IMG/VR virus record: IMGVR_UViG_3300046808_001241
Location: 62,001-126,000 of that record
Strand: one strand, 5' to 3'
Length of the DNA stretch: 64,000 nucleotides
From: a virus
The position numbers and the translations under genes are program-made. Below, in pieces: positions 1 to 64,000 of this stretch; within the stretch, counting starts at the first letter, position 1, and each line of letters starts with the position of its first letter. Below the pieces are notes generated by a model. It was given only the letters and a program-made list of their open reading frames with translations, ran no database searches and was not told the DNA's origin.

Positions 1-1
1 C

Positions 2-877
2 AATCAAAACGTACACGTGTTTACTCATTCGGACTTAGATGGTGTTGTTAGCTATCTTGTTCTGTGTTGGGTTTACAATAAAAAATTGAGTGTTACTCCA
101 ACAACACCAATGAAACTAGACCAAGATTACAACAAATTTGTTCAATCCAACAAACAATATGACAAACTTTATTTTCTGGATTTAGACGTTTCAAAAATTG
201 GAGAAAACATTGATAACAAAAATACAGTTGTTTTAGATCACCATAAAACAAACCTTTATCCTTTTAAAAACGCAATTACTCGAATTTACAACGAAACTTC
301 TTGCGCAAAGCTAATTTATGATACGTTTTTTAAAACGTCAGAAAAAAAGCTTTCAGCTGCTCAGAAAACACTATTAGCTCTTGCAGACGATTGGGACTCA
401 GCTACGAAAGCAACTCCATTATCTGAGGGGTTAAACATTGTATACCATTCAATGTCCGACAAGTTCAATTCGTTCGTTGAAGATTATTATAACGGATTCG
501 AACAATTTGATAAGTTCAAACAAAATACAATTACTTTATACAAAAAGCACAGAAAAGAATATTTAGATACATTGACTCCGTTTTTTGGTAAAGTAGAATT
601 TGAAGGCCAAAAAGACATTAAAGTTGGAGCAGTGTTTTGTGATAAATTTGTTCAAGAGTGTTGTGATTGGATGTTTGCTATTCACAACGTAGACGTAGCA
701 ATTGCTGTTTTGATTGATCAAAAGCGAATAGCTGTAAGAAGAAACATTAATTGTGACAAAGTAGATGTTTCTAAATTTGTTCAACGGATTGCTTCTGGTG
801 GCGGACACGAAGCTGCAGCTGGTGGTAATTTAACAGACGAATTTGTAGAATTTACTAAAATGTTGAAACCATTGTAA
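2..877 (+). CDS. DHH-family phosphoesterase (5' end outside window)
   Basis: This is a DHH/DHHA1-type phosphohydrolase, the fold of RecJ, NrnA nanoRNases and related oligonucleotide or cyclic-dinucleotide phosphodiesterases. The sequence shows the N-terminal HSDLDG motif, a VVLDHHKTN motif (the DHH signature) and a C-terminal glycine-rich GGGHEAAAGG motif typical of the DHHA1 substrate-binding domain. The frame is open to the left edge; residues NQNVHV precede a GTG at 17, so the real start is probably just upstream of the window. It leads a rightward run into the gp59/gp32 replication genes, which fits a role in nucleic-acid turnover. The exact substrate cannot be deduced. Confidence 0.85.
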   Translation, partial: NQNVHVFTHSDLDGVVSYLVLCWVYNKKLSVTPTTPMKLDQDYNKFVQSNKQYDKLYFLDLDVSKIGENIDNKNTVVLDHHKTNLYPFKNAITRIYNETSCAKLIYDTFFKTSEKKLSAAQKTLLALADDWDSATKATPLSEGLNIVYHSMSDKFNSFVEDYYNGFEQFDKFKQNTITLYKKHRKEYLDTLTPFFGKVEFEGQKDIKVGAVFCDKFVQECCDWMFAIHNVDVAIAVLIDQKRIAVRRNINCDKVDVSKFVQRIASGGGHEAAAGGNLTDEFVEFTKMLKPL

Positions 878-897
878 TACGGGCTAAGTAGCTCATA

Positions 898-1311
898 ATG
901 TTACAGCACATATTTGCAGAACTAGAAAGATCTAATTCAGCTCCTTCTGATCACATTAACTCAAGAGAATTTATAGAGGGAGTTTTAAAAGCTGGTTCGT
1001 TGATATCAATGCTCGAAAACAAAAAAATTAATACAACTATGCTTTTTTCATTGCTCTTAGAAAAGAGAGACTATCAAGAGTTTTTTACACATATTACGTC
1101 TTCAGATAATTTTAAAGAATCTATACTTTCGCTGTTGTATCTTCACCCATCACTTGTAAAGTCTAAAGTTACAAAATCTGTTATTAGAAAGCTGAATGCA
1201 AAACGATCTCACAAGTCTAGAAAAGTGCCTTTACAACAAGCATTTAATTGTTTCGAGGAGTCAGAAGAACAAACCTTTCAAGATAAAAAAGGACTTCGGG
1301 GACGTTGTTGA
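898..1311 (+). CDS. Hypothetical protein in the gp33 position
   Basis: A 137-residue, helix-rich protein of unknown function, starting 20 bases after the DHH gene. In T4 the gene just upstream of the helicase loader and gp32 is gp33, the late-transcription coactivator, so position makes this a candidate. I see no convincing gp33 similarity and no C-terminal hydrophobic clamp-binding tail in this frame. Its 3' end overlaps the next frame by 116 bases around a run of six A residues at about 1284-1289, so a frameshifted fusion with the downstream gene is also possible. Confidence 0.6.
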   Translation: MLQHIFAELERSNSAPSDHINSREFIEGVLKAGSLISMLENKKINTTMLFSLLLEKRDYQEFFTHITSSDNFKESILSLLYLHPSLVKSKVTKSVIRKLNAKRSHKSRKVPLQQAFNCFEESEEQTFQDKKGLRGRC

Positions 1312-1876
1312 AACAGAAAAACACAAGTTTTTAAAACGTATTTCAACTCTTTTTACTAAGCATCCGGAAATTGATCCCGATAGCTTTTTTCGTGCTCCCT
1401 ATGTTTTATATCCAGATGTGGAATATTTTGGTTTGGATTACTTTTCTACCATGCGTGCCGTTAAATCTTACACCATGTATCGTAAGCATATGTTTCTTCG
1501 AGATCCAGACGAGCAATTAAAACAAGTACAAGATTCATTAAACTTTATAGCAAAGTTCTGTATTCAGGAAAAAATCCAATTTTATCAATATCCGTACCAC
1601 AGAACAGCTGATCTTTTTACATGGATGAAGCATTACAAGGAAAATAAGATCAATATATATTCTATGTTTGAATTTTCTAATATATGTTCGTCTGTTAAAG
1701 AACTAGCAGAAGATGTACAAAGGTTTTTTGTATCTGATTTTGTTGACCAATTTCAAAAATTATATTTAAATTACATGAATTCTATGCAAGTAAAGCCTTA
1801 TGTCAGAAAAGCCTTTCCGCTGCTTTCAAATTTTGTTGAAAAGCAGTTGAACCAATTCAAAAAGCCAGTAAACTAA
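1196..1876 (+). CDS. 59: gp59-like DNA helicase loader
   Basis: This probably loads the replicative helicase onto gp32-coated single-stranded DNA. It lies directly upstream of gp32, as in T4, and has about the right length (226 residues; T4 gp59 is 217). The pattern around residues 75-150 (aromatic and basic YRKHMFLRD stretch, then helix-rich FIAKF and KHYKENKINIY segments) resembles the T4 protein on visual alignment. Homology begins near residue 35, so the first ~35 residues, which overlap the preceding gene, may not be translated; 1196 is the only standard start codon available in this frame. The alternative is entry by frameshift at the A6 run. Confidence 0.6.
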   Translation: MQNDLTSLEKCLYNKHLIVSRSQKNKPFKIKKDFGDVVETEKHKFLKRISTLFTKHPEIDPDSFFRAPYVLYPDVEYFGLDYFSTMRAVKSYTMYRKHMFLRDPDEQLKQVQDSLNFIAKFCIQEKIQFYQYPYHRTADLFTWMKHYKENKINIYSMFEFSNICSSVKELAEDVQRFFVSDFVDQFQKLYLNYMNSMQVKPYVRKAFPLLSNFVEKQLNQFKKPVN

Positions 1877-1882
1877 AAAAGT

Positions 1883-2800
1883 ATGAGTAATATTAATATC
1901 AAATCCATGTTCGATCAAATTAAACAGTCGCTTTCTTCTTCTGACAAGAAAGAAGGAGGCAATGGTCTGTATAAAGAAATTCTTAAATTTTCTGCTGGCA
2001 ATACATATCAAGTCCGTCTTGTTCCTAATCCCACCTCTCCTAAAGAGACAATCTTCCACTACTACAATCACGGTTGGAATTCTAATGCTACAGGCAAATA
2101 TGTAACAGCATTGTGTCCAACCACCTTTGGAGAGAGCTGTCCGATTGATGCTTACTACCTTAAGACCTATCGTACCGGTACTGAATCAGAAAAAGAACAA
2201 GCTCGTGCTCTTTCGCGTAAAGAAGCTTGGATGGTCAACGTTTATGTTATTTCCGATCCAGAGAATCCAGAAAACGAAGGCAAAGTGAAGATTCTTCGTT
2301 ACGGCAAAGAGCTCGCTAAAATTATTGAGTCAGCCCTTGAAGGAGACGATGCTCAAGAGTTTGGCGTAGAAAAGGTTTTCGATGTCGCTAACGGTTCCAC
2401 GCTTCGCATTAAGTGCGAATCTCGTACAGGAAGCAATCGTGGAGCAAAGCAAATGGTTACATATGCCTCTTCGAAGTTCTTAGCTCCTTCGAAAGTTGAG
2501 TTGACGGATACACAACTCGAGGAAGTGCATAACTCAGTGCATGACCTGAAGGCTGTTAACAAGCAAACAACTCCTGCAGAGATGCAGCGTTTGCTTGACG
2601 AACACTTCTTTAATCTTACTACAGGTTCGCCAGTGGAAAAGGATGAGGACGAGTACTCTTCGATTCGCAATGAAGTTCCTACATCAGTTAAGAGAACAGA
2701 AACATCTATCGAAAAAACTTTTGAATCCTCGACAGATTCCGTTTCTGAGTCAGATGAGTCTACCGACGAAGCCTTGAAAAAACTTCTTGCTGATCTTTAA
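1883..2800 (+). CDS. 32: Single-stranded DNA-binding protein gp32
   Basis: This protein coats single-stranded DNA during replication, recombination and repair. The core carries the gp32 zinc region (NHGW, then LCPTT and SCPID) followed by a DPENPENEGK stretch that closely resembles T4 gp32. The last zinc ligand differs: T4 has Cys-Pro-x-Cys, whereas this protein has Cys-Pro-Ile-Asp, suggesting a His-Cys-Cys-Asp site or a weakened zinc site. The C-terminus is acidic and Ser-rich, as expected for the tail that recruits replication partners. It lies 6 bases after the helicase-loader gene. At 305 residues it matches T4 gp32 (301). Confidence 0.93.
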   Translation: MSNINIKSMFDQIKQSLSSSDKKEGGNGLYKEILKFSAGNTYQVRLVPNPTSPKETIFHYYNHGWNSNATGKYVTALCPTTFGESCPIDAYYLKTYRTGTESEKEQARALSRKEAWMVNVYVISDPENPENEGKVKILRYGKELAKIIESALEGDDAQEFGVEKVFDVANGSTLRIKCESRTGSNRGAKQMVTYASSKFLAPSKVELTDTQLEEVHNSVHDLKAVNKQTTPAEMQRLLDEHFFNLTTGSPVEKDEDEYSSIRNEVPTSVKRTETSIEKTFESSTDSVSESDESTDEALKKLLADL

Positions 2801-2828
2801 TTCTTGAGTCAATTTTACAATTATAAAT

Positions 2829-3476
2829 ATGGAACTACTTAAAAAAGCTAACGGTAATATCACTCGCACAGCGGAAGAAAAAGCTCAGATGATCGAGCGC
2901 GCTGCTGAATATTATGGAAAATTTTTGACAGCTTTGGGATTCGATTGGGCAGCAGATCCTCATTCAGCAAACACTCCTAAAAGAGTAGCTAAAGCTTGGG
3001 TTAATGATTTGATTTCCGGTTCAATTAGCCCAGAGCCTGAAGTTACAGCATTTCCTAATGATGAAGGTTATACGGGCCTGATTTGTCAAACACGTATTCC
3101 TGTTGTTAGTATGTGTGCTCATCACAATTTGACGTTTCACGGTGTGTGTCACGCGGCATATATTCCAGGCAAAAATAAGACAGACATGGTTATTGGGTTG
3201 AGCAAACTAAATCGTATCGTGGACTTCTATTCCAGACGACCAAACATTCAGGAAAGTCTAACAAAGCAAATTCACGATCATCTAGATAAACTGTGCGTAG
3301 GCAATCGTGGAGTGGCATGCATTATAGAAAGCCAACATTTTTGTGTAAAATGCAGAGGAGTCAAGAACGATAGTGTTATGAAAACTTCGCAATTATCGGG
3401 TTATTTCCACACCAACGAGGTCGGAAGCCGAGTAGAACTATTTAATCTTATAGACCAGAGTAGATTTGGATCGTGA
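2829..3476 (+). CDS. folE: GTP cyclohydrolase I (FolE type)
   Basis: The enzyme converts GTP to 7,8-dihydroneopterin triphosphate, the first step of folate and of 7-deazaguanine (queuosine/preQ0) synthesis. The family motifs are clear: SMCAHHNLTFHG near residue 94, GLSKLNRIVDFYSRR near 123, and QHFCVKCRGV near 169. The zinc ligands Cys96, His99 and Cys172 are present, so it should be active. Its length (215 residues) is normal. In phages this gene usually feeds a DNA-modification pathway; a QueD-like and a TGT/DpdA-like gene occur together near 37 kb in this window. Its stop overlaps the next start (GTGA). Confidence 0.95.
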   Translation: MELLKKANGNITRTAEEKAQMIERAAEYYGKFLTALGFDWAADPHSANTPKRVAKAWVNDLISGSISPEPEVTAFPNDEGYTGLICQTRIPVVSMCAHHNLTFHGVCHAAYIPGKNKTDMVIGLSKLNRIVDFYSRRPNIQESLTKQIHDHLDKLCVGNRGVACIIESQHFCVKCRGVKNDSVMKTSQLSGYFHTNEVGSRVELFNLIDQSRFGS

Positions 3477-3976
3477 CATTGACCTTATTTAAAAAACTAA
3501 TAAACTTATTTAAAAATATGATTACAGAAGGAAATTTAGCAACCGCTCAATTAGCACAAATGTTTGGATCTGAACTTTTGAAAGTACAAAAGAGTTCACA
3601 AACCGATTCCGGATCAGTTCCAAATATCGTTAGATTGGATCCAAAGCAGTTTCTTTATAATGAAGCACATGTTTCAAACCAAAGGAGAGCTGAAGAACAA
3701 CGAATTATTCAAGCATTACAGAGGGAGGCAGAAGCTGCGTATCCTATTGTAGAAGCTCAGCTTCCACCACAAGAACAACCTCCCCAGTCACAAAGGCAAG
3801 AAGTTCCAATCCAGATCCAACCTTCCCCCACTCAGCAGGCAACGACCGCCAAACTTTCTTCAGCTAAAGGGGATGTTTGGGCATCAATTGCTGGTAGTTT
3901 GGAGCGTATCGCTAATAGTTTAGAGCGCGTTGATGTTTCTGTAAAAAAGAAGAGAATGAAACGAGCCACTAAATGA
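3473..3976 (+). CDS. Hypothetical protein, Pro/Gln-rich linker
   Basis: I do not recognise this 167-residue protein. It has an N-terminal helix, a Pro/Gln-rich low-complexity linker at about residues 95-125, and a short C-terminal amphipathic helix (SIAGSLERIANSLERV) followed by a lysine/arginine tail. It is coupled to its neighbours: the GTG start overlaps the GTP cyclohydrolase stop and its own stop overlaps the clamp start. An internal ATG at 3518 is an alternative start. Position next to the sliding clamp suggests a replication or transcription accessory role, but that is only inference. Confidence 0.65.
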   Translation: MTLTLFKKLINLFKNMITEGNLATAQLAQMFGSELLKVQKSSQTDSGSVPNIVRLDPKQFLYNEAHVSNQRRAEEQRIIQALQREAEAAYPIVEAQLPPQEQPPQSQRQEVPIQIQPSPTQQATTAKLSSAKGDVWASIAGSLERIANSLERVDVSVKKKRMKRATK

Positions 3977-4701
3977 AGCTCGTTATTAACAAATCTCAAT
4001 TCGTAGAAAGCATTCTTGCTCCAGTATCGAAGCTAGCTGACAACTTGCTTTTGGATTTTACTACTTCCGAAACGAATGGAATGTATGCAAAGACTTTTGT
4101 CAGCTCTGCAGACAATTCCATGATTTTAATGGCTAAAATTCCTTGCAAAGCTGACGATCATTACAAATGTGTTATTCCAGACTGTAAAACGTTTTTACGT
4201 TTGTTTTCCGGTGTAGAAAAAGAAAACATTGCTCTTGATATTGATACAAACGTTATCAAATACAAAGATAATTCGTTTTCCTTCAAATATCATCTTCTAG
4301 ACGAATCCTATATTGTTAATAAAAAGTCGATATCCGAAGAAAAGATTAATGGGCTAGAATTTGATACTACCTTTACTATAACAAAACAAAAGCTTTCTGA
4401 AATTATAAAATTTAATTCCATCGTACCAGATGCAGAAAAGCTTTATTTCTTGACTGACGGAAACAAAGTATTTGCGAAACTTGGAGACGAACAAAAATCA
4501 AATACGAATGAGATTGTTACAGAATTGGCTGAGTCTTTTCAAGGACAGTCTTTAATTGAATCGTTTCCTATCAATATTCAAAATATCTTGTTGTTTTCAT
4601 TTTGTTCTGATGAAATCGAAATTTCAGTAAATCAACAACTTAAAGTGTTTCAATTCAAGACTCCTAATCTCAAGTATATTGTGTCTGGACTTGTAAAATA
4701 A
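3973..4701 (+). CDS. 45: DNA polymerase sliding clamp gp45
   Basis: This is the probable trimeric processivity clamp, which in T4-like phages also tracks along DNA to activate late transcription with gp33 and gp55. It starts MKLVINKSQF, has length 242 (T4 gp45 is 228), and shows two clamp-like halves: CKTFLRLFSGV with alternating beta strands, then KLSEIIKFNSIVPDAEKLYF and a matching strand pattern. The similarity is to fold and spacing rather than to a signature motif. Its ATG overlaps the preceding stop (ATGA), so it is translated together with that gene. Confidence 0.75.
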   Translation: MKLVINKSQFVESILAPVSKLADNLLLDFTTSETNGMYAKTFVSSADNSMILMAKIPCKADDHYKCVIPDCKTFLRLFSGVEKENIALDIDTNVIKYKDNSFSFKYHLLDESYIVNKKSISEEKINGLEFDTTFTITKQKLSEIIKFNSIVPDAEKLYFLTDGNKVFAKLGDEQKSNTNEIVTELAESFQGQSLIESFPINIQNILLFSFCSDEIEISVNQQLKVFQFKTPNLKYIVSGLVK

Positions 4702-4719
4702 CACCCATAATTAGCTTTT

Positions 4720-5040
4720 ATGGCTAATAAACTAACTACTTTAGGATACACTCTAAAACGCTTTAGAGATTCTGGGTATATGGCAAATAAGCTTTTTGCT
4801 GAATACCATGAAGGAGATCCTCGTGCTTGGACAATTATGATAGATCCTGGAGTAGCTTCAGTTTTCTGCACTTGTTACATAAACGACCCATATATCGGAG
4901 AAAGCTTTTTTGAGCTATATGATGGAAATCAATATATTCCAGGTCGTTTAAAAATTAAAACATCGTCGTTTGAAATTCTTACGGAACAACTCGTTAGACA
5001 TGGAATTGTTGGGGATAGGGTTTATACTCAAGACAAATAA
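4720..5040 (+). CDS. Conserved phage hypothetical protein
   Basis: A 106-residue protein of a type I recall from marine T4-like phages, with the pattern LKRFRDSGY, then DPRAWTIMIDPGVASVFCTCY. It has no known function. It is compact and probably alpha/beta, without membrane segments. It lies between the clamp gene and the packaging genes. Confidence 0.7.
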   Translation: MANKLTTLGYTLKRFRDSGYMANKLFAEYHEGDPRAWTIMIDPGVASVFCTCYINDPYIGESFFELYDGNQYIPGRLKIKTSSFEILTEQLVRHGIVGDRVYTQDK

Positions 5041-5050
5041 ATTTAATTTT

Positions 5051-5386
5051 ATGTCAGCTCCAAAAAAGACAAAAACAACAAAAGCTTCACTTTCTGGAGC
5101 AAATGAGAATATTCCAAAAGCAGAAAAGGCAAACATCGAAAGTCTATTTTCTAAAGCGTTAACGAGACACAAAAACGAAATTTTAGCAGATCAAAAAGAT
5201 AAATACAAAGAACTCAGTCATTTAGCACTTATTGTAGAAGAGTATTTGTCTTGCTTTGCTTTGATTGGTTACTCTTTACAAGACGAAGAGGTGGTAATTT
5301 TTAATACTCCTACGTCCAAAGATGAAGCAGCTTTAGTTGACTTGTTAAGATCTACTTTTATTGATATAGCAAACAATCGTCCCTAA
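5051..5386 (+). CDS. Small protein upstream of terminase (possible gp16 counterpart)
   Basis: A 111-residue protein starting MSAPKKTKTTK, with a lysine-rich N-terminus, a helical centre and a C-terminal segment SCFALIGYSLQDEEVVIF. It lies 8 bases before the large terminase gene, where T4 has the small terminase gp16 (164 residues). I see no definite small-terminase motif, so that assignment is positional. The ATG at 5051 is preferred over an upstream in-frame start at 4970, which would lie inside the previous gene. Confidence 0.65.
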   Translation: MSAPKKTKTTKASLSGANENIPKAEKANIESLFSKALTRHKNEILADQKDKYKELSHLALIVEEYLSCFALIGYSLQDEEVVIFNTPTSKDEAALVDLLRSTFIDIANNRP

Positions 5387-5389
5387 ATA
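5384..5389 (+). promoter_or_regulatory. Late promoter-like TAAATA box for terminase
   Basis: TAAATA lies exactly 5 nt before the terminase ATG. This is the spacing shared by many virion genes here and matches the T4 late -10 element (TATAAATA). Confidence 0.55.
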
Positions 5390-5394
5390 TCTTC

Positions 5395-7392
5395 ATGTCA
5401 GAAGAAAATTTAGAGCGGCCTCAAAAGAGAGGCAAGGGCCGTCCTCCCGGAGCAAAAAACAAACCCAAAAGAGGTCGTCCAAAAGGTTCTAAGACCAAAG
5501 CAACCCCTCCTCCCGCTCTTCCTAAAATTGAATTTGTAAAAAAAAGTAAACCTTCACGCTCTGAGGAGGAAGTTTTAAACTCACTTTTAAGCGAGGACAA
5601 CCTTTTAGATGCTGGGTACAATACCCATACAGACAAGATTATCAATCAAGAGCCTGTAGATGTTTCTTTTTATTATAGAGGATCAAAGCATGTACCAGTA
5701 GCAGGAGCTCAGTATGAGTTTACTGTTGACATGATTGAAGAGCTGCGTAGATGTAAAAACGATATTGTGTATTTTGCAGAAAACTTTTTTTATATCGTGA
5801 GTATAGATGAAGGCAAACAAAGAATACATTTGTATGAAGCTCAAAAGCAAATGCTTCTTAACATGGTTAACAATAGGTTTTCCGTAAATTTAGCTTCAAG
5901 ACAGAGCGGAAAATCTACATTGCTTACTATATTTGTTCTGTGGATGGCTTGTTTTAATGATGATCACAGAGCAGCAATTGTAGCTAATAAAGAATCGACA
6001 GCAATTAATATTTTCAAACGCGTAAGAATGGCGTACGAACAACTTCCTAATTACATCAAACCCGGCGTTAAAGATTATGGTAAGACCGGAATGACGTTAG
6101 GAAATGATTCAAGTATATTAGTATCTACTACTACAGCCACATCAATTAGAGGTGATAGTTTAAGCACGCTTGCAATTGACGAAGTGGCATTCATAGAATC
6201 TCACTTACTTGAAGAGTTTTGGTCATCCGTTATTCCTGCAGTATCTTCTGGAAAAAAATCCAAAGTATTATTAGTCAGCACACCGAATGGTGTTGGAAAC
6301 AAATTTTATGAAATATTTTCAGGAGCAGAAAGTGGTTCGTTACCTAGTTGGAAACCCTCTCGTATTGATTGGTGGGATAGGCCCGGAAGAGACGAGCAAT
6401 GGAAGCAAGATCAAATCCAACTACTGGGCTCTGAAGAAAAATTTTTACAAGAATTCGGCAATACTTTTTTAGACGATGCTGCTGGAGCAGTTGGAGCTCT
6501 TGTAATCGAACGTCTTAAAAACGAAAAGAAAGATCCAATTTGGACATCAGAAGATGGGGAATATACTGTTTTTGAATATCCAGAACAAAGAAATTTATAT
6601 GTAGTTGGAGTAGATGTCGGAGAAGGTATTGGCAGAGCAGCTTCTGTTGCTCAAATATTAGATGTTACGGATTTACAAAATATTAAACAAGTTGGTATAT
6701 ATGCTTCAAATAAAATTGAGCCATATCACTTTGCAAACAAGCTTTCGACTATCGGTCAATCATGGGGACTTCCTCCAATGTTGATTGAGAGAAATAATTG
6801 CGGAGCTCAAGTAATTGACGCTTTACATCATAAACACAATTACGAAAAAATTGTTTGTTACTCAAAAATCTCTGAACAAGACAAGTACAATAGAACTAGA
6901 AACATGGGAGTACTGTCACACACCAACATTAAATTTGATGGTATTCAAAACATGAGGTATTGGATCAATCATTTACAAACCGTTCATATAAACGACCCTC
7001 ATACAATTTCAGAGTTTGAGACATTTGTAAGATTTCCAAATGGAGTCTTTAGAAAGAGAAATGATAATTTCTTTGACGATCGTGTAATGGCTTTGGTGTG
7101 GGCTTTGTTTATTTTGGAATCGGATATATGTCAGCAATATTTTGAAATTGTTGATTATGATATGCAACACAAACCCCAAAAAATTAAGGATAATGGTTAT
7201 TGGGAGAAAATTGAGCAATTTTATGAATTAAAAGAACTTTCAAAACAATCTACGATTATTCCTAAAATCTTTCGCCCTGAAAACGAACTTGCATTTAAAT
7301 CATTAAATGTTACTCAAAAAGATACAGAGTTTGTAGATAAATATGATGAAGACTTAGAAGGCTTATTAGCTCAAGGCTACGAATTTTTATAA
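5395..7392 (+). CDS. 17: Terminase large subunit gp17
   Basis: This is the DNA-packaging motor ATPase and headful nuclease. The Walker A motif SRQSGKST is at residues 168-175, the Walker B LAIDE ends at Asp262-Glu263, and the coupling motif STPNG is near 295. The RNase H-like nuclease domain begins with VVGVDVGEG (Asp407) and has a C-terminal FDDRVMAL motif. The length of 665 exceeds T4 gp17 (610) mainly because of an N-terminal basic extension with two AT-hook-like cores (KGRPPGAK and RGRPKGSK, residues 14-33), which could bind AT-rich minor grooves. A TAAATA box sits 5 nt before the ATG. Confidence 0.97.
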   Translation: MSEENLERPQKRGKGRPPGAKNKPKRGRPKGSKTKATPPPALPKIEFVKKSKPSRSEEEVLNSLLSEDNLLDAGYNTHTDKIINQEPVDVSFYYRGSKHVPVAGAQYEFTVDMIEELRRCKNDIVYFAENFFYIVSIDEGKQRIHLYEAQKQMLLNMVNNRFSVNLASRQSGKSTLLTIFVLWMACFNDDHRAAIVANKESTAINIFKRVRMAYEQLPNYIKPGVKDYGKTGMTLGNDSSILVSTTTATSIRGDSLSTLAIDEVAFIESHLLEEFWSSVIPAVSSGKKSKVLLVSTPNGVGNKFYEIFSGAESGSLPSWKPSRIDWWDRPGRDEQWKQDQIQLLGSEEKFLQEFGNTFLDDAAGAVGALVIERLKNEKKDPIWTSEDGEYTVFEYPEQRNLYVVGVDVGEGIGRAASVAQILDVTDLQNIKQVGIYASNKIEPYHFANKLSTIGQSWGLPPMLIERNNCGAQVIDALHHKHNYEKIVCYSKISEQDKYNRTRNMGVLSHTNIKFDGIQNMRYWINHLQTVHINDPHTISEFETFVRFPNGVFRKRNDNFFDDRVMALVWALFILESDICQQYFEIVDYDMQHKPQKIKDNGYWEKIEQFYELKELSKQSTIIPKIFRPENELAFKSLNVTQKDTEFVDKYDEDLEGLLAQGYEFL

Positions 7393-7393
7393 T

Positions 7394-8002
7394 ATGTCAG
7401 ATCAAATTTGCACTAATCCAACTATACAATCGTCTTTGAATCGAGCTTCAAAAGACAAATTTGTTATGGTTCTTAATTTGCCTTATATACTCAGAAAACG
7501 CTCAACGGAAGACATTAACTTGGATATTGATCCGTTGCAACTAAACGTATTTGGTACAATAGTGCCACAAATAAGCATTCCGAGCGTGGAATTGAGATAT
7601 GCAGGACAATCGATTAATGTTTCTTCGCACAATCGTCCTAACTATCCACCATTAACAGTAAACTTCGTTGTCGATAACGACTATAAAAATTATTACGTTT
7701 TATGGAAATGGTTGGAAGTTCTCAATACTCCTCAAGAAAGTCTATATGGAGGCACTCCTCTAGAGCAAATGACCTCTCAAGAATATTTAAACTCAGGAGC
7801 AGAAAATGAGTATCAAACAACTGTTTCTATTTTAGGTTTAAATGAATACAACGACAAAGCAATAGAGTTTGTGTACAAACATTGCTTCATAACAAGCCTA
7901 GGCTCAATAAACTACTCATACAAAGACAGTGAATTTATTGAAATAGCTGCCGAATTCCAATTTAATCAATTGGATATCATTAAACCTAGCCCTAAAAAAT
8001 AA
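7394..8002 (+). CDS. Tail-tube-like protein (gp19/gp54 family paralogue)
   Basis: A 202-residue protein between terminase and sheath, probably of the tail-tube fold that is shared by T4 gp19, gp48 and gp54. It shows FGTIVPQISIPSVELRYAG, where tube proteins carry their first beta hairpin, then YPPLTVNFVVDNDYKNYYVLW and a C-terminal beta strand pair. A second, more typical tube protein follows the sheath gene, so this copy may be the tube initiator or terminator rather than the bulk subunit. That distinction is inferred from position only. Confidence 0.6.
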   Translation: MSDQICTNPTIQSSLNRASKDKFVMVLNLPYILRKRSTEDINLDIDPLQLNVFGTIVPQISIPSVELRYAGQSINVSSHNRPNYPPLTVNFVVDNDYKNYYVLWKWLEVLNTPQESLYGGTPLEQMTSQEYLNSGAENEYQTTVSILGLNEYNDKAIEFVYKHCFITSLGSINYSYKDSEFIEIAAEFQFNQLDIIKPSPKK

Positions 8003-8014
8003 TCCAAAAAACAT

Positions 8015-8020
8015 TAAATA
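8015..8020 (+). promoter_or_regulatory. Late promoter-like TAAATA box for sheath gene
   Basis: TAAATA lies 7 nt before the sheath ATG in an AT-only stretch; no Shine-Dalgarno sequence is visible. Confidence 0.5.
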
Positions 8021-8027
8021 AATATAT

Positions 8028-10148
8028 ATGGCAAGAACTATTACATCACCCGGCGTACAGATTACCGAAAAGGATCTTTCTTTAAGAATTGAAACTCCTG
8101 CTGGAACAAACGTTATTGTTCCTGGGTTTGCTACTCAAGGTCCAATTTCTGAACCACTTTTCATTACAACAGCAAGCGAGCTTGAAGCAATTTACGGCAT
8201 TCCCACGACACCTGCAGAGCGTTACTTTTATTATTCTTGCAAAGAAGTTTTAAATTCACCTGCAGTACTTACAACGTTGCGTTTGCCATATGGTGCTGAT
8301 ACAGGTTCTGCTTATTCCAAATCTTATAGCGCTCTATTTTACCCAATGCTTTCTTCGAGCGCTAATCCTTCAGTTTCAGCTGAATGGGAAATCGGAGCTC
8401 CGACTCATGTTTCGTTAACTCCTTCGCAATATACAAAAATCGTAGAAGGAAACTTTATTTGGACTGGAACAGAAGATGCTTTAGTCAGCAATTTAAGTGC
8501 AGACGCAGAAGTTTCAGCAGGTTTTATTATTTTAAACGACCTTCAAACGACAGTTAATGAAGTTGCAGAAGGATATTACATAGGGTTTGCTGATAACAAA
8601 TCGGTGTCTACGTCATCGCCAAATTTTGAATCAATCTTAGCAGTAACCACTCTTTCGGGAGATAATAACTATTTAAATGTAGCTACATCCCGTTTCGATT
8701 TCGCTTTATCGGCAACGGTTGATGACTCAAACAGAGGACTTCTTTCAATTTCAGAAACCCTCGAAAAGGTTGGATTTATTGGATTTGAAACAACCGAATA
8801 TCAAGACCATCTTTCTTTAGGCGTCTTCCGCGTTCGTAGATCCACTGCCGATTCTTCCCTTCTTTCACTTGCTACTACAGAAAAATATCTCGGCTCATTT
8901 GATTCAAACAGAAAGCAAGTCAGTCCAACAGGAGGAATTTTAGCCTCTTCGTTTATTGAAGATAAAATCAACAGCGCTTCTCCAACAATTAAAATTGTAA
9001 TAAACCCAACTATTTCAAAAAACTTTGATTGGACAACTAACTCAACCCTTCCTACTTCACGTGTAACCGTTGCAGACGATGCAAAAGGACTTTTCCCGGT
9101 TGGCGTATACGTTCCAGATAGCAGAATGGTTGAAGCAACAAAGATCATCGGCAACGTTCCAGGAAAACTTAACAAATCCTTAAGAACGCTTGAAACATTA
9201 GAAGATTCGGTAGTTGACGTCTTAGTAGATGGCGGATTATCGACAATTTACTCAGTAACTGAGTACGCTACATCTTTGTCATTTAATGATGAAACTTTCG
9301 TAGATTCTCCAAGTTCTGTACAACTCAATTGGCAAGCAGTTGCCAACGAACTTGTGAATTTTTCGCAAAATACACGCAAAGATTGTATGACTATCGTGGA
9401 TCCCGCAAGATCGATCTTTATTTCAGGCAGAGATTCAAAGGTAATTGATGGTGAAGACAAAACATTTACACTAGACATTTACAATCATTTAAGATCTTCC
9501 GTTGGAACATTTGAATCCAACTACGCAGCTACATATGGTAACTGGGTAAAAGTTCCAGACCTCTTTACTGGACGTAATATGTGGATGCCATTTTCTGGTT
9601 ACGCAGCAGCAATTTATGCAAGAAGCGATGCAGCAGCAAATACATGGGCTGCTCCAGCTGGTTTGACAAGAGGAGTGTTCAATGTACTTGATATTGCGTT
9701 CAACCCAAATCAAAAACAACGCGATCGCTTATATGAAATTTCAGTCAACCCTGTAGTTTTCTTTACAAACGAAGGCTTTTCTGTAATGGGTCAAAAGACC
9801 CTTCAAACTCGCCCAACTGCATTCGATAGAATTAACGTACGCAGATTGTTTCTAACTTTGGAAAGAGCCGTGCAAAGAACGTTAAAGTACTTTGTATTCG
9901 AACCCAATACAGATTTTACTCGTAACAGACTCAAGAACACAATTACTCCAATTTTCGAGTACGCTAAAAACACTGAAGGTCTTTATGATTATTTGATTGT
10001 TTGTGATGAAAGAAACAACACTCCAGATACAATTGATAACAACGAATTAATTGTCGATATTTACTTGAAGCCTGTAAGAACAGCAGAATTCTTGCTGGTA
10101 AACTTTATTGCAACTCGCACAGGACAAAACTTCCAAGAACTAATTTAA
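8028..10148 (+). CDS. 18: Tail sheath protein gp18
   Basis: This is the contractile tail sheath subunit. The N-terminus (MARTITSPGVQITEKDLS) and the C-terminal domain (VFEPNTDFTRNRLKNTI, then DNNELIVDIYLKPVRTAEF) are typical of T4-type sheath proteins: the C-terminal part forms the conserved inner domain with interlocking arms. The 706-residue length is similar to T4 gp18 (659), with variable beta-rich insertions at about residues 110-380 that would face outward. It is followed 17 bases later by the tube gene, the standard order. Confidence 0.97.
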   Translation: MARTITSPGVQITEKDLSLRIETPAGTNVIVPGFATQGPISEPLFITTASELEAIYGIPTTPAERYFYYSCKEVLNSPAVLTTLRLPYGADTGSAYSKSYSALFYPMLSSSANPSVSAEWEIGAPTHVSLTPSQYTKIVEGNFIWTGTEDALVSNLSADAEVSAGFIILNDLQTTVNEVAEGYYIGFADNKSVSTSSPNFESILAVTTLSGDNNYLNVATSRFDFALSATVDDSNRGLLSISETLEKVGFIGFETTEYQDHLSLGVFRVRRSTADSSLLSLATTEKYLGSFDSNRKQVSPTGGILASSFIEDKINSASPTIKIVINPTISKNFDWTTNSTLPTSRVTVADDAKGLFPVGVYVPDSRMVEATKIIGNVPGKLNKSLRTLETLEDSVVDVLVDGGLSTIYSVTEYATSLSFNDETFVDSPSSVQLNWQAVANELVNFSQNTRKDCMTIVDPARSIFISGRDSKVIDGEDKTFTLDIYNHLRSSVGTFESNYAATYGNWVKVPDLFTGRNMWMPFSGYAAAIYARSDAAANTWAAPAGLTRGVFNVLDIAFNPNQKQRDRLYEISVNPVVFFTNEGFSVMGQKTLQTRPTAFDRINVRRLFLTLERAVQRTLKYFVFEPNTDFTRNRLKNTITPIFEYAKNTEGLYDYLIVCDERNNTPDTIDNNELIVDIYLKPVRTAEFLLVNFIATRTGQNFQELI

Positions 10149-10154
10149 TTTAAC

Positions 10155-10160
10155 TAAATA
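10155..10160 (+). promoter_or_regulatory. Late promoter-like TAAATA box for tube gene
   Basis: TAAATA lies exactly 5 nt before the tube ATG at 10166, in the short gap after the sheath stop. Confidence 0.55.
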
Positions 10161-10165
10161 ATATT

Positions 10166-10765
10166 ATGGCAAACGCACAAACAATCCAAAAATTTTATAC
10201 AACAGCAGCTCAACGAGACTTTGCTAGACTTTTTCAATTTAGATTAATTTCTTTTGGAAATGTTGATTTTGGAACAGAGCAGCTCACATACGTTGAAACA
10301 GCCTCTCTTCCTGGAAGAACCATTAACAATGTTCAAGTACCATATATGGGACTTCAATTCAATGTTCCTGGAACGGTTTCGTATCCTGGTTCAACGGGCT
10401 ATGCCGTAGCCTTCCGTTGTGATCAAAATTACGATCTTAGAGCAGCACTGGAAGCAGCAACATTCAACACATTCGATGAAGCTAATTCTACTGGTCAGTA
10501 TTCCCTTCCTGGCATTAATAACACTCTAACGATGGAGTTGTTGGATAAGCAAATGAAGCCAGTAAGATATTATACTCTATATGGTGTATATGTTCAAGGC
10601 CTTGCCGATACAGCATATGACATTAAAGATACAGGAACGGTGTCAACGATTAATGCTACACTTGCTTATCAATTTTGGAGGTCAGGAAAAGTTGGTTCAC
10701 CAGTCACTCCTAATTTTGGTTATAAATATGCACCAGAATCTTGGGCTGGTCCTTCAAGACGATAA
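10166..10765 (+). CDS. 19: Tail tube protein gp19
   Basis: This is the major tail tube subunit. It follows the sheath gene and has the family layout: an N-terminal helical start (FYTTAAQRDFARLFQFRL), the LPGRTINNVQVPYMGLQFNVPG segment, and a C-terminal YALYG-type strand (YYTLYGVYVQGL). The length of 199 residues is close to T4 gp19 (163) plus small loops. Tube subunits stack as hexameric rings inside the sheath. Confidence 0.93.
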   Translation: MANAQTIQKFYTTAAQRDFARLFQFRLISFGNVDFGTEQLTYVETASLPGRTINNVQVPYMGLQFNVPGTVSYPGSTGYAVAFRCDQNYDLRAALEAATFNTFDEANSTGQYSLPGINNTLTMELLDKQMKPVRYYTLYGVYVQGLADTAYDIKDTGTVSTINATLAYQFWRSGKVGSPVTPNFGYKYAPESWAGPSRR

Positions 10766-10768
10766 ACC

Positions 10769-11137
10769 GTGGATAAGATTATTTTAAATCTTCTTAAGTT
10801 AACTACACAGCTCCGCATATTTCACTGGCAAACTGAAAGTTATGCTAGACACAAAGCTTTCGGTTCCGCTTACGAAGATCTTAGCGACCTTATTGACGAG
10901 CTTGTTGAAGTACATCAAGGAAAGCACGGACGAATTTTGTATGAAGGATCTTCAAGCTTGGAGCTTTTAAACTTAAGTGATTTAGAACCTCAAGCTATTT
11001 TAGTAGAGGTAACTGATTATTTGTCACAAGAATTTATAAAAGCTGTAGACTCAGAGAAAGATACAGATTGTTTGAATATAAGAGATGAAATTCTTGCAGT
11101 ACTAAATAAACTCAAATATTTATTGACTTTAAAGTAA
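10769..11137 (+). CDS. Ferritin-like DUF5856-type protein
   Basis: A 122-residue all-helical protein starting at a GTG. It has a TQLRIFHWQTESYARHKAFG motif and then YEDLSDLIDELVEVHQGKHGR, resembling the phage family often labelled DUF5856, whose His and Glu pattern recalls Dps/ferritin helices. Metal binding or DNA protection is plausible but unproved. It lies directly after the tube gene. Confidence 0.7.
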   Translation: MDKIILNLLKLTTQLRIFHWQTESYARHKAFGSAYEDLSDLIDELVEVHQGKHGRILYEGSSSLELLNLSDLEPQAILVEVTDYLSQEFIKAVDSEKDTDCLNIRDEILAVLNKLKYLLTLK

Positions 11138-11160
11138 TTCAATTATAATATATATTTGAT

Positions 11161-11388
11161 ATGTTTACTGCAACTTGGCCATCACTAAAGTCATCTCCTA
11201 TGATGCACGAAATTAGAGAACAACTAAAAGGTAAGTCCCAACCCGGACAACCAACAATGTCTCGAAAAGAATCAAATCGTGTTTGGAGAGAAGAAATTCT
11301 AGGAATTCGTTCTGAAGAACAAAAGAAAGCGGATAAAACAAAAAGACAGCAACGCAGCAACAAAAAGTTTTCTAAAGACGAGGAATAA
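11161..11388 (+). CDS. Small basic hypothetical protein
   Basis: A 75-residue, strongly charged protein; its C-terminal half is a Lys/Arg/Glu-rich helix ending KKFSKDEE. I do not recognise it. It could bind nucleic acid. No membrane or secretion signal is present. Confidence 0.55.
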   Translation: MFTATWPSLKSSPMMHEIREQLKGKSQPGQPTMSRKESNRVWREEILGIRSEEQKKADKTKRQQRSNKKFSKDEE

Positions 11389-11394
11389 TTTTCC

Positions 11395-11670
11395 ATGAAA
11401 AGCATTTTTTGTTGTGCTTTACTAGTTATTTGCACTAGCTGTTTTGCTGCAGATGTGCAAATAACTAAATTTAAAATGGATTCCGCGTATACCAAACAAC
11501 ATTCTCAGTCGCTTATAACCAAAATTAATCTCGAATATCAAGTAAATTTATATGAACCTCTGCATAAAAAGTGGGTTTTTTACTTGGGAGGAAAAATAAG
11601 TCCAGATTACGATCATTTTGGCAATGAAGTTAAAATGAACGCATTTACTACCTTTGGAATTGATTTTTAA
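11395..11670 (+). CDS. Small exported protein, possible outer-membrane protein
   Basis: A 91-residue protein with a clear signal peptide: basic MK start, hydrophobic core (CCALLVICTSC) and a likely signal-peptidase I site after CFA, near residue 18. The mature part has alternating polar and hydrophobic strands and ends in phenylalanine (FTTFGIDF), like outer-membrane beta proteins. It may act in the periplasm or outer membrane, for example in superinfection exclusion or lysis timing, but nothing identifies the role. The signal peptide implies translocation through the host Sec pathway. Confidence 0.65.
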   Translation: MKSIFCCALLVICTSCFAADVQITKFKMDSAYTKQHSQSLITKINLEYQVNLYEPLHKKWVFYLGGKISPDYDHFGNEVKMNAFTTFGIDF

Positions 11671-11671
11671 T

Positions 11672-12043
11672 ATGAAAAAAGTTATTAAACCTGCAGCAAG
11701 AGAAGAATCAGTTTATTATTCAGATTTTTCTGGAAAGTGTTTTGGAGAGCTCTATCCTCCAGTAGAACTAACTATTAGTTGTTCGTATGGGTCGAAACAC
11801 GATGGAGCAGGCATAGAGTTGCACCTTGATGACGAGGAAATGGAACCTTTTCTCGAACTGATTAAAAAATCAATCTCCGAAGACTGTAAAATTAAACTTA
11901 AAAAGCAATTAGAATCGGCCGAAAATACTCACTATGATGCAATGCAAATGAGAGATTGGGAACATTGTGACATTGTGTCCAACAGCATTTGGTTTTGGAG
12001 AGAGCTTTTAGGGTTGACTAACGAAGAGGAGGAAGGAGAATAA
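11672..12043 (+). CDS. Hypothetical acidic protein
   Basis: A 123-residue protein starting MKKVIKPAAREE, 1 base after the previous stop. It has a beta-rich N-terminal half and a helical, acidic C-terminus (LTNEEEEGE). I do not recognise it. An in-frame upstream ATG at 11654 lies within the previous gene and is less likely. Confidence 0.6.
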   Translation: MKKVIKPAAREESVYYSDFSGKCFGELYPPVELTISCSYGSKHDGAGIELHLDDEEMEPFLELIKKSISEDCKIKLKKQLESAENTHYDAMQMRDWEHCDIVSNSIWFWRELLGLTNEEEEGE

Positions 12044-12047
12044 ATTT

Positions 12048-12650
12048 ATGGGAATGTTTGATGAAATTTTTATAGAAAAAGAGCTTCCTCTTCCAGAAGA
12101 GCTCAAAAACTCAAATATCGACTGGAAAACTCATAATTTTCAGACTAAAGATTTTGAAAATTGCATGTTACAATATGTTATTAAAGAAGACGGAAGACTC
12201 TTTGAACATGTTGTTGAGCGCGAATACATTCCTTGGTCTGAAGAAGAAAAGAAAGCCAGAAAAATTTCCGTATGGAATTTTTGGAAAGAGGTTCTCGAGA
12301 AAGGAGAACATTACGATGAACTCAGCTATCACGGAATTATTACTTTTTATACTTATGAAAATTTCGACGACAAACAAGATTTTTGGCTAGAATACAAAGC
12401 ATATTTTGTATATGGAAAGCTAGATAAAATCGAACTTTCTGAGTTTAAGCTAGAGCAATCACTTAAACTCAGAAATGAAGAAATTAGTAAGAAGCGAAAA
12501 CAAGAACAATGCAAGCCCTGGAATGTGTTTAAACACTACGCTTCATATCTTGGCTGGAGATGGTTTTGGAGAAAAGCTTCCAGTGTGTGCTATAGACTGC
12601 ATGAAACGTTTGGTTCTGTGCAGATGTTTATTATTAGAAATATAGTATGA
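12048..12650 (+). CDS. Conserved phage protein (MGMFDEI type)
   Basis: This 200-residue protein begins MGMFDEIFIEKELPLP and has the FQTKDFENCMLQYVI pattern seen in a widespread phage and bacterial family of unknown function. The central part is beta-rich, and the C-terminus is basic and Trp-rich. A purine-rich GGAGGAAGGAG stretch just upstream makes this one of the few starts here with a Shine-Dalgarno-like sequence, although it also encodes the end of the previous gene. Confidence 0.7.
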   Translation: MGMFDEIFIEKELPLPEELKNSNIDWKTHNFQTKDFENCMLQYVIKEDGRLFEHVVEREYIPWSEEEKKARKISVWNFWKEVLEKGEHYDELSYHGIITFYTYENFDDKQDFWLEYKAYFVYGKLDKIELSEFKLEQSLKLRNEEISKKRKQEQCKPWNVFKHYASYLGWRWFWRKASSVCYRLHETFGSVQMFIIRNIV

Positions 12651-12865
12651 AGGCTGTATTAGAATTTAATTTACCAGAGGATCAAGACGATTTTGATATA
12701 GCTACTAATGGTTGGAAATACCGTTCTGTGCTTTGTGATATTGATAATTTTCTTCGTTCAAAGTTAAAATACGAAGAACTTCCTCCTGGAGAAGATAGTG
12801 CTTATGAAAAGGCCCGCACTGAGCTCTGGAATCTAATCAACGACCATAACATAGATATACATTAA
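12647..12865 (+). CDS. Small conserved phage protein
   Basis: A 72-residue protein with the pattern MKAVLEFNLPEDQDDFDIA, then LRSKLKYEELP and LWNLINDHNIDI, a small family common in many phage genomes with no assigned function. Its ATG overlaps the previous stop by 4 bases. Confidence 0.75.
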   Translation: MKAVLEFNLPEDQDDFDIATNGWKYRSVLCDIDNFLRSKLKYEELPPGEDSAYEKARTELWNLINDHNIDIH

Positions 12866-12866
12866 T

Positions 12867-13145
12867 ATGATCACCAAAAAAGCACAAAGATCTGAAGAGC
12901 TTTACATTCAATTTACAGACGAAGAACTTAGAGCATTAAACATTAAAGCTGGGGATAAGTTTTCTTGGGAAGTTGAAGACAATTCTTTAGTTCTTAAAAA
13001 ATTTGCATCATTAGATGTAGATATTTCTGAATGGTCGCGAGAAGTTCTCGAAATGCTTATTGTAGAATCTATAGAAAAGGACGTTTCGGTAAACGAAGTA
13101 ATTTGTGATATCTTAGACAAATATTTACCCAAAGGAAATGTCTGA
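12867..13145 (+). CDS. AbrB/MazE-like swapped-hairpin protein
   Basis: A 92-residue protein whose first half (YIQFTDEELRALNIKAGDKF, then SLVLKKF) resembles the SpoVT-AbrB swapped-hairpin DNA-binding fold of MazE antitoxins and AbrB regulators. The C-terminal half is helical. No toxin gene lies beside it, so a regulator is likelier than an antitoxin. The assignment rests on pattern only. Its end overlaps the deaminase start by 8 bases. Confidence 0.5.
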   Translation: MITKKAQRSEELYIQFTDEELRALNIKAGDKFSWEVEDNSLVLKKFASLDVDISEWSREVLEMLIVESIEKDVSVNEVICDILDKYLPKGNV

Positions 13146-13575
13146 TAGAATTTCTTGGGAAGAATATGCTCTAAGAATTGCAGAAGTCGCATCTTACAGA
13201 TCAGAAGATCCTTATACCAAAGTTGGGGCTTGTGCTTTAGATTTGAGTAATAGAGTGATTGGCGTTGCATATAACGGTTTAGCACCAGGTATTAATGTCC
13301 ATGATCTATTCTGGTCAGATAGAGATAAACGCCGTCCATACATGATTCATGCTGAAATTAATTTACTTTCTTTATTCAAGCGAGGAGAGTGTAATTTATT
13401 AGCTTGTACTCTTTTACCTTGTTCATGTTGTGCAAATTCAATCGTTGCTCACGGTATTAAAAAAATTGTTTACAATCAAACATATTGCAGAGATACTCAA
13501 GCATTAGAAATATTCAAATTTAATGGAGTTGAGTGTAAACAAATCGATCTTCAAGAGGCTGGAAGAGATTGCTGA
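13138..13575 (+). CDS. dCMP deaminase-family protein
   Basis: A zinc-dependent deoxycytidylate deaminase-like enzyme, expected to convert dCMP to dUMP for thymidylate synthesis. The catalytic HAE motif is at residues 71-73 (Glu73 as proton shuttle) and the zinc motif PC-x-x-C at 94-98. The start has the typical SWEEYALRIAEVAS helix and DPYTKVGACALD. At 145 residues it is slightly shorter than T4 Cd (193). A second deaminase-fold gene overlaps it. Confidence 0.88.
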   Translation: MSDRISWEEYALRIAEVASYRSEDPYTKVGACALDLSNRVIGVAYNGLAPGINVHDLFWSDRDKRRPYMIHAEINLLSLFKRGECNLLACTLLPCSCCANSIVAHGIKKIVYNQTYCRDTQALEIFKFNGVECKQIDLQEAGRDC

Positions 13576-13963
13576 GTCTTTAATTGACTGGGACGACACT
13601 ATACGTTGTAGACATTTTTCGTTTATTTTGTATAAAAAACGCATCGTCGCCACAGGAGTTAACACTCAAAAAACTCATCCATTAAATTTAAAAAATAGAA
13701 AAGTCTCAGTTAGAACCGGAGAAGATTTTTCGGAGCAGAAGCATATTTGTAGCGAATTTAGTGCAATAGTTAAACTTAAGAGATTGACGAATATAAACAC
13801 AAAGAAGTGCACATTGATTAATATGCGATATGATAGAAACAAAAGACTTGCACTAGCAAAACCTTGTATGTCGTGCATTAGCTTGTTGAAATATCATGAG
13901 TTTAAAAATATTCTTTACACAAATAACCAAGGCGTTTACGAAGAGTTTGTAATTGATAAATAG
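13523..13963 (+). CDS. Divergent deaminase-fold protein (CxE, PCxxC)
   Basis: A 146-residue protein overlapping the dCMP deaminase by 53 bases. It has its own deaminase-like motifs: CSE at residues 76-78, with Cys in place of the usual His as in cytidine deaminases, and PCMSC at 114-118. Upstream is RCRHFSFILYKKRIVATGVN, the usual pair of core strands. The substrate is unknown; free nucleotides, RNA or DNA bases are all possible. It is not a duplicate of its neighbour, since identity outside the zinc motifs is low. Confidence 0.7.
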   Translation: MELSVNKSIFKRLEEIAESLIDWDDTIRCRHFSFILYKKRIVATGVNTQKTHPLNLKNRKVSVRTGEDFSEQKHICSEFSAIVKLKRLTNINTKKCTLINMRYDRNKRLALAKPCMSCISLLKYHEFKNILYTNNQGVYEEFVIDK

Positions 13964-13967
13964 AAGG

Positions 13968-14219
13968 ATGGAAACTATTATCGAACAAATCGCTGGAAAA
14001 CTCGAACTTATCCAATTCAATACAATTGACAAAGAAGCTGAGCTTAAAGCATTGAACTTAGCAAATGAGGTTTTGTACCCTCTTAAAGAGTCCCAAGAAA
14101 TACAAGACTATACATTTTCTGCAAGCATTGTTGGAGATATATTGAATATTTCAATCTTTATTACAGAAAGCGGTTGTGCAGAGTCGGTTCAGTGGGATTT
14201 AACTATTACTAAAAAGTAA
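13968..14219 (+). CDS. Small conserved phage protein
   Basis: An 83-residue protein starting METIIEQIAGKLELI, with the pattern NTIDKEAELKALNLANEVL, then TFSASIVGDILNISIFI. I recall similar proteins in marine T4-like phages but no function. The ATG at 13968 has AGAAGG directly before it; an upstream in-frame TTG at 13953 is less likely. Confidence 0.65.
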   Translation: METIIEQIAGKLELIQFNTIDKEAELKALNLANEVLYPLKESQEIQDYTFSASIVGDILNISIFITESGCAESVQWDLTITKK

Positions 14220-14259
14220 TTACTTGATCTGTCCTTTAGTTGAAAGGACTATATCATTA

Positions 14260-14946
14260 ATGAAAACTTTCGAACAAAAAGGTCTGTGTTTTATTGGCGA
14301 TATACATGGAGATTATTTTTTAATAGAGGACTTCTGCAAGCACAATAAAGATTACATTGTATGCCAGGTTGGAGACTTTGGTCTGGGGTTTGGCTATGCT
14401 AATTCAGAATTAGCTCGCTTAAATGCAATCAACAGCGTTTGTAAGGCAAACAACAATATCCTTTGCGTTATTAGAGGAAACCACGACAGCCCCAAACGCT
14501 TTGAGGAGTTCAGGAATAAACTTTCAAACGTGTATCTTCCGGAAGATTATGAGGTTTGTGAATGGCATGGCAAAAAAATTCAATTTATTGGCGGAGCAAT
14601 TTCTATTGACAGAACAGCACGGGTTGATGGTAGTTCCTATTGGAGAGACGAAGGAGTGGTGTTCGATCGAACAAAATGCCAAAAGGTAGACATCCTAGTA
14701 ACGCATACAGCTCCTTCGCATTGCTTTCCTCAACAATTTAACGAAATGGTGCATGGTTGGGCTAAAGAAGACGATTCTTTGTTAAATGATTTAACATCAG
14801 AGAGGGCTGTGATGGATGAAATTTTTAAATTGTGCAGACCCTCGTATCATGTATATGGACACTTCCACGCTTCGCATACAGAAGAGATAAATGGTTGTAA
14901 GCACAATCTTTTGGATATTGATGAAATCAAAGAATATAGAAACTGA
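14260..14946 (+). CDS. Calcineurin-like metallophosphoesterase
   Basis: A dinuclear-metal phosphoesterase with all family motifs: GDIHGD (Asp14, His16), QVGDFG (Asp39), RGNHD (Asn74, His75), a later VTHTAP histidine, and YGHFHASH. It could dephosphorylate proteins, nucleotides or nucleic-acid ends. The ATG at 14260 is preferred because a TTG at 14224 gives only a short extension before the conserved KGLCFIGDIHGD strand; an AAAGGA sequence lies about 13 bases upstream. A tyrosine-phosphatase-like gene lies 1 kb downstream. Confidence 0.9.
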   Translation: MKTFEQKGLCFIGDIHGDYFLIEDFCKHNKDYIVCQVGDFGLGFGYANSELARLNAINSVCKANNNILCVIRGNHDSPKRFEEFRNKLSNVYLPEDYEVCEWHGKKIQFIGGAISIDRTARVDGSSYWRDEGVVFDRTKCQKVDILVTHTAPSHCFPQQFNEMVHGWAKEDDSLLNDLTSERAVMDEIFKLCRPSYHVYGHFHASHTEEINGCKHNLLDIDEIKEYRN

Positions 14947-15277
14947 GTGCGAAGAAGTTAGAGATGCGCTGATCGCCCTCTACATTAACAGAGGAATGCC
15001 TTCTTTTAAGCAATTTAAGGAGTTTGTCGACGAATCGTTGCCCAACATAAGCGAGCTTTGCCTTACTCAAATTATCGAGGCTTGGGAAAAAGCAAGACAA
15101 CACATTGAAAAGGTCAATGAATTTGTTCATGAAATTCGCAACTTTCCGTCTCGTAAGGATATAGCAGAAGCAATTATTCGCAACCGCAAACAAGATTCAG
15201 CTATTGCCTTTTCACTATTAGATGAGAAACTTATAACAGAAAAACAATACTTTGATCTAATCAAACAAAACATATGA
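14921..15277 (+). CDS. Hypothetical helical protein
   Basis: A 118-residue, helix-rich protein overlapping the metallophosphoesterase end by 26 bases. It includes YINRGMPSFKQFKEFVDESLP and a C-terminal DLIKQNI. I do not recognise it. ATG 14921 is chosen; an upstream ATG at 14891 would lengthen the overlap. Confidence 0.55.
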   Translation: MKSKNIETECEEVRDALIALYINRGMPSFKQFKEFVDESLPNISELCLTQIIEAWEKARQHIEKVNEFVHEIRNFPSRKDIAEAIIRNRKQDSAIAFSLLDEKLITEKQYFDLIKQNI

Positions 15278-15756
15278 AATCAGAACTTGAACTAGAACTT
15301 GTAAAAAAGTATCCTAAAATCCTCAGAGATTATAAAGGCGACCCAATGCAAACCTGTATGGCTTGTGGCGTGGAACATGACGACGGCTGGTACAAGCTTC
15401 TTGATAACTGTATGGAGAAACTTCAATATTTCTGCGATCTCTGTTCTAAAGACGGAGAAGAAGTACAAGTTGTTGCTAACCAAATTAAAGAAAAGTTTGG
15501 AACTCTGTCCTTCTACACAAGTGTTTATGGTGCAGATAATATTCAAAGCGATATTATTGATGATATTATTTCAGAAGCAGAAAGAAAATCTGCATATACT
15601 TGCGAAGTAACTGGGGAGCACGGAGAGGCCTGTAAACGAGGAGGTTGGTACAGAACATTATGTTATGAACAAGCTAGAAAAGATGATTATGTAGCTTGTA
15701 GTGAATCAACTGAATCTTATTGGAAAGAAAAAGATGAAAGAAAAGTTAACTCTTGA
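15274..15756 (+). CDS. Conserved phage protein with Cys pairs
   Basis: A 160-residue protein with CMACGVEHDDGWYKLLD, a second CDLC pair, then NQIKEKFGTLSFYT and a C-terminal YTCEVTGEHGEACKRGGWYRTLC. This motif order is a common phage family of unknown function; the Cys pairs suggest zinc binding. It overlaps the previous stop by 4 bases. Confidence 0.7.
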   Translation: MKSELELELVKKYPKILRDYKGDPMQTCMACGVEHDDGWYKLLDNCMEKLQYFCDLCSKDGEEVQVVANQIKEKFGTLSFYTSVYGADNIQSDIIDDIISEAERKSAYTCEVTGEHGEACKRGGWYRTLCYEQARKDDYVACSESTESYWKEKDERKVNS

Positions 15757-15904
15757 GGATTGGGAAGATTACGCTTTTTATGAAAGCGGTCTTTCTGCAC
15801 ATAGTTGTTTAGAAAAACTAGATGATTATACTAGGAAGGCCATCACAAGATATGGTAGAATTCTTTTAAAGAAACAACCTGAACTTAATGATAAACAAAA
15901 TTAA
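15734..15904 (+). CDS. Small conserved phage protein
   Basis: A 56-residue protein, MKEKLTLEDWEDYAFYESG, then HSCLEKLDDYTRKAI. I recall this short family in T4-like phages; its function is unknown. It overlaps both neighbours by 17-23 bases. ATG 15734 is preferred over 15701. Confidence 0.6.
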   Translation: MKEKLTLEDWEDYAFYESGLSAHSCLEKLDDYTRKAITRYGRILLKKQPELNDKQN

Positions 15905-16457
15905 AATTACAAATCTTTCAGACGCTGAAGGTTATTCGTACGGACCTCGTAATGACTTCGATATATGGGTTTCTACCGTCGATCTAGCAGATAAGCGTAA
16001 GATTAATCGCATGAAAGAAAATTTTAGCAAAAAAGGAATTAAATCTTTTGCACAATTTTTCTATGATTGGTCGGAGGAAGATGGTCACACATGGTCACAT
16101 CTTGCCTCAGAGGGACCAGAAAGGCGTCATATTCAAAATATCATTACTTTTTTAACTCCTTTTGTAAACGACGATGTTGTGCATAATCTAGGCATTAATT
16201 GTTTTGCAGGAATTTCACGTTCTTCTGCAGTAGCAATCATTGCATTAGTAATGTCTGGTAATACGGTACATGAAGCGCTTACTCATGTTTTAAAAATCCG
16301 CTCAGAAGCTTGGCCGAATCTTCGGATACTTGGTTTTGCTTCTGAAATTTTTGGTCAGGATATCAAAACGCCTGTTGCTGATTGGAAGAAAAACTGTCTC
16401 GATTGCTCAGACATCTTTATCATGCCTAATAGAAAACAACCTCAAAATGACGAATAA
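15888..16457 (+). CDS. Tyrosine/dual-specificity phosphatase-like protein
   Basis: A 189-residue protein with the cysteine phosphatase loop CFAGISRSS: nucleophile Cys105 and Arg111, fitting C-x5-R. The residue before the cysteine is Asn, whereas most family members have His, which may alter the cysteine pKa. The start includes FDIWVSTVDLADK. It could remove phosphates from host or phage proteins, or from RNA 5' ends as some relatives do. It lies in the same run of genes as the metallophosphoesterase. Confidence 0.8.
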   Translation: MINKIKITNLSDAEGYSYGPRNDFDIWVSTVDLADKRKINRMKENFSKKGIKSFAQFFYDWSEEDGHTWSHLASEGPERRHIQNIITFLTPFVNDDVVHNLGINCFAGISRSSAVAIIALVMSGNTVHEALTHVLKIRSEAWPNLRILGFASEIFGQDIKTPVADWKKNCLDCSDIFIMPNRKQPQNDE

Positions 16458-16827
16458 GCACATTGATTTGGAGCGTGCTGTAAAGCTAGTAAATAAGCGC
16501 AGCACTACTGTCGACGACTTGTGTAAGTTCATATATGAGGATATAAAAACGTATCAAGAAGAACAGGAGTTATACTATTTAGAACAACTTAGATTTGAGT
16601 TCGAGGGTTCTGAAAGAGTAATTGAAGAAGATTGTGCTTCAAAGCAAGCGGAGGAAATAGGAAGAAAGATAGAAAGAGATACTAAGTTATTTTCGATTGC
16701 TTATGCTAAAAATTCCGTAGACGTTGTTCTAGACGCAATAAACCAAGAGCAATTCAAAACTAAATTGGGACCGCAAAATTTGCTTATTTTATTAACAACT
16801 CTTCAAGAGATTAATGAAGAGATCTAG
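16447..16827 (+). CDS. Hypothetical protein
   Basis: A 126-residue helical, acidic protein starting MTNKHIDLERAVKLVNK. It is unrecognised. Its ATG lies inside the end of the phosphatase gene (overlap 11 bases), and its end overlaps the convergent gene on the other strand by 17 bases. A longer reading starting at 16330 is out of frame within the phosphatase gene and unlikely. Confidence 0.6.
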   Translation: MTNKHIDLERAVKLVNKRSTTVDDLCKFIYEDIKTYQEEQELYYLEQLRFEFEGSERVIEEDCASKQAEEIGRKIERDTKLFSIAYAKNSVDVVLDAINQEQFKTKLGPQNLLILLTTLQEINEEI

Positions 16828-17266
16828 CAATACCTGCCAAGTTATCCATAGCAATTGCTAGCTTTTGATGAGCCCAAGCTTCTAAGCGACTTCCGGAAGC
16901 ACAGTGAGAAGCAATTTTCATAATTGATTCCCTAATTGAATTTAAATTGTCAAGAGCCATTTCGTGAGCTTCTTCACAATCGCACTCCTCAGATCCACAA
17001 CCACAACCGTAATGCTCGTCTCCCATTTCTGCTGAAGTCATTGCAACAGGAATTCCGGTTGTATCTTTGTCTTCTGGCTCGACGTCTTCAACTTCAGAGT
17101 TGATCATATCCATGCTAACTCCAGGAGCAGGCTCGTCCATAGGCCCAGCACTTACAACCTCATTTGGTTCAGTTATGACTGTTTCTTTATCAGAAGGAAC
17201 AGAGGGAGTTTTTTTAGAGATAGAAAGATAAGCTTCCTCGAGAAGTTGTGAGTCTTTTTTAAGCAT
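16811..17266 (-). CDS. Conserved late protein with Cys cluster
   Basis: A 151-residue protein starting MLKKDSQLLEEAYLSI, a virion-type N-terminus. The middle is acidic and low-complexity, then comes a cluster GCGCGSEECDC and a conserved helical end (LNSIRESIMKIASHCASG, then LAIAMDNLAGIARSL). I recall this C-terminal pattern in other T4-like phages, without function. The late-type box 5 nt before the ATG and opposite orientation to the early genes indicate a virion or assembly role. Confidence 0.65.
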   Translation of the reverse strand: MLKKDSQLLEEAYLSISKKTPSVPSDKETVITEPNEVVSAGPMDEPAPGVSMDMINSEVEDVEPEDKDTTGIPVAMTSAEMGDEHYGCGCGSEECDCEEAHEMALDNLNSIRESIMKIASHCASGSRLEAWAHQKLAIAMDNLAGIARSLH

Positions 17267-17271
17267 ATATT

Positions 17272-17279
17272 TATTTATC
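17272..17279 (-). promoter_or_regulatory. Late promoter-like GATAAATA box
   Basis: On the minus strand GATAAATA ends 5 nt before the ATG at 17266. Confidence 0.55.
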
Positions 17280-17287
17280 AAATTCTG

Positions 17288-20200
17288 TTAAATTAAAACA
17301 TACAATGTCCCAACTTCTTGCACTAAAGGTAGAGCAGAAACAGCAACGAGTTTTGTGATAGCACTAAGTCCTGGAGTAGCATTAGTAGTGTCGGTTTGTA
17401 CAAAGCTCGAAGAGGCGTTAGTAAACGTCGTGTAAGTAGATTCCCAGTTGGATGAAAGAGCTTTTAAGTCTGTTCCTTGGTAATTCCAAACCGTTGCTGA
17501 GTTTGTTTGAACCGTAGAATAAACAGAGTTCCAATCTGCAGAAGCGTTTTGCACTATTGTATTGACTTCTAAATTATCCGTATTTGTTAAACCAGAACCG
17601 TCTCCATAAAAAATTCCTGTGGCACTTACGTTTCCTGCAACCGTTAAAGCTTCGTTTGGAATTTCCGTATTAATGCCAACTGAGTTCGTCGCTCCGACGA
17701 AAAGTACAGACGTTCCAACTCCCGTTCCAGCATTAAATCCACCACTTACACTCAAAGTGTCAAGTATGGTTAAAGAAGACAATAAAACGTTGTTTGTCGA
17801 CAGGTAGTTTGTAACACTAGGAATTATTTCTGCAGTTTCTTCCCACGATGTACTCAAAGCATTAACAGTGTTAAAGGTGGACTGCCAATTAGCAGACAAG
17901 TCCTTAAGGTCCGTTCCTTGATAGCTCCATACTGTTGCTGAGTTTACTTGAACCGTGGTGTATACGTCATTCCAACTAGCAGATGTGCTTTGAACTATAG
18001 TATTGACGTTTAGGTCATCTGTATTTGTTAAACCAGAACCATCTCCATAAAAAACAGATGTAGCAGAAACAGAGCCAACAACAGTCAATGCCTCATTTGG
18101 AGTGTCTGTATTAATACCAATTTTTCCGCCATCTACAAACATGCTAACGCTTGTTCCGCCACCAACTTCCAATCCGCTCAAGGCAATGATAGATTCAAAG
18201 GCAGTTATGCTACCTACTACAGTCACATCTCCAGTAAGATTTCCTCCGGTTAATGGTAAAAAGCTTGAACGTACAAATGTGTGTATGTCTCCAAATTGCG
18301 TTTCTGTATAAGCAGACACTTGATCTAACTCAGTATTTACAGCCAAAAACTGAACATCAGAATAAGATGAAAGTCCATTGATTTTGACGTTGATACTAGA
18401 TAGTTGTTCTGCAGCAAAAGCAGATACTCCATCTAATTCTGTATTAACAGCTAAAAATTGAACATCGGAATAGGACGAAAGTCCGTCAATCTTGACATTA
18501 AGACTCGAGAGCTGAAATGCAGCAAAAGCAGATACTCCATCTAATTCTGTATTGATGTTTGTAAATTGATACTCTGCATATGAAGAGAGTTCATCGACTT
18601 TAGTATCAAGACTTGAGAGTTGAAATGCAGCAAAAGCAGATACTCCATCTAATTCTGTATTAACCTCTGAAAATTGATACTCTGCATATGAAGATACTGA
18701 ATCTAATTCGGTATTAATGTTTGTAAATTGACTTTCAGCATATGCTGATACAGATGTTAGAGAGTTTGTAAGAGCGCTTTCTACATTGTCTAAATTTGTT
18801 TGAAGAGTTGCTGATAAGGAGTCAGCATAACTCTTTGTGACAACGTCTTGAGCTGAAATTGGATTTAAAGCATTAACGATGAGATTGTTGCTCATGTTAA
18901 GCTGGTTGAGAATTACAGCTCCGTTAGAAGTAATTTCCTCAACAAATGTTCCATTTAAAGCATATAAACTTTCAGTGGAAGAAATTTGTCCAACCACTGT
19001 AAGCTTTTTGTTTGGATTAGATGTTCCAATGCCTACGTTAGTTCCGTCAGAATAAACATTGCTATCAATTACTGAACTATCAGTATCAAATTTTGGCAGA
19101 TAGTTTTGAGTTAGAGCTCCGCTTAAAAAGTTCGCAGTAGTATCCCAAATTTTAGAATTAATTGTTCTGGTTTGAAGAATGTTGTTAATATCATGTATTA
19201 CAACTGTATTAGTCGAGCCATTAGAAAGAGTTCCTATGATGGCTGATCCAGCAACATATAAATTTTCTGAAGCAGAAATTTCACCATTAACGGTAAAGTC
19301 TACGTTAGGAGTGCTTGTCTTTACGCCAACATTTGGATTATCACTATTGATTCCTCCGACGTGAAGAACCTCGACTCCCGCATCAATGTCATAAAAAGAA
19401 GCAATGTCTCCAGTTCCATCGTTTCCAATCCATGCAGCAGGACCTGACCCAATATGAACCACGCTTAAAGAACTAGTGGTTGCAAATACTGTGTTTGCAA
19501 AAGTAGATGTGCCAGTTGCAGTAAGATCTCCAAAAATTGTAACATTGCCAAAGAATTTTGAGCTTCCGTGCACAGTGAATGTATCTGTTGGACTGCTTGT
19601 ATTAATTCCAACAAAAACACCATCGTCATATATAATGCTGTTAACTAACGAACTATTAGAATCAAACTTCGGCAAATAATTTTGAGTTAGAGCTCCACTT
19701 AAAAAGTTAGCACTGGTATCCCAAACTCTTGAATTAATTTCTCGAGTTTTTAAAGTATTATTTGCATCCTTAATAATAACATCATTCGTTGTATCAGAAG
19801 GAATACTACCAAACGTAGCTGTTCCAGAAGAACTAATATTTTCACTAAGAGTTAAGCTACCTGTAACAAATTCTGCTCCTTCAATATACAAATCTCCAGT
19901 CGAGCTCAAGTTACCGACTATAGTCAAAGCCTCATTTGGAGTGGAAGTATTAATTCCGACGTTTGTCCCGTCAGAGTAAACGTTGCTATCAACCAATGTG
20001 CTGTCATTGTCAAATTTTGATAGATAATTTTGAGTCAGAGCTCCGGTCAATAGATTAGAAGTAGTGTCCCAAACTCTTGGATTGATTTCCCTAGTTTCTA
20101 AAGTGTTGTTGTCATCTTTTGTAATAACACTGTTTGTTAATCCTGTAAAAAGACTACTAATACTAACCGTGCCAGTAGAACTAACATTTTCAACAACGGT

Positions 20201-21274
20201 TAAATTTTGCTGAATGTATACACTTGAATCTACATGCACGTCTCCACTCGAACTTATATTTCCAACAACCGTTAGTGCTTCATTTGGACTTCCAGTAGCA
20301 ATGCCTACTCGACCAGCAGAATCAACAACAAAAGGCGTTTGAGCCGAGCTTGTAACAAAAACACTGTTCCCTGTACCCTCTTGAAAAACAGTTAAAGCTG
20401 CATCTTCTTTGTTGCTAATTACAGACAGAGAGCCATTTATAGTGGCAGTGTTTAGTGAAGACAAACTTCCGAGAACCGTATCAGAGTCAATTGTTAAATT
20501 TCCTGTAGCACTTGCACTGCCTACAATAGTTAGTTCTACATTTGGAGTATTAGTGTTAATGCCTACTAAATTGTTGGTAACATCAGCAAATAATACATCA
20601 GTATCAACCTCTAGATTGCCTTCAATTATATTACTTCCTGTAACATATACACTACCTGTAACAATTAAGTCTCCTACAGAGCTAATATTTCCAACAACAG
20701 TAAACTTTTCGTTCGGAGAATCAGTACCTAAACCAACATAGCCATTGTCTTGAAAAATAATATCATCTCCATTAATATCAATAAAATGAGCAATAGGCTC
20801 GTTGCCATATTGATTAACGGTTAAAGCAGGCCCAGTACCGTAATTTGTAATAGTCAATGCAGATCCAGCTACAACTGTGGTATCTAATTCAACTGCAGAT
20901 CCCAGTACAGTCAAATTCCCGTTTAAAATTAAATTTCCATCAACTGTGCTATTACCAGCAACACTTAAATTTTGTTGTACGGTTAAATTGCTGTTTAAAA
21001 AACTATTGCCGGCAACAGTTAAAGTTCCTGCAATCTGTGCATTGTTTTGTACAGATAGATCATTTGTAATTGATGCGTTTTCTGAAAAAATGCCTTTTTG
21101 AGCTGAAAGATTTTCAGTGGTTAGAATGTCTCCTTCAGAAAAAAATTCTCCTTGAAAAGGTTCCTCAAAAGAAGCTATTGGATCATAACTAGAATCATTG
21201 AACGAGTTATTTTTTGTCGTTCTTTTGCTATGATGGTTTTGTCTATGAAATTTATTGTGAAACCGGTTCGACAT
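17288..21274 (-). CDS. Giant repetitive tail fibre protein
   Basis: A 1328-residue fibre. After a basic N-terminal segment it is built of beta-rich repeats of the type VGINTSTPNEALTVVG followed by short spacer strands, with some larger units carrying RVWDTSANFLSGALTQNYLPKF. At residues about 830-990 is a coiled-coil-like repeat (VNTELDGVSAFAAFQLSS). The C-terminal part returns to beta repeats with GDGSGLTNTDNL elements. No enzymatic or chaperone domain is evident. It is probably a trimeric long fibre or whisker that contacts the host. Internal repeats make it a likely recombination hotspot. Confidence 0.85.
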   Translation of the reverse strand: MSNRFHNKFHRQNHHSKRTTKNNSFNDSSYDPIASFEEPFQGEFFSEGDILTTENLSAQKGIFSENASITNDLSVQNNAQIAGTLTVAGNSFLNSNLTVQQNLSVAGNSTVDGNLILNGNLTVLGSAVELDTTVVAGSALTITNYGTGPALTVNQYGNEPIAHFIDINGDDIIFQDNGYVGLGTDSPNEKFTVVGNISSVGDLIVTGSVYVTGSNIIEGNLEVDTDVLFADVTNNLVGINTNTPNVELTIVGSASATGNLTIDSDTVLGSLSSLNTATINGSLSVISNKEDAALTVFQEGTGNSVFVTSSAQTPFVVDSAGRVGIATGSPNEALTVVGNISSSGDVHVDSSVYIQQNLTVVENVSSTGTVSISSLFTGLTNSVITKDDNNTLETREINPRVWDTTSNLLTGALTQNYLSKFDNDSTLVDSNVYSDGTNVGINTSTPNEALTIVGNLSSTGDLYIEGAEFVTGSLTLSENISSSGTATFGSIPSDTTNDVIIKDANNTLKTREINSRVWDTSANFLSGALTQNYLPKFDSNSSLVNSIIYDDGVFVGINTSSPTDTFTVHGSSKFFGNVTIFGDLTATGTSTFANTVFATTSSLSVVHIGSGPAAWIGNDGTGDIASFYDIDAGVEVLHVGGINSDNPNVGVKTSTPNVDFTVNGEISASENLYVAGSAIIGTLSNGSTNTVVIHDINNILQTRTINSKIWDTTANFLSGALTQNYLPKFDTDSSVIDSNVYSDGTNVGIGTSNPNKKLTVVGQISSTESLYALNGTFVEEITSNGAVILNQLNMSNNLIVNALNPISAQDVVTKSYADSLSATLQTNLDNVESALTNSLTSVSAYAESQFTNINTELDSVSSYAEYQFSEVNTELDGVSAFAAFQLSSLDTKVDELSSYAEYQFTNINTELDGVSAFAAFQLSSLNVKIDGLSSYSDVQFLAVNTELDGVSAFAAEQLSSINVKINGLSSYSDVQFLAVNTELDQVSAYTETQFGDIHTFVRSSFLPLTGGNLTGDVTVVGSITAFESIIALSGLEVGGGTSVSMFVDGGKIGINTDTPNEALTVVGSVSATSVFYGDGSGLTNTDDLNVNTIVQSTSASWNDVYTTVQVNSATVWSYQGTDLKDLSANWQSTFNTVNALSTSWEETAEIIPSVTNYLSTNNVLLSSLTILDTLSVSGGFNAGTGVGTSVLFVGATNSVGINTEIPNEALTVAGNVSATGIFYGDGSGLTNTDNLEVNTIVQNASADWNSVYSTVQTNSATVWNYQGTDLKALSSNWESTYTTFTNASSSFVQTDTTNATPGLSAITKLVAVSALPLVQEVGTLYVLI
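18330..18760 (-). repeat. In-gene tandem repeat array of the fibre
   Basis: This stretch encodes several ~22-residue units in pairs (about 44 residues, ~130 bp period) alternating SSYAEYQF-type and VSAFAAFQLSS-type segments. The same DNA run, beginning gcaaaagcagatactccatc, recurs at about 18416, 18516 and 18633. This is a protein-coding repeat, not a CRISPR. Confidence 0.8.
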
Positions 21275-21282
21275 GGATAAAG

Positions 21283-21462
21283 TTATTTATCAAAATAAGC
21301 TTTGAAAACCTTTGGATCGAGTTCTTCCAACTTTTCAATTAATAATTCTAAAGCTACTTCGCATTCCTTTTTAGAAGACAGAGTATCTGCAAATAATTCT
21401 AAAATTGTATTTTCGATTAAATCTTCCACAATTGCTTCAATTTCATTCTGTTTGCTGTACAT
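21283..21462 (-). CDS. Small acidic helical protein (59 residues)
   Basis: A short gene reading MYSKQNEIEAIVEDLIENTI and ending LDPKVFKAYFDK. It has an amphipathic helical pattern and strong amino-acid regularity over its whole length. It fills the otherwise empty gap upstream of the fibre gene, and its last codons contain the fibre late-type box. I do not recognise a function. Confidence 0.6.
   Translation of the reverse strand: MYSKQNEIEAIVEDLIENTILELFADTLSSKKECEVALELLIEKLEELDPKVFKAYFDK
21284..21291 (-). promoter_or_regulatory. Late promoter-like GATAAATA box for the giant fibre
   Basis: On the minus strand GATAAATA ends 9 nt before the fibre ATG at 21274, inside the stop of the small upstream gene. 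Confidence 0.5.
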
Positions 21463-21525
21463 AGAGTGCTCGTAATTATCTAATATGTAACTTAAATAAA
21501 GGACAGATGAAAGGATTTGTTAAAA

Positions 21526-23163
21526 ATGGCTACATTTAATGCTAAATCAGAAAGCGAAGCTATAGCAAGCGGAGAGCTTAAACCATACATTCAAAAATAT
21601 GGAAAAGAAGGAGCATATGACGTATATGCCGCAGAACAATTTGCAAAACAAGAATTTGCAACAAAAGGAGAAAAGGAAGCAGCTTCTAATACAAGTGCAT
21701 TGGTAGCTAAACAAGCTCTAAGAAATGCAATAGCCTCCAGTCAAGGCAAGAGAAAAGAATGGTATATAAAACTTCTACAATCTTTAGATAATACAGCCTC
21801 AGCAACCGGAGACGCATTTGAGGGATTGGACAAATATACTATCAATGCTATTAAAAATTTACATTCCGTTCATACATTTATACAGGATGGAATAACATCT
21901 ACTACGTCCGGAATAGCCGGTAGCATTAATAATGCTACTAGAGGGTTACAACAATTTGAAGAGGAGGCAATTCATGACATCCAGGGTTGGGGAGCTGGTG
22001 TTAAAAAAGCATTAGAACCAGTTGGATTGTGTTCTGCAATAGGAGATTTAACTGACGTTGCTAAAAACCCTCTTGGCGCTCCTCAATTTTTAGCAAATTC
22101 GCTTACGTCATTGGTTGGCAAAATTAGTCCGTCTTTCGTTCAAAAGATGGACGATAGTTTTACTTCATTAAAGTTGGAAGGCTTAGCACATCTTCCTAGC
22201 AAAATGATGGGAAGTATTAGAAGTTTAGCAACAGCTGCAGACGCAATATTGTCAGTGCCATTCGAAATCATGTCAGATGTTTATAATGGACTAATGGATA
22301 TTCTTGAAGCAATTGCTGATTTAATCGACGGTCTTGTAACATTAGTGATGAATTTAGCAATGTCTGTTGTTAAAGCTTTAGTCGATGCGATTATTCCCGT
22401 CGAGGAGCTTTTAGAATTCTTTTCTGCGGTAGGAGATCTAGCTTCATTTGTAGGAGACATAGCAGGAATGGTCGGAGGTTTCAGTGCAGTAACAAACATA
22501 ACAAGCCAAGTTACAGACATTGCTTCTAGCGCAACTTCACTAATCAACAATCCGTTACAACTTATACCAGGAGCAAATCAAGCAATTGGCCAAGTTACTG
22601 GATCGGTGGGTCAAATAACAGGAGCTCTAAGGAACCCCGAACAGTTCTTGCCTCCAGAAATCAGTCAACAAATGCAAAAAATTTCACAAATTCCTGGACT
22701 AGGGTTTGTTGGAAACTTGGGGTATAGTGTCGGAGATGCTCTAGACACTTTATCAGATGGTGTGTTTGAAGCAGCTCTTGGCAAATATGCTGACAAATCT
22801 CCAATGATCAAATCATTTTTTAATAAACCTCAAGACGAACCTCCAGCAGTAGATACACAAGAAGCTTATTCTGATGATTATGATCCACCAAAAGCAGGCA
22901 TTCATTCGCTTGACGGCGCTGGCAATCCTGCTATTGTTGATACAAGTTCTTATAAGATATTTAAGGAAGATGCTTCTCAACAAAACACAGACTCTGTATC
23001 AGCTTTTGGATTTACGGAACGCAAAAGAAATCCATCAGACCCAGTCGTTATAGAAGCATACGGAGCAAGAGAAGAACGTTTTTCTGATGGTTCTTCGGTG
23101 ATTACTGCTCCAAACGGACAACGTGTCAGAAGATTTCCGGATGGACGAGAAGTTGCTATCTAA
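21526..23163 (+). CDS. Baseplate-associated structural protein
   Basis: A 545-residue protein, read from ATG 21526. It has an N-terminal charged helical part, a long central Ala/Val/Ile-rich region with hydrophobic helices (residues about 225-345), and a C-terminal beta tail with DGSSVITAPNGQRVRRFPDG. The gene directly precedes the gp5-like hub, so a baseplate hub or tail-tip role is likely; a tape-measure function is possible given the hydrophobic helices, but the length is short for this. It could help breach the inner membrane. Not recognised by family. Confidence 0.6.
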   Translation: MATFNAKSESEAIASGELKPYIQKYGKEGAYDVYAAEQFAKQEFATKGEKEAASNTSALVAKQALRNAIASSQGKRKEWYIKLLQSLDNTASATGDAFEGLDKYTINAIKNLHSVHTFIQDGITSTTSGIAGSINNATRGLQQFEEEAIHDIQGWGAGVKKALEPVGLCSAIGDLTDVAKNPLGAPQFLANSLTSLVGKISPSFVQKMDDSFTSLKLEGLAHLPSKMMGSIRSLATAADAILSVPFEIMSDVYNGLMDILEAIADLIDGLVTLVMNLAMSVVKALVDAIIPVEELLEFFSAVGDLASFVGDIAGMVGGFSAVTNITSQVTDIASSATSLINNPLQLIPGANQAIGQVTGSVGQITGALRNPEQFLPPEISQQMQKISQIPGLGFVGNLGYSVGDALDTLSDGVFEAALGKYADKSPMIKSFFNKPQDEPPAVDTQEAYSDDYDPPKAGIHSLDGAGNPAIVDTSSYKIFKEDASQQNTDSVSAFGFTERKRNPSDPVVIEAYGAREERFSDGSSVITAPNGQRVRRFPDGREVAI

Positions 23164-23225
23164 AAGACAAATCAGTAATTATTTTTTTAAAAGATGCATA
23201 ACCCAAACGAAAGAGCATTACGAAA

Positions 23226-25421
23226 ATGAAAACTTACTATGGCAATTACCTAGGATTAGTCGTGAATTCTAGTGATCCTGAATATAGAGGAAGAGTTCAA
23301 ATTTTTATTCCGCACGTTATGCCAGCTCTTTATGATGGGTGGAATAAAGAGGGAACAGACATTCAAATTTCGTGTGTTGGCTCAAATATTCCTGAAGGGC
23401 TAACACCAGAAATTCATCAGAGACTAGTTCAAATTCTTCCTTGGGCTGAAGCTGCTTCTCCAATTATTGGAGGCTCTGCTCCGGGTAATTTGTTTTCGAG
23501 TATGGTTGCTGGTGCAGCAGCTGGAGCTTCTACTGGAGGAGTAATTGGTGCAGTCACTGGAGCAGTTGCAGCAGGAGTAAATCATATTTTTAATCAAGGG
23601 CCTACCTCTCAGCCAATTCCAGTTCAAGGAGGAGATGCTCAAGGCCTTGTTAATAGAGCTAAGCAAATTTCCGGGTTGGCGTTTGATGGAAAGAAGTGGG
23701 GCAAGTGCGCTCGAGGAACGACAGCTTTAGACAAAGCAGCGGGATTAATAGATAATAACGGGCCTTCTGCTGGCTTTTATGCTGCTAGCGACTTAGCTGC
23801 TGGAGGTACTAATAGAACGGGATACAATCCATACACAACAGGAACGGGAGCCAAATACTTTCGACAACCGTTTACAACAGACCCAGCTTTATATAAGCCT
23901 CAAATAGGAGATTCTGTTTTTGCTGGAGGAGGCGGCGGAGAAAATCACGGACATGCTCAGAAGTGCATAGGACTCGACAAACAAGGCAATGCTATATGGG
24001 CTAGTGATAATATACAGTCTAAGTTTTTTACATCAAATAAGACAGCTGATTACACTAACTTTACTGTATATAGATTAAATGATGTAGGAGTGGCAAGATA
24101 TGCTCAAGCAATTGGAGCGGACGTAACAAATCTGCAACCACCTACAACATTAGAGTCTGAGCCTACAGCAGCATCAGCAGCCTCAGCTCCCCCAAACCCT
24201 CAAGCTAAACCAGAGGGACTTCAGGAGGGAGATACTGCTCCGACCCCTCAAACAACAATGACTGCAAGCGGACCAGGAACAGGAGCACCAGCAGGGACAG
24301 TAAGCGGAGGAGGGACAGCAACTAACTCAGGAGTTCACAAAGGAAAAACTATAGTTTCAGCTACTGGAGTAAATGGGTCTGGTTTAACTACTGTAACATA
24401 CAGCGACGGCACAACCGCGACGCTAAATCAACCTAGACCAATAAGGAATAATAACCCAGGAAACTTAGAATATGGTTCATTTGCAAAAAAAATGGGAGCT
24501 GTTGGATCAGATGGAAGATATGCAGTTTTCCCCACAGCTGAAGCAGGAGCGAGCGCAAAGGTAGCTTTGCTTAAAACATCAACGTATCAAAATTTGAGTA
24601 TACGAGATGCTTTTAATAGATATGCTCCTCCAAGCGAAAATCCAAATTATCTAAGAGACTTACAATCAGGTACTGGGTTTGATATGAGTAGAAAAATGAG
24701 TTCTTTATCCGTTGAAGAATTCAACAAACTCACTTCAACTGTAGCAAAAATAGAAGGGTTCGACAGTCCATTACCTTCTGGTTCTGAACTTCCTCCCTCG
24801 TTTTCAACTCCCAATGTCGTTAACAACACAGATAGTAATGGTAGAACTCCTGTAGTAAATACAAACGATATGGCTAGTGGTTTATTTGCTTATCCCAATC
24901 CTGGAGCAATGGTTTGGGTATTCTTTAGAGAAGGCAATCCTCTATATCCTGTATATTTTGCTGCTAGTTATAGTTCAGCAGAATGGAGTAGCGCTTATAG
25001 AGGATCAAGTCCATCAGAATCGTACACAAATGACGGCCAAATAATTGGAACGGGAACTGTAATGCACTTTGGTCCAGAGGGAGGAATTAAAACTCAAAAC
25101 AGAGCCAACATAAACGATCCTCTAGACAACAATTCTTCTTTAACGTTGTTCCATCAACACGGCTCAGGAATCACTATGAAGAACGGCTGTGACTTCTATC
25201 GTTCTGCTGCAAACAAAAGAGACGAAGTAGACAATGACAGACATACCATTACAAGAGGATACAAAGAAGAATGGACTCAAGGAGATGAGAGCACAAACGT
25301 CAGAGGAGATACTTTTATAAAAGTGGGAAACATAAGCCAAGAAGCAATTGATGCTATGAATGAACTTTCTGAGATGTCATACAAATTAAATCAACAGCTA
25401 ATGGAAAAACCAAAAAGCTAA
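23226..25421 (+). CDS. 5: gp5-like hub with nested cell-wall hydrolase domains
   Basis: A 731-residue tail hub/spike protein. Residues 1-80 are the first half of a gp5/VgrG OB fold (GLVVNSSDPEYRGRVQIFIP, ILPWAEAASP) and 551-580 the second half (LFAYPNPGAMVWVFFREGNP). Between them lie an Ala/Gly linker, a cysteine-hydrolase-like domain at about 136-300 (Cys161 in KCARGT, His241/His243 in NHGHAQ, Asp261-Asn262), a Pro/Thr/Ala linker, and a domain with RNNNPGNLEYG at 407-417 and RYAPPSENPNY near 465, resembling phage murein transglycosylase-type domains. The C-terminus should form the trimeric beta spike. T4 gp5 carries a single lysozyme instead. Confidence 0.8.
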   Translation: MKTYYGNYLGLVVNSSDPEYRGRVQIFIPHVMPALYDGWNKEGTDIQISCVGSNIPEGLTPEIHQRLVQILPWAEAASPIIGGSAPGNLFSSMVAGAAAGASTGGVIGAVTGAVAAGVNHIFNQGPTSQPIPVQGGDAQGLVNRAKQISGLAFDGKKWGKCARGTTALDKAAGLIDNNGPSAGFYAASDLAAGGTNRTGYNPYTTGTGAKYFRQPFTTDPALYKPQIGDSVFAGGGGGENHGHAQKCIGLDKQGNAIWASDNIQSKFFTSNKTADYTNFTVYRLNDVGVARYAQAIGADVTNLQPPTTLESEPTAASAASAPPNPQAKPEGLQEGDTAPTPQTTMTASGPGTGAPAGTVSGGGTATNSGVHKGKTIVSATGVNGSGLTTVTYSDGTTATLNQPRPIRNNNPGNLEYGSFAKKMGAVGSDGRYAVFPTAEAGASAKVALLKTSTYQNLSIRDAFNRYAPPSENPNYLRDLQSGTGFDMSRKMSSLSVEEFNKLTSTVAKIEGFDSPLPSGSELPPSFSTPNVVNNTDSNGRTPVVNTNDMASGLFAYPNPGAMVWVFFREGNPLYPVYFAASYSSAEWSSAYRGSSPSESYTNDGQIIGTGTVMHFGPEGGIKTQNRANINDPLDNNSSLTLFHQHGSGITMKNGCDFYRSAANKRDEVDNDRHTITRGYKEEWTQGDESTNVRGDTFIKVGNISQEAIDAMNELSEMSYKLNQQLMEKPKS

Positions 25422-25458
25422 TTTGATTAACTCTTGTTAAACTTTAAGTACAAATAAC

Positions 25459-26925
25459 ATGGCAATTTCCAACAACGAACAAAAGACTGTCAATCAACAA
25501 AAAGAGCAAGTTGCTAAAGAACAAGCCACTCAAACTCCGTCTTCACGTTCTTCAAATCAACGAGAGATTCAATGTCCTTTTTGTGCGCCACATGTTAAGA
25601 AAAAAGACGTAACCGGAGGAAGATCAGAAATTGTTATTCCGTTTTTTGACCCTCCGTTAAGAATTCCAATTCCTCCTTTTTTGACAAAAACCATCAAACC
25701 GGACCCTCAAAAATGCACTTGTGAAGGTAAACAAAAATTTAAAGATGTGTCTGACGATGTAGCTAAATATAATCAAGTAAAACAGCAAGCTCAAGCAAAT
25801 ATTGAAAAGTCGATTGAGCTCGAAGCTAAAATGGGCACGGGAGGAAACCGAACGACAGTCATTGAAAAAAGCGATACTCTAGTTGTAGGTTTAGGCTTCA
25901 ATAAAAATGTTTCTTATGAAACTATTCCTGAAGGACATTTTGCCCCTTCAAAATTAAATACTACAGATCCGGAAAATCTTGGTTTTGCTACAGGAGGAAA
26001 ATACAATGCAGTAGTTGGAAAACAAACTTCTGTCGGTTGGCCGAGCGCGGTCGGAAATTACAAAATAACTTGTGCCAACTCTTTTAATGTTACAGCTGGA
26101 GCAGGCGGTATAACATTAGACACAAAAGGACCTCTTACTTTTAATTCTGGTATTTTAAATTTAACCGGGCCTCAAGTAAACATTGGTAGTGCTAGTGGTC
26201 CTTTGACTCTTGAAGGAGATACGGTGAGCATCGGGGGCAAAACGATTACATTGACTCCGACTGATGCAAACGTTTTTGTTAAAGGAACGGTTAGCACTAC
26301 CGGAAACATTGTCGTAGGAGGGCAACTGCATGCTGAAACACTTTCTTTTTCCAAAGCTTCGTGTCCAGCAAAAGACAAAAGAACATCCACAAATGCTGGT
26401 AATCCAGACACAACCCAAACATCTCCAGCTGTTTGGGGAGGACCTCAAGTAAAGGCAATCACTTCCAGTGTGCTAGACATACAAATATATTTTCAAAATA
26501 TAATGACCAATTTTGAGACAGCTGCTATAAGCGTATTGTCTCCTTCTCAAATGACAAATTTAATGAATCGCATTGGAAACTTGGCAAAAAGCACCATTGT
26601 AATAGACTCCGCGATGATTACAGGCATCTGCATTACCCCAGCTGGTCCGGGCATTGTAATGAACTTTCCGCATGTGCACGGACTGCCTTCTTTGGTTCAT
26701 GATCACGGCATTAGGGTTCCTGATATTGATTGCGATAACTACTCCTCGCCTCAATCTTTAAGAGCAGCTGTTGTAAACGAAGCGCTTACTTCTAATGCTC
26801 CAGCCAAAAAGAAAACGACCACGCAAGAGCTCTTGAAATTTACAATGGCTATTCCCGGCAGTGTCAGTTCTTTTGCTGTAAACGCTCAGAAAAAGATATC
26901 TTGGGTTTTAAGTCACTTAAGTTAA
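25459..26925 (+). CDS. Baseplate spike-like beta-helical protein
   Basis: A 488-residue structural protein just after the hub gene. It has two Cys motifs (CPFCAPH near 38 and CTCEGK near 87) that could bind metal, a helical linker, and a central run of short strands (ITLDTKGPLTFNSGILNLTG onwards) typical of intertwined beta-helix spikes. Near residue 400 is a His-rich HVHGLPSLVHDHG segment, reminiscent of metal sites in spike tips. It probably extends or caps the central spike. The family was not recognised precisely. Confidence 0.6.
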   Translation: MAISNNEQKTVNQQKEQVAKEQATQTPSSRSSNQREIQCPFCAPHVKKKDVTGGRSEIVIPFFDPPLRIPIPPFLTKTIKPDPQKCTCEGKQKFKDVSDDVAKYNQVKQQAQANIEKSIELEAKMGTGGNRTTVIEKSDTLVVGLGFNKNVSYETIPEGHFAPSKLNTTDPENLGFATGGKYNAVVGKQTSVGWPSAVGNYKITCANSFNVTAGAGGITLDTKGPLTFNSGILNLTGPQVNIGSASGPLTLEGDTVSIGGKTITLTPTDANVFVKGTVSTTGNIVVGGQLHAETLSFSKASCPAKDKRTSTNAGNPDTTQTSPAVWGGPQVKAITSSVLDIQIYFQNIMTNFETAAISVLSPSQMTNLMNRIGNLAKSTIVIDSAMITGICITPAGPGIVMNFPHVHGLPSLVHDHGIRVPDIDCDNYSSPQSLRAAVVNEALTSNAPAKKKTTTQELLKFTMAIPGSVSSFAVNAQKKISWVLSHLS

Positions 26926-26930
26926 TTGAA

Positions 26931-27842
26931 TCAGTTTCGTAGAGAGTAATCAATACTTTCGAAAAATTTTACAAAATCAAAAGCATTGTCTGGTCCGTTT
27001 AGCTGCTGATAATTGCTAAATAACTGCTTTGTAACTTCCAAAGGATTTGCAGACACTTCTTGCATCGTAAAAGATGGTACAGCAATCTCATCTTGGATTT
27101 GGATCTCCTGAGATGGTTTATGAATTCTTACAAATTCAGAAAGCATTTTCTTTGCTACTTCTAGTGGATTTTTAAAAATATATTCTTTTGGAATAGATTT
27201 AACCATTTCCATAAATTCCAAATGGTTCTTTAATTTAATTTCGTTTACTACAAATTGTTTTTTGCCGTCTAGATCGTTGATTGGCTCAGCGAAAGCATTG
27301 TTGAGATTTTCTGTAACAAACGTTCCATTAAACAGTGGATTTGCTGCTTCTGCAGACAAAACAGCCATTTGAGCTAGTTGTAACTGCTGATTAGCTTCTG
27401 CAATTGCTCTTAAATCTTTTATGCAAGAAAACGGATTAAAATTATTCGGAATAGAGTACTCCTCTATAGAGCTTGGTTTATGATTTGGTCCTAAATATTC
27501 ATATATTAATTTTTCGTACGGATGGACAGGAACTGAAGTTATAGCAGTAGTAATAGTAGACGTTACGTGCTTAGCAGAAGAAACGAGACTATCAATCATT
27601 AGTTTTGCTTTTTCTTTATCTTTTTGAAGCAACGTAGTAAAATTTTGTACGTTTTCTATAGCTGCAATATCTTGCTCGGCTTCTTGCAACAAAATATCTT
27701 GATTGATAGATTGCTGTTGAATTTTTGTTAAAACGTCTTGATAAGAAGGAACGGGGAATTTTTTCACAGTTTGAGTTAATGACTCAGATTGTTCAGTTAA
27801 TTTTTCCTGATCGTCTATGTTAATTAACGCCCTGTTTTGCAT
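26931..27842 (-). CDS. Hypothetical protein
   Basis: A 303-residue, mostly helical, Gln/Glu-rich protein, probably cytoplasmic or virion-internal. It contains NPLEVAKKMLSEFVRIHKP and NPLEVTKQLFSNYQQL, an internal repeat of about 60 residues spacing in the C-terminal third. No known domain is seen. It ends 5 bases from the convergent spike gene. Confidence 0.6.
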   Translation of the reverse strand: MQNRALINIDDQEKLTEQSESLTQTVKKFPVPSYQDVLTKIQQQSINQDILLQEAEQDIAAIENVQNFTTLLQKDKEKAKLMIDSLVSSAKHVTSTITTAITSVPVHPYEKLIYEYLGPNHKPSSIEEYSIPNNFNPFSCIKDLRAIAEANQQLQLAQMAVLSAEAANPLFNGTFVTENLNNAFAEPINDLDGKKQFVVNEIKLKNHLEFMEMVKSIPKEYIFKNPLEVAKKMLSEFVRIHKPSQEIQIQDEIAVPSFTMQEVSANPLEVTKQLFSNYQQLNGPDNAFDFVKFFESIDYSLRN

Positions 27843-27872
27843 GCCTTAACTTACTGAAAAAACTACAAAAAA

Positions 27873-28364
27873 TCAAACTAATACTTCCCCAAGAAATGCT
27901 TCCCATTGTTCGTGATGAGCTGCAATGTCTTGTTGATCAAATGTTTTATAAACGCTTTTGGAAAGTTGTCTATAAAAGTCTGGCTTTGGAGCTCCGTGAT
28001 ACTTCCAACGCTTTTCAAGAGCTTGAGGATGGAAAGAAAGAGCGATTAAACTTTTGCTAGCAAAAACCAATCCCATATCTGAAGCAATTGAAGGCATCAT
28101 TTCATTTGTCTTGTCATGATACTGGTAAATTGTAATAGCAACACGATTGCACTCGTCTTCAGAATCTGCAAATTTAGCAGACAAACAAATCATAAACAAT
28201 GCGTCAATAGCATGAGAAACAATAATTTTTGTATTGTCTGATATTAACTTCGAACCAATTGCTTGCTTTATAGAAGGTCTTGAAGTTATATCAGTCTCAT
28301 AAAGATTTTTTAAAGCCTCAGAATTTTTGAGATCGTATATTTGATCGATGAGACTTCTTGACAT
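27873..28364 (-). CDS. Conserved late hypothetical protein
   Basis: A 163-residue helical protein with a late-type box 5 nt before its ATG, embedded in the end of phoH. It includes SHAIDALFMICLSAKFADSE and a C-terminal HHEQWEAFLGEVLV. Late expression suggests a virion or assembly role. No function is known to me. Confidence 0.65.
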   Translation of the reverse strand: MSRSLIDQIYDLKNSEALKNLYETDITSRPSIKQAIGSKLISDNTKIIVSHAIDALFMICLSAKFADSEDECNRVAITIYQYHDKTNEMMPSIASDMGLVFASKSLIALSFHPQALEKRWKYHGAPKPDFYRQLSKSVYKTFDQQDIAAHHEQWEAFLGEVLV

Positions 28365-28368
28365 ACTA

Positions 28369-29127
28369 CTATTTATTTTTATTAGCGTTATATTTTTCTA
28401 CTTTATCGATAATAAACTTCAATATTTCAGAACGCATAATATCGTCCTTGGTAAACTCCACACAATGGATTCCTTGTTGTTTTGACTCTTCATCATTAAA
28501 CAAATCAAACATTGCTTTAAAGCCAGATTGTTCTTTGTGTTTCAAGTCCGTTTGCATAGGATCTCCAAGAATGAAATATTTTGTAAATTTACCGATTCTT
28601 GTTAAAGAAGTAAGCAATTCCGAGAAATTTGCATTCTGAGCTTCATCTACAATTACTACTTTTGCATTATACGATGCTCCTCTAAGATAATTTACTGGCA
28701 TTCCTTTAACTCTTTCGTCAGCATGCAGGCGCTTTATATCCCCTGTTGGTAACAATTCTTCGAGCTTGTCATTTAGTACGGACACAAAAAATTGTAATTT
28801 TTGGTCGGCATCGCCCGGAAGCGTACCCATAGAATGAGCAGCGCTTTCTATAATCGTTCTTACATAAATTATATCACTCACTCGCTTTTGATTTAAAAGT
28901 TCGAGAGCTGAATAAACCGCTAAAATGGACTTTGAAGTTCCAGCAGGACCAGAAAGAAAAATAATTTTAGTATCTTTATTAGTCGACAGCTCAATAAAGG
29001 CTTTTTGTTTTTCCGTCCATTCAAGCCCTCTTAAATTTAACGTATAATCAATTTTTTCCCTTTGATGTACTTTTGGAGAAGTGTCTTTTATTTGAGGTTT
29101 CGGTGTAATTTTTTTAGCTTTTTTCAT
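28369..29127 (-). CDS. phoH: PhoH-like ATPase
   Basis: A P-loop NTPase of the PhoH family, common in marine and T4-like phages. Walker A is GPAGTSKS (residues 60-67) and Walker B VIVDEAQN (Asp161, Glu162); YVRTIIE and ILGDPMQTD motifs also fit. PhoH proteins are RNA helicase/ATPase-like; their role in phage infection is not settled. The N-terminus is a short basic tail. A terminator-like hairpin lies 13 bases upstream of the ATG. Confidence 0.92.
   Translation of the reverse strand: MKKAKKITPKPQIKDTSPKVHQREKIDYTLNLRGLEWTEKQKAFIELSTNKDTKIIFLSGPAGTSKSILAVYSALELLNQKRVSDIIYVRTIIESAAHSMGTLPGDADQKLQFFVSVLNDKLEELLPTGDIKRLHADERVKGMPVNYLRGASYNAKVVIVDEAQNANFSELLTSLTRIGKFTKYFILGDPMQTDLKHKEQSGFKAMFDLFNDEESKQQGIHCVEFTKDDIMRSEILKFIIDKVEKYNANKNK
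28370..28375 (-). promoter_or_regulatory. Late promoter-like TAAATA box inside phoH end
   Basis: The minus strand reads AATAAATA then 5 nt then ATG (28364). The box overlaps the phoH stop region. Confidence 0.5.
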
Positions 29128-29139
29128 AATTTAAATAAA

Positions 29140-29166
29140 AAAGAAGCCGGCGCTTGCTGCTTCTTT
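29140..29166 (-). terminator. Hairpin with U-tract just upstream of phoH
   Basis: An 8-bp stem AAAGAAGC/GCTTCTTT with an 11-nt loop. On the minus strand it is followed by a T-rich run (TTTTTTATTT) and then the phoH ATG. It has the form of an intrinsic terminator or attenuator in the divergent gap between phoH and the rightward gene at 29243. Confidence 0.5.
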
Positions 29167-29229
29167 GTTCCCTTTTTAAAATGTTCTGACAGTATTACTG
29201 ACATCGTAGTTACTTATCTGCAATTTGAA

Positions 29230-29235
29230 TAAATA
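29230..29235 (+). promoter_or_regulatory. Late promoter-like TAAATA box
   Basis: TAAATA lies 7 nt before the ATG at 29243, at the right side of the divergent gap. Confidence 0.5.
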
Positions 29236-29242
29236 GTAATAT

Positions 29243-29503
29243 ATGCGTCTGCCATTTAACCTACCAGATACAAAACTAGAAGAAGATTCGAGAGTAAAAT
29301 TTATTTACACCTCGCCTGAACTTCATCAAAACATCGAGCTTTCTTTAGATGGAGACGACACTTCTGTGGAAACTTTACTCAATGCTTTTGAAAGATTTTT
29401 GGGAGCACTGGGAATTTGCTTACCTCCAAATGTTATTTTAGGGTTTGTTGAACTGGAAGAAGACGGAGATTCAGAAGAAGATTCAGAAGAAGATAAAGAT
29501 TAA
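29243..29503 (+). CDS. Small conserved acidic protein
   Basis: An 86-residue protein with LSLDGDDTSVETLLNAFERF and a helix GALGICLPPNVILGFVEL, ending in an Asp/Glu/Ser tail. I recall this pattern in marine T4-like phages; the function is unknown. It opens a rightward late cluster. Confidence 0.65.
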   Translation: MRLPFNLPDTKLEEDSRVKFIYTSPELHQNIELSLDGDDTSVETLLNAFERFLGALGICLPPNVILGFVELEEDGDSEEDSEEDKD

Positions 29504-29512
29504 TTAAATCAA

Positions 29513-31093
29513 ATGGATTACCGCTTAAAATCTTTGTATGAGCAGATGCTTAGAGGAGAGACTGTTAAACAAAACTCTAAAGGGCAACCTAAAAATTTAA
29601 CAGAGGCCTATAAAAAAACAGTCTTAACAGAAAGAACAGCATTTTATGCAAAAGATATAGCTGCTGGAGAAGAAATTCCAAATATACAAGGGTTGGAAAA
29701 TTTAGGAGCAGTTGAAGAGCCTTTAAAAATAAAGCACACCATTGCCTCTCAATCCGTATTGCCTACTCTAGAAAAAGCAATGTCAAAAGAAATATCTGGG
29801 TGGGGAGCAATCAAAGGAGTTGATGTTGATCGCCTTGCAAAAGATTTCATTGTAGCTAAAGTGTCTGGTTCGGATTTGGAAAAAATTACCGCTCACAAAA
29901 AGGAATTGACAGCATTTGAGGAAGCAGTTACAAAACCAGTACCGTTCAATTTAGTAACCGTCATAACAACAGACATCAAAACAAAAACTGATGTAGAAGC
30001 AACTCCCGAAAGTTTGGGTATGATTTTTAAACGGTTGTTTGAAGAGGAGGGAACTATTTCAGGGACTGCAGTAGGAAAGGGAGAGTTGGCTATTTCGTTA
30101 TTTACAAATTGTTCTAAAGGAAAAACTGGAGACTTGCTGCTTCCTTCTGGAAGAACTATTGAAGTTAAAGGCAAAGGCGGAAGACTCGGCCCTGCTGAAC
30201 ATTCTCAGTCAAATACGGCTAGAGATTTAGCTCAATTTTTGCAAACAAAAAAATCTGATCAAAAACTCAATGTAGAAATGGTTCGGTTAAAAACTTCCAT
30301 TCGCAAATTTGCTAACGAATTAGAAAAAGAAGAATTATATTCACAAGTTTTTAATGACTCTTTAAAAGAAACGTTAAATCAAATTGCTGACAGCATAGAC
30401 AATCCAAAAATTTCCGAGTTTCTTCAGCAAAAAGGTTTTAAGGAAATTTACAGAGGGGGTTCAGCTTCTTCTGAGAAGATATACAACGATTTTACTAAAT
30501 TGGGATATTTGAAACCAAAGCCTCAAGACGTACCTACAGCTCCAATAGAAAAAGATTTTATAAAAACAATACAAGCAAAAATACGAAAATTTTTAACAGA
30601 TAAAGTATTTTTTAAAGGAAACGTTGAAAGAATTACAAGCAAGACCGTTGAACCTCAAGCTATAGCACAACAAACGTTTACCGTAGCTGTACAAAACTTT
30701 TTTCTAAACAATCTCGGATTAACCCCAGAAGAAGCAGCTGAAGCATTTTTATATACAAAATCCTATAATAAAGACGTTTCTCGATATTTGCCTGAAATTA
30801 AAGAATACTTTAGTAAGCATTACGCTTCAATGACGGAAGGAGACTCGACTTATTTAAAAGCAGCTATTTTTGCATTCCAACTAACTCTTTACGCTCATGC
30901 AGGAGAAGCAGGACAACATTTTGATTATTTTATGATTATGAATAATTCCTCTATGAACGCTCTTTCGTTGGATGTTAATAGAGAAAATTTATTTACATAT
31001 CTTGCTGCTGTTTATTTAAATAATACCGACAAAATTGAAATGTCGATTAGAGCTGATGGTAGACAGGGAGCATCTGCTGTTACTTTAAAATAG
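29513..31093 (+). CDS. Putative PD-(D/E)xK nuclease, probably virion-associated
   Basis: A 526-residue protein starting MDYRLKSLYEQMLRGE, a virion-type N-terminus also found in neighbouring genes. Near the middle it has KGELAISLFTNC (Glu191), GDLLLPSG (Asp207) and TIEVKGKGGRLG (Glu217-x-Lys219), which fits the order of a restriction-endonuclease-like active site. The C-terminal half is helical and ends with a conserved-looking FDYFMIMNNSSMNAL stretch. It could cut host DNA on injection or process phage DNA. The nuclease call is by motif only. Confidence 0.55.
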   Translation: MDYRLKSLYEQMLRGETVKQNSKGQPKNLTEAYKKTVLTERTAFYAKDIAAGEEIPNIQGLENLGAVEEPLKIKHTIASQSVLPTLEKAMSKEISGWGAIKGVDVDRLAKDFIVAKVSGSDLEKITAHKKELTAFEEAVTKPVPFNLVTVITTDIKTKTDVEATPESLGMIFKRLFEEEGTISGTAVGKGELAISLFTNCSKGKTGDLLLPSGRTIEVKGKGGRLGPAEHSQSNTARDLAQFLQTKKSDQKLNVEMVRLKTSIRKFANELEKEELYSQVFNDSLKETLNQIADSIDNPKISEFLQQKGFKEIYRGGSASSEKIYNDFTKLGYLKPKPQDVPTAPIEKDFIKTIQAKIRKFLTDKVFFKGNVERITSKTVEPQAIAQQTFTVAVQNFFLNNLGLTPEEAAEAFLYTKSYNKDVSRYLPEIKEYFSKHYASMTEGDSTYLKAAIFAFQLTLYAHAGEAGQHFDYFMIMNNSSMNALSLDVNRENLFTYLAAVYLNNTDKIEMSIRADGRQGASAVTLK

Positions 31094-31131
31094 TAGTTGT
31101 CTAGTCCTCGCAAGTCTCGTAGCATTGGTTT

Positions 31132-31659
31132 GTGAACATTTTTTGCACAAACACAGACCCAGTCATTTCCGCTCAAGAACTTTGTGATCAGCATTGCCGT
31201 TCTAAAATGCAAATTGAGTCAGCTATTCTTTTGCAGCATTGTTTTTCGAACGAAACTCTAAAGTCTGCTCCTCCTACCAAAAAAGGCACTCCTCGCAAAT
31301 CTGGGAAAGGTTACTTTAATCATCCTTGCTCGGTTTGGACGCGGGAATCTAAGGCAAATTTCGAGTGGTTAGTGGAGCATGCACTAGAAATGTTTAATGA
31401 GCGAGACTATCGCTGGCCAAGTTCCTCTGCACACTTTACAAAAACGTTTATCGAATGGTGCAGAGACAATATTGACAAAACTGATCACTGCAAAGGAACT
31501 AAGCTAACTCCTTTTGCTATTGCAATTAATCCTGAGTCTAAATGTAAGCAGATTAAAGGTTTTGACCAACTTCCAACAGTAGACAAATACAAACTATATA
31601 TTCAGCACGATAAGTCTTTCGCTACATGGTCAAAGCGTTCTAAGCCTTCTTGGTATTAG
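31132..31659 (+). CDS. Conserved phage protein (HPCSVWxRES family)
   Basis: A 175-residue protein beginning at a GTG: MNIFCTNTDPVISAQELCD, then LESAILLQHC-like, NHPCSVWTRESKANFEWL and TPFAIAINPESKC, ending FATWSKRSKPSWY. This is a family found across phages and some bacteria and giant viruses, sometimes annotated as pyrimidine-dimer DNA glycosylase-like without proof that I know of. Conserved His and Cys residues suggest metal or catalysis. Confidence 0.7.
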   Translation: MNIFCTNTDPVISAQELCDQHCRSKMQIESAILLQHCFSNETLKSAPPTKKGTPRKSGKGYFNHPCSVWTRESKANFEWLVEHALEMFNERDYRWPSSSAHFTKTFIEWCRDNIDKTDHCKGTKLTPFAIAINPESKCKQIKGFDQLPTVDKYKLYIQHDKSFATWSKRSKPSWY

Positions 31660-31774
31660 ACTTTTTCTTTACGCAATTAGGAACTATTTTCTTGCCTTTT
31701 TTCTTTGTTCCCTTTTGCTCATACCCCTTCCAGCACTTTTCTAGTAACATATTCACGAGATTGTTAAACTTCAT
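31640..31774 (-). CDS. Small basic protein (44 residues)
   Basis: A short gene reading MKFNNLVNMLLEKCWKGYEQ, then KKKGKKIVPNCVKKK. The CWKGYE and VPNC pattern recurs in N-termini of small virion proteins of T4-like phages. It is convergent with the preceding gene (20-base overlap) and divergent from the next one. A late-type box lies 5 nt before its ATG. Confidence 0.6.
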   Translation of the reverse strand: MKFNNLVNMLLEKCWKGYEQKGTKKKGKKIVPNCVKKKSNTKKA

Positions 31775-31779
31775 ACGCT

Positions 31780-31792
31780 TATTTAATAAATA
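31780..31792. promoter_or_regulatory. Overlapping divergent late promoter boxes
   Basis: TATTTAATAAATA contains TAAATA on both strands: the minus-strand box is 5 nt before the ATG at 31774 and the plus-strand box 5 nt before the ATG at 31798. The two start codons are only 23 bases apart. Confidence 0.6.
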
Positions 31793-31797
31793 AGAAT

Positions 31798-33051
31798 ATG
31801 ATAGAAACTTCATTTAGAAGCTTTTTTGGACAAGCTTCTGAACAAATTATTTTAAAAGAACAAGCTGAGGGAGTATTAAAGCATCTTACTCACTTAGAAG
31901 AGCTCGTGTTGACATCTAAGAAGCAAGGGTTGGGAATTGCTATTCAATTTTTAAAAGAATTGTATGATGTGTTGAAGGGAAAGACGGACTCTACAACTTT
32001 CGTAACTGTCAAGTGGGATGGAGCTCCAAGCGCGATTGTGGGAATCAATCCAGAAAACAATCAATTTTTCGTATCAACAAAGAGTCTAGCCAACGTTAGT
32101 CCAAAAATTAACTACACAGAAGAAGATATTAACAAAAATCACGGACACGCTCCAGGCCTAGCAGAAAAATTAAAAATGGCTTTGAAGTATCTTCCTGCAG
32201 TTATTAAAGACGGAATTTATCAAGGAGACTTTTTATTTGATAAAAGAGACCTTAAACAACAAAATATTGACGGAGAAGACCTTATTTTATTCAAACCAAA
32301 CACGATTACATATGCTATTGATCAACACAGTGCTTTAGGACAAAGAATATCAAACGCTCAAATAGGAATTATTTTTCATACAAAATATACCGGAACCAGT
32401 TTACAGAATTTGAAAAAGGGTTCGGATGTTAGTGCATCCGAATTCAATCAAACGCAAGATGTTTTTGTTGATGATGCTAAATTCAAAGACATTTCCGGAT
32501 TAGCAACGTTTACAAAAGATGAGTCAGAGAAGTTTGAAACTCTTATTGATTCTTGTGAAACAGCCGGTAATAGAATTGGCTGGGAAGAAATTCCAGAAAA
32601 CGTTTATACAAATCTCAATACTTTTATTAATAGTTTGATTCGTCAAGGTAGATTTGTTCAAAAGCCTCAAGATGAGTTTAATAACTTTATTAAATGGATT
32701 AAAGAAAAGGGACAAAAAGCGGTTGATCTACTTAAAACAGAAAAAGGAAAACAAAAGAAGCAAGAAGCAGTTGACCAATTTGTTCAAATCATAGAACAAA
32801 GCCAAAACGACATCATAAACTTGTTTAATCTATCAAAAAAGCTCGAACAAGCAAAGATGTTGTTCATTAACAAATACAATTCTGCTGTTAAAACAAAACA
32901 ATTTTTAACTCAACCTGACGGATCTTTAAAAGTGACAGCTCCAGAAGGATATGTTGCTGTTGATCACTTAGGCAATATGGTAAAATTTGTATCCAGATTA
33001 GATTTTTCAGCAGCCAATTTTTCAGTTTCTAAAGGAGAAAAGTTTAAATGA
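31798..33051 (+). CDS. Ligase-fold nucleotidyltransferase-like protein (KWDG)
   Basis: A 417-residue protein with TVKWDGAPSAIVG at residues 70-82, fitting motif I (KxDG) of the DNA/RNA ligase and capping-enzyme superfamily, with Lys72 as the expected adenylated residue. Later come IYQGDFLF near 140 and DLILFKPNTITYAI near 161, at positions of motifs III-IV. The C-terminal 200 residues are helical. I recall this KWDGAP family as widespread and uncharacterised in T4-like phages. The start MIETSFRSFFGQASEQ resembles a capsid-targeting peptide. It overlaps the next gene, another nucleotidyltransferase. Confidence 0.7.
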   Translation: MIETSFRSFFGQASEQIILKEQAEGVLKHLTHLEELVLTSKKQGLGIAIQFLKELYDVLKGKTDSTTFVTVKWDGAPSAIVGINPENNQFFVSTKSLANVSPKINYTEEDINKNHGHAPGLAEKLKMALKYLPAVIKDGIYQGDFLFDKRDLKQQNIDGEDLILFKPNTITYAIDQHSALGQRISNAQIGIIFHTKYTGTSLQNLKKGSDVSASEFNQTQDVFVDDAKFKDISGLATFTKDESEKFETLIDSCETAGNRIGWEEIPENVYTNLNTFINSLIRQGRFVQKPQDEFNNFIKWIKEKGQKAVDLLKTEKGKQKKQEAVDQFVQIIEQSQNDIINLFNLSKKLEQAKMLFINKYNSAVKTKQFLTQPDGSLKVTAPEGYVAVDHLGNMVKFVSRLDFSAANFSVSKGEKFK

Positions 33052-33656
33052 AAACCTTTCGCCAATTCTTTTTAGAGTCCATAAAAGATACAGTAGTGTT
33101 CGCATATGGTCGTTACAATCCTCCAACTGTTGGTCATATGAAGTTAATTGAAGCAGTCGTGAACGCTGCAAAGAAAAATAATTCTGATTATTTGATTGTG
33201 CCTTCCCACTCAACAAAACCATTAGATAAAAACCCTTTAACTGTAGATCAGAAGATCGAAATTCTGAAACACATGGTTCCCGACTCTGCAAAAGTATCTG
33301 CTTTTGGGTCGACATATATTAATACTCTTCAAAAGCTTCAAGAAATGGGCTTTCAAAACGTTATTCAGGTCTGTGGATCTGACAGAGAGCCAGAGTTTAA
33401 AAGACTGGTAGATATGTATAACGGAAAACCAGATAAAACGGGAAAAGTTCCATTTAATTTTCAATCATTTACTTTTATTTCTTCTGGAGACAGAGATCCA
33501 GATTCGGAAGGAGTAGAAGGAATGAGTGCTTCTAAACTGAGAAAATTAGCTATAGAAGGAAATGTGGACGAATTTAAACGTGGAATGGCTGATTCAGTTC
33601 CTGATGAGATTAAAACCAGCACTTATAATATTCTTAGAAAAATTCTTGCAAAATAA
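33048..33656 (+). CDS. Cytidylyltransferase-like adenylyltransferase with capsid-targeting-like N-terminus
   Basis: A 202-residue nucleotidyltransferase of the HxGH superfamily (NMN/pantetheine-phosphate adenylyltransferase relatives). GRYNPPTVGH at residues 21-30 gives a TxGH variant, QVCGSDRE lies at 107-114, and GMSASKLR at 158-165 matches the ISSTxxR motif. Between them residues 120-150 are loop-rich. It starts MKTFRQFFLES, close to the T4 capsid-targeting start MKTYQEFIAEA, so the enzyme may be packaged and trimmed by the prohead protease. Substrate could be NMN, but this is not shown. Confidence 0.85.
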   Translation: MKTFRQFFLESIKDTVVFAYGRYNPPTVGHMKLIEAVVNAAKKNNSDYLIVPSHSTKPLDKNPLTVDQKIEILKHMVPDSAKVSAFGSTYINTLQKLQEMGFQNVIQVCGSDREPEFKRLVDMYNGKPDKTGKVPFNFQSFTFISSGDRDPDSEGVEGMSASKLRKLAIEGNVDEFKRGMADSVPDEIKTSTYNILRKILAK

Positions 33657-33662
33657 TAAATA
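33657..33662 (+). promoter_or_regulatory. Late promoter-like TAAATA box
   Basis: TAAATA lies exactly 5 nt before the ATG at 33668, overlapping the previous stop region. Confidence 0.55.
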
Positions 33663-33667
33663 AACGT

Positions 33668-34522
33668 ATGACAAAAGAGTTTGATACATTATTAGAACAA
33701 ATGCTCAGTGAAATGATGCCTGCTGATATCGAAGGCATGGGCGGACTCGGAGGAGCTGTAAAGCAAGTTAAAGCTGGAGTTCCCGAAGGAGAACCAAAGG
33801 GCCATTGGGCTCCTCTTCAAAAATTAAGCCCTGAAGACAGAGACAAGGTTCTTGAGGAAATTTTTAAAGAAGTTTTTTCTGAAAAAGAAAATACATACGC
33901 TCCAACAGTAGATAATCCCGAAGATCTTCATGGAGCAATTCAATCAGCAATTCAATCCGTTTCCGGTAAGACTGGTTTAAAGGCTTCTGGAAAATGGGCA
34001 GCAAAGTTCTTAGCCGATCGTTTGATGACTCTTTTGAAAAACAACGTCAAATACACTACTTCGAGTGGTGTTGAGTCCCTTCAAAAAGAAATGACTCAAA
34101 AAGAATTCAAGCAAGCTCTCAAACAAGCTTTAGAAGAAGCTCCTGAAGCAGAGACTGCTACGGAAGAACCAGCAGCTGAACAAGCTCCAAAATCAAATGC
34201 AGAGATGGTTTACATGAAATCCGCTGATCTTAATTCAGATGATGCAGATCTCCAAAAAGCTTTTAACAAACTTCCAGCAGACAAAGAGATGTCATGGGAA
34301 GAGGTTTTAAAATCAGTCGGAATGACAAAAGGCCTTGCTTTAATCGACGCAGGCGGACTTACAGAAACAGAAAAAGAAGTTGAAGCTGGAGAAGAAGAGT
34401 ATGGTTCTGAGCAGAAAGAATTAGAACTAGACGACGAAGACGATGCCGACTTGTCTAAGTTCGATCGACTTATTGATCCGTACTTTAGAACAACTAAAGG
34501 TAGTTACGAGCTCCCAGATTGA
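33668..34522 (+). CDS. Acidic structural or core-like hypothetical protein
   Basis: A 284-residue protein starting MTKEFDTLLEQMLSEMMP, similar in form to other late N-termini here. It has a Gly-rich patch, a helical middle, an Ala/Glu/Pro linker and a strongly acidic tail (DDEDDADLSKFD). Such composition suits a head core, scaffold or injected internal protein. No family was recognised. Confidence 0.6.
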   Translation: MTKEFDTLLEQMLSEMMPADIEGMGGLGGAVKQVKAGVPEGEPKGHWAPLQKLSPEDRDKVLEEIFKEVFSEKENTYAPTVDNPEDLHGAIQSAIQSVSGKTGLKASGKWAAKFLADRLMTLLKNNVKYTTSSGVESLQKEMTQKEFKQALKQALEEAPEAETATEEPAAEQAPKSNAEMVYMKSADLNSDDADLQKAFNKLPADKEMSWEEVLKSVGMTKGLALIDAGGLTETEKEVEAGEEEYGSEQKELELDDEDDADLSKFDRLIDPYFRTTKGSYELPD

Positions 34523-34528
34523 TAAATA
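34523..34528 (+). promoter_or_regulatory. Late promoter-like box before gp15-like gene
   Basis: GATAAATA ends at 34528, 16 nt before the ATG at 34545. The extra space is filled by a perfect palindrome. Confidence 0.5.
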
Positions 34529-34529
34529 G

Positions 34530-34545
34530 TTGCAGGATCCTGCAA
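34530..34545. promoter_or_regulatory. 16-bp perfect palindrome in gp15-like leader
   Basis: TTGCAGGATCCTGCAA is its own reverse complement and ends on the first base of the ATG. It could be an operator site or fold in RNA at the start codon. Confidence 0.45.
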
Positions 34546-35825
34546 TGATTAAATATACTTACGACTGGGAGATTCTTACTATGACGAACATGCTGCTAAA
34601 TAGCATGTCAGACATCGTAGTTAAAAGATTCAATGTACATAAAGAACCGAGAGATCGAATCAAGGTTCGCATTGTATATGCTCCCAAGCAAAGAGTTTTA
34701 GCTGATTTGCTTGATAGAGATCAGAACTTACAATTGCCTGTAATGGCTGTAAATATTGGAGGGATAACAAGAGATACTTCCCGCGTATACAATAAAATTC
34801 TCGGTTCGTTTCAAAGCTCTACAGGCTCTACAGTCAGTTACAATGAACGGTCTCCTCTTCCCATAGATATTACATACAATGTATCAATAATGACGAGATA
34901 TCAGGAAGATATGGATCAGATTTTATCACATTTGCTTCCATACGTTAATCCTTATTTTACAATTTCGTGGAGAACTCCTCTAAGACCAGAACATGAAATT
35001 AGATCAAACGTGTTTTGGAACGGCAATGTCAATGTTCAATATCCAAATGATACAACCGCAACACAAGTAGCAAGAGTTGTTGCTGATCTTTCCTTTGTAT
35101 TTAAAGGATGGATGTTCCAAGCTAAACCAGATGATCCAATCGGAAACATTCACGTTATACACTCAACTTATACTGATAATACGAGAGGTATTTCTGAAGA
35201 ATATTTACTTGAAACCGCTGTAAGAGAATCTACTGATATATCCGATTACATTAGACATGATGGAGTTCCTCCTCAACCCAAGATCGTCGATCCTTATTAC
35301 GTTTCTGTTGGAGAAACAAAACAATTTAATCTTGTAGGAAACGCGTTTACGGTGCTAAACAATGTATATCTTTCCGGACATCCTCTTGAGTATCTTTCTA
35401 CTACTCACGCTCCTTTTTCCAATTCCCCTGAATTATCAGCTGATTATCCTCCTTTCACTGCTGTCAAGTTGTTAACGTCTGATTGGTTCTACAATAAAGA
35501 AACGCTTTGTTCATTTATCATGCCTCCTCCACACTGTGTAGGCCGGGTTGATGTAATTTTAGAAGGACCAGTTGGATACGGTAAACTCACAGAATATGTT
35601 AGAATTAATACGTTTAATCCTTTTGTTAGCGGAACTTCTCAATATAATGCTTTCGTTCCTTATCAATTTCCGTTCTTGTCAGGTATTGAAGTTAGACAAG
35701 CTGATGGAACAACGTTTGATTTTGTGTCTTTAAGTGGATCTATTTTATTAGACGGAAGCGTTGGATTCCTGCTTCAAGAAGATGGCTCAAAATTAAATCT
35801 CAATCAAACATTAAGTACTTGTTAA
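34545..35825 (+). CDS. 15: Tail sheath stabiliser/completion protein gp15-like
   Basis: The N-terminal ~230 residues match T4 gp15: a start YTYDWEILTMTNMLLNSMSD, RIVYAPKQR, LPVMAVNIGGITRD, then DITYNVSIMTRYQEDMDQIL and HLLPYVNPYFTI, comparable with the T4 SIFTRYEDDMFQI and ILPYFQPHF stretches. T4 gp15 (272 residues) terminates the tail and joins it to the head. Here there are 426 residues, with a C-terminal beta-rich extension of about 170 residues that may be an Ig-like or decoration domain. A TTG at 34530 is an alternative start. Confidence 0.82.
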   Translation: MIKYTYDWEILTMTNMLLNSMSDIVVKRFNVHKEPRDRIKVRIVYAPKQRVLADLLDRDQNLQLPVMAVNIGGITRDTSRVYNKILGSFQSSTGSTVSYNERSPLPIDITYNVSIMTRYQEDMDQILSHLLPYVNPYFTISWRTPLRPEHEIRSNVFWNGNVNVQYPNDTTATQVARVVADLSFVFKGWMFQAKPDDPIGNIHVIHSTYTDNTRGISEEYLLETAVRESTDISDYIRHDGVPPQPKIVDPYYVSVGETKQFNLVGNAFTVLNNVYLSGHPLEYLSTTHAPFSNSPELSADYPPFTAVKLLTSDWFYNKETLCSFIMPPPHCVGRVDVILEGPVGYGKLTEYVRINTFNPFVSGTSQYNAFVPYQFPFLSGIEVRQADGTTFDFVSLSGSILLDGSVGFLLQEDGSKLNLNQTLSTC

Positions 35826-35829
35826 TATT

Positions 35830-36723
35830 ATGGCAGATCTTAAAATATCAGAACTTACCTTAGCTACAACTGTTTCTGGAACAGATGTTGTAGCGATTGT
35901 TAATCAAGGAATTACTAAAAAAGCAACTCTTGATACGCTTTTCAACGCCTCAAGTGCTTCTTATGCTCCATATATCCAGCAAGTAGTACAACCTGTTTCG
36001 ACTTTAGTTCAAACAAATTCTGCAGCATGGAATTATGCATATGTTCAAGTAAACACAAATGCAGCAGAATGGACTGATCACGTTATTTCAAACGAAAACG
36101 TAGCAATTGGGCCATTGAATATGGAACTAATTACTACAGGACATAAAAATACATCAGTTGGAGTAAAAGCTCTTTCTGCGATAACAGTAGGTTCAGGAAA
36201 CGTAGCTGTTGGTTATCAATCTTTATTTTCAACAACATCGGGAAGTGGAAATACAGCAGTTGGTTATAATGCTGGTTATGCAAATGTGGTTGGAGTTAAC
36301 AATACATACATTGGCAATCAAGCAACTGGTAATTGTCCTGATGAGTCAAATGTTATTACTTTAGGAAACTCATCCATTAAAACGCTTCGCTGCCAAGCTG
36401 CAACCATTACTAGCATTTCAGATGCAAGAGATAAAAAAGATATTGTTCCTTTAGAAGTTGGTTTAGATTTTATTAACTCATTGCATCCTGTTGAGTTTAC
36501 ATGGAATATGAGAGATGGAGGTAAAACCAAAACCAAAGACATCGGCTTTATAGCTCAACAATTACTTCAAGCTCAAGAAGAAACGACTCACACTATTCCT
36601 GGTCTCGTTAACGATGCAAATACAGAACATTTGGAAGCTTCTTATGGAAAATTAATTCCTGTGTTAGTCAAAGCAATTCAAGAACTTGCACAAGAAGTCA
36701 AAGAGCTTAAAAAAGTTCGATAG
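35830..36723 (+). CDS. Tail fibre with S74 self-cleaving chaperone
   Basis: A 297-residue fibre. The N-terminal 35 residues (LKISELTLATTVSGTDVVAIV) are an attachment-type segment; residues 90-190 hold repeats like SGNTAVGYNAGY (trimeric adhesin-like beta repeats). The C-terminal ~100 residues are an intramolecular chaperone of the peptidase S74 family, with ISDARDKKDI giving the Ser197-Lys202 dyad and DIGFIAQQL. It trimerises the fibre and cuts itself off near Ser197. The final helix is KAIQELAQEVKELKKV. Confidence 0.9.
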   Translation: MADLKISELTLATTVSGTDVVAIVNQGITKKATLDTLFNASSASYAPYIQQVVQPVSTLVQTNSAAWNYAYVQVNTNAAEWTDHVISNENVAIGPLNMELITTGHKNTSVGVKALSAITVGSGNVAVGYQSLFSTTSGSGNTAVGYNAGYANVVGVNNTYIGNQATGNCPDESNVITLGNSSIKTLRCQAATITSISDARDKKDIVPLEVGLDFINSLHPVEFTWNMRDGGKTKTKDIGFIAQQLLQAQEETTHTIPGLVNDANTEHLEASYGKLIPVLVKAIQELAQEVKELKKVR

Positions 36724-36760
36724 TTGACATTAAAACAATGTATTGGATTATAAAAGTCCA

Positions 36761-36982
36761 ATGAACACATACATTAAACCAATCGAACACATCACTGGAC
36801 GCAAAACCCAACTCGACTCTGGACTTACAGTTGCTCGTAAGATCAAGATGATTAGTCGTCACTTGAATCCCTCGAAGTACGAGTTTCTCGGCTTCCTTGA
36901 TCGTACCAATGAGGCCATTCTTCGTCCTCGTTACCACAACGTCCGCAACTCCCTCGGTCAGTTTGCGCCAGTTGCAGAGTAA
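36761..36982 (+). CDS. Small basic protein before a terminator
   Basis: A 73-residue basic protein, MNTYIKPIEHITGRKTQ, ending in RNSLGQFAPVAE. Its codon use (many CTC, CGT and CGC codons) is GC-richer than most neighbours, resembling the strongly expressed gp32 and gp23 genes. It may bind nucleic acid. No family was recognised. Confidence 0.6.
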   Translation: MNTYIKPIEHITGRKTQLDSGLTVARKIKMISRHLNPSKYEFLGFLDRTNEAILRPRYHNVRNSLGQFAPVAE

Positions 36983-37000
36983 TAGAAAATAAACCTAAAA

Positions 37001-37035
37001 AAAAAGACCCTTTGCTGTTGCATTGGGTCTTTTTT
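37001..37035 (+). terminator. Strong intrinsic terminator
   Basis: AAAAAGACCC, a 14-nt loop, then GGGTCTTTTT: a 10-bp stem with a T-run. The flanking A-run makes it potentially bidirectional. It separates the late fibre cluster from the downstream modification-type operon. Confidence 0.85.
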
Positions 37036-37045
37036 CTTTTATACT
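37018..37045 (+). promoter_or_regulatory. Sigma70-type promoter overlapping the terminator
   Basis: TTGCAT and TATACT are separated by 16 bp, close to the housekeeping consensus. The next ATG is at 37053, so the mRNA leader would be very short. The -35 box lies in the terminator loop. Confidence 0.45.
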
Positions 37046-37052
37046 AGAAGAG

Positions 37053-37397
37053 ATGACTACAAACATTATCGTAAAATTGCAGTACGAAGCCCTTCATAAT
37101 TGGCCAGGAGTCGTTAATGTATTGCCTGACAAGCCTTGGATTCACATGCTTAAAGACAAGCATCGACATATATTTCATATTACTTTGGAAAAACAAGTAA
37201 CTCACTCCGATAGAGATGTTGAAATTATTTTGTTTAAACAGGAAGTGCTTCGCAAGCTTGAAGTATTTTTTGGAAGACCAGGAGATTTAGGTGCAATGTC
37301 CTGTGAAATGCTTGCAGAGCAGCTTCTGAAAGAATATGATTGCAATTCAGTAGAAGTGCTTGAAGATAACGAAAACGGAGCTAAAGTCTATAAATGA
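37053..37397 (+). CDS. QueD/6-pyruvoyl-tetrahydropterin-synthase-like T-fold protein
   Basis: A 114-residue protein with ALHNWPGVVN, a KHRHIFHITLEKQV strand holding closely spaced histidines, DRDVEIILFKQEVLRKLE, and MSCEMLAEQLLKEY followed by VEVLEDNENGAKV. This order parallels QueD/PTPS: the zinc HxH strand, the D-x-x-x-L/F-K helix, the SEVLA motif and the final VxVxE strand. QueD makes 6-carboxytetrahydropterin from the GTP cyclohydrolase product on the way to preQ0. It is a divergent member and activity is inferred. The frame is read from ATG 37053, after the promoter. Confidence 0.55.
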   Translation: MTTNIIVKLQYEALHNWPGVVNVLPDKPWIHMLKDKHRHIFHITLEKQVTHSDRDVEIILFKQEVLRKLEVFFGRPGDLGAMSCEMLAEQLLKEYDCNSVEVLEDNENGAKVYK

Positions 37398-37810
37398 TTT
37401 CATTCGTCTGTGGTCAGCTTTGTTCTGGTAAAACTCTTTATTCTAGAGCTCTTGCGCATACGTCATCAGCTCATTATGTAGAAGTCGGAGATGTGGTGAG
37501 AATGATAAAAATTAGTCAAGATCGCAAGGTACTTCAAAACTCAAAAGAGCTATCCGGAGCAATTGTAAATTGGATTAAGAAAAGTTGTAATGAACACACG
37601 GAGCTTGTTGTATCTGGTGTACGTCAAAAAGAAATTTTGGAAAATTTTCCAAATTCTACTTTACTTTGGATCGAATGTCCGATTAATACTAGAAAAGAGC
37701 GATATCAAAAGCGTGCTCGTGTTGGAGATACGCAAACGTTTGAAGAAGCGGAACAAGGAGATATCAATCTTGGAATAATTGACGTCAGAAATTATATTTT
37801 TAGTAAATGA
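37394..37810 (+). CDS. P-loop nucleotide/nucleoside kinase-like protein
   Basis: A 138-residue small kinase: Walker A GQLCSGKT at residues 7-14, a hydrophobic strand LLWIECPINTRKERYQKRAR that resembles the lid and LID-arginine region of adenylate or dephospho-CoA kinases. The substrate is unknown; within this operon it might act on a modified nucleotide or base. It overlaps both neighbours by 4 bases (ATGA), so it is translationally coupled. Confidence 0.75.
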   Translation: MISFVCGQLCSGKTLYSRALAHTSSAHYVEVGDVVRMIKISQDRKVLQNSKELSGAIVNWIKKSCNEHTELVVSGVRQKEILENFPNSTLLWIECPINTRKERYQKRARVGDTQTFEEAEQGDINLGIIDVRNYIFSK

Positions 37811-38598
37811 AATTCTATTGCATACCACCTAATAACCACTTAGATTTGATGGATCAGTCAGAAAGATATTTTGGTCTTGCTCATCTATATCATCAAAACG
37901 AAAAATACAAGAGACATTTTTTAGCACTTCGTAACAGAAGTCCGAAAGTATGGATAACCATGGATTGCGGAAGTGCAGAACATAGTCTTGTTACAGAAGA
38001 TGTTTTGCTAAATATTGTTGCAGAACTCAAGCCAGACGAAGTAATTGCTCCAGATGTTTTGTTTAATAAAGACGAAACACTGAAGAACTTTAAATCGTTT
38101 GTACAAAAAATGTATAACAAAGGTCTTTTGTCGCACACCTCGATATTTGCTTGTCCTCAAGGTTCTAATAAAGAAGAATGGCTGGAGTGTTATTATCAAA
38201 TGGTTGTTAGTCCTTTCGTAAAATGCATTGGTCTTAGTAAAATTGCAGTCCCAAAATGCTGGAATGATGCAGAAGGAGATATAATGATTGGAGTGTCTAG
38301 AAACCAATGTGTAAAGGAACTAATCGACAAACAATGGCTCATTAAACCTCTACATCTTCTTGGAATGGGAGAACATGATGAATTTGAATACTATTTGAAA
38401 AACAGAGTTCCAAACATTCGTAGTTCTGATAGTTGTTACACAGTTCTTGCTGCGATGAACGGTATTGATTTTGAGAGTGGAGATACTTCAAGAGTGCCTA
38501 CAACGAATGCTTACTTTGATGCAACTCTTACAGAAGAACAAGTAAAAATTGCTAAAAAGAACTTTAACTATCTAAAAAACAAATACAAAGACGTATGA
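37807..38598 (+). CDS. TGT-like / DpdA-like guanine transglycosylase
   Basis: A 263-residue protein of the tRNA-guanine transglycosylase superfamily. It has TMDCGSAEHS (Asp53, where TGT has DSGG), FACPQGSNKEEW (Gln118-Gly119, as in TGT GxxQG), CIGLSKIAVPKCW, LHLLGMGEHDEFEYY, and IRSSDSCYTV (Asp208 at the place of the TGT nucleophile). It is much shorter than bacterial TGT (about 375), as are several phage DpdA proteins that exchange guanine in DNA for preQ0-type bases. Tight coupling to a kinase, a QueD-like protein and a glycosyltransferase supports DNA modification. Confidence 0.75.
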   Translation: MKFYCIPPNNHLDLMDQSERYFGLAHLYHQNEKYKRHFLALRNRSPKVWITMDCGSAEHSLVTEDVLLNIVAELKPDEVIAPDVLFNKDETLKNFKSFVQKMYNKGLLSHTSIFACPQGSNKEEWLECYYQMVVSPFVKCIGLSKIAVPKCWNDAEGDIMIGVSRNQCVKELIDKQWLIKPLHLLGMGEHDEFEYYLKNRVPNIRSSDSCYTVLAAMNGIDFESGDTSRVPTTNAYFDATLTEEQVKIAKKNFNYLKNKYKDV

Positions 38599-39269
38599 GT
38601 AAACTGTTAATTGTCACTTGCACACAAGCAAAAACCGATAAAGAATTTGAAGTTAGACCGATTTTTCATAGTCTAAGAAAACAGTTTGAATCAAATAAAC
38701 AAGTAGAGTTTCACATCTTTAAAGACAATCAAAGGGGTCTTTCTCAATGTTACAATGAGATTTTAAAAGATCCTGATCACATCGACAAAACTGCTTTGTT
38801 TGTGCATGATGATGTAGTGTTAGAAGATTTGTTCTTATACGAAAAACTTATTAATAGTCCGTATTCTATTACCGGCCTTGCTGGCGCTAAAACCTTCAAT
38901 AAAGCGAATGACAAGCTAGCCTGGCACCTTGCTGCAGATCGTTCAAGTTATGTGGGAGAGGTTTGTCATGTAACTAAAGACAGAGGTGTTTGGACAACAT
39001 GTTTTGGGCCAACAAATTCAAGAGCCCTTACACTAGACGGCTTGTTCATTTCTTGTAAAGTTAAAGATCTTGTGGAAAAGGAATTGTATTTTGATGAGAG
39101 CTTTGCTTTTCACTTCTATGATTTGTCTTTTTGTATGAGAGCTCATGAAAAGAAAGTTACATGCGGCGTATTGTCTATTCGAGCAGTTCATAGTGGTCTT
39201 GGAGATTCTATGTTGACGCCAGAATGGGAAAAACAAAATATATTGTTTAAAGAAAAATACTGCAAATGA
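38595..39269 (+). CDS. GT-A glycosyltransferase-like protein
   Basis: A 224-residue protein with ALFVHDDVVLEDLFLYEKL (an acidic DD pair like the GT-A metal site) and a later DESFAFHFYDLSFCMRAHE, typical of family-2-like glycosyltransferases. It overlaps the transglycosylase gene by 4 bases. It could glycosylate a modified base in DNA, a nucleotide sugar acceptor, or host surface glycan; the operon favours the first, as inference. Confidence 0.7.
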   Translation: MSKLLIVTCTQAKTDKEFEVRPIFHSLRKQFESNKQVEFHIFKDNQRGLSQCYNEILKDPDHIDKTALFVHDDVVLEDLFLYEKLINSPYSITGLAGAKTFNKANDKLAWHLAADRSSYVGEVCHVTKDRGVWTTCFGPTNSRALTLDGLFISCKVKDLVEKELYFDESFAFHFYDLSFCMRAHEKKVTCGVLSIRAVHSGLGDSMLTPEWEKQNILFKEKYCK

Positions 39270-39796
39270 TTTTAACCAACAAACAAATAACAGCTATTAC
39301 TAACGAAGGTGCTTATGAATGCCTTTTTTCAAAACAAAGGTTTTCGACTGCTTTTTTTGAAGATCCTTCACCGCTGGGAAGCATTATCGTATTTGAGACT
39401 CCTGTAAAAATTGGTCCTGTGAGTTTTGAACGCTCGTTAGTTATTTGTGGAGAGCTTCCAAATACTAATATATTTGGTGGAGTTTGCTTTCAAAGACTTT
39501 ATTCAGCGCAACTTGGTTCAATTCTTTCGAATTTCTTAGAAAAGCAATGCTATGTTAACGAAAATTGTTTGTTTGTTGAACAAGAACAAACATCGATTAC
39601 GGTAGTCAATCAATTAAAATCTAGTATTATGTTTCATATTTTCCTTCCAATCGTTGTTAGTAAAGAAGGAACTAAAGGACTCTATGAAATTAAATTAGAA
39701 GAAGATAGCATGCAAGAGTTTAAAGAACATTGTGTAAATTCTTTTCATCACCTAACAAAAAGTTTGTTTCTAGAAACTCAGCGTGACAACATTTGA
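39266..39796 (+). CDS. Conserved T4-like hypothetical protein
   Basis: A 176-residue protein with FETPVKIGPVSFERSLVICG, ELPNTNIFGGVCFQRLYSAQL, and a C-terminal HHLTKSLFLETQRDN. I recall this as conserved in large T4-like phages, of unknown function. It overlaps both neighbours and so belongs to the same operon. Confidence 0.7.
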   Translation: MILTNKQITAITNEGAYECLFSKQRFSTAFFEDPSPLGSIIVFETPVKIGPVSFERSLVICGELPNTNIFGGVCFQRLYSAQLGSILSNFLEKQCYVNENCLFVEQEQTSITVVNQLKSSIMFHIFLPIVVSKEGTKGLYEIKLEEDSMQEFKEHCVNSFHHLTKSLFLETQRDNI

Positions 39797-40133
39797 TTAT
39801 ATCAAAGACATCATCATAACCAAACGAGGAGACTTGCCTTTAGATGGGTATGCACCATTTTTAATAAATCGATTTTTATCGTTTATTAATCCTCAAGTTT
39901 GTGAAGCAGTTAATCAACTAAATACCAAAATACTATTAGAAGACAAATTGCTGCACTATAAGCTAATGCTGTCATTGTTTCCAAAGATGAGTTCTGTACC
40001 TTATATTAAATACGTTAAAAAGGTCCAAGAAGAGAAAGATGAGAATCAAGAACTAAAAACTAAAATAAAAGTTCTTGCTCAAAACATGGAACTTTCGGAA
40101 AGAGAAGTTACTACTTTGCTTTCTTCTTTTTAG
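39783..40133 (+). CDS. Conserved T4-like hypothetical protein
   Basis: A 116-residue protein starting at a GTG, MTTFDYIKDIIITKRGDLPL, with LINRFLSFINPQV and LFPKMSSVPYIKYVKK, then a coiled C-terminus. This pattern is conserved in related phages and sometimes linked to the replication clamp-loader position; I cannot confirm that. It overlaps its left neighbour by 14 bases and ends convergently with the next gene (23-base overlap). Confidence 0.65.
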   Translation: MTTFDYIKDIIITKRGDLPLDGYAPFLINRFLSFINPQVCEAVNQLNTKILLEDKLLHYKLMLSLFPKMSSVPYIKYVKKVQEEKDENQELKTKIKVLAQNMELSEREVTTLLSSF

Positions 40134-40668
40134 CTTCTTCTTTTTCTTTGCGCATTTTTTCTAATTTTTCGCGATCCTTTTTCAGTTGAGGATTGCGTTC
40201 GCTTTCGTCATGAAACGCACCCTTCATGTCATATTCTTTTTTCTTTTCGGAAATAACTCTGCTGAAAAGATCTTTAAAAGTCAAACCTTCTTTCTTTAAG
40301 AAATCAGGTTTCTTTTTAGATTTATCTGCAACAGCCTTTTTCATTGACTCCTTTTTATTGCCATCTTTATCAACATCCATGTAATCTGGTTTGGCTTTCT
40401 TTTTAGCCTCTTCGATGGTTTCTTGATTGTCTTTGCATTCTTCGCAGCCAGTACAATCACAGCCCTTTGCAGCATGTTTGCAATGCAATTCCTTTGCTCC
40501 TTTGTTAGTAATTACGTTGTATGCTTCAGCAAGCATGTCTTGGTCTTTTGATAATGCAGTGTTACTAAGAATAGGAGCTTGTTCGATCAATTGATCTTTA
40601 GAAGGTTCAACTTTTTTAGTAATGCCTTCGTAAAGTCCAGAAAGAGTTTGAGTGTCTTTAAATACCAT
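40111..40668 (-). CDS. Late virion-type protein with DxDxDG loop
   Basis: A 185-residue protein starting MVFKDTQTLSGLYEGI, a virion-type N-terminus. It has a Cys-rich patch (HCKHAAKGCDCTGCEEC), then PDYMDVDKDGNKKESMKKA, a calcium-loop-like sequence found in prohead and virion proteins of T4-like phages, and a long Lys/Glu tail. It may be a head or internal protein. The late box is 6 nt before its ATG. Confidence 0.65.
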   Translation of the reverse strand: MVFKDTQTLSGLYEGITKKVEPSKDQLIEQAPILSNTALSKDQDMLAEAYNVITNKGAKELHCKHAAKGCDCTGCEECKDNQETIEEAKKKAKPDYMDVDKDGNKKESMKKAVADKSKKKPDFLKKEGLTFKDLFSRVISEKKKEYDMKGAFHDESERNPQLKKDREKLEKMRKEKEEAKKKKAK

Positions 40669-40674
40669 ATATCT

Positions 40675-40682
40675 TATTTATC
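40675..40682 (-). promoter_or_regulatory. Late promoter-like GATAAATA box
   Basis: On the minus strand GATAAATA ends 6 nt before the ATG at 40668. Confidence 0.5.
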
Positions 40683-40706
40683 AGTTGAACGGTTATTTTC
40701 TTGGCC

Positions 40707-40712
40707 TAAATA
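40707..40712 (+). promoter_or_regulatory. Late promoter-like TAAATA box for cochaperonin
   Basis: TAAATA lies 6 nt before the cochaperonin ATG at 40719. With the box at 40675 it forms a divergent pair. Confidence 0.5.
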
Positions 40713-40718
40713 CTGTAT

Positions 40719-41090
40719 ATGCAACAACCACTAGCTCGCGAAAACAACGGTCTTGCTGACCTCGATCCCTATCAAAACTGCCCACTTCCAGAGGATTTTG
40801 AAATTACAGAACTTCTCGGCGATGTAATTCAGGTAGTTTATGCTGATACAGCAGAAGACGGCAGAAGCCTTGTACGCAACGGAATAATTCTTCCAGCAGA
40901 AGTTGTTGACAGCAAAGCCTGGAGAATCGGTAAAGTTATTATGGCTGGTCCAAACACAAAACAAGTAAAAGCTGGACAATACGTCATCTTTCCAGGAGAT
41001 AAAGGAATTAAAGGCATTCAAAAGAACGGAAAAATGAATATCTTCTTAAACGAAGAGAGGATTTTTGGTATTTGCGCTCCAGCTAACTAA
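40719..41090 (+). CDS. GroES-like cochaperonin (gp31 analogue)
   Basis: A 123-residue GroES-fold protein: DVIQVVYADTAEDGRS (first strand and mobile-loop region), NGIILPAEVVDSKAWRIGKVIMAGPN, KAGQYVIFPGDKGIK and a final strand NEERIFGICAP, as in GroES. It probably works with host GroEL to fold the capsid protein gp23, like T4 gp31. The mobile loop is short (about residues 45-55). It lies near the head gene cluster. Confidence 0.8.
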   Translation: MQQPLARENNGLADLDPYQNCPLPEDFEITELLGDVIQVVYADTAEDGRSLVRNGIILPAEVVDSKAWRIGKVIMAGPNTKQVKAGQYVIFPGDKGIKGIQKNGKMNIFLNEERIFGICAPAN

Positions 41091-41476
41091 TGCGTCTTGG
41101 AAGAACAGCTCTGTGGATGTTATTGCAGACAAACGCTGCAGAGCTGAGATTCCATCGCCGAATTGATAAACCAGGATATAACGATTATAGAAGAATGCTC
41201 TGTACAAACGATCAAAAGCTTCTGCAGTCTGCTCCTGGAAAAACAATCTTTCATTATAGACCACCAACTTCATCATTAAGATATGATCCGGCTGCTAAAA
41301 ATCTTGTAGTAGCTTTTGATATATTTCTTCAAGACTGGCGTATGGTTAATTGCAACGATGTAGAAGTTATTGCTGTGATTAAAACCTCTCCAGATCCTCA
41401 ACCATTTTGGAAGTATTTTTACGAAAGATTAGTCGATATGTCTGCTTCCCAAAAAGCTAGATTCATGAATACATAA
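41090..41476 (+). CDS. Conserved phage hypothetical protein
   Basis: A 128-residue protein with SLRYDPAAKNLVVAFDIFLQDWR, then EVIAVIKTSPDPQPFWKYF and MSASQKARFMN. I recall this pattern in marine T4-like phages, with no function known. Its ATG shares one base with the cochaperonin stop (TAATG). Confidence 0.65.
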   Translation: MRLGRTALWMLLQTNAAELRFHRRIDKPGYNDYRRMLCTNDQKLLQSAPGKTIFHYRPPTSSLRYDPAAKNLVVAFDIFLQDWRMVNCNDVEVIAVIKTSPDPQPFWKYFYERLVDMSASQKARFMNT

Positions 41477-41477
41477 T

Positions 41478-41828
41478 ATGGTTATTTCATCAACAATTCA
41501 CTTAGATCAAGTTCCTGGAGAACCTTTTTTAGTTTCTTGTCTGCAGAAGAACTTAAATTTTTCAATCAATGGAAAGTTAATCAAAAAAGGAAAACTAATC
41601 CTTTTCAGAAGAATACATTATTATGTACAAATTGCTCTAATCACAGACAGAAACGTTAGAGAAAATTTTGAAATACCAATCCCCTTCAAAGTGGAGAATT
41701 ACCTGGAAGAAGGATTGTTGTATTTTGATTACAGATTAAAATCGTTAGAAACAGAGTGTTTACCAATAATACCAGAAAAAGTGCCTTCTATGTATTTTAA
41801 CAAAATTCTTGAAATACAAGCAAGTTAG
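41478..41828 (+). CDS. Hypothetical protein
   Basis: A 116-residue beta-rich protein, MVISSTIHLDQVPGEPF, with the basic stretch NGKLIKKGKLILFRR. Unrecognised. It follows the previous gene by 1 base and ends with a 4-base convergent overlap. Confidence 0.55.
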   Translation: MVISSTIHLDQVPGEPFLVSCLQKNLNFSINGKLIKKGKLILFRRIHYYVQIALITDRNVRENFEIPIPFKVENYLEEGLLYFDYRLKSLETECLPIIPEKVPSMYFNKILEIQAS

Positions 41829-42376
41829 TTGTATATTCTTAATTTGTAGTTATAGAATTCGTTAGTGTTTCCCCAAAACCTATCTACGTCATCTATATCA
41901 ATTTCTTCGCTTCCGTTAACAGCCTTTATTGTTTTATTTCTTGCTGTCGCTTCTTTAATTAGACGCTTCCAAAAGTTTTCACCTTGTAGAGTGTGCTTTG
42001 AATCAGAGGTGATAGATTTAACATTTGGTAGGTAGTACTCAAAGAACAAATAGAAAGCCATGCCTTTTGAAGACTTTCTGTTCCAAACTCCTGTCATTTG
42101 CATGTCTCCATCTATCAATTTGTAAATAAAATAACAGGAAATGAGGGGAGTTTTGTTAACAAAATAGTCTACTGTTGATTCAAATTCGGTTCTATACAAC
42201 GTTAAATCGACAGTATCTTTGAGCTTAATCTGTTCAACAATATTGCCATCTCGAATTAATTCCAAAGCTTCTTGCTGATTTAAAGCCTCATTATCCAATA
42301 CATCATCATAACTCATCCCCAAACGCATCGGAGATTCTTTAAGAACGACCTTTTGAAAATATTCTTTAAATTTCAT
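41825..42376 (-). CDS. Putative virion-internal protein, acetyltransferase-like region
   Basis: A 183-residue protein starting MKFKEYFQKVVLKES, similar in form to the T4 capsid-targeting peptide and with a possible prohead-protease site after LKE. The central region (MTGVWNRKSSKGMAFYLFFEYYL, then SDSKHTLQGENFWKRLIKEA) resembles a family in phages sometimes labelled acetyltransferase-like, without firm support. Its ATG overlaps the stop of the small gene upstream (TAATG). Confidence 0.55.
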   Translation of the reverse strand: MKFKEYFQKVVLKESPMRLGMSYDDVLDNEALNQQEALELIRDGNIVEQIKLKDTVDLTLYRTEFESTVDYFVNKTPLISCYFIYKLIDGDMQMTGVWNRKSSKGMAFYLFFEYYLPNVKSITSDSKHTLQGENFWKRLIKEATARNKTIKAVNGSEEIDIDDVDRFWGNTNEFYNYKLRIYN

Positions 42377-42522
42377 TAATATTTGTAAGTGGTCTTACCC
42401 TTCTTTAACGTTCCTTGTTTGGTAGAAGGCTTGTTCCATTCAATATTATCAAAGTTTTTATCAAATTGCTTTTTGTCTACAGAACGAGGTTTGTCTCCTT
42501 TACCAGCCTGATTGTTACTCAT
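42376..42522 (-). CDS. Small conserved protein (48 residues)
   Basis: A short gene, MSNNQAGKGDKPRSVDKKQF, then DNIEWNKP. The GKGDKPRxVDKK start is a very common small phage protein family of unknown function. It shares the TAATG stop/start with the next gene, which supports real expression. Confidence 0.7.
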   Translation of the reverse strand: MSNNQAGKGDKPRSVDKKQFDKNFDNIEWNKPSTKQGTLKKGKTTYKY

Positions 42523-42559
42523 ACATTGTTATTTTACTCGTCAATAAGAAAACATCAAC

Positions 42560-43966
42560 TCAGTAAAAAGTCATTTGAAATTTATGATGACCACAATCCC
42601 AAAGTCTTGAATATCCAAGCTCTTTCATAATCTGAGTTTCTGTAAAGTTTTTATCAAATTGAGGATGTTTAGCTAATAACATATGCTTTTGAAAGTTTGC
42701 TCTATGTAATCGTTTCGGAGATTTTCCTACATACCAATAATTTGGTTTTGAAGTATGTATGTATTGAAAACCTGCTGTGGCATATACGCTTTTTTGTGAA
42801 TCTGGAGTCCATCTCTTATCGCAATAGGATATTAATAACTTTGGTTTATGTTCAGATACAAACCTTTTCAAAAGTTTTTGAAATCCTCCTCGTACGTTAA
42901 ACCCATACATAGAGACAAAACGAGAAAGTTCCCAGCTGTTTTCTTGCGAACTACTGCCTAGTACTTTTCTTAATTTGCAAAATGTCATAACACAAACTAA
43001 GCGGTTTTTATAAAACAAACCGTATTTTATACTTGATTTATCAGCTCCTTGTGTGTGATATTTGTTCAAAAACTTTGCACACACATTTGTTGAGATTTGT
43101 TCGATGTAACATTGCCTACCGTTAAGTCTTTTGTTCAATCCAAGTATTGCTTTTAATCTTCCAAAACACGCTTTTGGATTTAAATTAATTTCATCAGAAA
43201 ATATTTGAATTAACTTAACGCCTTTTTCAAGACAAAGGTTTGTTTTATTATTATGATAATTCTTGTCAGGAAAAAATCTTTCAGTATGATAAAATAATCC
43301 ATTTGTTTCTATAGCTACTTGAAGCTCAGGAATAAAAAAATCTACTTCATGGTGTTTTATTATTTTTCGGTAGTGAAATCTTGTTTGAAATTGTGTTGTC
43401 TGTAAGAAAAATTTAATTTTGTCTTCAATATCCGTAAAACAACCATCACATTTTGGACATTTAGGCCATCGTTGCAAATACGGAACAAACAGCTTTTTAA
43501 AAGGTACATTGCAGCGTACACAGTGCCAATCATATTCTGTTTTGCTACATTTTCCTTCAAAAGTATTTACATCAAACGATGGTACAACCTTTGTTGCAAA
43601 TCTACTGAAATCATCATACATTTGTTTGAATGTATTTTTCTGACGAGCAGAACGATCCTTTGTTAAAACATTAATAGTTCCGTATTTTTCTAAATTTGTT
43701 CCTCTTCGCTTATCGATGGTGCTTTTACAATTAGCAGAACATTTTGCAGAGCAATATGTTCGATATGAGCAGGAAGGAGAATGGAACGTCAGAGTCTTAT
43801 TGCATGCTTTACAAACAGGTACTTGATCTAAGTTATTACGAAGCAAATACAATTTTGCTCCAGTAACAAGCTGGCTAATATCAATTCCTTTTAAGATTAA
43901 CTCTTGATTAATGTCTTGTTTTTGTTTTTTCGTCAAGTTTGATGCATTTATATTCCAATTATTCAT
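42560..43966 (-). CDS. Zinc-finger homing endonuclease (Vsr/PD-(D/E)xK-like)
   Basis: A 468-residue free-standing homing-type endonuclease. The N-terminal part has CKACNK and CSAKCSANC zinc motifs and a short KRRGTNLEKYGTINVL element, typical DNA-contacting repeats. A second zinc pair CVRCN and CPKCDGC precedes the catalytic region EVDFFIPELQVAIETNGLFYHTE and LIQIFSDE, like Vsr-type nucleases. The C-terminal half has a conserved GNAT-like YGLFYKNRLVCVMTF region. Inserted beside the capsid gene, a classic homing locus. ATG 43966 is preferred over a TTG at 43993. Confidence 0.82.
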   Translation of the reverse strand: MNNWNINASNLTKKQKQDINQELILKGIDISQLVTGAKLYLLRNNLDQVPVCKACNKTLTFHSPSCSYRTYCSAKCSANCKSTIDKRRGTNLEKYGTINVLTKDRSARQKNTFKQMYDDFSRFATKVVPSFDVNTFEGKCSKTEYDWHCVRCNVPFKKLFVPYLQRWPKCPKCDGCFTDIEDKIKFFLQTTQFQTRFHYRKIIKHHEVDFFIPELQVAIETNGLFYHTERFFPDKNYHNNKTNLCLEKGVKLIQIFSDEINLNPKACFGRLKAILGLNKRLNGRQCYIEQISTNVCAKFLNKYHTQGADKSSIKYGLFYKNRLVCVMTFCKLRKVLGSSSQENSWELSRFVSMYGFNVRGGFQKLLKRFVSEHKPKLLISYCDKRWTPDSQKSVYATAGFQYIHTSKPNYWYVGKSPKRLHRANFQKHMLLAKHPQFDKNFTETQIMKELGYSRLWDCGHHKFQMTFY

Positions 43967-44034
43967 ACGACTGTGTAAATAATTATACTCCAATGATATG
44001 ATCTACAACTGAATAATATACTTTTAAACAAAGA

Positions 44035-44060
44035 GAAACCCGGCCTTGCGACCGGGTTTC
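44035..44060 (-). terminator. Intrinsic terminator after gp23
   Basis: A 9-bp stem GAAACCCGG/CCGGGTTTC with an 8-nt loop, followed on the minus strand by TCTTTGTTT. It ends the capsid transcript and separates it from the homing endonuclease. Confidence 0.8.
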
Positions 44061-44091
44061 AAATTTCGCTGTTTGAGAGCTAATATCTGTA

Positions 44092-45537
44092 TTAGAGATA
44101 TGTAGCAGCTTGACCAGGTACGAACGATTGACCGAGGCCTGTGCAAATGACGAGGTGGTAGTATAATGATGCACCGAAAATGTGATCAACTACACCATAT
44201 CTTGTCAAGAGACCGACACGTGGGCTGAAGTCGTTAGGTCCAATTGTACGCTGAACCATGACAGGGATGTACGGGCAGTACACGATTCCTGAGTCATAAT
44301 ATTCTGAACCCTTGTATCCAAGGAGAGCGTAATCTACGGGCTTCGTACGAGTTGAGCTATAACCACCACCAGCATTGGTTGCAGTGTAACCAGCGTTAAT
44401 CTGGGCTTCTGTACGAGTGTCACGATAGATTTGGAAACGACCACCGACCGAACCGACCTTGGCAATACCAACAGGCTGGGTGTTTACGTTACCATTGACT
44501 GGCATCCATGTGAAGTTTGGAAGGGTCTCGAGAATTGCGCAAATGCGAGGAGTTGCAATAATGAAATTAGCAGCACCACGGCGGTTGCGAATTGCGACAC
44601 GGTTGGCTTCAACAACGATTCTGTTGTAGAAGTCACGTGCACGCTCACCAGACCAGCGACCATCAGCAGAGATGGCAGACCAGGTAGAGTAACCAACACC
44701 AGCACCAGCGTTGAGACAGACTTGGATCATACGCGCGATCATTTCGCGGTCGATTTCAGCCTGGATTTCATACGACATAGCGTTGGTAAGCTCAGCATCG
44801 ATATCGATACCGTTCATATTCTTGAGATCTTGCTCGAGCTCAACCGACCATTTAGCAGCCAATCTACGAGTGAGTGCTTCAACGGCGGTCTTTTCAAACG
44901 AAACAGTGATCTGAGGAATTTTCGAGGAAAGCTCGAATTGCGAGATTAAAGCACCGACACCTGCGTCTTCAGCGATGTTATCCCATTCAGCATTGCCTGA
45001 GAGAGCAGCTGAGGAAGCACCTGTGAAGGCTGTGTTGAGGTAGTTGTAACCAAGCTCTTTATTGTCAGAAAGGGCTGTGTTGCCACCTGTGCCAGCACCA
45101 CCGAGCGAACCGTCGCCGCCTTGAGCTGAATAGCCAAGAGCGTCTGATTCGTATTTGTAGCGCATTGCAAAGGCAAGACCAACAGGTCCAGTCATTGGTT
45201 GTACACCGACGATCTCATTTGTGATGAGCTCGGGGAAGGTACGACGAATCATTGGAATGAGGACTTTTGGCAAGCGGGCGTCTCCAGAAGCGTAGTTGTC
45301 ACCAGAGAATGTTGTTGCAGTACCTTGATGGGTACCGAAAACACCACCAGTAGCAGCGCTATTGGAACCCTCGCGTAAGCACCACTTTTCTTGGTTTTCC
45401 AAGAGGATAGCAGTGTTTAAACGTGTTGTTTCGTTAGTAATCTCAGCAACTTTGTCTGATTTGAAATCCAATACTGGAGTCCATTTTTCGACGAGTTGCT
45501 CAGCGTAATCTTTATTGATATGCATTAAGTTAGCCAT
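44092..45537 (-). CDS. 23: Major capsid protein gp23
   Basis: A 481-residue T4-type major capsid protein. Characteristic segments are LIPMIRRTFPELITNEIVGV, QPMTGPVGLAFAMRY near residue 110, and YVLGYKGS-like ALLGYKGSEYYDSGIVYCPY near the end. The N-terminal ~60 residues are probably removed by the prohead protease, as in T4. GC content and codon use are clearly higher than in neighbouring genes, as expected for a very strongly expressed gene. No clear TAAATA box precedes it; the leader has CAATAAAAAGG instead. Confidence 0.96.
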   Translation of the reverse strand: MANLMHINKDYAEQLVEKWTPVLDFKSDKVAEITNETTRLNTAILLENQEKWCLREGSNSAATGGVFGTHQGTATTFSGDNYASGDARLPKVLIPMIRRTFPELITNEIVGVQPMTGPVGLAFAMRYKYESDALGYSAQGGDGSLGGAGTGGNTALSDNKELGYNYLNTAFTGASSAALSGNAEWDNIAEDAGVGALISQFELSSKIPQITVSFEKTAVEALTRRLAAKWSVELEQDLKNMNGIDIDAELTNAMSYEIQAEIDREMIARMIQVCLNAGAGVGYSTWSAISADGRWSGERARDFYNRIVVEANRVAIRNRRGAANFIIATPRICAILETLPNFTWMPVNGNVNTQPVGIAKVGSVGGRFQIYRDTRTEAQINAGYTATNAGGGYSSTRTKPVDYALLGYKGSEYYDSGIVYCPYIPVMVQRTIGPNDFSPRVGLLTRYGVVDHIFGASLYYHLVICTGLGQSFVPGQAATYL

Positions 45538-45581
45538 AATATTTTGTTTTTTGGTTGTTTTTCCTTTTTATTGTGAGTGAA

Positions 45582-46547
45582 TTACTTAGCAAATCTGTTA
45601 AGTTTCTTCATCTCGTTCAGATAGCCGCTAACGCCTTCACTTGAAGAGCTGTCGCGATCAATCTCATTGTTGAATTGTTTTTGCTCTTCGATGATCTGGG
45701 GACGATCAACTTTTGGAGCTTTGATGAATTGGTTTTTGACGGATTCTTTAATTTCGTCAACTTCTTCTTGAGTTTCTTTTTCAAACATCTCAACGACATA
45801 TTGGAAGTTTTCTTCGATGTATTGAGGAGCTTTGTTTCCAAGAAGCTTTGTGACAAATTGCTTTTTAGCAGATGGCATGTCAGATGTCTTTTGTTCAAGA
45901 ATGTTTGTTGCTTCTGCTTTGTTGGCTCTTTGATTAAGCTCAGCGTTTTCTTTGAGAGCTTCGTTGAGTTCAGCGCGAAGAGAATCAATTGTCTTTTTGC
46001 CATCAACGAGTGCTTCTTTGACTTCTGCATCAACAAACTCTTCCGAGATGCCAATGATTTGACGAATTTGGTTGAGTTGCTTTACAGCTTTAATGTTTGC
46101 AACTGCTTCAGAAATTTGTTCAGTAGGAACAGTCTTGTCGATATAAAGGTCGAGGTAGTTAGAAACCTCTTCTACCAAACGCTCTTGGAAGCCTTTTGCT
46201 TCTTCAATCATTTGTCCTTCATACTTTTCAACAACTTGTTCAAGCATCTTTGTATGCTTTTGATCAATTCCTTTAACGAGCTTTTGAAGTTTGACTGCAT
46301 GGTCAGTATCAATTGCTTCAACGAGCTTTTTGAGCTTCGCTGTATGATCTGTATCGATCTTTTCAACTAATTGTTCGAGCTTGGCTGTATAATTTTCATC
46401 AAGCTTTTGTTTGAGATTTTCAGATTCGAGTTGAATCTTTTCTTGTGATTTTTCTTCAACAGCCTGATTGAAGGCCTCTTCGATAGTGGAGAGGGTTTCG
46501 TCTGTGATCAGGTCTTTGAACTGTTCGCTAAGGATATTCTTGATCAT
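45582..46547 (-). CDS. 22: Prohead scaffold (core) protein gp22
   Basis: A 321-residue, highly charged coiled-coil protein between the protease and capsid genes, as in T4. It contains a run of 15-residue repeats (TAKLEQLVEKIDTDH type, residues 54-110) and ends VSGYLNEMKKLNRFA, a typical gp22 C-terminus that docks on the capsid. It would be degraded by gp21 during maturation. Confidence 0.92.
   Translation of the reverse strand: MIKNILSEQFKDLITDETLSTIEEAFNQAVEEKSQEKIQLESENLKQKLDENYTAKLEQLVEKIDTDHTAKLKKLVEAIDTDHAVKLQKLVKGIDQKHTKMLEQVVEKYEGQMIEEAKGFQERLVEEVSNYLDLYIDKTVPTEQISEAVANIKAVKQLNQIRQIIGISEEFVDAEVKEALVDGKKTIDSLRAELNEALKENAELNQRANKAEATNILEQKTSDMPSAKKQFVTKLLGNKAPQYIEENFQYVVEMFEKETQEEVDEIKESVKNQFIKAPKVDRPQIIEEQKQFNNEIDRDSSSSEGVSGYLNEMKKLNRFAK
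46215..46388 (-). repeat. 45-bp tandem repeat inside the scaffold gene
   Basis: About four units of a 15-residue heptad-like repeat (xxKLxxLVExIDxDH) lie head to tail. It lengthens the coiled coil and could vary in copy number. Confidence 0.8.
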
Positions 46548-46558
46548 GGTTGTAATTT

Positions 46559-46566
46559 TATTTATC
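46559..46566 (-). promoter_or_regulatory. Late promoter-like GATAAATA box for gp22
   Basis: On the minus strand GATAAATA ends 11 nt before the gp22 ATG and starts at the stop of the small upstream gene. Confidence 0.5.
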
Positions 46567-46712
46567 TAACTTTGTTTAATTTTTTGGGTTAAAGAATGTT
46601 TAATGCGATTTTTTAATTTTACTTCAATCATCTTCTGCAAAGAAGCATTCGCATTACTATAATTTTTATCAGCAATATTCACGATAAATTGTTTGATGTC
46701 TTTTGTTTCCAT
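46566..46712 (-). CDS. Small prohead-region protein (48 residues)
   Basis: A short gene, METKDIKQFIVNIADKNYSN, then KMIEVKLKNRIK, lying between protease and scaffold. Its helical, basic composition and position suggest a minor prohead core protein. It is unrecognised otherwise. Confidence 0.6.
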   Translation of the reverse strand: METKDIKQFIVNIADKNYSNANASLQKMIEVKLKNRIKHSLTQKIKQS

Positions 46713-46717
46713 AAAAA

Positions 46718-47395
46718 TTATTTAGCAGATTTAAGAGAATTAATGAACACCATTAATTGTTCTTTTAAGAAAATATCAGCTTCATGCTTTGGAAGACTTG
46801 CAAGAGATCCTTTAAGGGCACCAAAGGCTCTTTCGGAGACTTCAATGATTCTTCCATCATTACCAATCATCCATTCTTTTGACTCCAGCACGGATTCAAG
46901 CATTGCGTTTTGAACCGATGGTTGGTGAACAACGTCGAGGCAAATAAGATGGAAGTTAGAAACTGTTTTTCCACTAGCTGACTCAGAAAGATTTCCAAGA
47001 CCACGAGTTGAAATGCCCATTTGAATTTTGTCACGGACGAGGGACTTTAAAAGTTGTCCCATGGGAGTGTCAAGAATTAAAGATTTGCCCATGAAGTAAT
47101 TGCCGTTTTGTCTGAGTTCTGTAACAAGGTGGCAAGCATTAACTGGATTTACTTCGGTTGATTGTGGATGGTTCATTTCACCAATTGCACGACGAGTTTT
47201 AATCATCTCACTTGAATAACGCTCGACTTCATTCTTCATTTCATCGAGTTTGTAGATACGGCCATTTTGGTTTCTTTCGTTTGCGAGACAATACGGACCA
47301 GTGATGTAATATTTCTGAGGCTCTTGGGTATTTTTTTCTTCAATAAGAAAGTCGAGCTCCTCGTGTAATTCAGTAGTTAAAAACTTTAATCCCAT
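46718..47395 (-). CDS. 21: Prohead core protease gp21
   Basis: A 225-residue serine protease of the herpesvirus-assemblin-like S78/U9 type. GEMNHPQ contributes His76 and MGISTRGLG Ser129; this pair fits the catalytic set of T4 gp21. It processes scaffold, capsid and internal proteins, cutting after hydrophobic-x-Glu sites. The N-terminus (KFLTTELHEELDFLIEE) is unusually acidic and may be a self-removed propeptide. Confidence 0.93.
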   Translation of the reverse strand: MGLKFLTTELHEELDFLIEEKNTQEPQKYYITGPYCLANERNQNGRIYKLDEMKNEVERYSSEMIKTRRAIGEMNHPQSTEVNPVNACHLVTELRQNGNYFMGKSLILDTPMGQLLKSLVRDKIQMGISTRGLGNLSESASGKTVSNFHLICLDVVHQPSVQNAMLESVLESKEWMIGNDGRIIEVSERAFGALKGSLASLPKHEADIFLKEQLMVFINSLKSAK

Positions 47396-47409
47396 AGTAT
47401 TTCTGATTT

Positions 47410-47417
47410 TATTTATC
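47410..47417 (-). promoter_or_regulatory. Late promoter-like GATAAATA box for gp21
   Basis: On the minus strand GATAAATA ends 14 nt before the gp21 ATG at 47395. Confidence 0.5.
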
Positions 47418-47465
47418 TACATATAAATATTTTTCTTTGTTTGTTTGCAAATAAATACAATTTGT

Positions 47466-48275
47466 ATGGAAAAAATTTGTATAAAATGTAACAAACAAAA
47501 GCTGTATACAGAGTTTTATAAAGAAAAAGCCAACAAAGATGGTTATCAAAGATATTGTAAAAGTTGCTCAAAACAAACAAACTCTAAATGGTACAAAGCA
47601 GTAAACAACAATGTTCCTGCAGTACTTGCAAAAACATGTTCGTGTTGCAAAGAACAAAAACCCGCTATTTTATTTTATAAACAAAAGAACTCAAAAGACG
47701 GCTTGCAAAATATGTGCAAGCAATGCTCTACAAATTACGGAAAGACTAATTTAGCTAGGACACGTAATTTAGCAAAAGTTCGTTACTCAAACCTCAGTCA
47801 GGAAGAAAAAGACAGATATTCTATTAGAAGAAAAGCATGGAGACAAAATAATTTAGAAAAATGCAAAGAGACCAGTAAAAAGTGGAGACTTCTCAACAAA
47901 GAAAAGTGTTATGAAAATAACAAAAAAAGTAGAAAACACCAATATCACAACAACATAGCTGTTAGAATTAAAATGTCTTTGCGTACTCGTTTATATCAAG
48001 CATTAAAAGGAATGGTTAAACATGAGTCTGCAATAGAGCTTTTAGGATGCTCGATAGAAGAGTTTAAACGCTATATACAAAAAATGTTTATCGAAGGTAT
48101 GTCTTGGGAAAATCATGGAGAGTGGCATTTAGATCATATAAAGCCATGTGCAAGTTTCGATTTATTGAATGAAAATGACAGAAAAGCATGCTTCCATTAT
48201 ACAAATTTTCAACCTTTATGGGCTATGGAAAACATACTTAAATCTGACAATTTGAACTGGGTTAGAACTTATTAA
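47466..48275 (+). CDS. HNH homing endonuclease with zinc motifs
   Basis: A 269-residue protein with two CxxC pairs per repeat (KICIKCNKQK and YCKSCSKQ; CSCCKEQKP and MCKQCS), then a basic helical linker, and a C-terminal HNH domain: GEWHLDHIKPCASFDL, then CFHYTNFQPLWAMEN. It is on the opposite strand to the adjacent head genes and has no late box, as expected for a mobile intruder next to the prohead protease gene. ATG 47466 is preferred over the upstream in-frame start. Confidence 0.88.
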   Translation: MEKICIKCNKQKLYTEFYKEKANKDGYQRYCKSCSKQTNSKWYKAVNNNVPAVLAKTCSCCKEQKPAILFYKQKNSKDGLQNMCKQCSTNYGKTNLARTRNLAKVRYSNLSQEEKDRYSIRRKAWRQNNLEKCKETSKKWRLLNKEKCYENNKKSRKHQYHNNIAVRIKMSLRTRLYQALKGMVKHESAIELLGCSIEEFKRYIQKMFIEGMSWENHGEWHLDHIKPCASFDLLNENDRKACFHYTNFQPLWAMENILKSDNLNWVRTY

Positions 48276-48304
48276 AGAAGTTTAATAATTAAATATGTTT
48301 AATA

Positions 48305-49060
48305 ATGTCTTGCTTAATCAAAAACATTCCAAATAGTGCTAAAGTTCTTTATGGAACTGGTAACAAAGGTTTGTTCTTTCCTTTAGTTCCTATTTGCGAG
48401 ACTATTGATCAGCCGGAAGCTCCTCCTCCAGAAGAATGTTATCTTGCAGTAGAGTTGGGAAATCTGACATCAAATGCTTCTGATCCTTGTTATGGAACAC
48501 ACGAGAGAGTTTGGAACTGGGAATCAAATGTATGTGGCCATTCTTCAGACGTAGTTACTTGGGAGAATACTAATAACAATCAGTCTTTAGCAAAACAATG
48601 GATTGACTGCTTTGGAGATTATAACTTAGATTGGTCATGGAAGGAAAGAAAGTGTGCTTCCCTTGTACAAACAAAATGGAAAGATACAAAATGTTCTGCT
48701 TCTTATGCTAAAACATGGAAAGAAAGACCATTAATTTGTTTTGAAAAACATAATCTAGAGTGGCAATGGAAAGCAAGAGAGTGTACAGACAATTCAACAA
48801 CAATGGTTAAATGGAAGGATGCAGAGTGCTCTGGAACATATAACAAAAAATGGAAGTATGAAGCTCCAGACCCTGTAGAAGAATTGACAGACGACGAAAT
48901 TCTTTTAGAATTATTAAATCCAGTTACTGATAATGATTACAGAATTCAAGCTCCTTGCGTTGAAATTGATTTCTGTTATATTGCTTTAGAAGAAGATGGA
49001 GTAACATCAATTGATCAACAAGAAACAAATGATGTTTTCTTAACCGACTGCCTTGCATAA
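48305..49060 (+). CDS. Trp/Cys-repeat protein
   Basis: A 251-residue protein with unusual repeats at residues about 67-185: units such as WNWESNVC, WSWKERKC, WQWKARECT alternate with KWKDTKC and KWKDAEC. The pattern gives regularly spaced Trp and Cys, probably forming a disulphide-linked or metal-bound fibrous segment. The N-terminus is MSCLIKNIP and the C-terminus acidic. It leads the receptor-binding cassette region, so a tail-tip decoration or adhesin is likely. Unrecognised family. Confidence 0.7.
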   Translation: MSCLIKNIPNSAKVLYGTGNKGLFFPLVPICETIDQPEAPPPEECYLAVELGNLTSNASDPCYGTHERVWNWESNVCGHSSDVVTWENTNNNQSLAKQWIDCFGDYNLDWSWKERKCASLVQTKWKDTKCSASYAKTWKERPLICFEKHNLEWQWKARECTDNSTTMVKWKDAECSGTYNKKWKYEAPDPVEELTDDEILLELLNPVTDNDYRIQAPCVEIDFCYIALEEDGVTSIDQQETNDVFLTDCLA

Positions 49061-49063
49061 ATA
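49058..49063 (+). promoter_or_regulatory. Late promoter-like TAAATA box
   Basis: TAAATA lies 5 nt before the ATG at 49069, overlapping the preceding stop codon. Confidence 0.55.
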
Positions 49064-49068
49064 AAACT

Positions 49069-49722
49069 ATGTCCTGTGTTGATCTAGCATATATTTCAAA
49101 TGAAGAGTGTATAGGTAATTCTTTATCTTCGATTAATGGAAACTTTGCAGCTCTTTCTGCAGCTGTTTGTGACCTTAGTGGAGGACCATCATCTTCTGAT
49201 TTGCTTACTCTTATCAACACACTAAGTACAAATATGCAAAACATTGGAAATTATCCTTATTTGGAGTATGCTTGGGTGACTGCTCCTAATGCTGCTGGTC
49301 AAACTATTACAGCAAACACCAGTGCTGTATTAACACTAAATACAGAAGTAGCTGACTCTGGAAACTTTGGATCTTTAGCTTCTAGTCAAATTACTCTTTC
49401 TGCAGGAACATATCAGTACGACATCGACACGAACATAGTAGCAGTATTAAATTCAATTAATCCAGGAGTAATAATCGGTATTTGGAACAACAATTCATCT
49501 AATTGGATAACACGTAGAGGCAGGTCAATTTATTCAGGTTTGGATGGTCCGATTTTCGGATTAAAAGGGCAATTTACTATTGCAGCTGAATCGATCATAG
49601 ACCTTAGATTAATTCCCACAACAAGCATCATAATTCATTCTTGTGGATACCAGGCCAGTTTTACAAACTCGACAGCAAATGCTGACCAACGAACAACAAT
49701 CAAACTCTGGAAAGTAGGTTAA
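49069..49722 (+). CDS. Short tail fibre/adhesin
   Basis: A 217-residue protein. The start MSCVDLAYISNEECIGNSLSSINGN is a virion-attachment segment shared almost unchanged with the short gene at 50086. The rest is beta-rich, with SAGTYQYDIDTNIV and FGLKGQFTIAAES, resembling a C1q/TNF-like receptor-binding head. It is followed 1 base later by a chaperone-like gene. Confidence 0.7.
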   Translation: MSCVDLAYISNEECIGNSLSSINGNFAALSAAVCDLSGGPSSSDLLTLINTLSTNMQNIGNYPYLEYAWVTAPNAAGQTITANTSAVLTLNTEVADSGNFGSLASSQITLSAGTYQYDIDTNIVAVLNSINPGVIIGIWNNNSSNWITRRGRSIYSGLDGPIFGLKGQFTIAAESIIDLRLIPTTSIIIHSCGYQASFTNSTANADQRTTIKLWKVG

Positions 49723-49723
49723 T

Positions 49724-50077
49724 ATGATCACACAAGCTCATATCGAAACAATTTTAGGAGCAGCCTTATCAAATCTCGGTCATCCAATCGGAAACGCTGC
49801 TTTCTGGCAAGAACATATCAAAGGAACAAATGTTACTGAAAAGCAAATATTTGAGGAATGTGAAAGACTCTTAAAAGAACAACAAGGAATTTCTACTACG
49901 ATGGATTCTGTTAGACAAAAAAGAGATGCTCTTCTTAAAGAATCTGATTGGGTTGGCCTTACCGATGCTGTTGTTAAGACCAAAGAAGCTTGGTTAAGTT
50001 ATCGTCAAGCTCTTAGAGATCTTCCAAGTACTTTTAAAACTCCTGAAGAAGTAGTTTGGCCAAATAAACCTCAGTAA
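49724..50077 (+). CDS. Tail-fibre chaperone-like protein, copy 1
   Basis: A 117-residue protein. The C-terminal half, SVRQKRDALLKESDWVGL then WLSYRQALRDLPSTF and EEVVWP, is the conserved region of phage tail-fibre assembly-type proteins, and recurs in the genes at 52318 and 53500. The N-terminal half differs, consistent with specificity for its own fibre. Confidence 0.75.
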   Translation: MITQAHIETILGAALSNLGHPIGNAAFWQEHIKGTNVTEKQIFEECERLLKEQQGISTTMDSVRQKRDALLKESDWVGLTDAVVKTKEAWLSYRQALRDLPSTFKTPEEVVWPNKPQ

Positions 50078-50080
50078 ATA
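50075..50080 (+). promoter_or_regulatory. Late promoter-like TAAATA box
   Basis: TAAATA lies 5 nt before the ATG at 50086. Confidence 0.55.
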
Positions 50081-50085
50081 ACTTT

Positions 50086-50295
50086 ATGTCTTGTGTTGAT
50101 TTAAAATTCATTTCCAGCAAAGAGTGCATGGGAAATTCTTTGTCCTCTATCAATGGAAACTTTGCAGCTCTTTCAAGTGCTGTTTGTAACTTTAATGTAA
50201 TTGATAGCTCTTCAGTAGATCTTACCTTTGATTCTATGACAAGAACACTAAGTGCAGATGTTGACACTATTACAGATGCAATAATTTTTGGATAA
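50086..50295 (+). CDS. Truncated fibre-like protein
   Basis: A 69-residue protein. Residues 1-36 nearly repeat the start of the gene at 49069; residues 37-62 match the NVxDSSxxDLTFDSxTRTLSADV repeat of the fibres at 51138 and 52655. It looks like a recombinant fibre stub lacking a receptor-binding head. It still has a late box and an intact frame. Confidence 0.7.
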   Translation: MSCVDLKFISSKECMGNSLSSINGNFAALSSAVCNFNVIDSSSVDLTFDSMTRTLSADVDTITDAIIFG

Positions 50296-50303
50296 ATTAA
50301 TAT

Positions 50304-50939
50304 ATGAAATCTATACTTTCTACAAACCCAACTTTCACACCAGGTGCTGCAAACGTCGGAACTCTTAACTTTTCAGCTATTAACGGATTTCAAATCAATG
50401 GCCTTTTAGCAGTATTGAATCAGACCAGAGGAACCCTTCTTTATGCTACCGGAAAACAACCAACTGGATATTTTAGTTGGAACAGTGGAACAAAAGTAAT
50501 GACTTTAAAGGTAGACACCTCTGCTCATTCTTCTGGGGATCAATTGCAATGTATTTATGATTCCCCCTCACTGGCAGCAAGTAACGATACTCTTCTAATT
50601 CATAGAGCATTTACAACAGCCTCCACGAATGCAACTGTTGTTACTGCATCTCCTGCATATATCAAGTCCGTGTATTTACAAAAAAGTATTGCATCATCAG
50701 AAAACACATATTTAAAAATATACAACAAAAGTAGCTTGCCGGTTCCGTCGGTCGATACTCCAATTCTGACCCACTACCAATATACTATTTACGAAAATTC
50801 AGCTTATATCTTACCTGCCAATGGATTTTTAGCATCAAACGGAATTGGGTATGTGGTAACTAAAGGAATAGCCGATACAAACACAACAGCAACTGTAGCA
50901 AACGAAGCAATTATTACAATCCTTTATACACTAGCTTAA
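50304..50939 (+). CDS. Beta-rich virion surface protein
   Basis: A 211-residue protein with AGQLNFSA-like start (GAANVGTLNFSAINGF), GYFSWNSGTKVMTLKVDTS, and a C-terminal beta domain with IYENSAYILPANGFLASNGIGY. Similar proteins occur in tail-fibre regions of marine phages. It is probably an adhesin or virion decoration. No enzymatic motif is seen. Confidence 0.65.
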   Translation: MKSILSTNPTFTPGAANVGTLNFSAINGFQINGLLAVLNQTRGTLLYATGKQPTGYFSWNSGTKVMTLKVDTSAHSSGDQLQCIYDSPSLAASNDTLLIHRAFTTASTNATVVTASPAYIKSVYLQKSIASSENTYLKIYNKSSLPVPSVDTPILTHYQYTIYENSAYILPANGFLASNGIGYVVTKGIADTNTTATVANEAIITILYTLA

Positions 50940-50940
50940 T

Positions 50941-51129
50941 ATGAAACTTATTATCAAAAAAACAAACGATGAGCGTTGGGATTTTGTAGCCGATGCTCTT
51001 AAAGGCGAAACTGGTGTTATCACAGCAACTGAGATTAGAAACGGCATTGTCCACTACAACGCAAACTTTCCAGTATATGGTGGATTGTTTGTAGGAATTC
51101 CTGCTTCTGTTGTAGAAGTGGTTGAATAA
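50941..51129 (+). CDS. Small hypothetical protein of the fibre locus
   Basis: A 62-residue protein, MKLIIKKTNDERWDFVADAL. It follows the preceding gene by 1 base, in the position taken elsewhere in this locus by chaperone-like genes, but lacks their conserved C-terminal region. Confidence 0.55.
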   Translation: MKLIIKKTNDERWDFVADALKGETGVITATEIRNGIVHYNANFPVYGGLFVGIPASVVEVVE

Positions 51130-51132
51130 ATA
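51127..51132 (+). promoter_or_regulatory. Late promoter-like TAAATA box
   Basis: AATAAATA then 5 nt (ACATC) then ATG 51138. The same string, AATAAATAACATCATGGCTGGA, reappears (in two adjacent pieces) before the gene at 52655. Confidence 0.6.
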
Positions 51133-51137
51133 ACATC

Positions 51138-52313
51138 ATGGCTGGACCTACAAGAATTTCAGAACTAAGTGACGGATCACCCGTTCAACCAACAGATCAA
51201 GTTCCTGTTGCAAGAGGATCTGGTGCAACTGGCTATACATATAAAGTAAATGCTGGAAGAATTGTTTCGGATCTTTTTAATGTAGGAAACAGTTCAACGG
51301 TTGATTTGACTTTTGATACTTCTACAAGGACTTTGTGCGCTGCTGCTAATATTCCTGAAGCTTCTGTGAATGTAGTTGATAGTCCTACTATTGATTTAGA
51401 TTGGAATGCTTCTACTAGGACTCTTTCTGCAGATGTTTCTACAGCTGTTAGAAATGCTTCTGCTTTTAATGTAGTAGGTAGTCCAACTATTGATTTAGAT
51501 TGGAATGCTTCTACAAGGACTCTGAGTGCAGAAGTAATTGGTTCTTTTTGTTTTAGAAACAAACTTATCAACGCTCAAGGTCTTATTAATCAAAGAGGCT
51601 ACATCTCTGGAACAGCCACTACTCAAGCAAATCAATATACAGTAGATCGTTGGAGAGTAGTTACCTCTGGCCAGAATTTAGTATTTTCTACATCCCAGAA
51701 CATAGTTACTTTTACAGCTCCTGCAGGAGGAGTAGAGCAGGTAGTAGAAGGATTGAATGTAGAAAGTGGAACTTATGTTTTAAACTGGACTGGAACAGCT
51801 ACTGCTGCAGTAAATGGAACAGCAAGAACAAAAGGAGCAACGTTTTCTTTAACAGGAGGATCAAACGTTACTGTAAGATTTTCTAGCGGAACTTTTTCAT
51901 TGCCTCAGCTTGAAAAAGGAAACGTTTCTACTGCTTTTGAATACAGACCAATTGGAACAGAGTTGGCTTTGTGTCAGAGGTATTATTCTAAAAGTTATCC
52001 TTTAGAAGTGCCCGTTGGGGCTATTAGTAGCGATGGTATTGTAAATTGGAGGTCCACATACAATGCAGCAAACGGGGATTTTAATTCTGTCGAATTCAAA
52101 GTTACCATGAGGGCTAAGCCTCAAGTTTCTTTGTATTCCCCTCACGCACTTAACGTCATAAACAGATGGTACGATTACACGTTAGGCGATGGCTCGACAA
52201 CACGAGACGTGCTAGCCCAACATATTGGCTCTAATGGCTTTATGGCAAGAATGAATAATGTTCCTGTTAACCATTCTGTAGGCGGGAACTGGACAGCAGA
52301 TGCAGAACTCTAA
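51138..52313 (+). CDS. Tail fibre with receptor-binding domain
   Basis: A 391-residue fibre. The N-terminus MAGPTRISELSDGSPVQPTDQVPVARG is a baseplate-attachment motif. Residues 48-133 hold three TIDLDWNASTRTLSA-type repeats. Then come a carbohydrate-binding-like beta domain (NKLINAQGLINQRGY, then LEKGNVSTAFEYRPIGTEL) and a variable C-terminal tip. It overlaps by 13 bases an upstream in-frame extension of the next gene, but not its preferred start. Confidence 0.82.
   Translation: MAGPTRISELSDGSPVQPTDQVPVARGSGATGYTYKVNAGRIVSDLFNVGNSSTVDLTFDTSTRTLCAAANIPEASVNVVDSPTIDLDWNASTRTLSADVSTAVRNASAFNVVGSPTIDLDWNASTRTLSAEVIGSFCFRNKLINAQGLINQRGYISGTATTQANQYTVDRWRVVTSGQNLVFSTSQNIVTFTAPAGGVEQVVEGLNVESGTYVLNWTGTATAAVNGTARTKGATFSLTGGSNVTVRFSSGTFSLPQLEKGNVSTAFEYRPIGTELALCQRYYSKSYPLEVPVGAISSDGIVNWRSTYNAANGDFNSVEFKVTMRAKPQVSLYSPHALNVINRWYDYTLGDGSTTRDVLAQHIGSNGFMARMNNVPVNHSVGGNWTADAEL
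51279..51535 (+). repeat. Fibre shaft repeats, first fibre
   Basis: Three roughly 90-bp units encode (F)NVxxSPTIDLDWNASTRTL followed by a short helix. Units two and three are nearly identical in DNA, and match the repeats at 52779-53046. Confidence 0.8.
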
Positions 52314-52317
52314 TCTT

Positions 52318-52650
52318 ATGAAAACTTATATTGATCACGATTCTACAATTCATTTTGAAGGTCTTTGGATTCCAAAAGATCCCTCTAACAGACACTATGC
52401 TCAATTCCTGCAAGAAGTAACAGAAGGAAATGCTAAATTAATTCCTTATGTTCCTCCTGCTCCTACTTGGGAACAGATTAGAGCAAAAAGAGATGGTTTA
52501 TTAAAAGACTCTGATTGGGCTGTTGCAGGAGATGCTAATCCAAAGCCTTCCAAAGAAGCATGGCTAGCTTATCGTCAGACTCTAAGAGACATTCCTAGCA
52601 CTTTTAAAACTCCTGAAGAAGTAGTCTGGCCAAAGGTTCCTAATAAATAA
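52318..52650 (+). CDS. Tail-fibre chaperone-like protein, copy 2
   Basis: A 110-residue protein. The N-terminal half (MKTYIDHDSTIHFEGLWIP) differs from copy 1 but resembles copy 3. The C-terminal half PTWEQIRAKRDGLLKDSDW, then WLAYRQTLRDIPSTF and EEVVWP is conserved among all three. It starts 4 bases after the fibre stop. Confidence 0.75.
   Translation: MKTYIDHDSTIHFEGLWIPKDPSNRHYAQFLQEVTEGNAKLIPYVPPAPTWEQIRAKRDGLLKDSDWAVAGDANPKPSKEAWLAYRQTLRDIPSTFKTPEEVVWPKVPNK
52644..52649 (+). promoter_or_regulatory. Late promoter-like TAAATA box
   Basis: AATAAATA then ACATC then ATG 52655; the box overlaps the stop codon of the chaperone-like gene. Confidence 0.6.
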
Positions 52651-52654
52651 CATC

Positions 52655-53500
52655 ATGGCTGGAGTAAAAATTTCCCAATTACAAGACGGAGGAGCTCTTC
52701 AACCAACAGATGCTTTTCCAGTAGCTCGTGGATCATTTACAAGAAAGATTGCTGGATCAGAGCTTTTAACTCCCACAAACTTTAATGTAGCAGATAGTCC
52801 AACAATAAATTTAAATTGGGATAGCACTACTAGGACTCTTTCTGCAGATGTTTCTACAGCTGTTAAAGAAGCTTCTGCTTTTAATGTAGTGGATAGCTCT
52901 ACTATTGACTTGAATTGGAATGCTTCTACAAGAACTCTTTCTGCTGATGTTTCTACAGCTGTTAAAGAAGCTTCTGCTTTTAATGTTGTAGATAGCTCTA
53001 CTATTGATTTAGACTGGAATGCTTCTACGAGGACTTTAAGTGCAGGAATTCAAAATGGTTTTATTTTTGTTCCTGTATTTGATCCCGTAACTACTACTAA
53101 CTGCGGAGTAGATGGTATAAATGTAATTAACTATTCGGTTACTGGACCAACTAATAGTACGGACTTTACAGGTGCAACACAGACAGCTACTTTGACGCCT
53201 CCGTCTAATGCCTACGTGGCTTTAATTAAAGTTGAAATAAACTGCAACACAAACGATAGTTCAACCACTGGAGGTGTCAATTTGTATTTTAGAAAAAATA
53301 GTTCAGATCCTTGGAGACTTGGACTTTCAACAGAAACTCTAACATATACCATAGAAGCAAATGAAACAGCAGTATTTCCTATAATCTTTAATTACAGCAC
53401 AAAAACTTTTCAAGCTTACTTATATCACAATAAAAACTCAACCGCTTCCTCACCGAAGTACACATTCAGTGTAGGGGTGTTAGGTTATTTTATAAAATAA
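52655..53500 (+). CDS. Tail fibre, second paralogue
   Basis: A 281-residue fibre. Its start (MAGVKISQLQDGGALQPTDAFPVARG) and three shaft repeats (residues 42-130) match the fibre at 51138, while the C-terminal ~150 residues form a different beta-rich tip. It appears to be a cassette duplicate with an exchanged receptor-binding domain. Its stop overlaps the start of chaperone copy 3 (TAATG). Confidence 0.82.
   Translation: MAGVKISQLQDGGALQPTDAFPVARGSFTRKIAGSELLTPTNFNVADSPTINLNWDSTTRTLSADVSTAVKEASAFNVVDSSTIDLNWNASTRTLSADVSTAVKEASAFNVVDSSTIDLDWNASTRTLSAGIQNGFIFVPVFDPVTTTNCGVDGINVINYSVTGPTNSTDFTGATQTATLTPPSNAYVALIKVEINCNTNDSSTTGGVNLYFRKNSSDPWRLGLSTETLTYTIEANETAVFPIIFNYSTKTFQAYLYHNKNSTASSPKYTFSVGVLGYFIK
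52779..53046 (+). repeat. Fibre shaft repeats, second fibre
   Basis: Three 99-bp units encode the 33-residue repeat SAFNVVDSSTIDLNWN plus STRTLSADVSTAVKEA. Units are almost identical at DNA level, with only a few third-position changes. Confidence 0.85.
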
Positions 53501-53829
53501 TGAAAACTTATTACGACATAAATGAATATAAAATAAAGTTAGGCAAAAGATGTATTCCTAAAAAAACAGATCATTGGGATTATATCCAATTCCTCCAAGA
53601 ACTTGAAAAAGGAGAAGCAGAACTCGTTCCTTATGTTGCTCCTGCTCCTACTTGGGAACAAATTAGATCTCAAAGAGATGCTCTTCTAAAAGACTCCGAT
53701 TGGTCTGTAGCAGGAGACGCTACTCCAAAGCCTTCTAAAGAAGCTTGGCTAACCTACAGACAAGCTCTAAGAGACATTCCAACTACTTTTAAAACTCCGG
53801 AAGAAGTAGTTTGGCCAAAAAAGCCCTAA
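53500..53829 (+). CDS. Tail-fibre chaperone-like protein, copy 3
   Basis: A 109-residue protein very similar to copy 2 in its C-terminal 65 residues (APTWEQIRSQRDALLKDSDW onward to EEVVWP) and moderately similar in its start. It is coupled to the fibre by one shared base. Confidence 0.75.
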   Translation: MKTYYDINEYKIKLGKRCIPKKTDHWDYIQFLQELEKGEAELVPYVAPAPTWEQIRSQRDALLKDSDWSVAGDATPKPSKEAWLTYRQALRDIPTTFKTPEEVVWPKKP

Positions 53830-53848
53830 CTGCTTAATTGCTTTTCTG

Positions 53849-54760
53849 TTAAATAAAAAGGTTTTTAAATTCTAAAAAGTTGTTATCAACTACTCTGATG
53901 TATTGATACCCGTGTTGTAAACAAGCCTGTTTTTTATTTTCTGTTTGTTTATCTTGCTGTTCGGTATACCCGGATTTAATTTCAACTATCAAATTTAATT
54001 TTGGAACATAAAAATCTGGATAATATTTTCTGTTGGACCCGCTTTCGTCTTTATAATCAATTGCAAACGGTTCATGCAAAATTTCATTTTCTTCTAATAA
54101 ATTTTCCTTAAAAACAAAATCCAAAAACTGAGGTTCATATCCTTGAATTAGTATTATTTTTCCTGAAGGTAATGTATAACTTTTTGTAGAAGACAAAGAA
54201 GCTTTTTGATTTTTTAAAAAAGGTTGATGTTGAAGAGCATGTTTTACACCATATTTGTCTAGCATTGTAGCAGAAAATTTTTCTCGAAATTCAGATGTTT
54301 TTGAGTATACATCTACTCCATAACGCTCTTTGCATGTTTTCTTTGTTTTTTGTTCTCTTTGCTTTAATTCCTCTTCTGTGATTGAAGACCAGTAATCATG
54401 TAATTTGTCCTTTGCGTGTTCAGACATACAAACATACTCAGTACCGTATTTTTCCAAACAAGTATTTTTTCTTTTTTCTGGTGATATATTAGTTATGTTT
54501 GTAACTCCGTACTTCTTTTCAATTCCTTTTATTTGACACTTTTTACAGCAATAAGAAAGATATTTCCCTTTTGGAGGACTCCAATAAGAAGGTCCTGAAC
54601 AAGATAGACAAATACCGTCTGTACTTTTTTTATAAAAAGCATCATAATATTCTTTAGCTAACATTTTATGACTGCTTCTTACATGTTTTATAAGAGATCT
54701 GTTATTTTTGCAAATTCTATTGCATACTTTGCAATCCATCGTATAATACTGATAGCCCAT
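53849..54760 (-). CDS. Zinc-finger endonuclease, homing type
   Basis: A 303-residue protein. The N-terminus has a C2H2-like finger (CKVCNRICKNNRSLIKHVRSSH) split by a short linker from a CLSC...CCKKC motif. Next come several KYGV/RYGV repeats of a DNA-contacting type found in homing enzymes, and a C-terminal PD-(D/E)xK domain: YYPDFYVPKLNLIVEIKSGYT. A GTG at 54775 and an ATG at 54739 are alternative starts. It sits alone between the fibre cassette and head-completion gene, with a long untranslated leader. Confidence 0.8.
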   Translation of the reverse strand: MGYQYYTMDCKVCNRICKNNRSLIKHVRSSHKMLAKEYYDAFYKKSTDGICLSCSGPSYWSPPKGKYLSYCCKKCQIKGIEKKYGVTNITNISPEKRKNTCLEKYGTEYVCMSEHAKDKLHDYWSSITEEELKQREQKTKKTCKERYGVDVYSKTSEFREKFSATMLDKYGVKHALQHQPFLKNQKASLSSTKSYTLPSGKIILIQGYEPQFLDFVFKENLLEENEILHEPFAIDYKDESGSNRKYYPDFYVPKLNLIVEIKSGYTEQQDKQTENKKQACLQHGYQYIRVVDNNFLEFKNLFI

Positions 54761-54775
54761 AACAACGTTAGACAC

Positions 54776-55003
54776 TCCCTTCTTGATTATTTAGGATTAC
54801 AATTTTGCTAAAGATATATTTTATTAAAATTTGGTTTTGCTTTAGAAAAGCCCGTAGATATTTTGTAGAAGAGATCATTGTTAGATTGTAAATATATTTT
54901 ATAGAGGACAGCCAGGTTTTTAGATTGACTGGTTTCTTTAAAGCGCCAACTTTAAAGATTACTCTATACTTTATTTATCTAAATTAATAAAAAATCGACA
55001 AGT
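54776..55003. other. 228-bp non-coding gap with hairpin and orphan late box
   Basis: No credible gene is seen. It contains an 8-bp hairpin CTTTAAAG/CTTTAAAG (54936-54957) with a 6-nt loop, and on the minus strand a GATAAATA box at 54972-54979 that has no ATG nearby. It may be the leader of the endonuclease mRNA. Confidence 0.5.
54972..54979 (-). promoter_or_regulatory. Orphan late promoter-like GATAAATA box
   Basis: Identical to boxes that sit about 5 nt before ATG codons elsewhere, but here the next gene on this strand starts over 200 bases downstream. Confidence 0.4.
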
Positions 55004-55453
55004 CTACAAAAAAAGCGACTTTTCAGTCAAAATTACAAACTGGCAATTATGTTTTTTGCTCCAGCTTTCTGCTGCTTGCCATTTTGCTTGATTCTTAACG
55101 TACTCTGCTTGCTGATAAATTAAACTTTTGGTCTTTCTGTTCTTTTGAACTGGAGGAAGAGTTTGAGAATGAGGTTTAATTTCAATAAGAAATTTTTTAA
55201 ACTCCCCTTGTTTGTCTTTCATCTTCGCATAAAAATCAACGAAGTATCTTGAAATTCTTCCAGTCAATGGATTTTGATATGGAATAATTATTTCTTCTGA
55301 AGACCATTCTAAGACGTTAGGATTAAGATCGAAAAAGCGCATTGCTTTAAGCTCCCAACCACTTCTGTACGTTACATTGCGGTTGTTTCCTTTATATTTT
55401 TCAGGATTGATGAGCGTGTAAATTCCTTGTCTGTATTTTGAATTCTTTTTCAA
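55004..55453 (-). CDS. 4: Head completion protein gp4 (TnsA-like nuclease fold)
   Basis: A 149-residue protein matching T4 gp4 (150 residues). It has VTYRSGWELKAMRFFDLNPNV, WSSEEIIIPYQNPLTGR, YFVDFYAKM and KKFLIEIKPHSQT; the Glu, Asp and Glu-x-Lys residues fit a TnsA/PD-(D/E)xK-like active site. gp4 acts after packaging to complete heads and may trim DNA ends. It overlaps its upstream neighbour by 4 bases. Confidence 0.88.
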   Translation of the reverse strand: MKKNSKYRQGIYTLINPEKYKGNNRNVTYRSGWELKAMRFFDLNPNVLEWSSEEIIIPYQNPLTGRISRYFVDFYAKMKDKQGEFKKFLIEIKPHSQTLPPVQKNRKTKSLIYQQAEYVKNQAKWQAAESWSKKHNCQFVILTEKSLFL

Positions 55454-56001
55454 GATTCAATAATTTTTGCAAATAATGCTTCGAACTGAAAAGACTCTTC
55501 GTAAGGTTCTTTTAAAGAAGGTTTAGCAGACAAGTGTTGGTGAATTTGCTCATAAGCATCTTGACCAGCCATTTCAACGTCTTCGGAAGTCAAATCATGA
55601 ATAGCAAGCATTTTAGCAGTGTCTTCTGCAGAAGGATTTTCAAACTTCTTAGGACGGCCTCTAACATCATGTCTATCAACAATTGCCCCGTATTGATAAT
55701 CTGTATCTTCGGATGATTCCCCAAGAGAAAAAACAAGTACCAAATCAACTCCAGGATCGGATTTAACTTTATAAAATACAGAAGCTTCAGTCTTATCCAT
55801 TGTTGGAATAACTGATTTAAATTCGAGATTTGAACTAACTTCAGATTCATTCAAAGATTCATTAGCAGCTTCAGAAGCATAAAGAGCTTTTTGTTGAGCC
55901 TTTGCTTTAGCTTTTGTTAAGGGTTTTTTAGAAAAAGATTTAGAAGAACCTTTTTTGAAAACTTTATAACCAGATCCAGATTTGTGTACAACGTATGGCA
56001 T
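55450..56001 (-). CDS. Virion protein with YKVFKKG/SKKPL N-terminal domain
   Basis: A 183-residue protein, MPYVVHKSGSGYKVFKKG then SFSKKPLTKAKAKAQQKALYA, a short basic domain common in virion proteins of large phages and giant viruses. The remaining part is acidic, and ends FQFEALFAKIIES. A late box lies 5 nt before ATG 56001; an in-frame upstream start at 56016 would overlap that box. Role unknown; probably head-associated. Confidence 0.7.
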   Translation of the reverse strand: MPYVVHKSGSGYKVFKKGSSKSFSKKPLTKAKAKAQQKALYASEAANESLNESEVSSNLEFKSVIPTMDKTEASVFYKVKSDPGVDLVLVFSLGESSEDTDYQYGAIVDRHDVRGRPKKFENPSAEDTAKMLAIHDLTSEDVEMAGQDAYEQIHQHLSAKPSLKEPYEESFQFEALFAKIIES

Positions 56002-56006
56002 AGTAT

Positions 56007-56014
56007 TATTTATC
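56007..56014 (-). promoter_or_regulatory. Late promoter-like GATAAATA box
   Basis: On the minus strand GATAAATA ends 5 nt before ATG 56001, straddling the stop of the upstream gene. Confidence 0.55.
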
Positions 56015-56291
56015 ATCTCCAGTCAGCACAAGCAGCTGCGCGAGGACTACCCGGCTTTGCAGTAGAACAACCATGCCTTTTTTTAAACGCCTTCTTGCGT
56101 TTTGTATTACCAGATTTTCCTGTTACTCTTACTCCTTTTTGACCCCAGTGAATTCTTTTGTAAGAACCATCAGGTTGTCTGGCACATTTTGACCATTTTT
56201 TGCCCTTCCGAGTAGAAGCAGCTTTTTTCGTAGGACCTGTGCATTTGCCTGCTTCTTCTAAAATTTCTTCGACGATTAGTTGGAAGTTCAT
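56013..56291 (-). CDS. Small basic Cys-containing virion-type protein
   Basis: A 92-residue protein starting MNFQLIVEEILEEAGKC, with KRIHWGQKGVRVTGKSGNTK, KKRHGCSTAKPGSPRAAACADW. This C-terminal pattern occurs in virion proteins of many T4-like phages. It is probably a head or internal protein. The ATG at 56291 is preferred over 56306. Confidence 0.65.
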   Translation of the reverse strand: MNFQLIVEEILEEAGKCTGPTKKAASTRKGKKWSKCARQPDGSYKRIHWGQKGVRVTGKSGNTKRKKAFKKRHGCSTAKPGSPRAAACADWR

Positions 56292-56299
56292 AAGAGTAA

Positions 56300-57328
56300 T
56301 TAACAAAAAACGTTTAATAAATTTTGAGCAAATAAGAATGCTGGAACAGCCAATGCAGTCAAAACTCCTATGAAGAACTGAGCTGGCAGGTTGTCCTGAT
56401 ACGAATTCATCAGCTCTTGTTCAAGAAGTTCTTTTTCTTTAAGACCTTGCTGATAGAAATCTGCATAGTTGATTGTGCCTCCACCAAACATGTTGGTACC
56501 AACAAATTTACCTCTAACCGACCCAATTGCAATCTTTGTCAAAGCTAAAGCATATTTCTGAACCCAACGTTCGCGGATTAAATCTTTAATTGGCCGTTCA
56601 ACATAGCACCCGACAACTCCAAGATATGTATGAGTGTCGCGAGGCTCAGGAATAATTCTAAGTAACTGAGTTCTTGGATCAAATCTAAACTGATCCTGCA
56701 TTGCAAGAACTTTATTTCTTGTGTCAATAAATCCTTTTAAAACTTCCCAAGTAATTAGATCAAAACCAAAGTTCCCGATCATATAGCTAGAATATATTTG
56801 ACTTGCCATTGCTTGCTCTAAAGTAAACAAAGTATTAATACCTGTATCTTCTCCTTTGGAAAATTCAAAACAATCCATGACCTTACGAAAAGAAGCCATG
56901 TCATAATCGTAATCTAGATCATCTTTTGCTGTACATTCAGCAGACAACGTAGGATTGGAAGCATCCCACTCAGCACTTAAAGCTGGAGTAGGGCATTCAC
57001 ATCCTGAAACAGTAGCTGTTGAGCTAGCTAGTGACTTTTGTTTTGAAATTAATTGATCCGATTTATTGAACAAATCATCTACTTTAATTCCAACTCCAGG
57101 GACATAGAGTCTAGAATCAAAAATGAGATATTCTTCGGTATAACCAGCCCATTTAGTAAAGTATTCTATAGCATCAGTTATGTTGTCGTAGATTTGCTCA
57201 TCAGAGATTTCCAGATTAACTAATGGGGCTCCAAGTTGTCGTTGAATACGAACAGAAAGATCCTCATATGAAGTAACTTGAGGATTTAATGTAGTTCCTC
57301 CTCTATAGCCTGGTGGTAATACTGACAT
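56300..57328 (-). CDS. Neck/head-tail connector protein (gp13/gp14 position)
   Basis: A 342-residue structural protein after the portal. It has YEDLSVRIQRQLGAPLVNLEIS, IYDNITDAIEYFTKWAGYTEEY, FRFDPRTQLLRIIPEPR and IRERWVQKYALALTKIAIG, resembling neck proteins of marine T4-like phages. The N-terminal helix pair followed by an alpha/beta body fits head-tail adaptors. The exact T4 counterpart is uncertain. The C-terminus is hydrophobic (FFIGVLTALAVPAFLF), which is unusual. Confidence 0.6.
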   Translation of the reverse strand: MSVLPPGYRGGTTLNPQVTSYEDLSVRIQRQLGAPLVNLEISDEQIYDNITDAIEYFTKWAGYTEEYLIFDSRLYVPGVGIKVDDLFNKSDQLISKQKSLASSTATVSGCECPTPALSAEWDASNPTLSAECTAKDDLDYDYDMASFRKVMDCFEFSKGEDTGINTLFTLEQAMASQIYSSYMIGNFGFDLITWEVLKGFIDTRNKVLAMQDQFRFDPRTQLLRIIPEPRDTHTYLGVVGCYVERPIKDLIRERWVQKYALALTKIAIGSVRGKFVGTNMFGGGTINYADFYQQGLKEKELLEQELMNSYQDNLPAQFFIGVLTALAVPAFLFAQNLLNVFC

Positions 57329-57334
57329 ATAGAT

Positions 57335-57340
57335 TATTTA
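57335..57340 (-). promoter_or_regulatory. Late promoter-like TAAATA box for connector
   Basis: On the minus strand TTAAATA ends 6 nt before the ATG at 57328. Confidence 0.5.
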
Positions 57341-57342
57341 AT

Positions 57343-59241
57343 TTAAACGGCAGGGGTTTCAGGAGCTGTTGTTGGAGTTGTTGGAGCTCCTCCTGCTCCT
57401 TCTCCAGCTGGAGTTTCAGGAGTTACTGGAGCCTCTTCTGCTCCACCTGCCTCTGGAGTTCCTCCTGCTGAGCCAAATTCTGGGATGCCTTCTGTTCCTG
57501 CAGTTCCTCCGCCGCCCCCTCCAGCTCCCAACATACCTTCAGCACCTTCTCCACTTTCTGGAGCAGCTCCTGTAGCAAGAGCCATTGCTTCCCTGAAATT
57601 TGGACCCATTTCAGTGATCTTAGCAATTTCCCAAGTTAAAGCTGCATCTTTTCTAAGCCACTCCCTGTTTTCCTTCATGGTTTCAGCAGACATATCAAGA
57701 TAATATTTCTGAGCAAATGATTTAGAAATTGCTTCTGACTGGGTTGCTGTATTATAATTGTCAAACCGCATTTGAAGCAATTGCTGATTACGCATTGCCA
57801 TGAACGAAGTTGGTTCATTAAATTTAACATAAAGAGCTTGTTCGCGAAGTTTGCATTCTTTCCAGAGACCTTTGAGTTTTAAGTGAGTAATAAAAGTTTC
57901 TTTGACTCCAATTGCAAATTGAGACTGCAATCGCATAATAAATCTTGCGAATCTTAATTCATCTCGAGTAATTTCAGCTCCATCTTTAAATGGATCACCA
58001 GGAGTTAAAAACCTTGATGTGGGAACTTTCAGGCTTTTATATAATTTAGAAAGGAAGTAGTCCAGATCTTTTATTTCTCCAAGATTACCAGCTGAAGCTA
58101 GAGTGGAAACATCCGTTCCTTTTCCTTGAGCATCAACAGGAAACCAATACGAATCCAACATCGATTGAGGATCATAAACATTAGACACTCTAGACTCCAT
58201 GCTGTTATAAGTCTTTTTAGACCAATACTTCATCATGAGCCCTTTAATATATGATTCAGCCTTTGGAGGAGGCATATTGCCTGTATAAACCTTGAAGACG
58301 AGTCTTTCTGGAGCTCTAACTAAACGATAGATAACTACAGAATCTTCAATAAGAGAAAGTTGTCTATATGCTCGCTTTGCGTTTTCAATGAAAGGTAATC
58401 TAAATGTTTTAAATTCATTCCACATTCCAGAGTGAATGTAAGACACTTGAGCTTTTTGTAAGAACATCAATTCTTGTTGATCTTCAGTATTAATTGAATT
58501 GGTTGGTCCAACAATTGGCTTTTGAAGCAAGAAGCCTTTTAGTAATTCGTTTTGTACATTATGAAAAACAGGATTAATGAGCTCGGAAGGAATGGACATT
58601 AAGCCAAGCACCCCTAAATCTTCTTTTCCTTCTTTAATAAGATTTTCAAAAAACAATTCCCCTTCAACAAGCATTTGACGAAACTTTTCCCAACCTGTAT
58701 TTTCTAGATCATAAATTTCAATAAATTTTTTGAACTCTTTTTTAATTTCATCTTGAACGGTTTTGGAATAATTTCCCTTTAAGTCAAAATCCACGATGTT
58801 TCCATCATCGTCTTTAACAATACATTCGTCACAAATTTCATCTAAACAATCAGCAAGCTCTGCATAAGCTGCCATCCGACGATAGTCCATCATTCGTCTG
58901 CCTTTGTCTTTATCTAACGAAGCATAAACAAAGGCTTGATAATCTTTATTAATACCAAACGATCCAGGGGTGCCGGTTGAATAATTGTCAACGTTTGGCT
59001 GAGCAAGAAACACGCTCTGATCTTGCAACATCTGATCTTTTAAAGAAGCTTGATCCTTGAAAGTATAAAACTTAGGATTGCTTCTGACCATAGCGTCAAT
59101 GATCTGATAAGCAAAAGGAAGTCTTGAAACAAACGAACTAAGGAGAGGGCTTTGAGGAACACCAGCTCCTTGTTTAGCTCCAGAAACGTTTCCGGAAGGT
59201 GGCACGCCGCCATTATTGGTATATGCGCGATGAATTGACAT
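57343..59241 (-). CDS. 20: Portal protein gp20
   Basis: A 632-residue portal, the DNA entry vertex of the head. It has SFVSRLPFAYQIIDAMVRSN, KDKGRRMMDYRRMAAYAELADCLDEICDE, and RQLSLIEDSVVIYRLVRAPERLVFKVYTG with MPPPKAESYIKGLMMKY, a stretch typical of gp20. The C-terminal ~70 residues are low-complexity Gly/Ala/Pro/Glu. T4 gp20 is 524 residues; the extra length is mainly this tail and N-terminal additions. The motif TAAATA is absent upstream; GATAATTAATA is the nearest. Confidence 0.95.
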   Translation of the reverse strand: MSIHRAYTNNGGVPPSGNVSGAKQGAGVPQSPLLSSFVSRLPFAYQIIDAMVRSNPKFYTFKDQASLKDQMLQDQSVFLAQPNVDNYSTGTPGSFGINKDYQAFVYASLDKDKGRRMMDYRRMAAYAELADCLDEICDECIVKDDDGNIVDFDLKGNYSKTVQDEIKKEFKKFIEIYDLENTGWEKFRQMLVEGELFFENLIKEGKEDLGVLGLMSIPSELINPVFHNVQNELLKGFLLQKPIVGPTNSINTEDQQELMFLQKAQVSYIHSGMWNEFKTFRLPFIENAKRAYRQLSLIEDSVVIYRLVRAPERLVFKVYTGNMPPPKAESYIKGLMMKYWSKKTYNSMESRVSNVYDPQSMLDSYWFPVDAQGKGTDVSTLASAGNLGEIKDLDYFLSKLYKSLKVPTSRFLTPGDPFKDGAEITRDELRFARFIMRLQSQFAIGVKETFITHLKLKGLWKECKLREQALYVKFNEPTSFMAMRNQQLLQMRFDNYNTATQSEAISKSFAQKYYLDMSAETMKENREWLRKDAALTWEIAKITEMGPNFREAMALATGAAPESGEGAEGMLGAGGGGGGTAGTEGIPEFGSAGGTPEAGGAEEAPVTPETPAGEGAGGAPTTPTTAPETPAV

Positions 59242-59302
59242 TTGTATTAATTATCGAAAATCTTCCACTTGATAAACTATAAATTTTTTCTAAGTTATTT
59301 AA

Positions 59303-59593
59303 GTGTTCAAAAAGAAAAAAACTAATTTAAACCTTCAACCTCCACCAAGAGCAATCTTTGCGTGGACAAGTCTCAGATGTGGTGACTTCATTATTTTTAA
59401 AGAATCACATAAAGACTATTATGAATTTGTTTATGTTCCTGGAGGAGATTTGTTTCGTCTAACAATAGAAGACTTTACAAAGTCTGTTAAGTCCGGAATG
59501 TTGGAATTTGTGGAGCAACTTCCGGAAGATGTTTATAATGAATCGTTGGAACTTTCTACAAATAAATGTTGTGCTGTCCAACCAACAAATTGA
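59303..59593 (+). CDS. Small conserved T4-like protein
   Basis: A 96-residue protein starting at a GTG, MFKKKKTNLNLQPPPRAIFAW, with RCGDFIIFKESHKDYYEFVYVPGGDLFRLT and VKSGMLEFVEQLP. The pattern is conserved in T4-like phages, function unknown. It is divergent from the portal gene. Confidence 0.7.
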   Translation: MFKKKKTNLNLQPPPRAIFAWTSLRCGDFIIFKESHKDYYEFVYVPGGDLFRLTIEDFTKSVKSGMLEFVEQLPEDVYNESLELSTNKCCAVQPTN

Positions 59594-59606
59594 TATTATA
59601 GGAAGT

Positions 59607-59855
59607 ATGACAAAACGAAAAAACAAACAGAACCAATATCCAAAAACTACAATTACTCTTGACGGCATTTCCGTGTATACTTTGTGTCGATGGGCTTCCC
59701 TCAAAGATGCTGTAGATATTGTTGCTGAAAAGTGCGAAGAGAAGAAGATTGATTTTAATGACTTCGATCTAAAGCCTTTGGATCTTCTTAAATATGTTGA
59801 TTGTATGACAGATCAGCTTTACAATAAAGTTACAGAACAAGAAATCAATGCTTAA
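59607..59855 (+). CDS. Small hypothetical protein
   Basis: An 82-residue protein, MTKRKNKQNQYPKTTITLDG, with a charged helical C-terminus. A GGAAG sequence lies just before the ATG at 59607. Unrecognised. Confidence 0.6.
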   Translation: MTKRKNKQNQYPKTTITLDGISVYTLCRWASLKDAVDIVAEKCEEKKIDFNDFDLKPLDLLKYVDCMTDQLYNKVTEQEINA

Positions 59856-60285
59856 ACAAACATCAATCATAATAGGAATTTCATTAGGATTAACTGCCTT
59901 ATTTTCAACCTTATTTGGATTTGCGGGAAGTGCTATTGCTGGTACATTCTGGGGATGGTTTTGGGTTACAATGCTCCTCCAGATTATTGGATTCATTGCT
60001 GTCAATTCCCATCTACTTCAACGAGATAATATTCAATTGCAACAAGCTGAGGCTGAAGCACTCGAACAATTGTCTAAATTTACCATAAAAGTATCATGTG
60101 CATATTGCCAGCAGTATAATACAACTCCAGTGCAACTAAATCAGCGTAACACCTTCAAATGTGAGAGCTGCAATCAAGTTAATGGAATTTCGATGCAGTT
60201 CATGGCTACAACGTTGACCAGTCCAATCGAATCAGTGAAGATTCCTATAGAGAATTCAGGATCGGTCGAGTTCAAAGTAACATAA
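59848..60285 (+). CDS. Membrane protein with zinc-ribbon-like domain
   Basis: A 145-residue protein with two N-terminal transmembrane segments (residues about 5-30 and 33-53), a short charged helix, and a cytoplasmic CAYC/CESC pair at residues about 84 and 105 that resembles a zinc ribbon. It probably sits in the host inner membrane. Function unknown. It overlaps its neighbour by 8 bases. Confidence 0.7.
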   Translation: MLKQTSIIIGISLGLTALFSTLFGFAGSAIAGTFWGWFWVTMLLQIIGFIAVNSHLLQRDNIQLQQAEAEALEQLSKFTIKVSCAYCQQYNTTPVQLNQRNTFKCESCNQVNGISMQFMATTLTSPIESVKIPIENSGSVEFKVT

Positions 60286-60286
60286 A

Positions 60287-60508
60287 ATGAAAAATCAAAA
60301 AATTACTGCAACATTAAGTCTGGTCAAAAAACAACAAGAACCGGTACTGTATTACGAAGATCTTCTTAAACAAAAAGAATTTAGCTTAGATGACTGGCGT
60401 AAAGCTAAGCGGAAACATCCTATCCGTACCTGGTTTCGTTCTCAGTATGTAACCATTTGCGATGCTTTAAGAGAAGCCAAATATGCTTTTACACGTTGGT
60501 GTTCGTGA
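60287..60508 (+). CDS. Small hypothetical protein
   Basis: A 73-residue protein, MKNQKITATLSLVKKQQEPV, ending in a Trp/Arg-rich region (HPIRTWFRSQYV). One base after its neighbour. Unrecognised. Confidence 0.55.
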   Translation: MKNQKITATLSLVKKQQEPVLYYEDLLKQKEFSLDDWRKAKRKHPIRTWFRSQYVTICDALREAKYAFTRWCS

Positions 60509-60523
60509 TTGATAATCTTCATA

Positions 60524-60703
60524 ATGGAACCCAATTCAACAAAAACTCCACAGTACACAAACGAAGAACTCGAAATGTTCGTAAGCACAAAAAACTATAA
60601 AACAATGAAGTCTTCATTTTTGATACATTGGGCTAGCGCTAAATTACAAATTCGTTTGTGGAGAGCAGCCTTGATTGGTTTATTTGGCGCGAAAGATAAA
60701 TAA
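60524..60703 (+). CDS. Small hypothetical protein
   Basis: A 59-residue protein, MEPNSTKTPQYTNEELEMFV, with a C-terminal amphipathic helix (RLWRAALIGLFG). ATG 60524 is preferred over a TTG at 60509. Unrecognised. Confidence 0.55.
   Translation: MEPNSTKTPQYTNEELEMFVSTKNYKTMKSSFLIHWASAKLQIRLWRAALIGLFGAKDK
60697..60702 (+). promoter_or_regulatory. Late promoter-like TAAATA box
   Basis: GATAAATA ends 5 nt before ATG 60708, overlapping the previous stop. It marks a late gene inside a run of early-type small genes. Confidence 0.55.
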
Positions 60704-60707
60704 CTAC

Positions 60708-61169
60708 ATGTCGGACATTGACTTTATTTCATTATGTGAATCGGTTATAGAAGAAACGTTGCTCTTTGAAGCAAGAACAGAATATTATAAAGAGATTGCT
60801 GATGAGGCTAATCGAGCAAGAAAAATTAGGCAAACGACTAAAGATACACAAGAAAAAGAACAAGCTCAAACTGACCTTAAAGGACTACAAACTCGATTTT
60901 TAGGAGAACTAAATTATGGCACGAGACCAGAAAATGCGTTGAGAACAAATGATGAGCTTGAAGCAGTTATTCACGAAATTGCTCTTCAAGGGCCTGTAAA
61001 TCTTTCAGGACTTAACAATCTAAAGCCGTCTGTTCTTGGAGATGTCGATGCATTGGTACCTCGAACTGAAAACAATGCGTTATTTGCTATCTTTAGAACT
61101 TTGAAAGAAAAAGGCAAGAACATTTATCAAATTTTGGCAAACAAACAAAAAACCGGAAAATACGAATGA
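60708..61169 (+). CDS. Late hypothetical protein, virion-type N-terminus
   Basis: A 153-residue protein starting MSDIDFISLCESVIEETLLFEA, similar in form to other late N-termini, with a possible hydrophobic-x-Glu prohead-protease site (LFEA). The middle is helical and charged, with GDVDALVPR and LKEKGKNIYQI. The late box suggests virion incorporation. Unrecognised. Confidence 0.6.
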   Translation: MSDIDFISLCESVIEETLLFEARTEYYKEIADEANRARKIRQTTKDTQEKEQAQTDLKGLQTRFLGELNYGTRPENALRTNDELEAVIHEIALQGPVNLSGLNNLKPSVLGDVDALVPRTENNALFAIFRTLKEKGKNIYQILANKQKTGKYE

Positions 61170-61453
61170 AATCAATAAAGGATTATACAATTTTCAATTC
61201 GGTAAATCCTGATGCCTTGACTCCAAAGGCTCAGATGCCAATGCCTTTTCCTCTTGAAAATTTTGATCAAGAAATTGCAGTATCTTATGACAAACTTGAT
61301 TTAATTCTTAAAAAGCTTGAAGCTGCTGAACGAAATCCTATTAATAATACTCCAGCAAGAAAAAGACGTTTGAAGTCACTGAAGTATAAGATCAAGACCG
61401 CATTGCAGCTTGTCAGAGAAGTTTCTGTTTCTTGTTCAGAACTTTGGTATTGA
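61166..61453 (+). CDS. Small hypothetical protein
   Basis: A 95-residue protein, MKSIKDYTIFNSVNPDAL, with a basic helical C-terminal half (RKRRLKSLKYKIK). It overlaps its neighbour by 4 bases. Unrecognised. Confidence 0.55.
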   Translation: MKSIKDYTIFNSVNPDALTPKAQMPMPFPLENFDQEIAVSYDKLDLILKKLEAAERNPINNTPARKRRLKSLKYKIKTALQLVREVSVSCSELWY

Positions 61454-61484
61454 TTTATTCAAAATTTATTGTAAGATAATTGAT

Positions 61485-61751
61485 ATGAGTCAACCTATCA
61501 TCTATCAGGTCAAGCCAGAACAAGTAGGAAAAGGAGATCTACAAGACTTCCTTCGTCGTGCAATTCAAAAGCAATTTGAAGGAAAAGAGTATTATGTTTC
61601 AAAGGAACTAATTGAAGAAAAGGTTACTCATTATTCTTCTACTCCAAGAAAGCTGAGAGGATTTTTAATCAATGAAGCAAATAACACAGGACACGCAATT
61701 TGGTTTGATGTAACAGAATGTTCCCAAGGAGTTAACTGGCTGGCCCGATGA
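61485..61751 (+). CDS. Small hypothetical protein
   Basis: An 88-residue protein, MSQPIIYQVKPEQVGKGDLQ, with DFLRRAIQKQFEGKEYYV and a C-terminal GHAIWFDVTEC. Unrecognised. ATG 61485 is preferred; an upstream in-frame ATG at 61410 lies in the previous gene. Confidence 0.6.
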   Translation: MSQPIIYQVKPEQVGKGDLQDFLRRAIQKQFEGKEYYVSKELIEEKVTHYSSTPRKLRGFLINEANNTGHAIWFDVTECSQGVNWLAR

Positions 61752-62044
61752 CAAACGAATTTATTAATCACGCAACCAACACAATCAAAGAGGTTGCAAA
61801 GACCATGCAAGAGCGTGGTTCGCAGTATGCTGACACTTGGGGAAAAGACGGATGTTGGCATTTGACGAAGGCTATCGTTCAGAAGTATACGGACAAACAA
61901 TTAGACGAAAATGCCTTAAAAGCAATTGCCTTGGCTTCGTTTTGCGATCAAAAGTATTCAAGATTTGCTGGAGGCTACAAGAAAGACACTGCTGTAGATT
62001 TGATTCCTTACATTGGAGCCCTTGCTGATATAGTAGGAGAATAA
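61748..62044 (+). CDS. Conserved phage protein (RGSQYADTW type)
   Basis: A 98-residue helical protein with TMQERGSQYADTWGKDG and ALASFCDQKYSRFAGGYKKDTAVDLIPY. The pattern is like small phage proteins distantly resembling MazG-type nucleotide-handling helices, but I cannot assign an activity. It overlaps its neighbour by 4 bases. Confidence 0.6.
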   Translation: MTNEFINHATNTIKEVAKTMQERGSQYADTWGKDGCWHLTKAIVQKYTDKQLDENALKAIALASFCDQKYSRFAGGYKKDTAVDLIPYIGALADIVGE

Positions 62045-62067
62045 ACAAATTCTATAAGTATTGAAGT

Positions 62068-62898
62068 ATGATTTTTACTTTAATCCTTGGTTTTTGTGCT
62101 CTTTTTGTTGCAGGCTGTGCTGCGTACTTTTCTGTATTGGGCATTGCAATGCTTTTTTCAGGAAGCTTTTTACAAGTAGCAATAATGGCTAGCTCTTTGG
62201 AATTAGGAAAGCTTGTTGCTACTTCATACCTTTACCGTTATTGGAACAATACCACGTGGTGGCTTAAAGCATATTTGTGTATTGCTGTATTGATTTTAAT
62301 GGGAATAACATCAATTGGTGTATTTGGTTATCTTTCTTCAGCTTATCAAGTAAACTCTGGAAAGTTCGAACAAATTGATACAAAAATGCAATTAATCGAA
62401 ACACAGAAAGCAGCTTTAGATACGGAGATAGAACAATTAAACAAACGCACTGAAACTCTTAATGAAATTAGAATAACACAAGAACAAAGAGTTCAACAAG
62501 CCGGAAACTATAAAGCTCCAAGAGAACAAGCATATGCTGCAATTGAAAAAGCAAACGAAGAAGTCAAAACAATATCTGACAAACTACAAAATCTAAGAGA
62601 ACAAAGATTTCAAAAAGATAATGAAGTAATTTTATTAAAACAAGAAGTGAGTAAAGCAAAAGATATCGGAACGTTCATGTTTGTAGCAAGTGCTCTTAAT
62701 AAACCTGTAGACACGATTGTAATGGTGTTTATAGCAATATTAATTTGTGTATTCGATCCTTTAGCCGTTTCTTTGGTTTTAGCATTCAATGTAGCTACAA
62801 AAGGTTCTATATTAAAAGAAGAGATACAAGAACCATCAGAAGAAACTGATCCAAAATCTATAAAGATTTCTACAAAAGGAAGATTGAAGGCTCGTTAG
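62068..62898 (+). CDS. Membrane protein with periplasmic or cytoplasmic coiled coil
   Basis: A 276-residue protein with three N-terminal transmembrane helices (residues about 1-30, 34-55 and 66-92), a long coiled coil at 97-195 (QIDTKMQLIETQKAALDTEIEQ), and a fourth at about 212-238. Similar proteins occur in marine T4-like phages. It could organise membranes or serve as a signal arrest element; nothing identifies a holin. It ends with a 4-base convergent overlap. Confidence 0.7.
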   Translation: MIFTLILGFCALFVAGCAAYFSVLGIAMLFSGSFLQVAIMASSLELGKLVATSYLYRYWNNTTWWLKAYLCIAVLILMGITSIGVFGYLSSAYQVNSGKFEQIDTKMQLIETQKAALDTEIEQLNKRTETLNEIRITQEQRVQQAGNYKAPREQAYAAIEKANEEVKTISDKLQNLREQRFQKDNEVILLKQEVSKAKDIGTFMFVASALNKPVDTIVMVFIAILICVFDPLAVSLVLAFNVATKGSILKEEIQEPSEETDPKSIKISTKGRLKAR

Positions 62899-64000
62899 AA
62901 AAAATCAGCAACGATAGCATTATTGCCACCAGCTTGATTGTTTTTTACTCCAACAAATCTGTTATTAGCAACAGTCACGTCGCTGATTGCTACAGTAGTA
63001 GGTACGTTTGCGAAAGCGACCCAGCTTATTCCATCTTTTGACATTGCTTGATAGTTTACATCTATAGCGACAAAATATCCATTGTTATACGTAACTGAAT
63101 TCCAATTGCGCTTTAGATTAGGGGAAGTATAAGAAACGCCATACCAACCAATTCCGTCATTAGAGTAAGCAAATTGAAATGTTGATGTTGAACCTGAACC
63201 ACAAACAGCAACATATCTGCCACTTAACGGCAAGTTGACACTTCCGTCATAACCGTAAGCAACTTGTGTCCATGCATGACCAGTTTGCAAATTTTGACCA
63301 AGAGGAGAATTACCTACTGCATAATTGCCTCTATTCCACAAACTTCCTCCATCGTTTGAATATCCAAACTTATGATCTCCTGCCGATCCACAAGCAACTA
63401 ATCTATGATTAGGCATTTGAGAACCTTCAGCGAGATTGCCTGTATATCCTTGATTATTTGAGTTAGGAACACTGTTTACCAAAAACCCAGCAGATAGCCA
63501 ATTAACGCCGTCAGCGGAGTACATACCACACAACTGATTTGTATATCTTCCATTTTTTGAACCAATGGCTATATATCTTCCGTGATATGAACTGTATTGA
63601 CAATCGCTTGTTTCTAAGGAAGTAACAGCGGGACTAATAGTGCCTACTGTCCATCCTGTTAAAATATCAACAGAAGTATAATAATTTATAGTGCCAGATA
63701 TTGAAGCAAATTGAGTTTCAAGCATAACCCATATGTTGTTACCCCATGCTATAGCATTGTAAAATTCTGAACCTACTGCTGGATTTATCGGATTTATAGG
63801 AGTCGCCCAAGTATTTCCGTTGTCAGTTGAGTAACTGTATCTGTTAAATCCAGCTACTACAAGAGTATTCGTTGGTCCATAAACGACTTCGCTCCAAGGC
63901 CCGGTTGCTAAGTTTTTTTCAATCCAACCATACGAGGATAGCTTCCAAACAAGCGTTCCATTAAGCCAGGCTTCTTTTGCTGGCGTTCCTCCATAGCTTA
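62895..64000 (-). CDS. Asp-box (BNR-like) beta-propeller fibre/adhesin, partial
   Basis: The frame is open to the right edge, so the true start lies outside the window and at least 368 residues are present. It has several Asp-box motifs (SxDxGxxW): YSTDNGNTW, YSADGVNW, YSNDGGSLW, YSNDGIGW and MSKDGISW, spaced by about 50-60 residues and each followed by strand-forming RYVAV/YFVAI segments. Such repeats form sialidase-like or glycan-binding propellers. It is probably a receptor-binding or depolymerase tailspike; sialidase catalytic residues cannot be confirmed. Confidence 0.8.
   Translation of the reverse strand, partial: SYGGTPAKEAWLNGTLVWKLSSYGWIEKNLATGPWSEVVYGPTNTLVVAGFNRYSYSTDNGNTWATPINPINPAVGSEFYNAIAWGNNIWVMLETQFASISGTINYYTSVDILTGWTVGTISPAVTSLETSDCQYSSYHGRYIAIGSKNGRYTNQLCGMYSADGVNWLSAGFLVNSVPNSNNQGYTGNLAEGSQMPNHRLVACGSAGDHKFGYSNDGGSLWNRGNYAVGNSPLGQNLQTGHAWTQVAYGYDGSVNLPLSGRYVAVCGSGSTSTFQFAYSNDGIGWYGVSYTSPNLKRNWNSVTYNNGYFVAIDVNYQAMSKDGISWVAFANVPTTVAISDVTVANNRFVGVKNNQAGGNNAIVADFF

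Follow-up and report, generated by a model that had tools for sequence, protein, structure and literature searches.

A viral operon pairing a short DpdA with a QueD-fold protein and a kinase, predicted to place 7-deazaguanine in phage DNA

An operon encoding a QueD-fold protein, a P-loop kinase and a short DpdA, acting with folE, queD and queE genes encoded elsewhere in the same viral genome, probably puts a 7-deazaguanine derived from 7-carboxy-7-deazaguanine (CDG) in place of guanine in phage DNA; we give this reading a probability of about 0.8. The operon lies in a window of 64,000 nucleotides, positions 62001-126000 of a 217,182-bp virus record, and what we observe there and in related loci is gene content, protein folds, conserved active sites and a recurrent association of genes. 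The module is a variant of known DpdA systems. Its strongest new element is a kinase association specific to one class of DpdA, and a link to glycosyltransferases is a secondary lead behind it. A first-pass annotation of the window had proposed a novel DNA hypermodification: a 7-deazaguanine DNA modification pathway entered through FolE stands, while the preQ0 route and the presence of QueD in the operon do not, and decoration of the base by the kinase is the less likely role for that protein.

Layout of the operon and its precursor genes

The four genes from the QueD-fold gene to the glycosyltransferase gene (Table 1) overlap successively at ATGA, as originally described, and the coupled run extends past them through the DUF366-like and clamp-loader-like genes to a total of at least six genes. 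Because this run also holds a clamp-loader gene, overlap alone is no proof that a gene belongs to the pathway. The same gene order is seen again in related viral contigs (L016-L031). A scan of genome contigs from 84,980 species gave no relative of the locus. The claim that the operon follows its own promoter is unsupported, with 14 sigma-70-like sites found and 12.2 expected from shuffles; a terminator-like hairpin just upstream (-19.9 kcal/mol, z -5.9, 0 of 200 shuffles equally stable) sets the operon apart from the preceding structural genes. Inspection of related loci by eye showed a ThyX-like gene between the QueD-fold and kinase genes in L021, L028, L029 and L030, and GroEL- and GroES-like genes lying downstream of the short DpdA, at a distance of a few kilobases, in L034, L044, L045, L052 and others.

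Table 1. Features of the operon and its pathway entry gene, in window coordinates
Feature	Coordinates	Strand	Evidence
folE, GTP cyclohydrolase I, 215 aa, pathway entry	2829..3476	+	PF01227
Terminator-like intrinsic hairpin with T tail	37000..37035	+	RNA fold
QueD-fold (T-fold) zinc enzyme, DpdL-like candidate, 114 aa	37053..37397	+	phrog_17812, AlphaFold, Foldseek
NMP-kinase-like P-loop protein, 138 aa, predicted deoxynucleotide kinase	37394..37810	+	AAA_18, profile match
Short DpdA, TGT-fold guanine transglycosylase, 263 aa	37807..38598	+	phrog_20335, AlphaFold, Foldseek
GT-A type glycosyltransferase, 224 aa	38595..39269	+	PF13712
DUF366-like protein, 176 aa, translationally coupled	39266..39796	+	PF04017 below cut-off
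Replication protein resembling a clamp loader; closes the overlapping run	39783..40133	+	phrog_225 3.5e-6

The active-looking FolE first picked out as the entry to the 7-deazaguanine pathway is upheld as such (PF01227 match, E 2e-42), and is 61% identical to the FolE of Chryseobacterium phage MA9V-3. QueC and QueE had been reported missing, which is correct for the window and, in the case of QueC, for the genome record as a whole, in which none was found; at the level of the genome, by contrast, adjacent queD (G000:39180-39614) and queE (about 39600-40362) genes are present outside the window, at ~39.2-40.4 kb of the record. Since queD and queE are present and QueC is absent, the phage can make CDG but not preQ0, and the earlier suggestion of a preQ0 route, partly host-made or encoded elsewhere, is rejected in favor of a CDG-derived product. 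The true QueD of the phage keeps the catalytic Cys and Asp-His but has lost two of the zinc histidines of the E. coli enzyme (the first His, and one in HGH, which has become HGY); the loss is similar in phi13:1 and MA9V-3 (L002, L003).

Proteins encoded in the operon

The first gene of the operon had been called QueD-like, and its product is instead a QueD-fold paralog. The protein belongs to phrog_17812 (E 4e-23), and its AlphaFold model (pLDDT 96.5) matches E. coli QueD (4ntk) with a Foldseek E of 8e-6, placing it in the T-fold; this structure comparison replaced a weak profile alignment between the family and phage QueD (hhalign, 15.7%). It retains three zinc histidines (H15, H37 and H39) and the anchoring E104, while the catalytic Cys and the Asp-His dyad of QueD are absent from it and from its family. 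With these residues missing and a separate QueD encoded in the genome, identity as QueD (6-carboxytetrahydropterin synthase) is rejected. Many phages carry a member of the family, usually near folE, queD or queE, and among the loci examined QueC never occurs in one locus with such a gene. We consider it likely that the protein acts on CDG and gives it an alternative fate, most simply decarboxylation to 7-deazaguanine. Cui and colleagues reportedly named a predicted CDG decarboxylase DpdL in 2023, and the QueD-fold protein presumably fits this enzyme. In L003 and L063, judged by eye, the QueD-fold gene is fused to, or continuous with, a segment resembling an HNH endonuclease.

The third gene encodes a member of phrog_20335 (E 2e-58) that gave no meaningful match to Pfam or to PDB chains by sequence, so that its relationship to TGT is visible by structure only: a model built with 44 aligned relatives (AlphaFold pLDDT 95, pTM 0.91) returned TGT for all of its top 50 PDB matches in Foldseek (best E 5.5e-8). 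Asp53, Gln118-Gly119 and Asp208, first noted at TGT positions in the window's protein, are present and invariant across the 44 relatives, as is Asp83, and D53, D83 and D208 are kept even in divergent DpdA classes; alignment with E. coli Tgt by hhalign pairs Q118-G119 and D208 with its QG and FDC, at a probability of only 5%. The likeness to phage DpdA enzymes drawn in the first-pass annotation is thus borne out by fold and conserved catalytic residues, and the modeled protein is a short DpdA-type guanine transglycosylase of the TGT superfamily for which base exchange is predicted. A chain of matches leads from it through Youna2 and Bacillus phages and Flavobacterium phage immuto (annotated DpdA) to Campylobacter phage CP220. 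The protein is distant in sequence from tRNA TGT, an identity that is rejected for two reasons: the chain stops after the barrel helix, short of the C-terminal zinc/tRNA-binding subdomain of a full-length TGT, and none of the 44 members matches PF01702.

Short DpdAs have little beyond the barrel, without an added nucleic-acid-binding domain, and are mostly acidic (median pI 5.0), as compared to a basic median of 9.0 in a 300-aa class; the window's DpdA, with a pI of 6.5, does not show this acidic trend strongly. Conserved positions compared between classes with and without a kinase gave no clear phosphate-binding signature. The further DpdA-like class of ~300 aa (L101-L145) is accompanied by a QueD-fold gene and mostly by a GT4 glycosyltransferase, and matches the NCBIfam DpdA family only at E 0.003. 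In Rhizobium phage RHph_I1_18 (L084:8065-9333), a DpdA-like domain is fused to DUF3310.

The glycosyltransferase family is matched by PF13712 in all 14 of its members (best 3e-9), the window protein reaching 6.7e-6 and 26.4 bits against a curated cut-off of 27, and carries an invariant H71-D72-D73. Its gene directly follows dpdA in close relatives and is conserved only there. The DUF366-like protein matches PF04017 at 1.9e-4, below cut-off; five of its 11 relatives match the family (best 3e-6), and in most close relatives its gene is flanked by those of the glycosyltransferase and the clamp loader. Searched with tblastn, 50,697 phage records hold no match to either protein.

From these components, a pathway may be proposed in which the chemistry of every step is predicted. 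FolE, QueD and QueE would convert GTP to CDG; the QueD-fold protein would tailor CDG, with decarboxylation to 7-deazaguanine as the probable reaction; through the covalent chemistry of TGT enzymes, the short DpdA would swap guanine for that base, with the free deoxynucleotide dGMP narrowly the most likely substrate; the kinase would lift the exchange product towards the triphosphate, for incorporation by the polymerase; and the glycosyltransferase may afterwards glycosylate the modified base in this clade.

Kinase association and the level of base exchange

The second gene encodes a relative of NMP kinases, judged from its sequence a predicted deoxynucleotide kinase: it matches AAA_18 at 2.8e-7, its profile matches the adenylate-kinase-like 3lw7/3h0k at 7.5e-9, and its P-loop has invariant G7, G12 and K13; the match to the (d)CMP kinase family TIGR02173 (1.7e-4) is far below cut-off. 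To relate this gene to DpdA type, 132 distinct DpdA loci were sorted into classes and scored for a kinase within 4 kb of DpdA. Such a kinase accompanies 55 of 58 short DpdAs and three of 74 others (Fisher p 1e-29, with no correction for relatedness); mapped onto a 69-DpdA tree, the kinase label can be explained by 4 changes, where shuffled labels need 13.1 on average. The long and 300-aa loci were fetched through their QueD-fold gene, which leaves the kinase contrast unaffected and makes the frequency of the QueD-fold gene there a matter of construction. Among the three exceptions in the short class, L058 runs into the end of its contig, while L050 has a QueD-fold/kinase fusion, as do L036, L042, L049 and L073; in L097 the kinase is fused to FolE. 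Kinases or P-loop proteins of other families lie beside DpdA in Youna2, BSP7, immuto and CP220, and a recognised kinase is missing from about a dozen loci that have a DpdA of intermediate length and a QueD-fold gene. The first-pass annotation suggested that both the kinase and the glycosyltransferase could decorate the base. Since the kinase is related to nucleotide kinases and goes with DpdAs of this class in many phages, phosphorylation of the modified nucleotide, its predicted activity, is a more likely role for it than decoration of the base; for the glycosyltransferase, decoration may hold, with some support from unrelated glycosyltransferases in sister systems.

How some phages come to replace all of their guanine with 7-deazaguanine is unsettled, as DpdA is thought to act after DNA is made and total replacement resembles incorporation; the kinase association reopens this question of pre- or post-replicative exchange. 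By a narrow margin we favor a route in which free nucleotides undergo the exchange and are then phosphorylated and incorporated, over exchange on DNA, while holding it at a little under an even bet: the class-specific kinase, the MazG or HD phosphohydrolase genes beside short DpdAs in phi13:1, immuto and CP220, the bare barrel and the total replacement in CP220, where 100% of dG is replaced by dADG (PMC8306585), all fit such a route. The MazG and HD phosphohydrolases could drain dGTP; neither is recognisable in this genome. Hardly less credible is that the short DpdA acts on polymerised DNA and that the kinase takes no part in modification but helps to supply nucleotides, for example by salvaging the released guanine or balancing dNTPs. 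This is the general DpdA model in the literature (PMC6884629; PMC12707154), although a modified dGTP was left open for Campylobacter phages (Hutinet 2019, PMC6884629), and phosphoribosyltransferase genes near both long and short DpdAs (L082, L087, L130-L133 and others) could salvage the released guanine. Such a division of labor sits poorly with a kinase specific to the short class and in places fused to pathway enzymes, since long and 300-aa DpdAs would also release guanine yet are found without it; nor would it lead one to expect a mostly acidic enzyme that is little more than a barrel, and total replacement as in CP220 would be easier via incorporation. On the other side, Crippen and colleagues are said to have found no dADG nucleotides in Firehammervirus infections in 2019, which counts for post-replicative exchange, and Cui and colleagues reportedly argued in 2023 that all DpdA insertion is post-replicative. 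With a kinase so linked and at times fused, and with MazG or HD genes as neighbors, the level of exchange becomes directly testable.

Two further explanations concern what the genes are for. That they raise queuosine precursors for tRNA in the host and leave phage DNA untouched is very improbable: FolE, QueD and QueE are indeed common to queuosine synthesis, and a queuosine role has been raised for phages without DpdA (Hutinet 2019, PMC6884629), but without QueC both preQ0 and queuosine are beyond the reach of the phage gene set, the operon has a dedicated enzyme of the TGT fold whose sequence is distant from tRNA TGT, and a homolog of that enzyme occurs in CP220, whose DNA is fully modified. 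There is an even chance, by contrast, that the genes for the glycosyltransferase and the DUF366-like protein share the transcript as passengers with an unrelated function, for example in protein or surface glycosylation. Both are confined to the close relatives L016-L031, phi13:1, MA9V-3 and other short-DpdA loci have no recognised counterpart of either, and the coupled run holds a replication gene as well; against this, the glycosyltransferase gene lies immediately 3' of dpdA in close relatives, and GT4-type glycosyltransferases unrelated to it lie near DpdA in 48 of 54 long or 300-aa loci, several of which also have sugar-nucleotide epimerase or nucleotidyltransferase genes. Together these recurrences make a glycosylated 7-deazaguanine plausible, and glycosylation of the modified base by this enzyme in this clade is possible, if a little less likely than not. 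In L016 and L017, an epimerase-type gene lies directly upstream of the QueD-fold gene. A limited search of the literature found no description of a glycosyl-7-deazaguanine; recurrent unrelated glycosyltransferases beside DpdA hint that sugar-decorated deazaguanines may exist as a class, which would bear on restriction evasion. The full combination, in which short DpdAs are nucleotide-level exchangers in a 7-deaza-dGTP pathway with the QueD-fold protein and the kinase, all guanine is replaced and glycosylation follows in this clade, is unlikely to hold in every part.

Comparison with known systems

Among the known systems nearest to this one are those of the Cellulophaga phages phiST and phi13:1, where the trio recurs in unchanged order, from the QueD-fold gene through the AAA_18 kinase to the short DpdA. 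Their modules include queD, queE and folE, whereas in this phage queD/queE and folE lie tens of kilobases away; phi13:1 also differs in having MazG in its cluster and no glycosyltransferase. Chryseobacterium phage MA9V-3 carries a homologous module with queE and folE.

In the Campylobacter phages CP220 and CPt10, an HD-phosphohydrolase/P-loop protein, a short DpdA and a thymidylate kinase are encoded in a row, and their DNA carries 100% dADG. They differ from the present system in this product and in a kinase of another P-loop family, and no QueD-fold DpdL-like gene was found beside their DpdA. We take the CP220 enzyme to be DpdA3, the complete-replacement class reportedly described by Cui and colleagues in 2023. 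The window is linked to DpdA3 solely through the homology chain from its own protein to Youna2, immuto and CP220; a short DpdA is common to both, and this phage differs in having a QueD-fold gene in place of QueC and in its additional genes for the glycosyltransferase and the DUF366-like protein.

A further likeness, which we propose, is to the Z genome (2-aminoadenine) pathway of PurZ, DatZ and MazZ: the normal dNTP would be drained, a modified dNMP made, phosphorylated and incorporated. The modified nucleotide comes from a PurA-like synthetase there, and from TGT-fold base exchange in our proposal. If true, exchange at the nucleotide level would be the guanine analogue of Z-genome logic.
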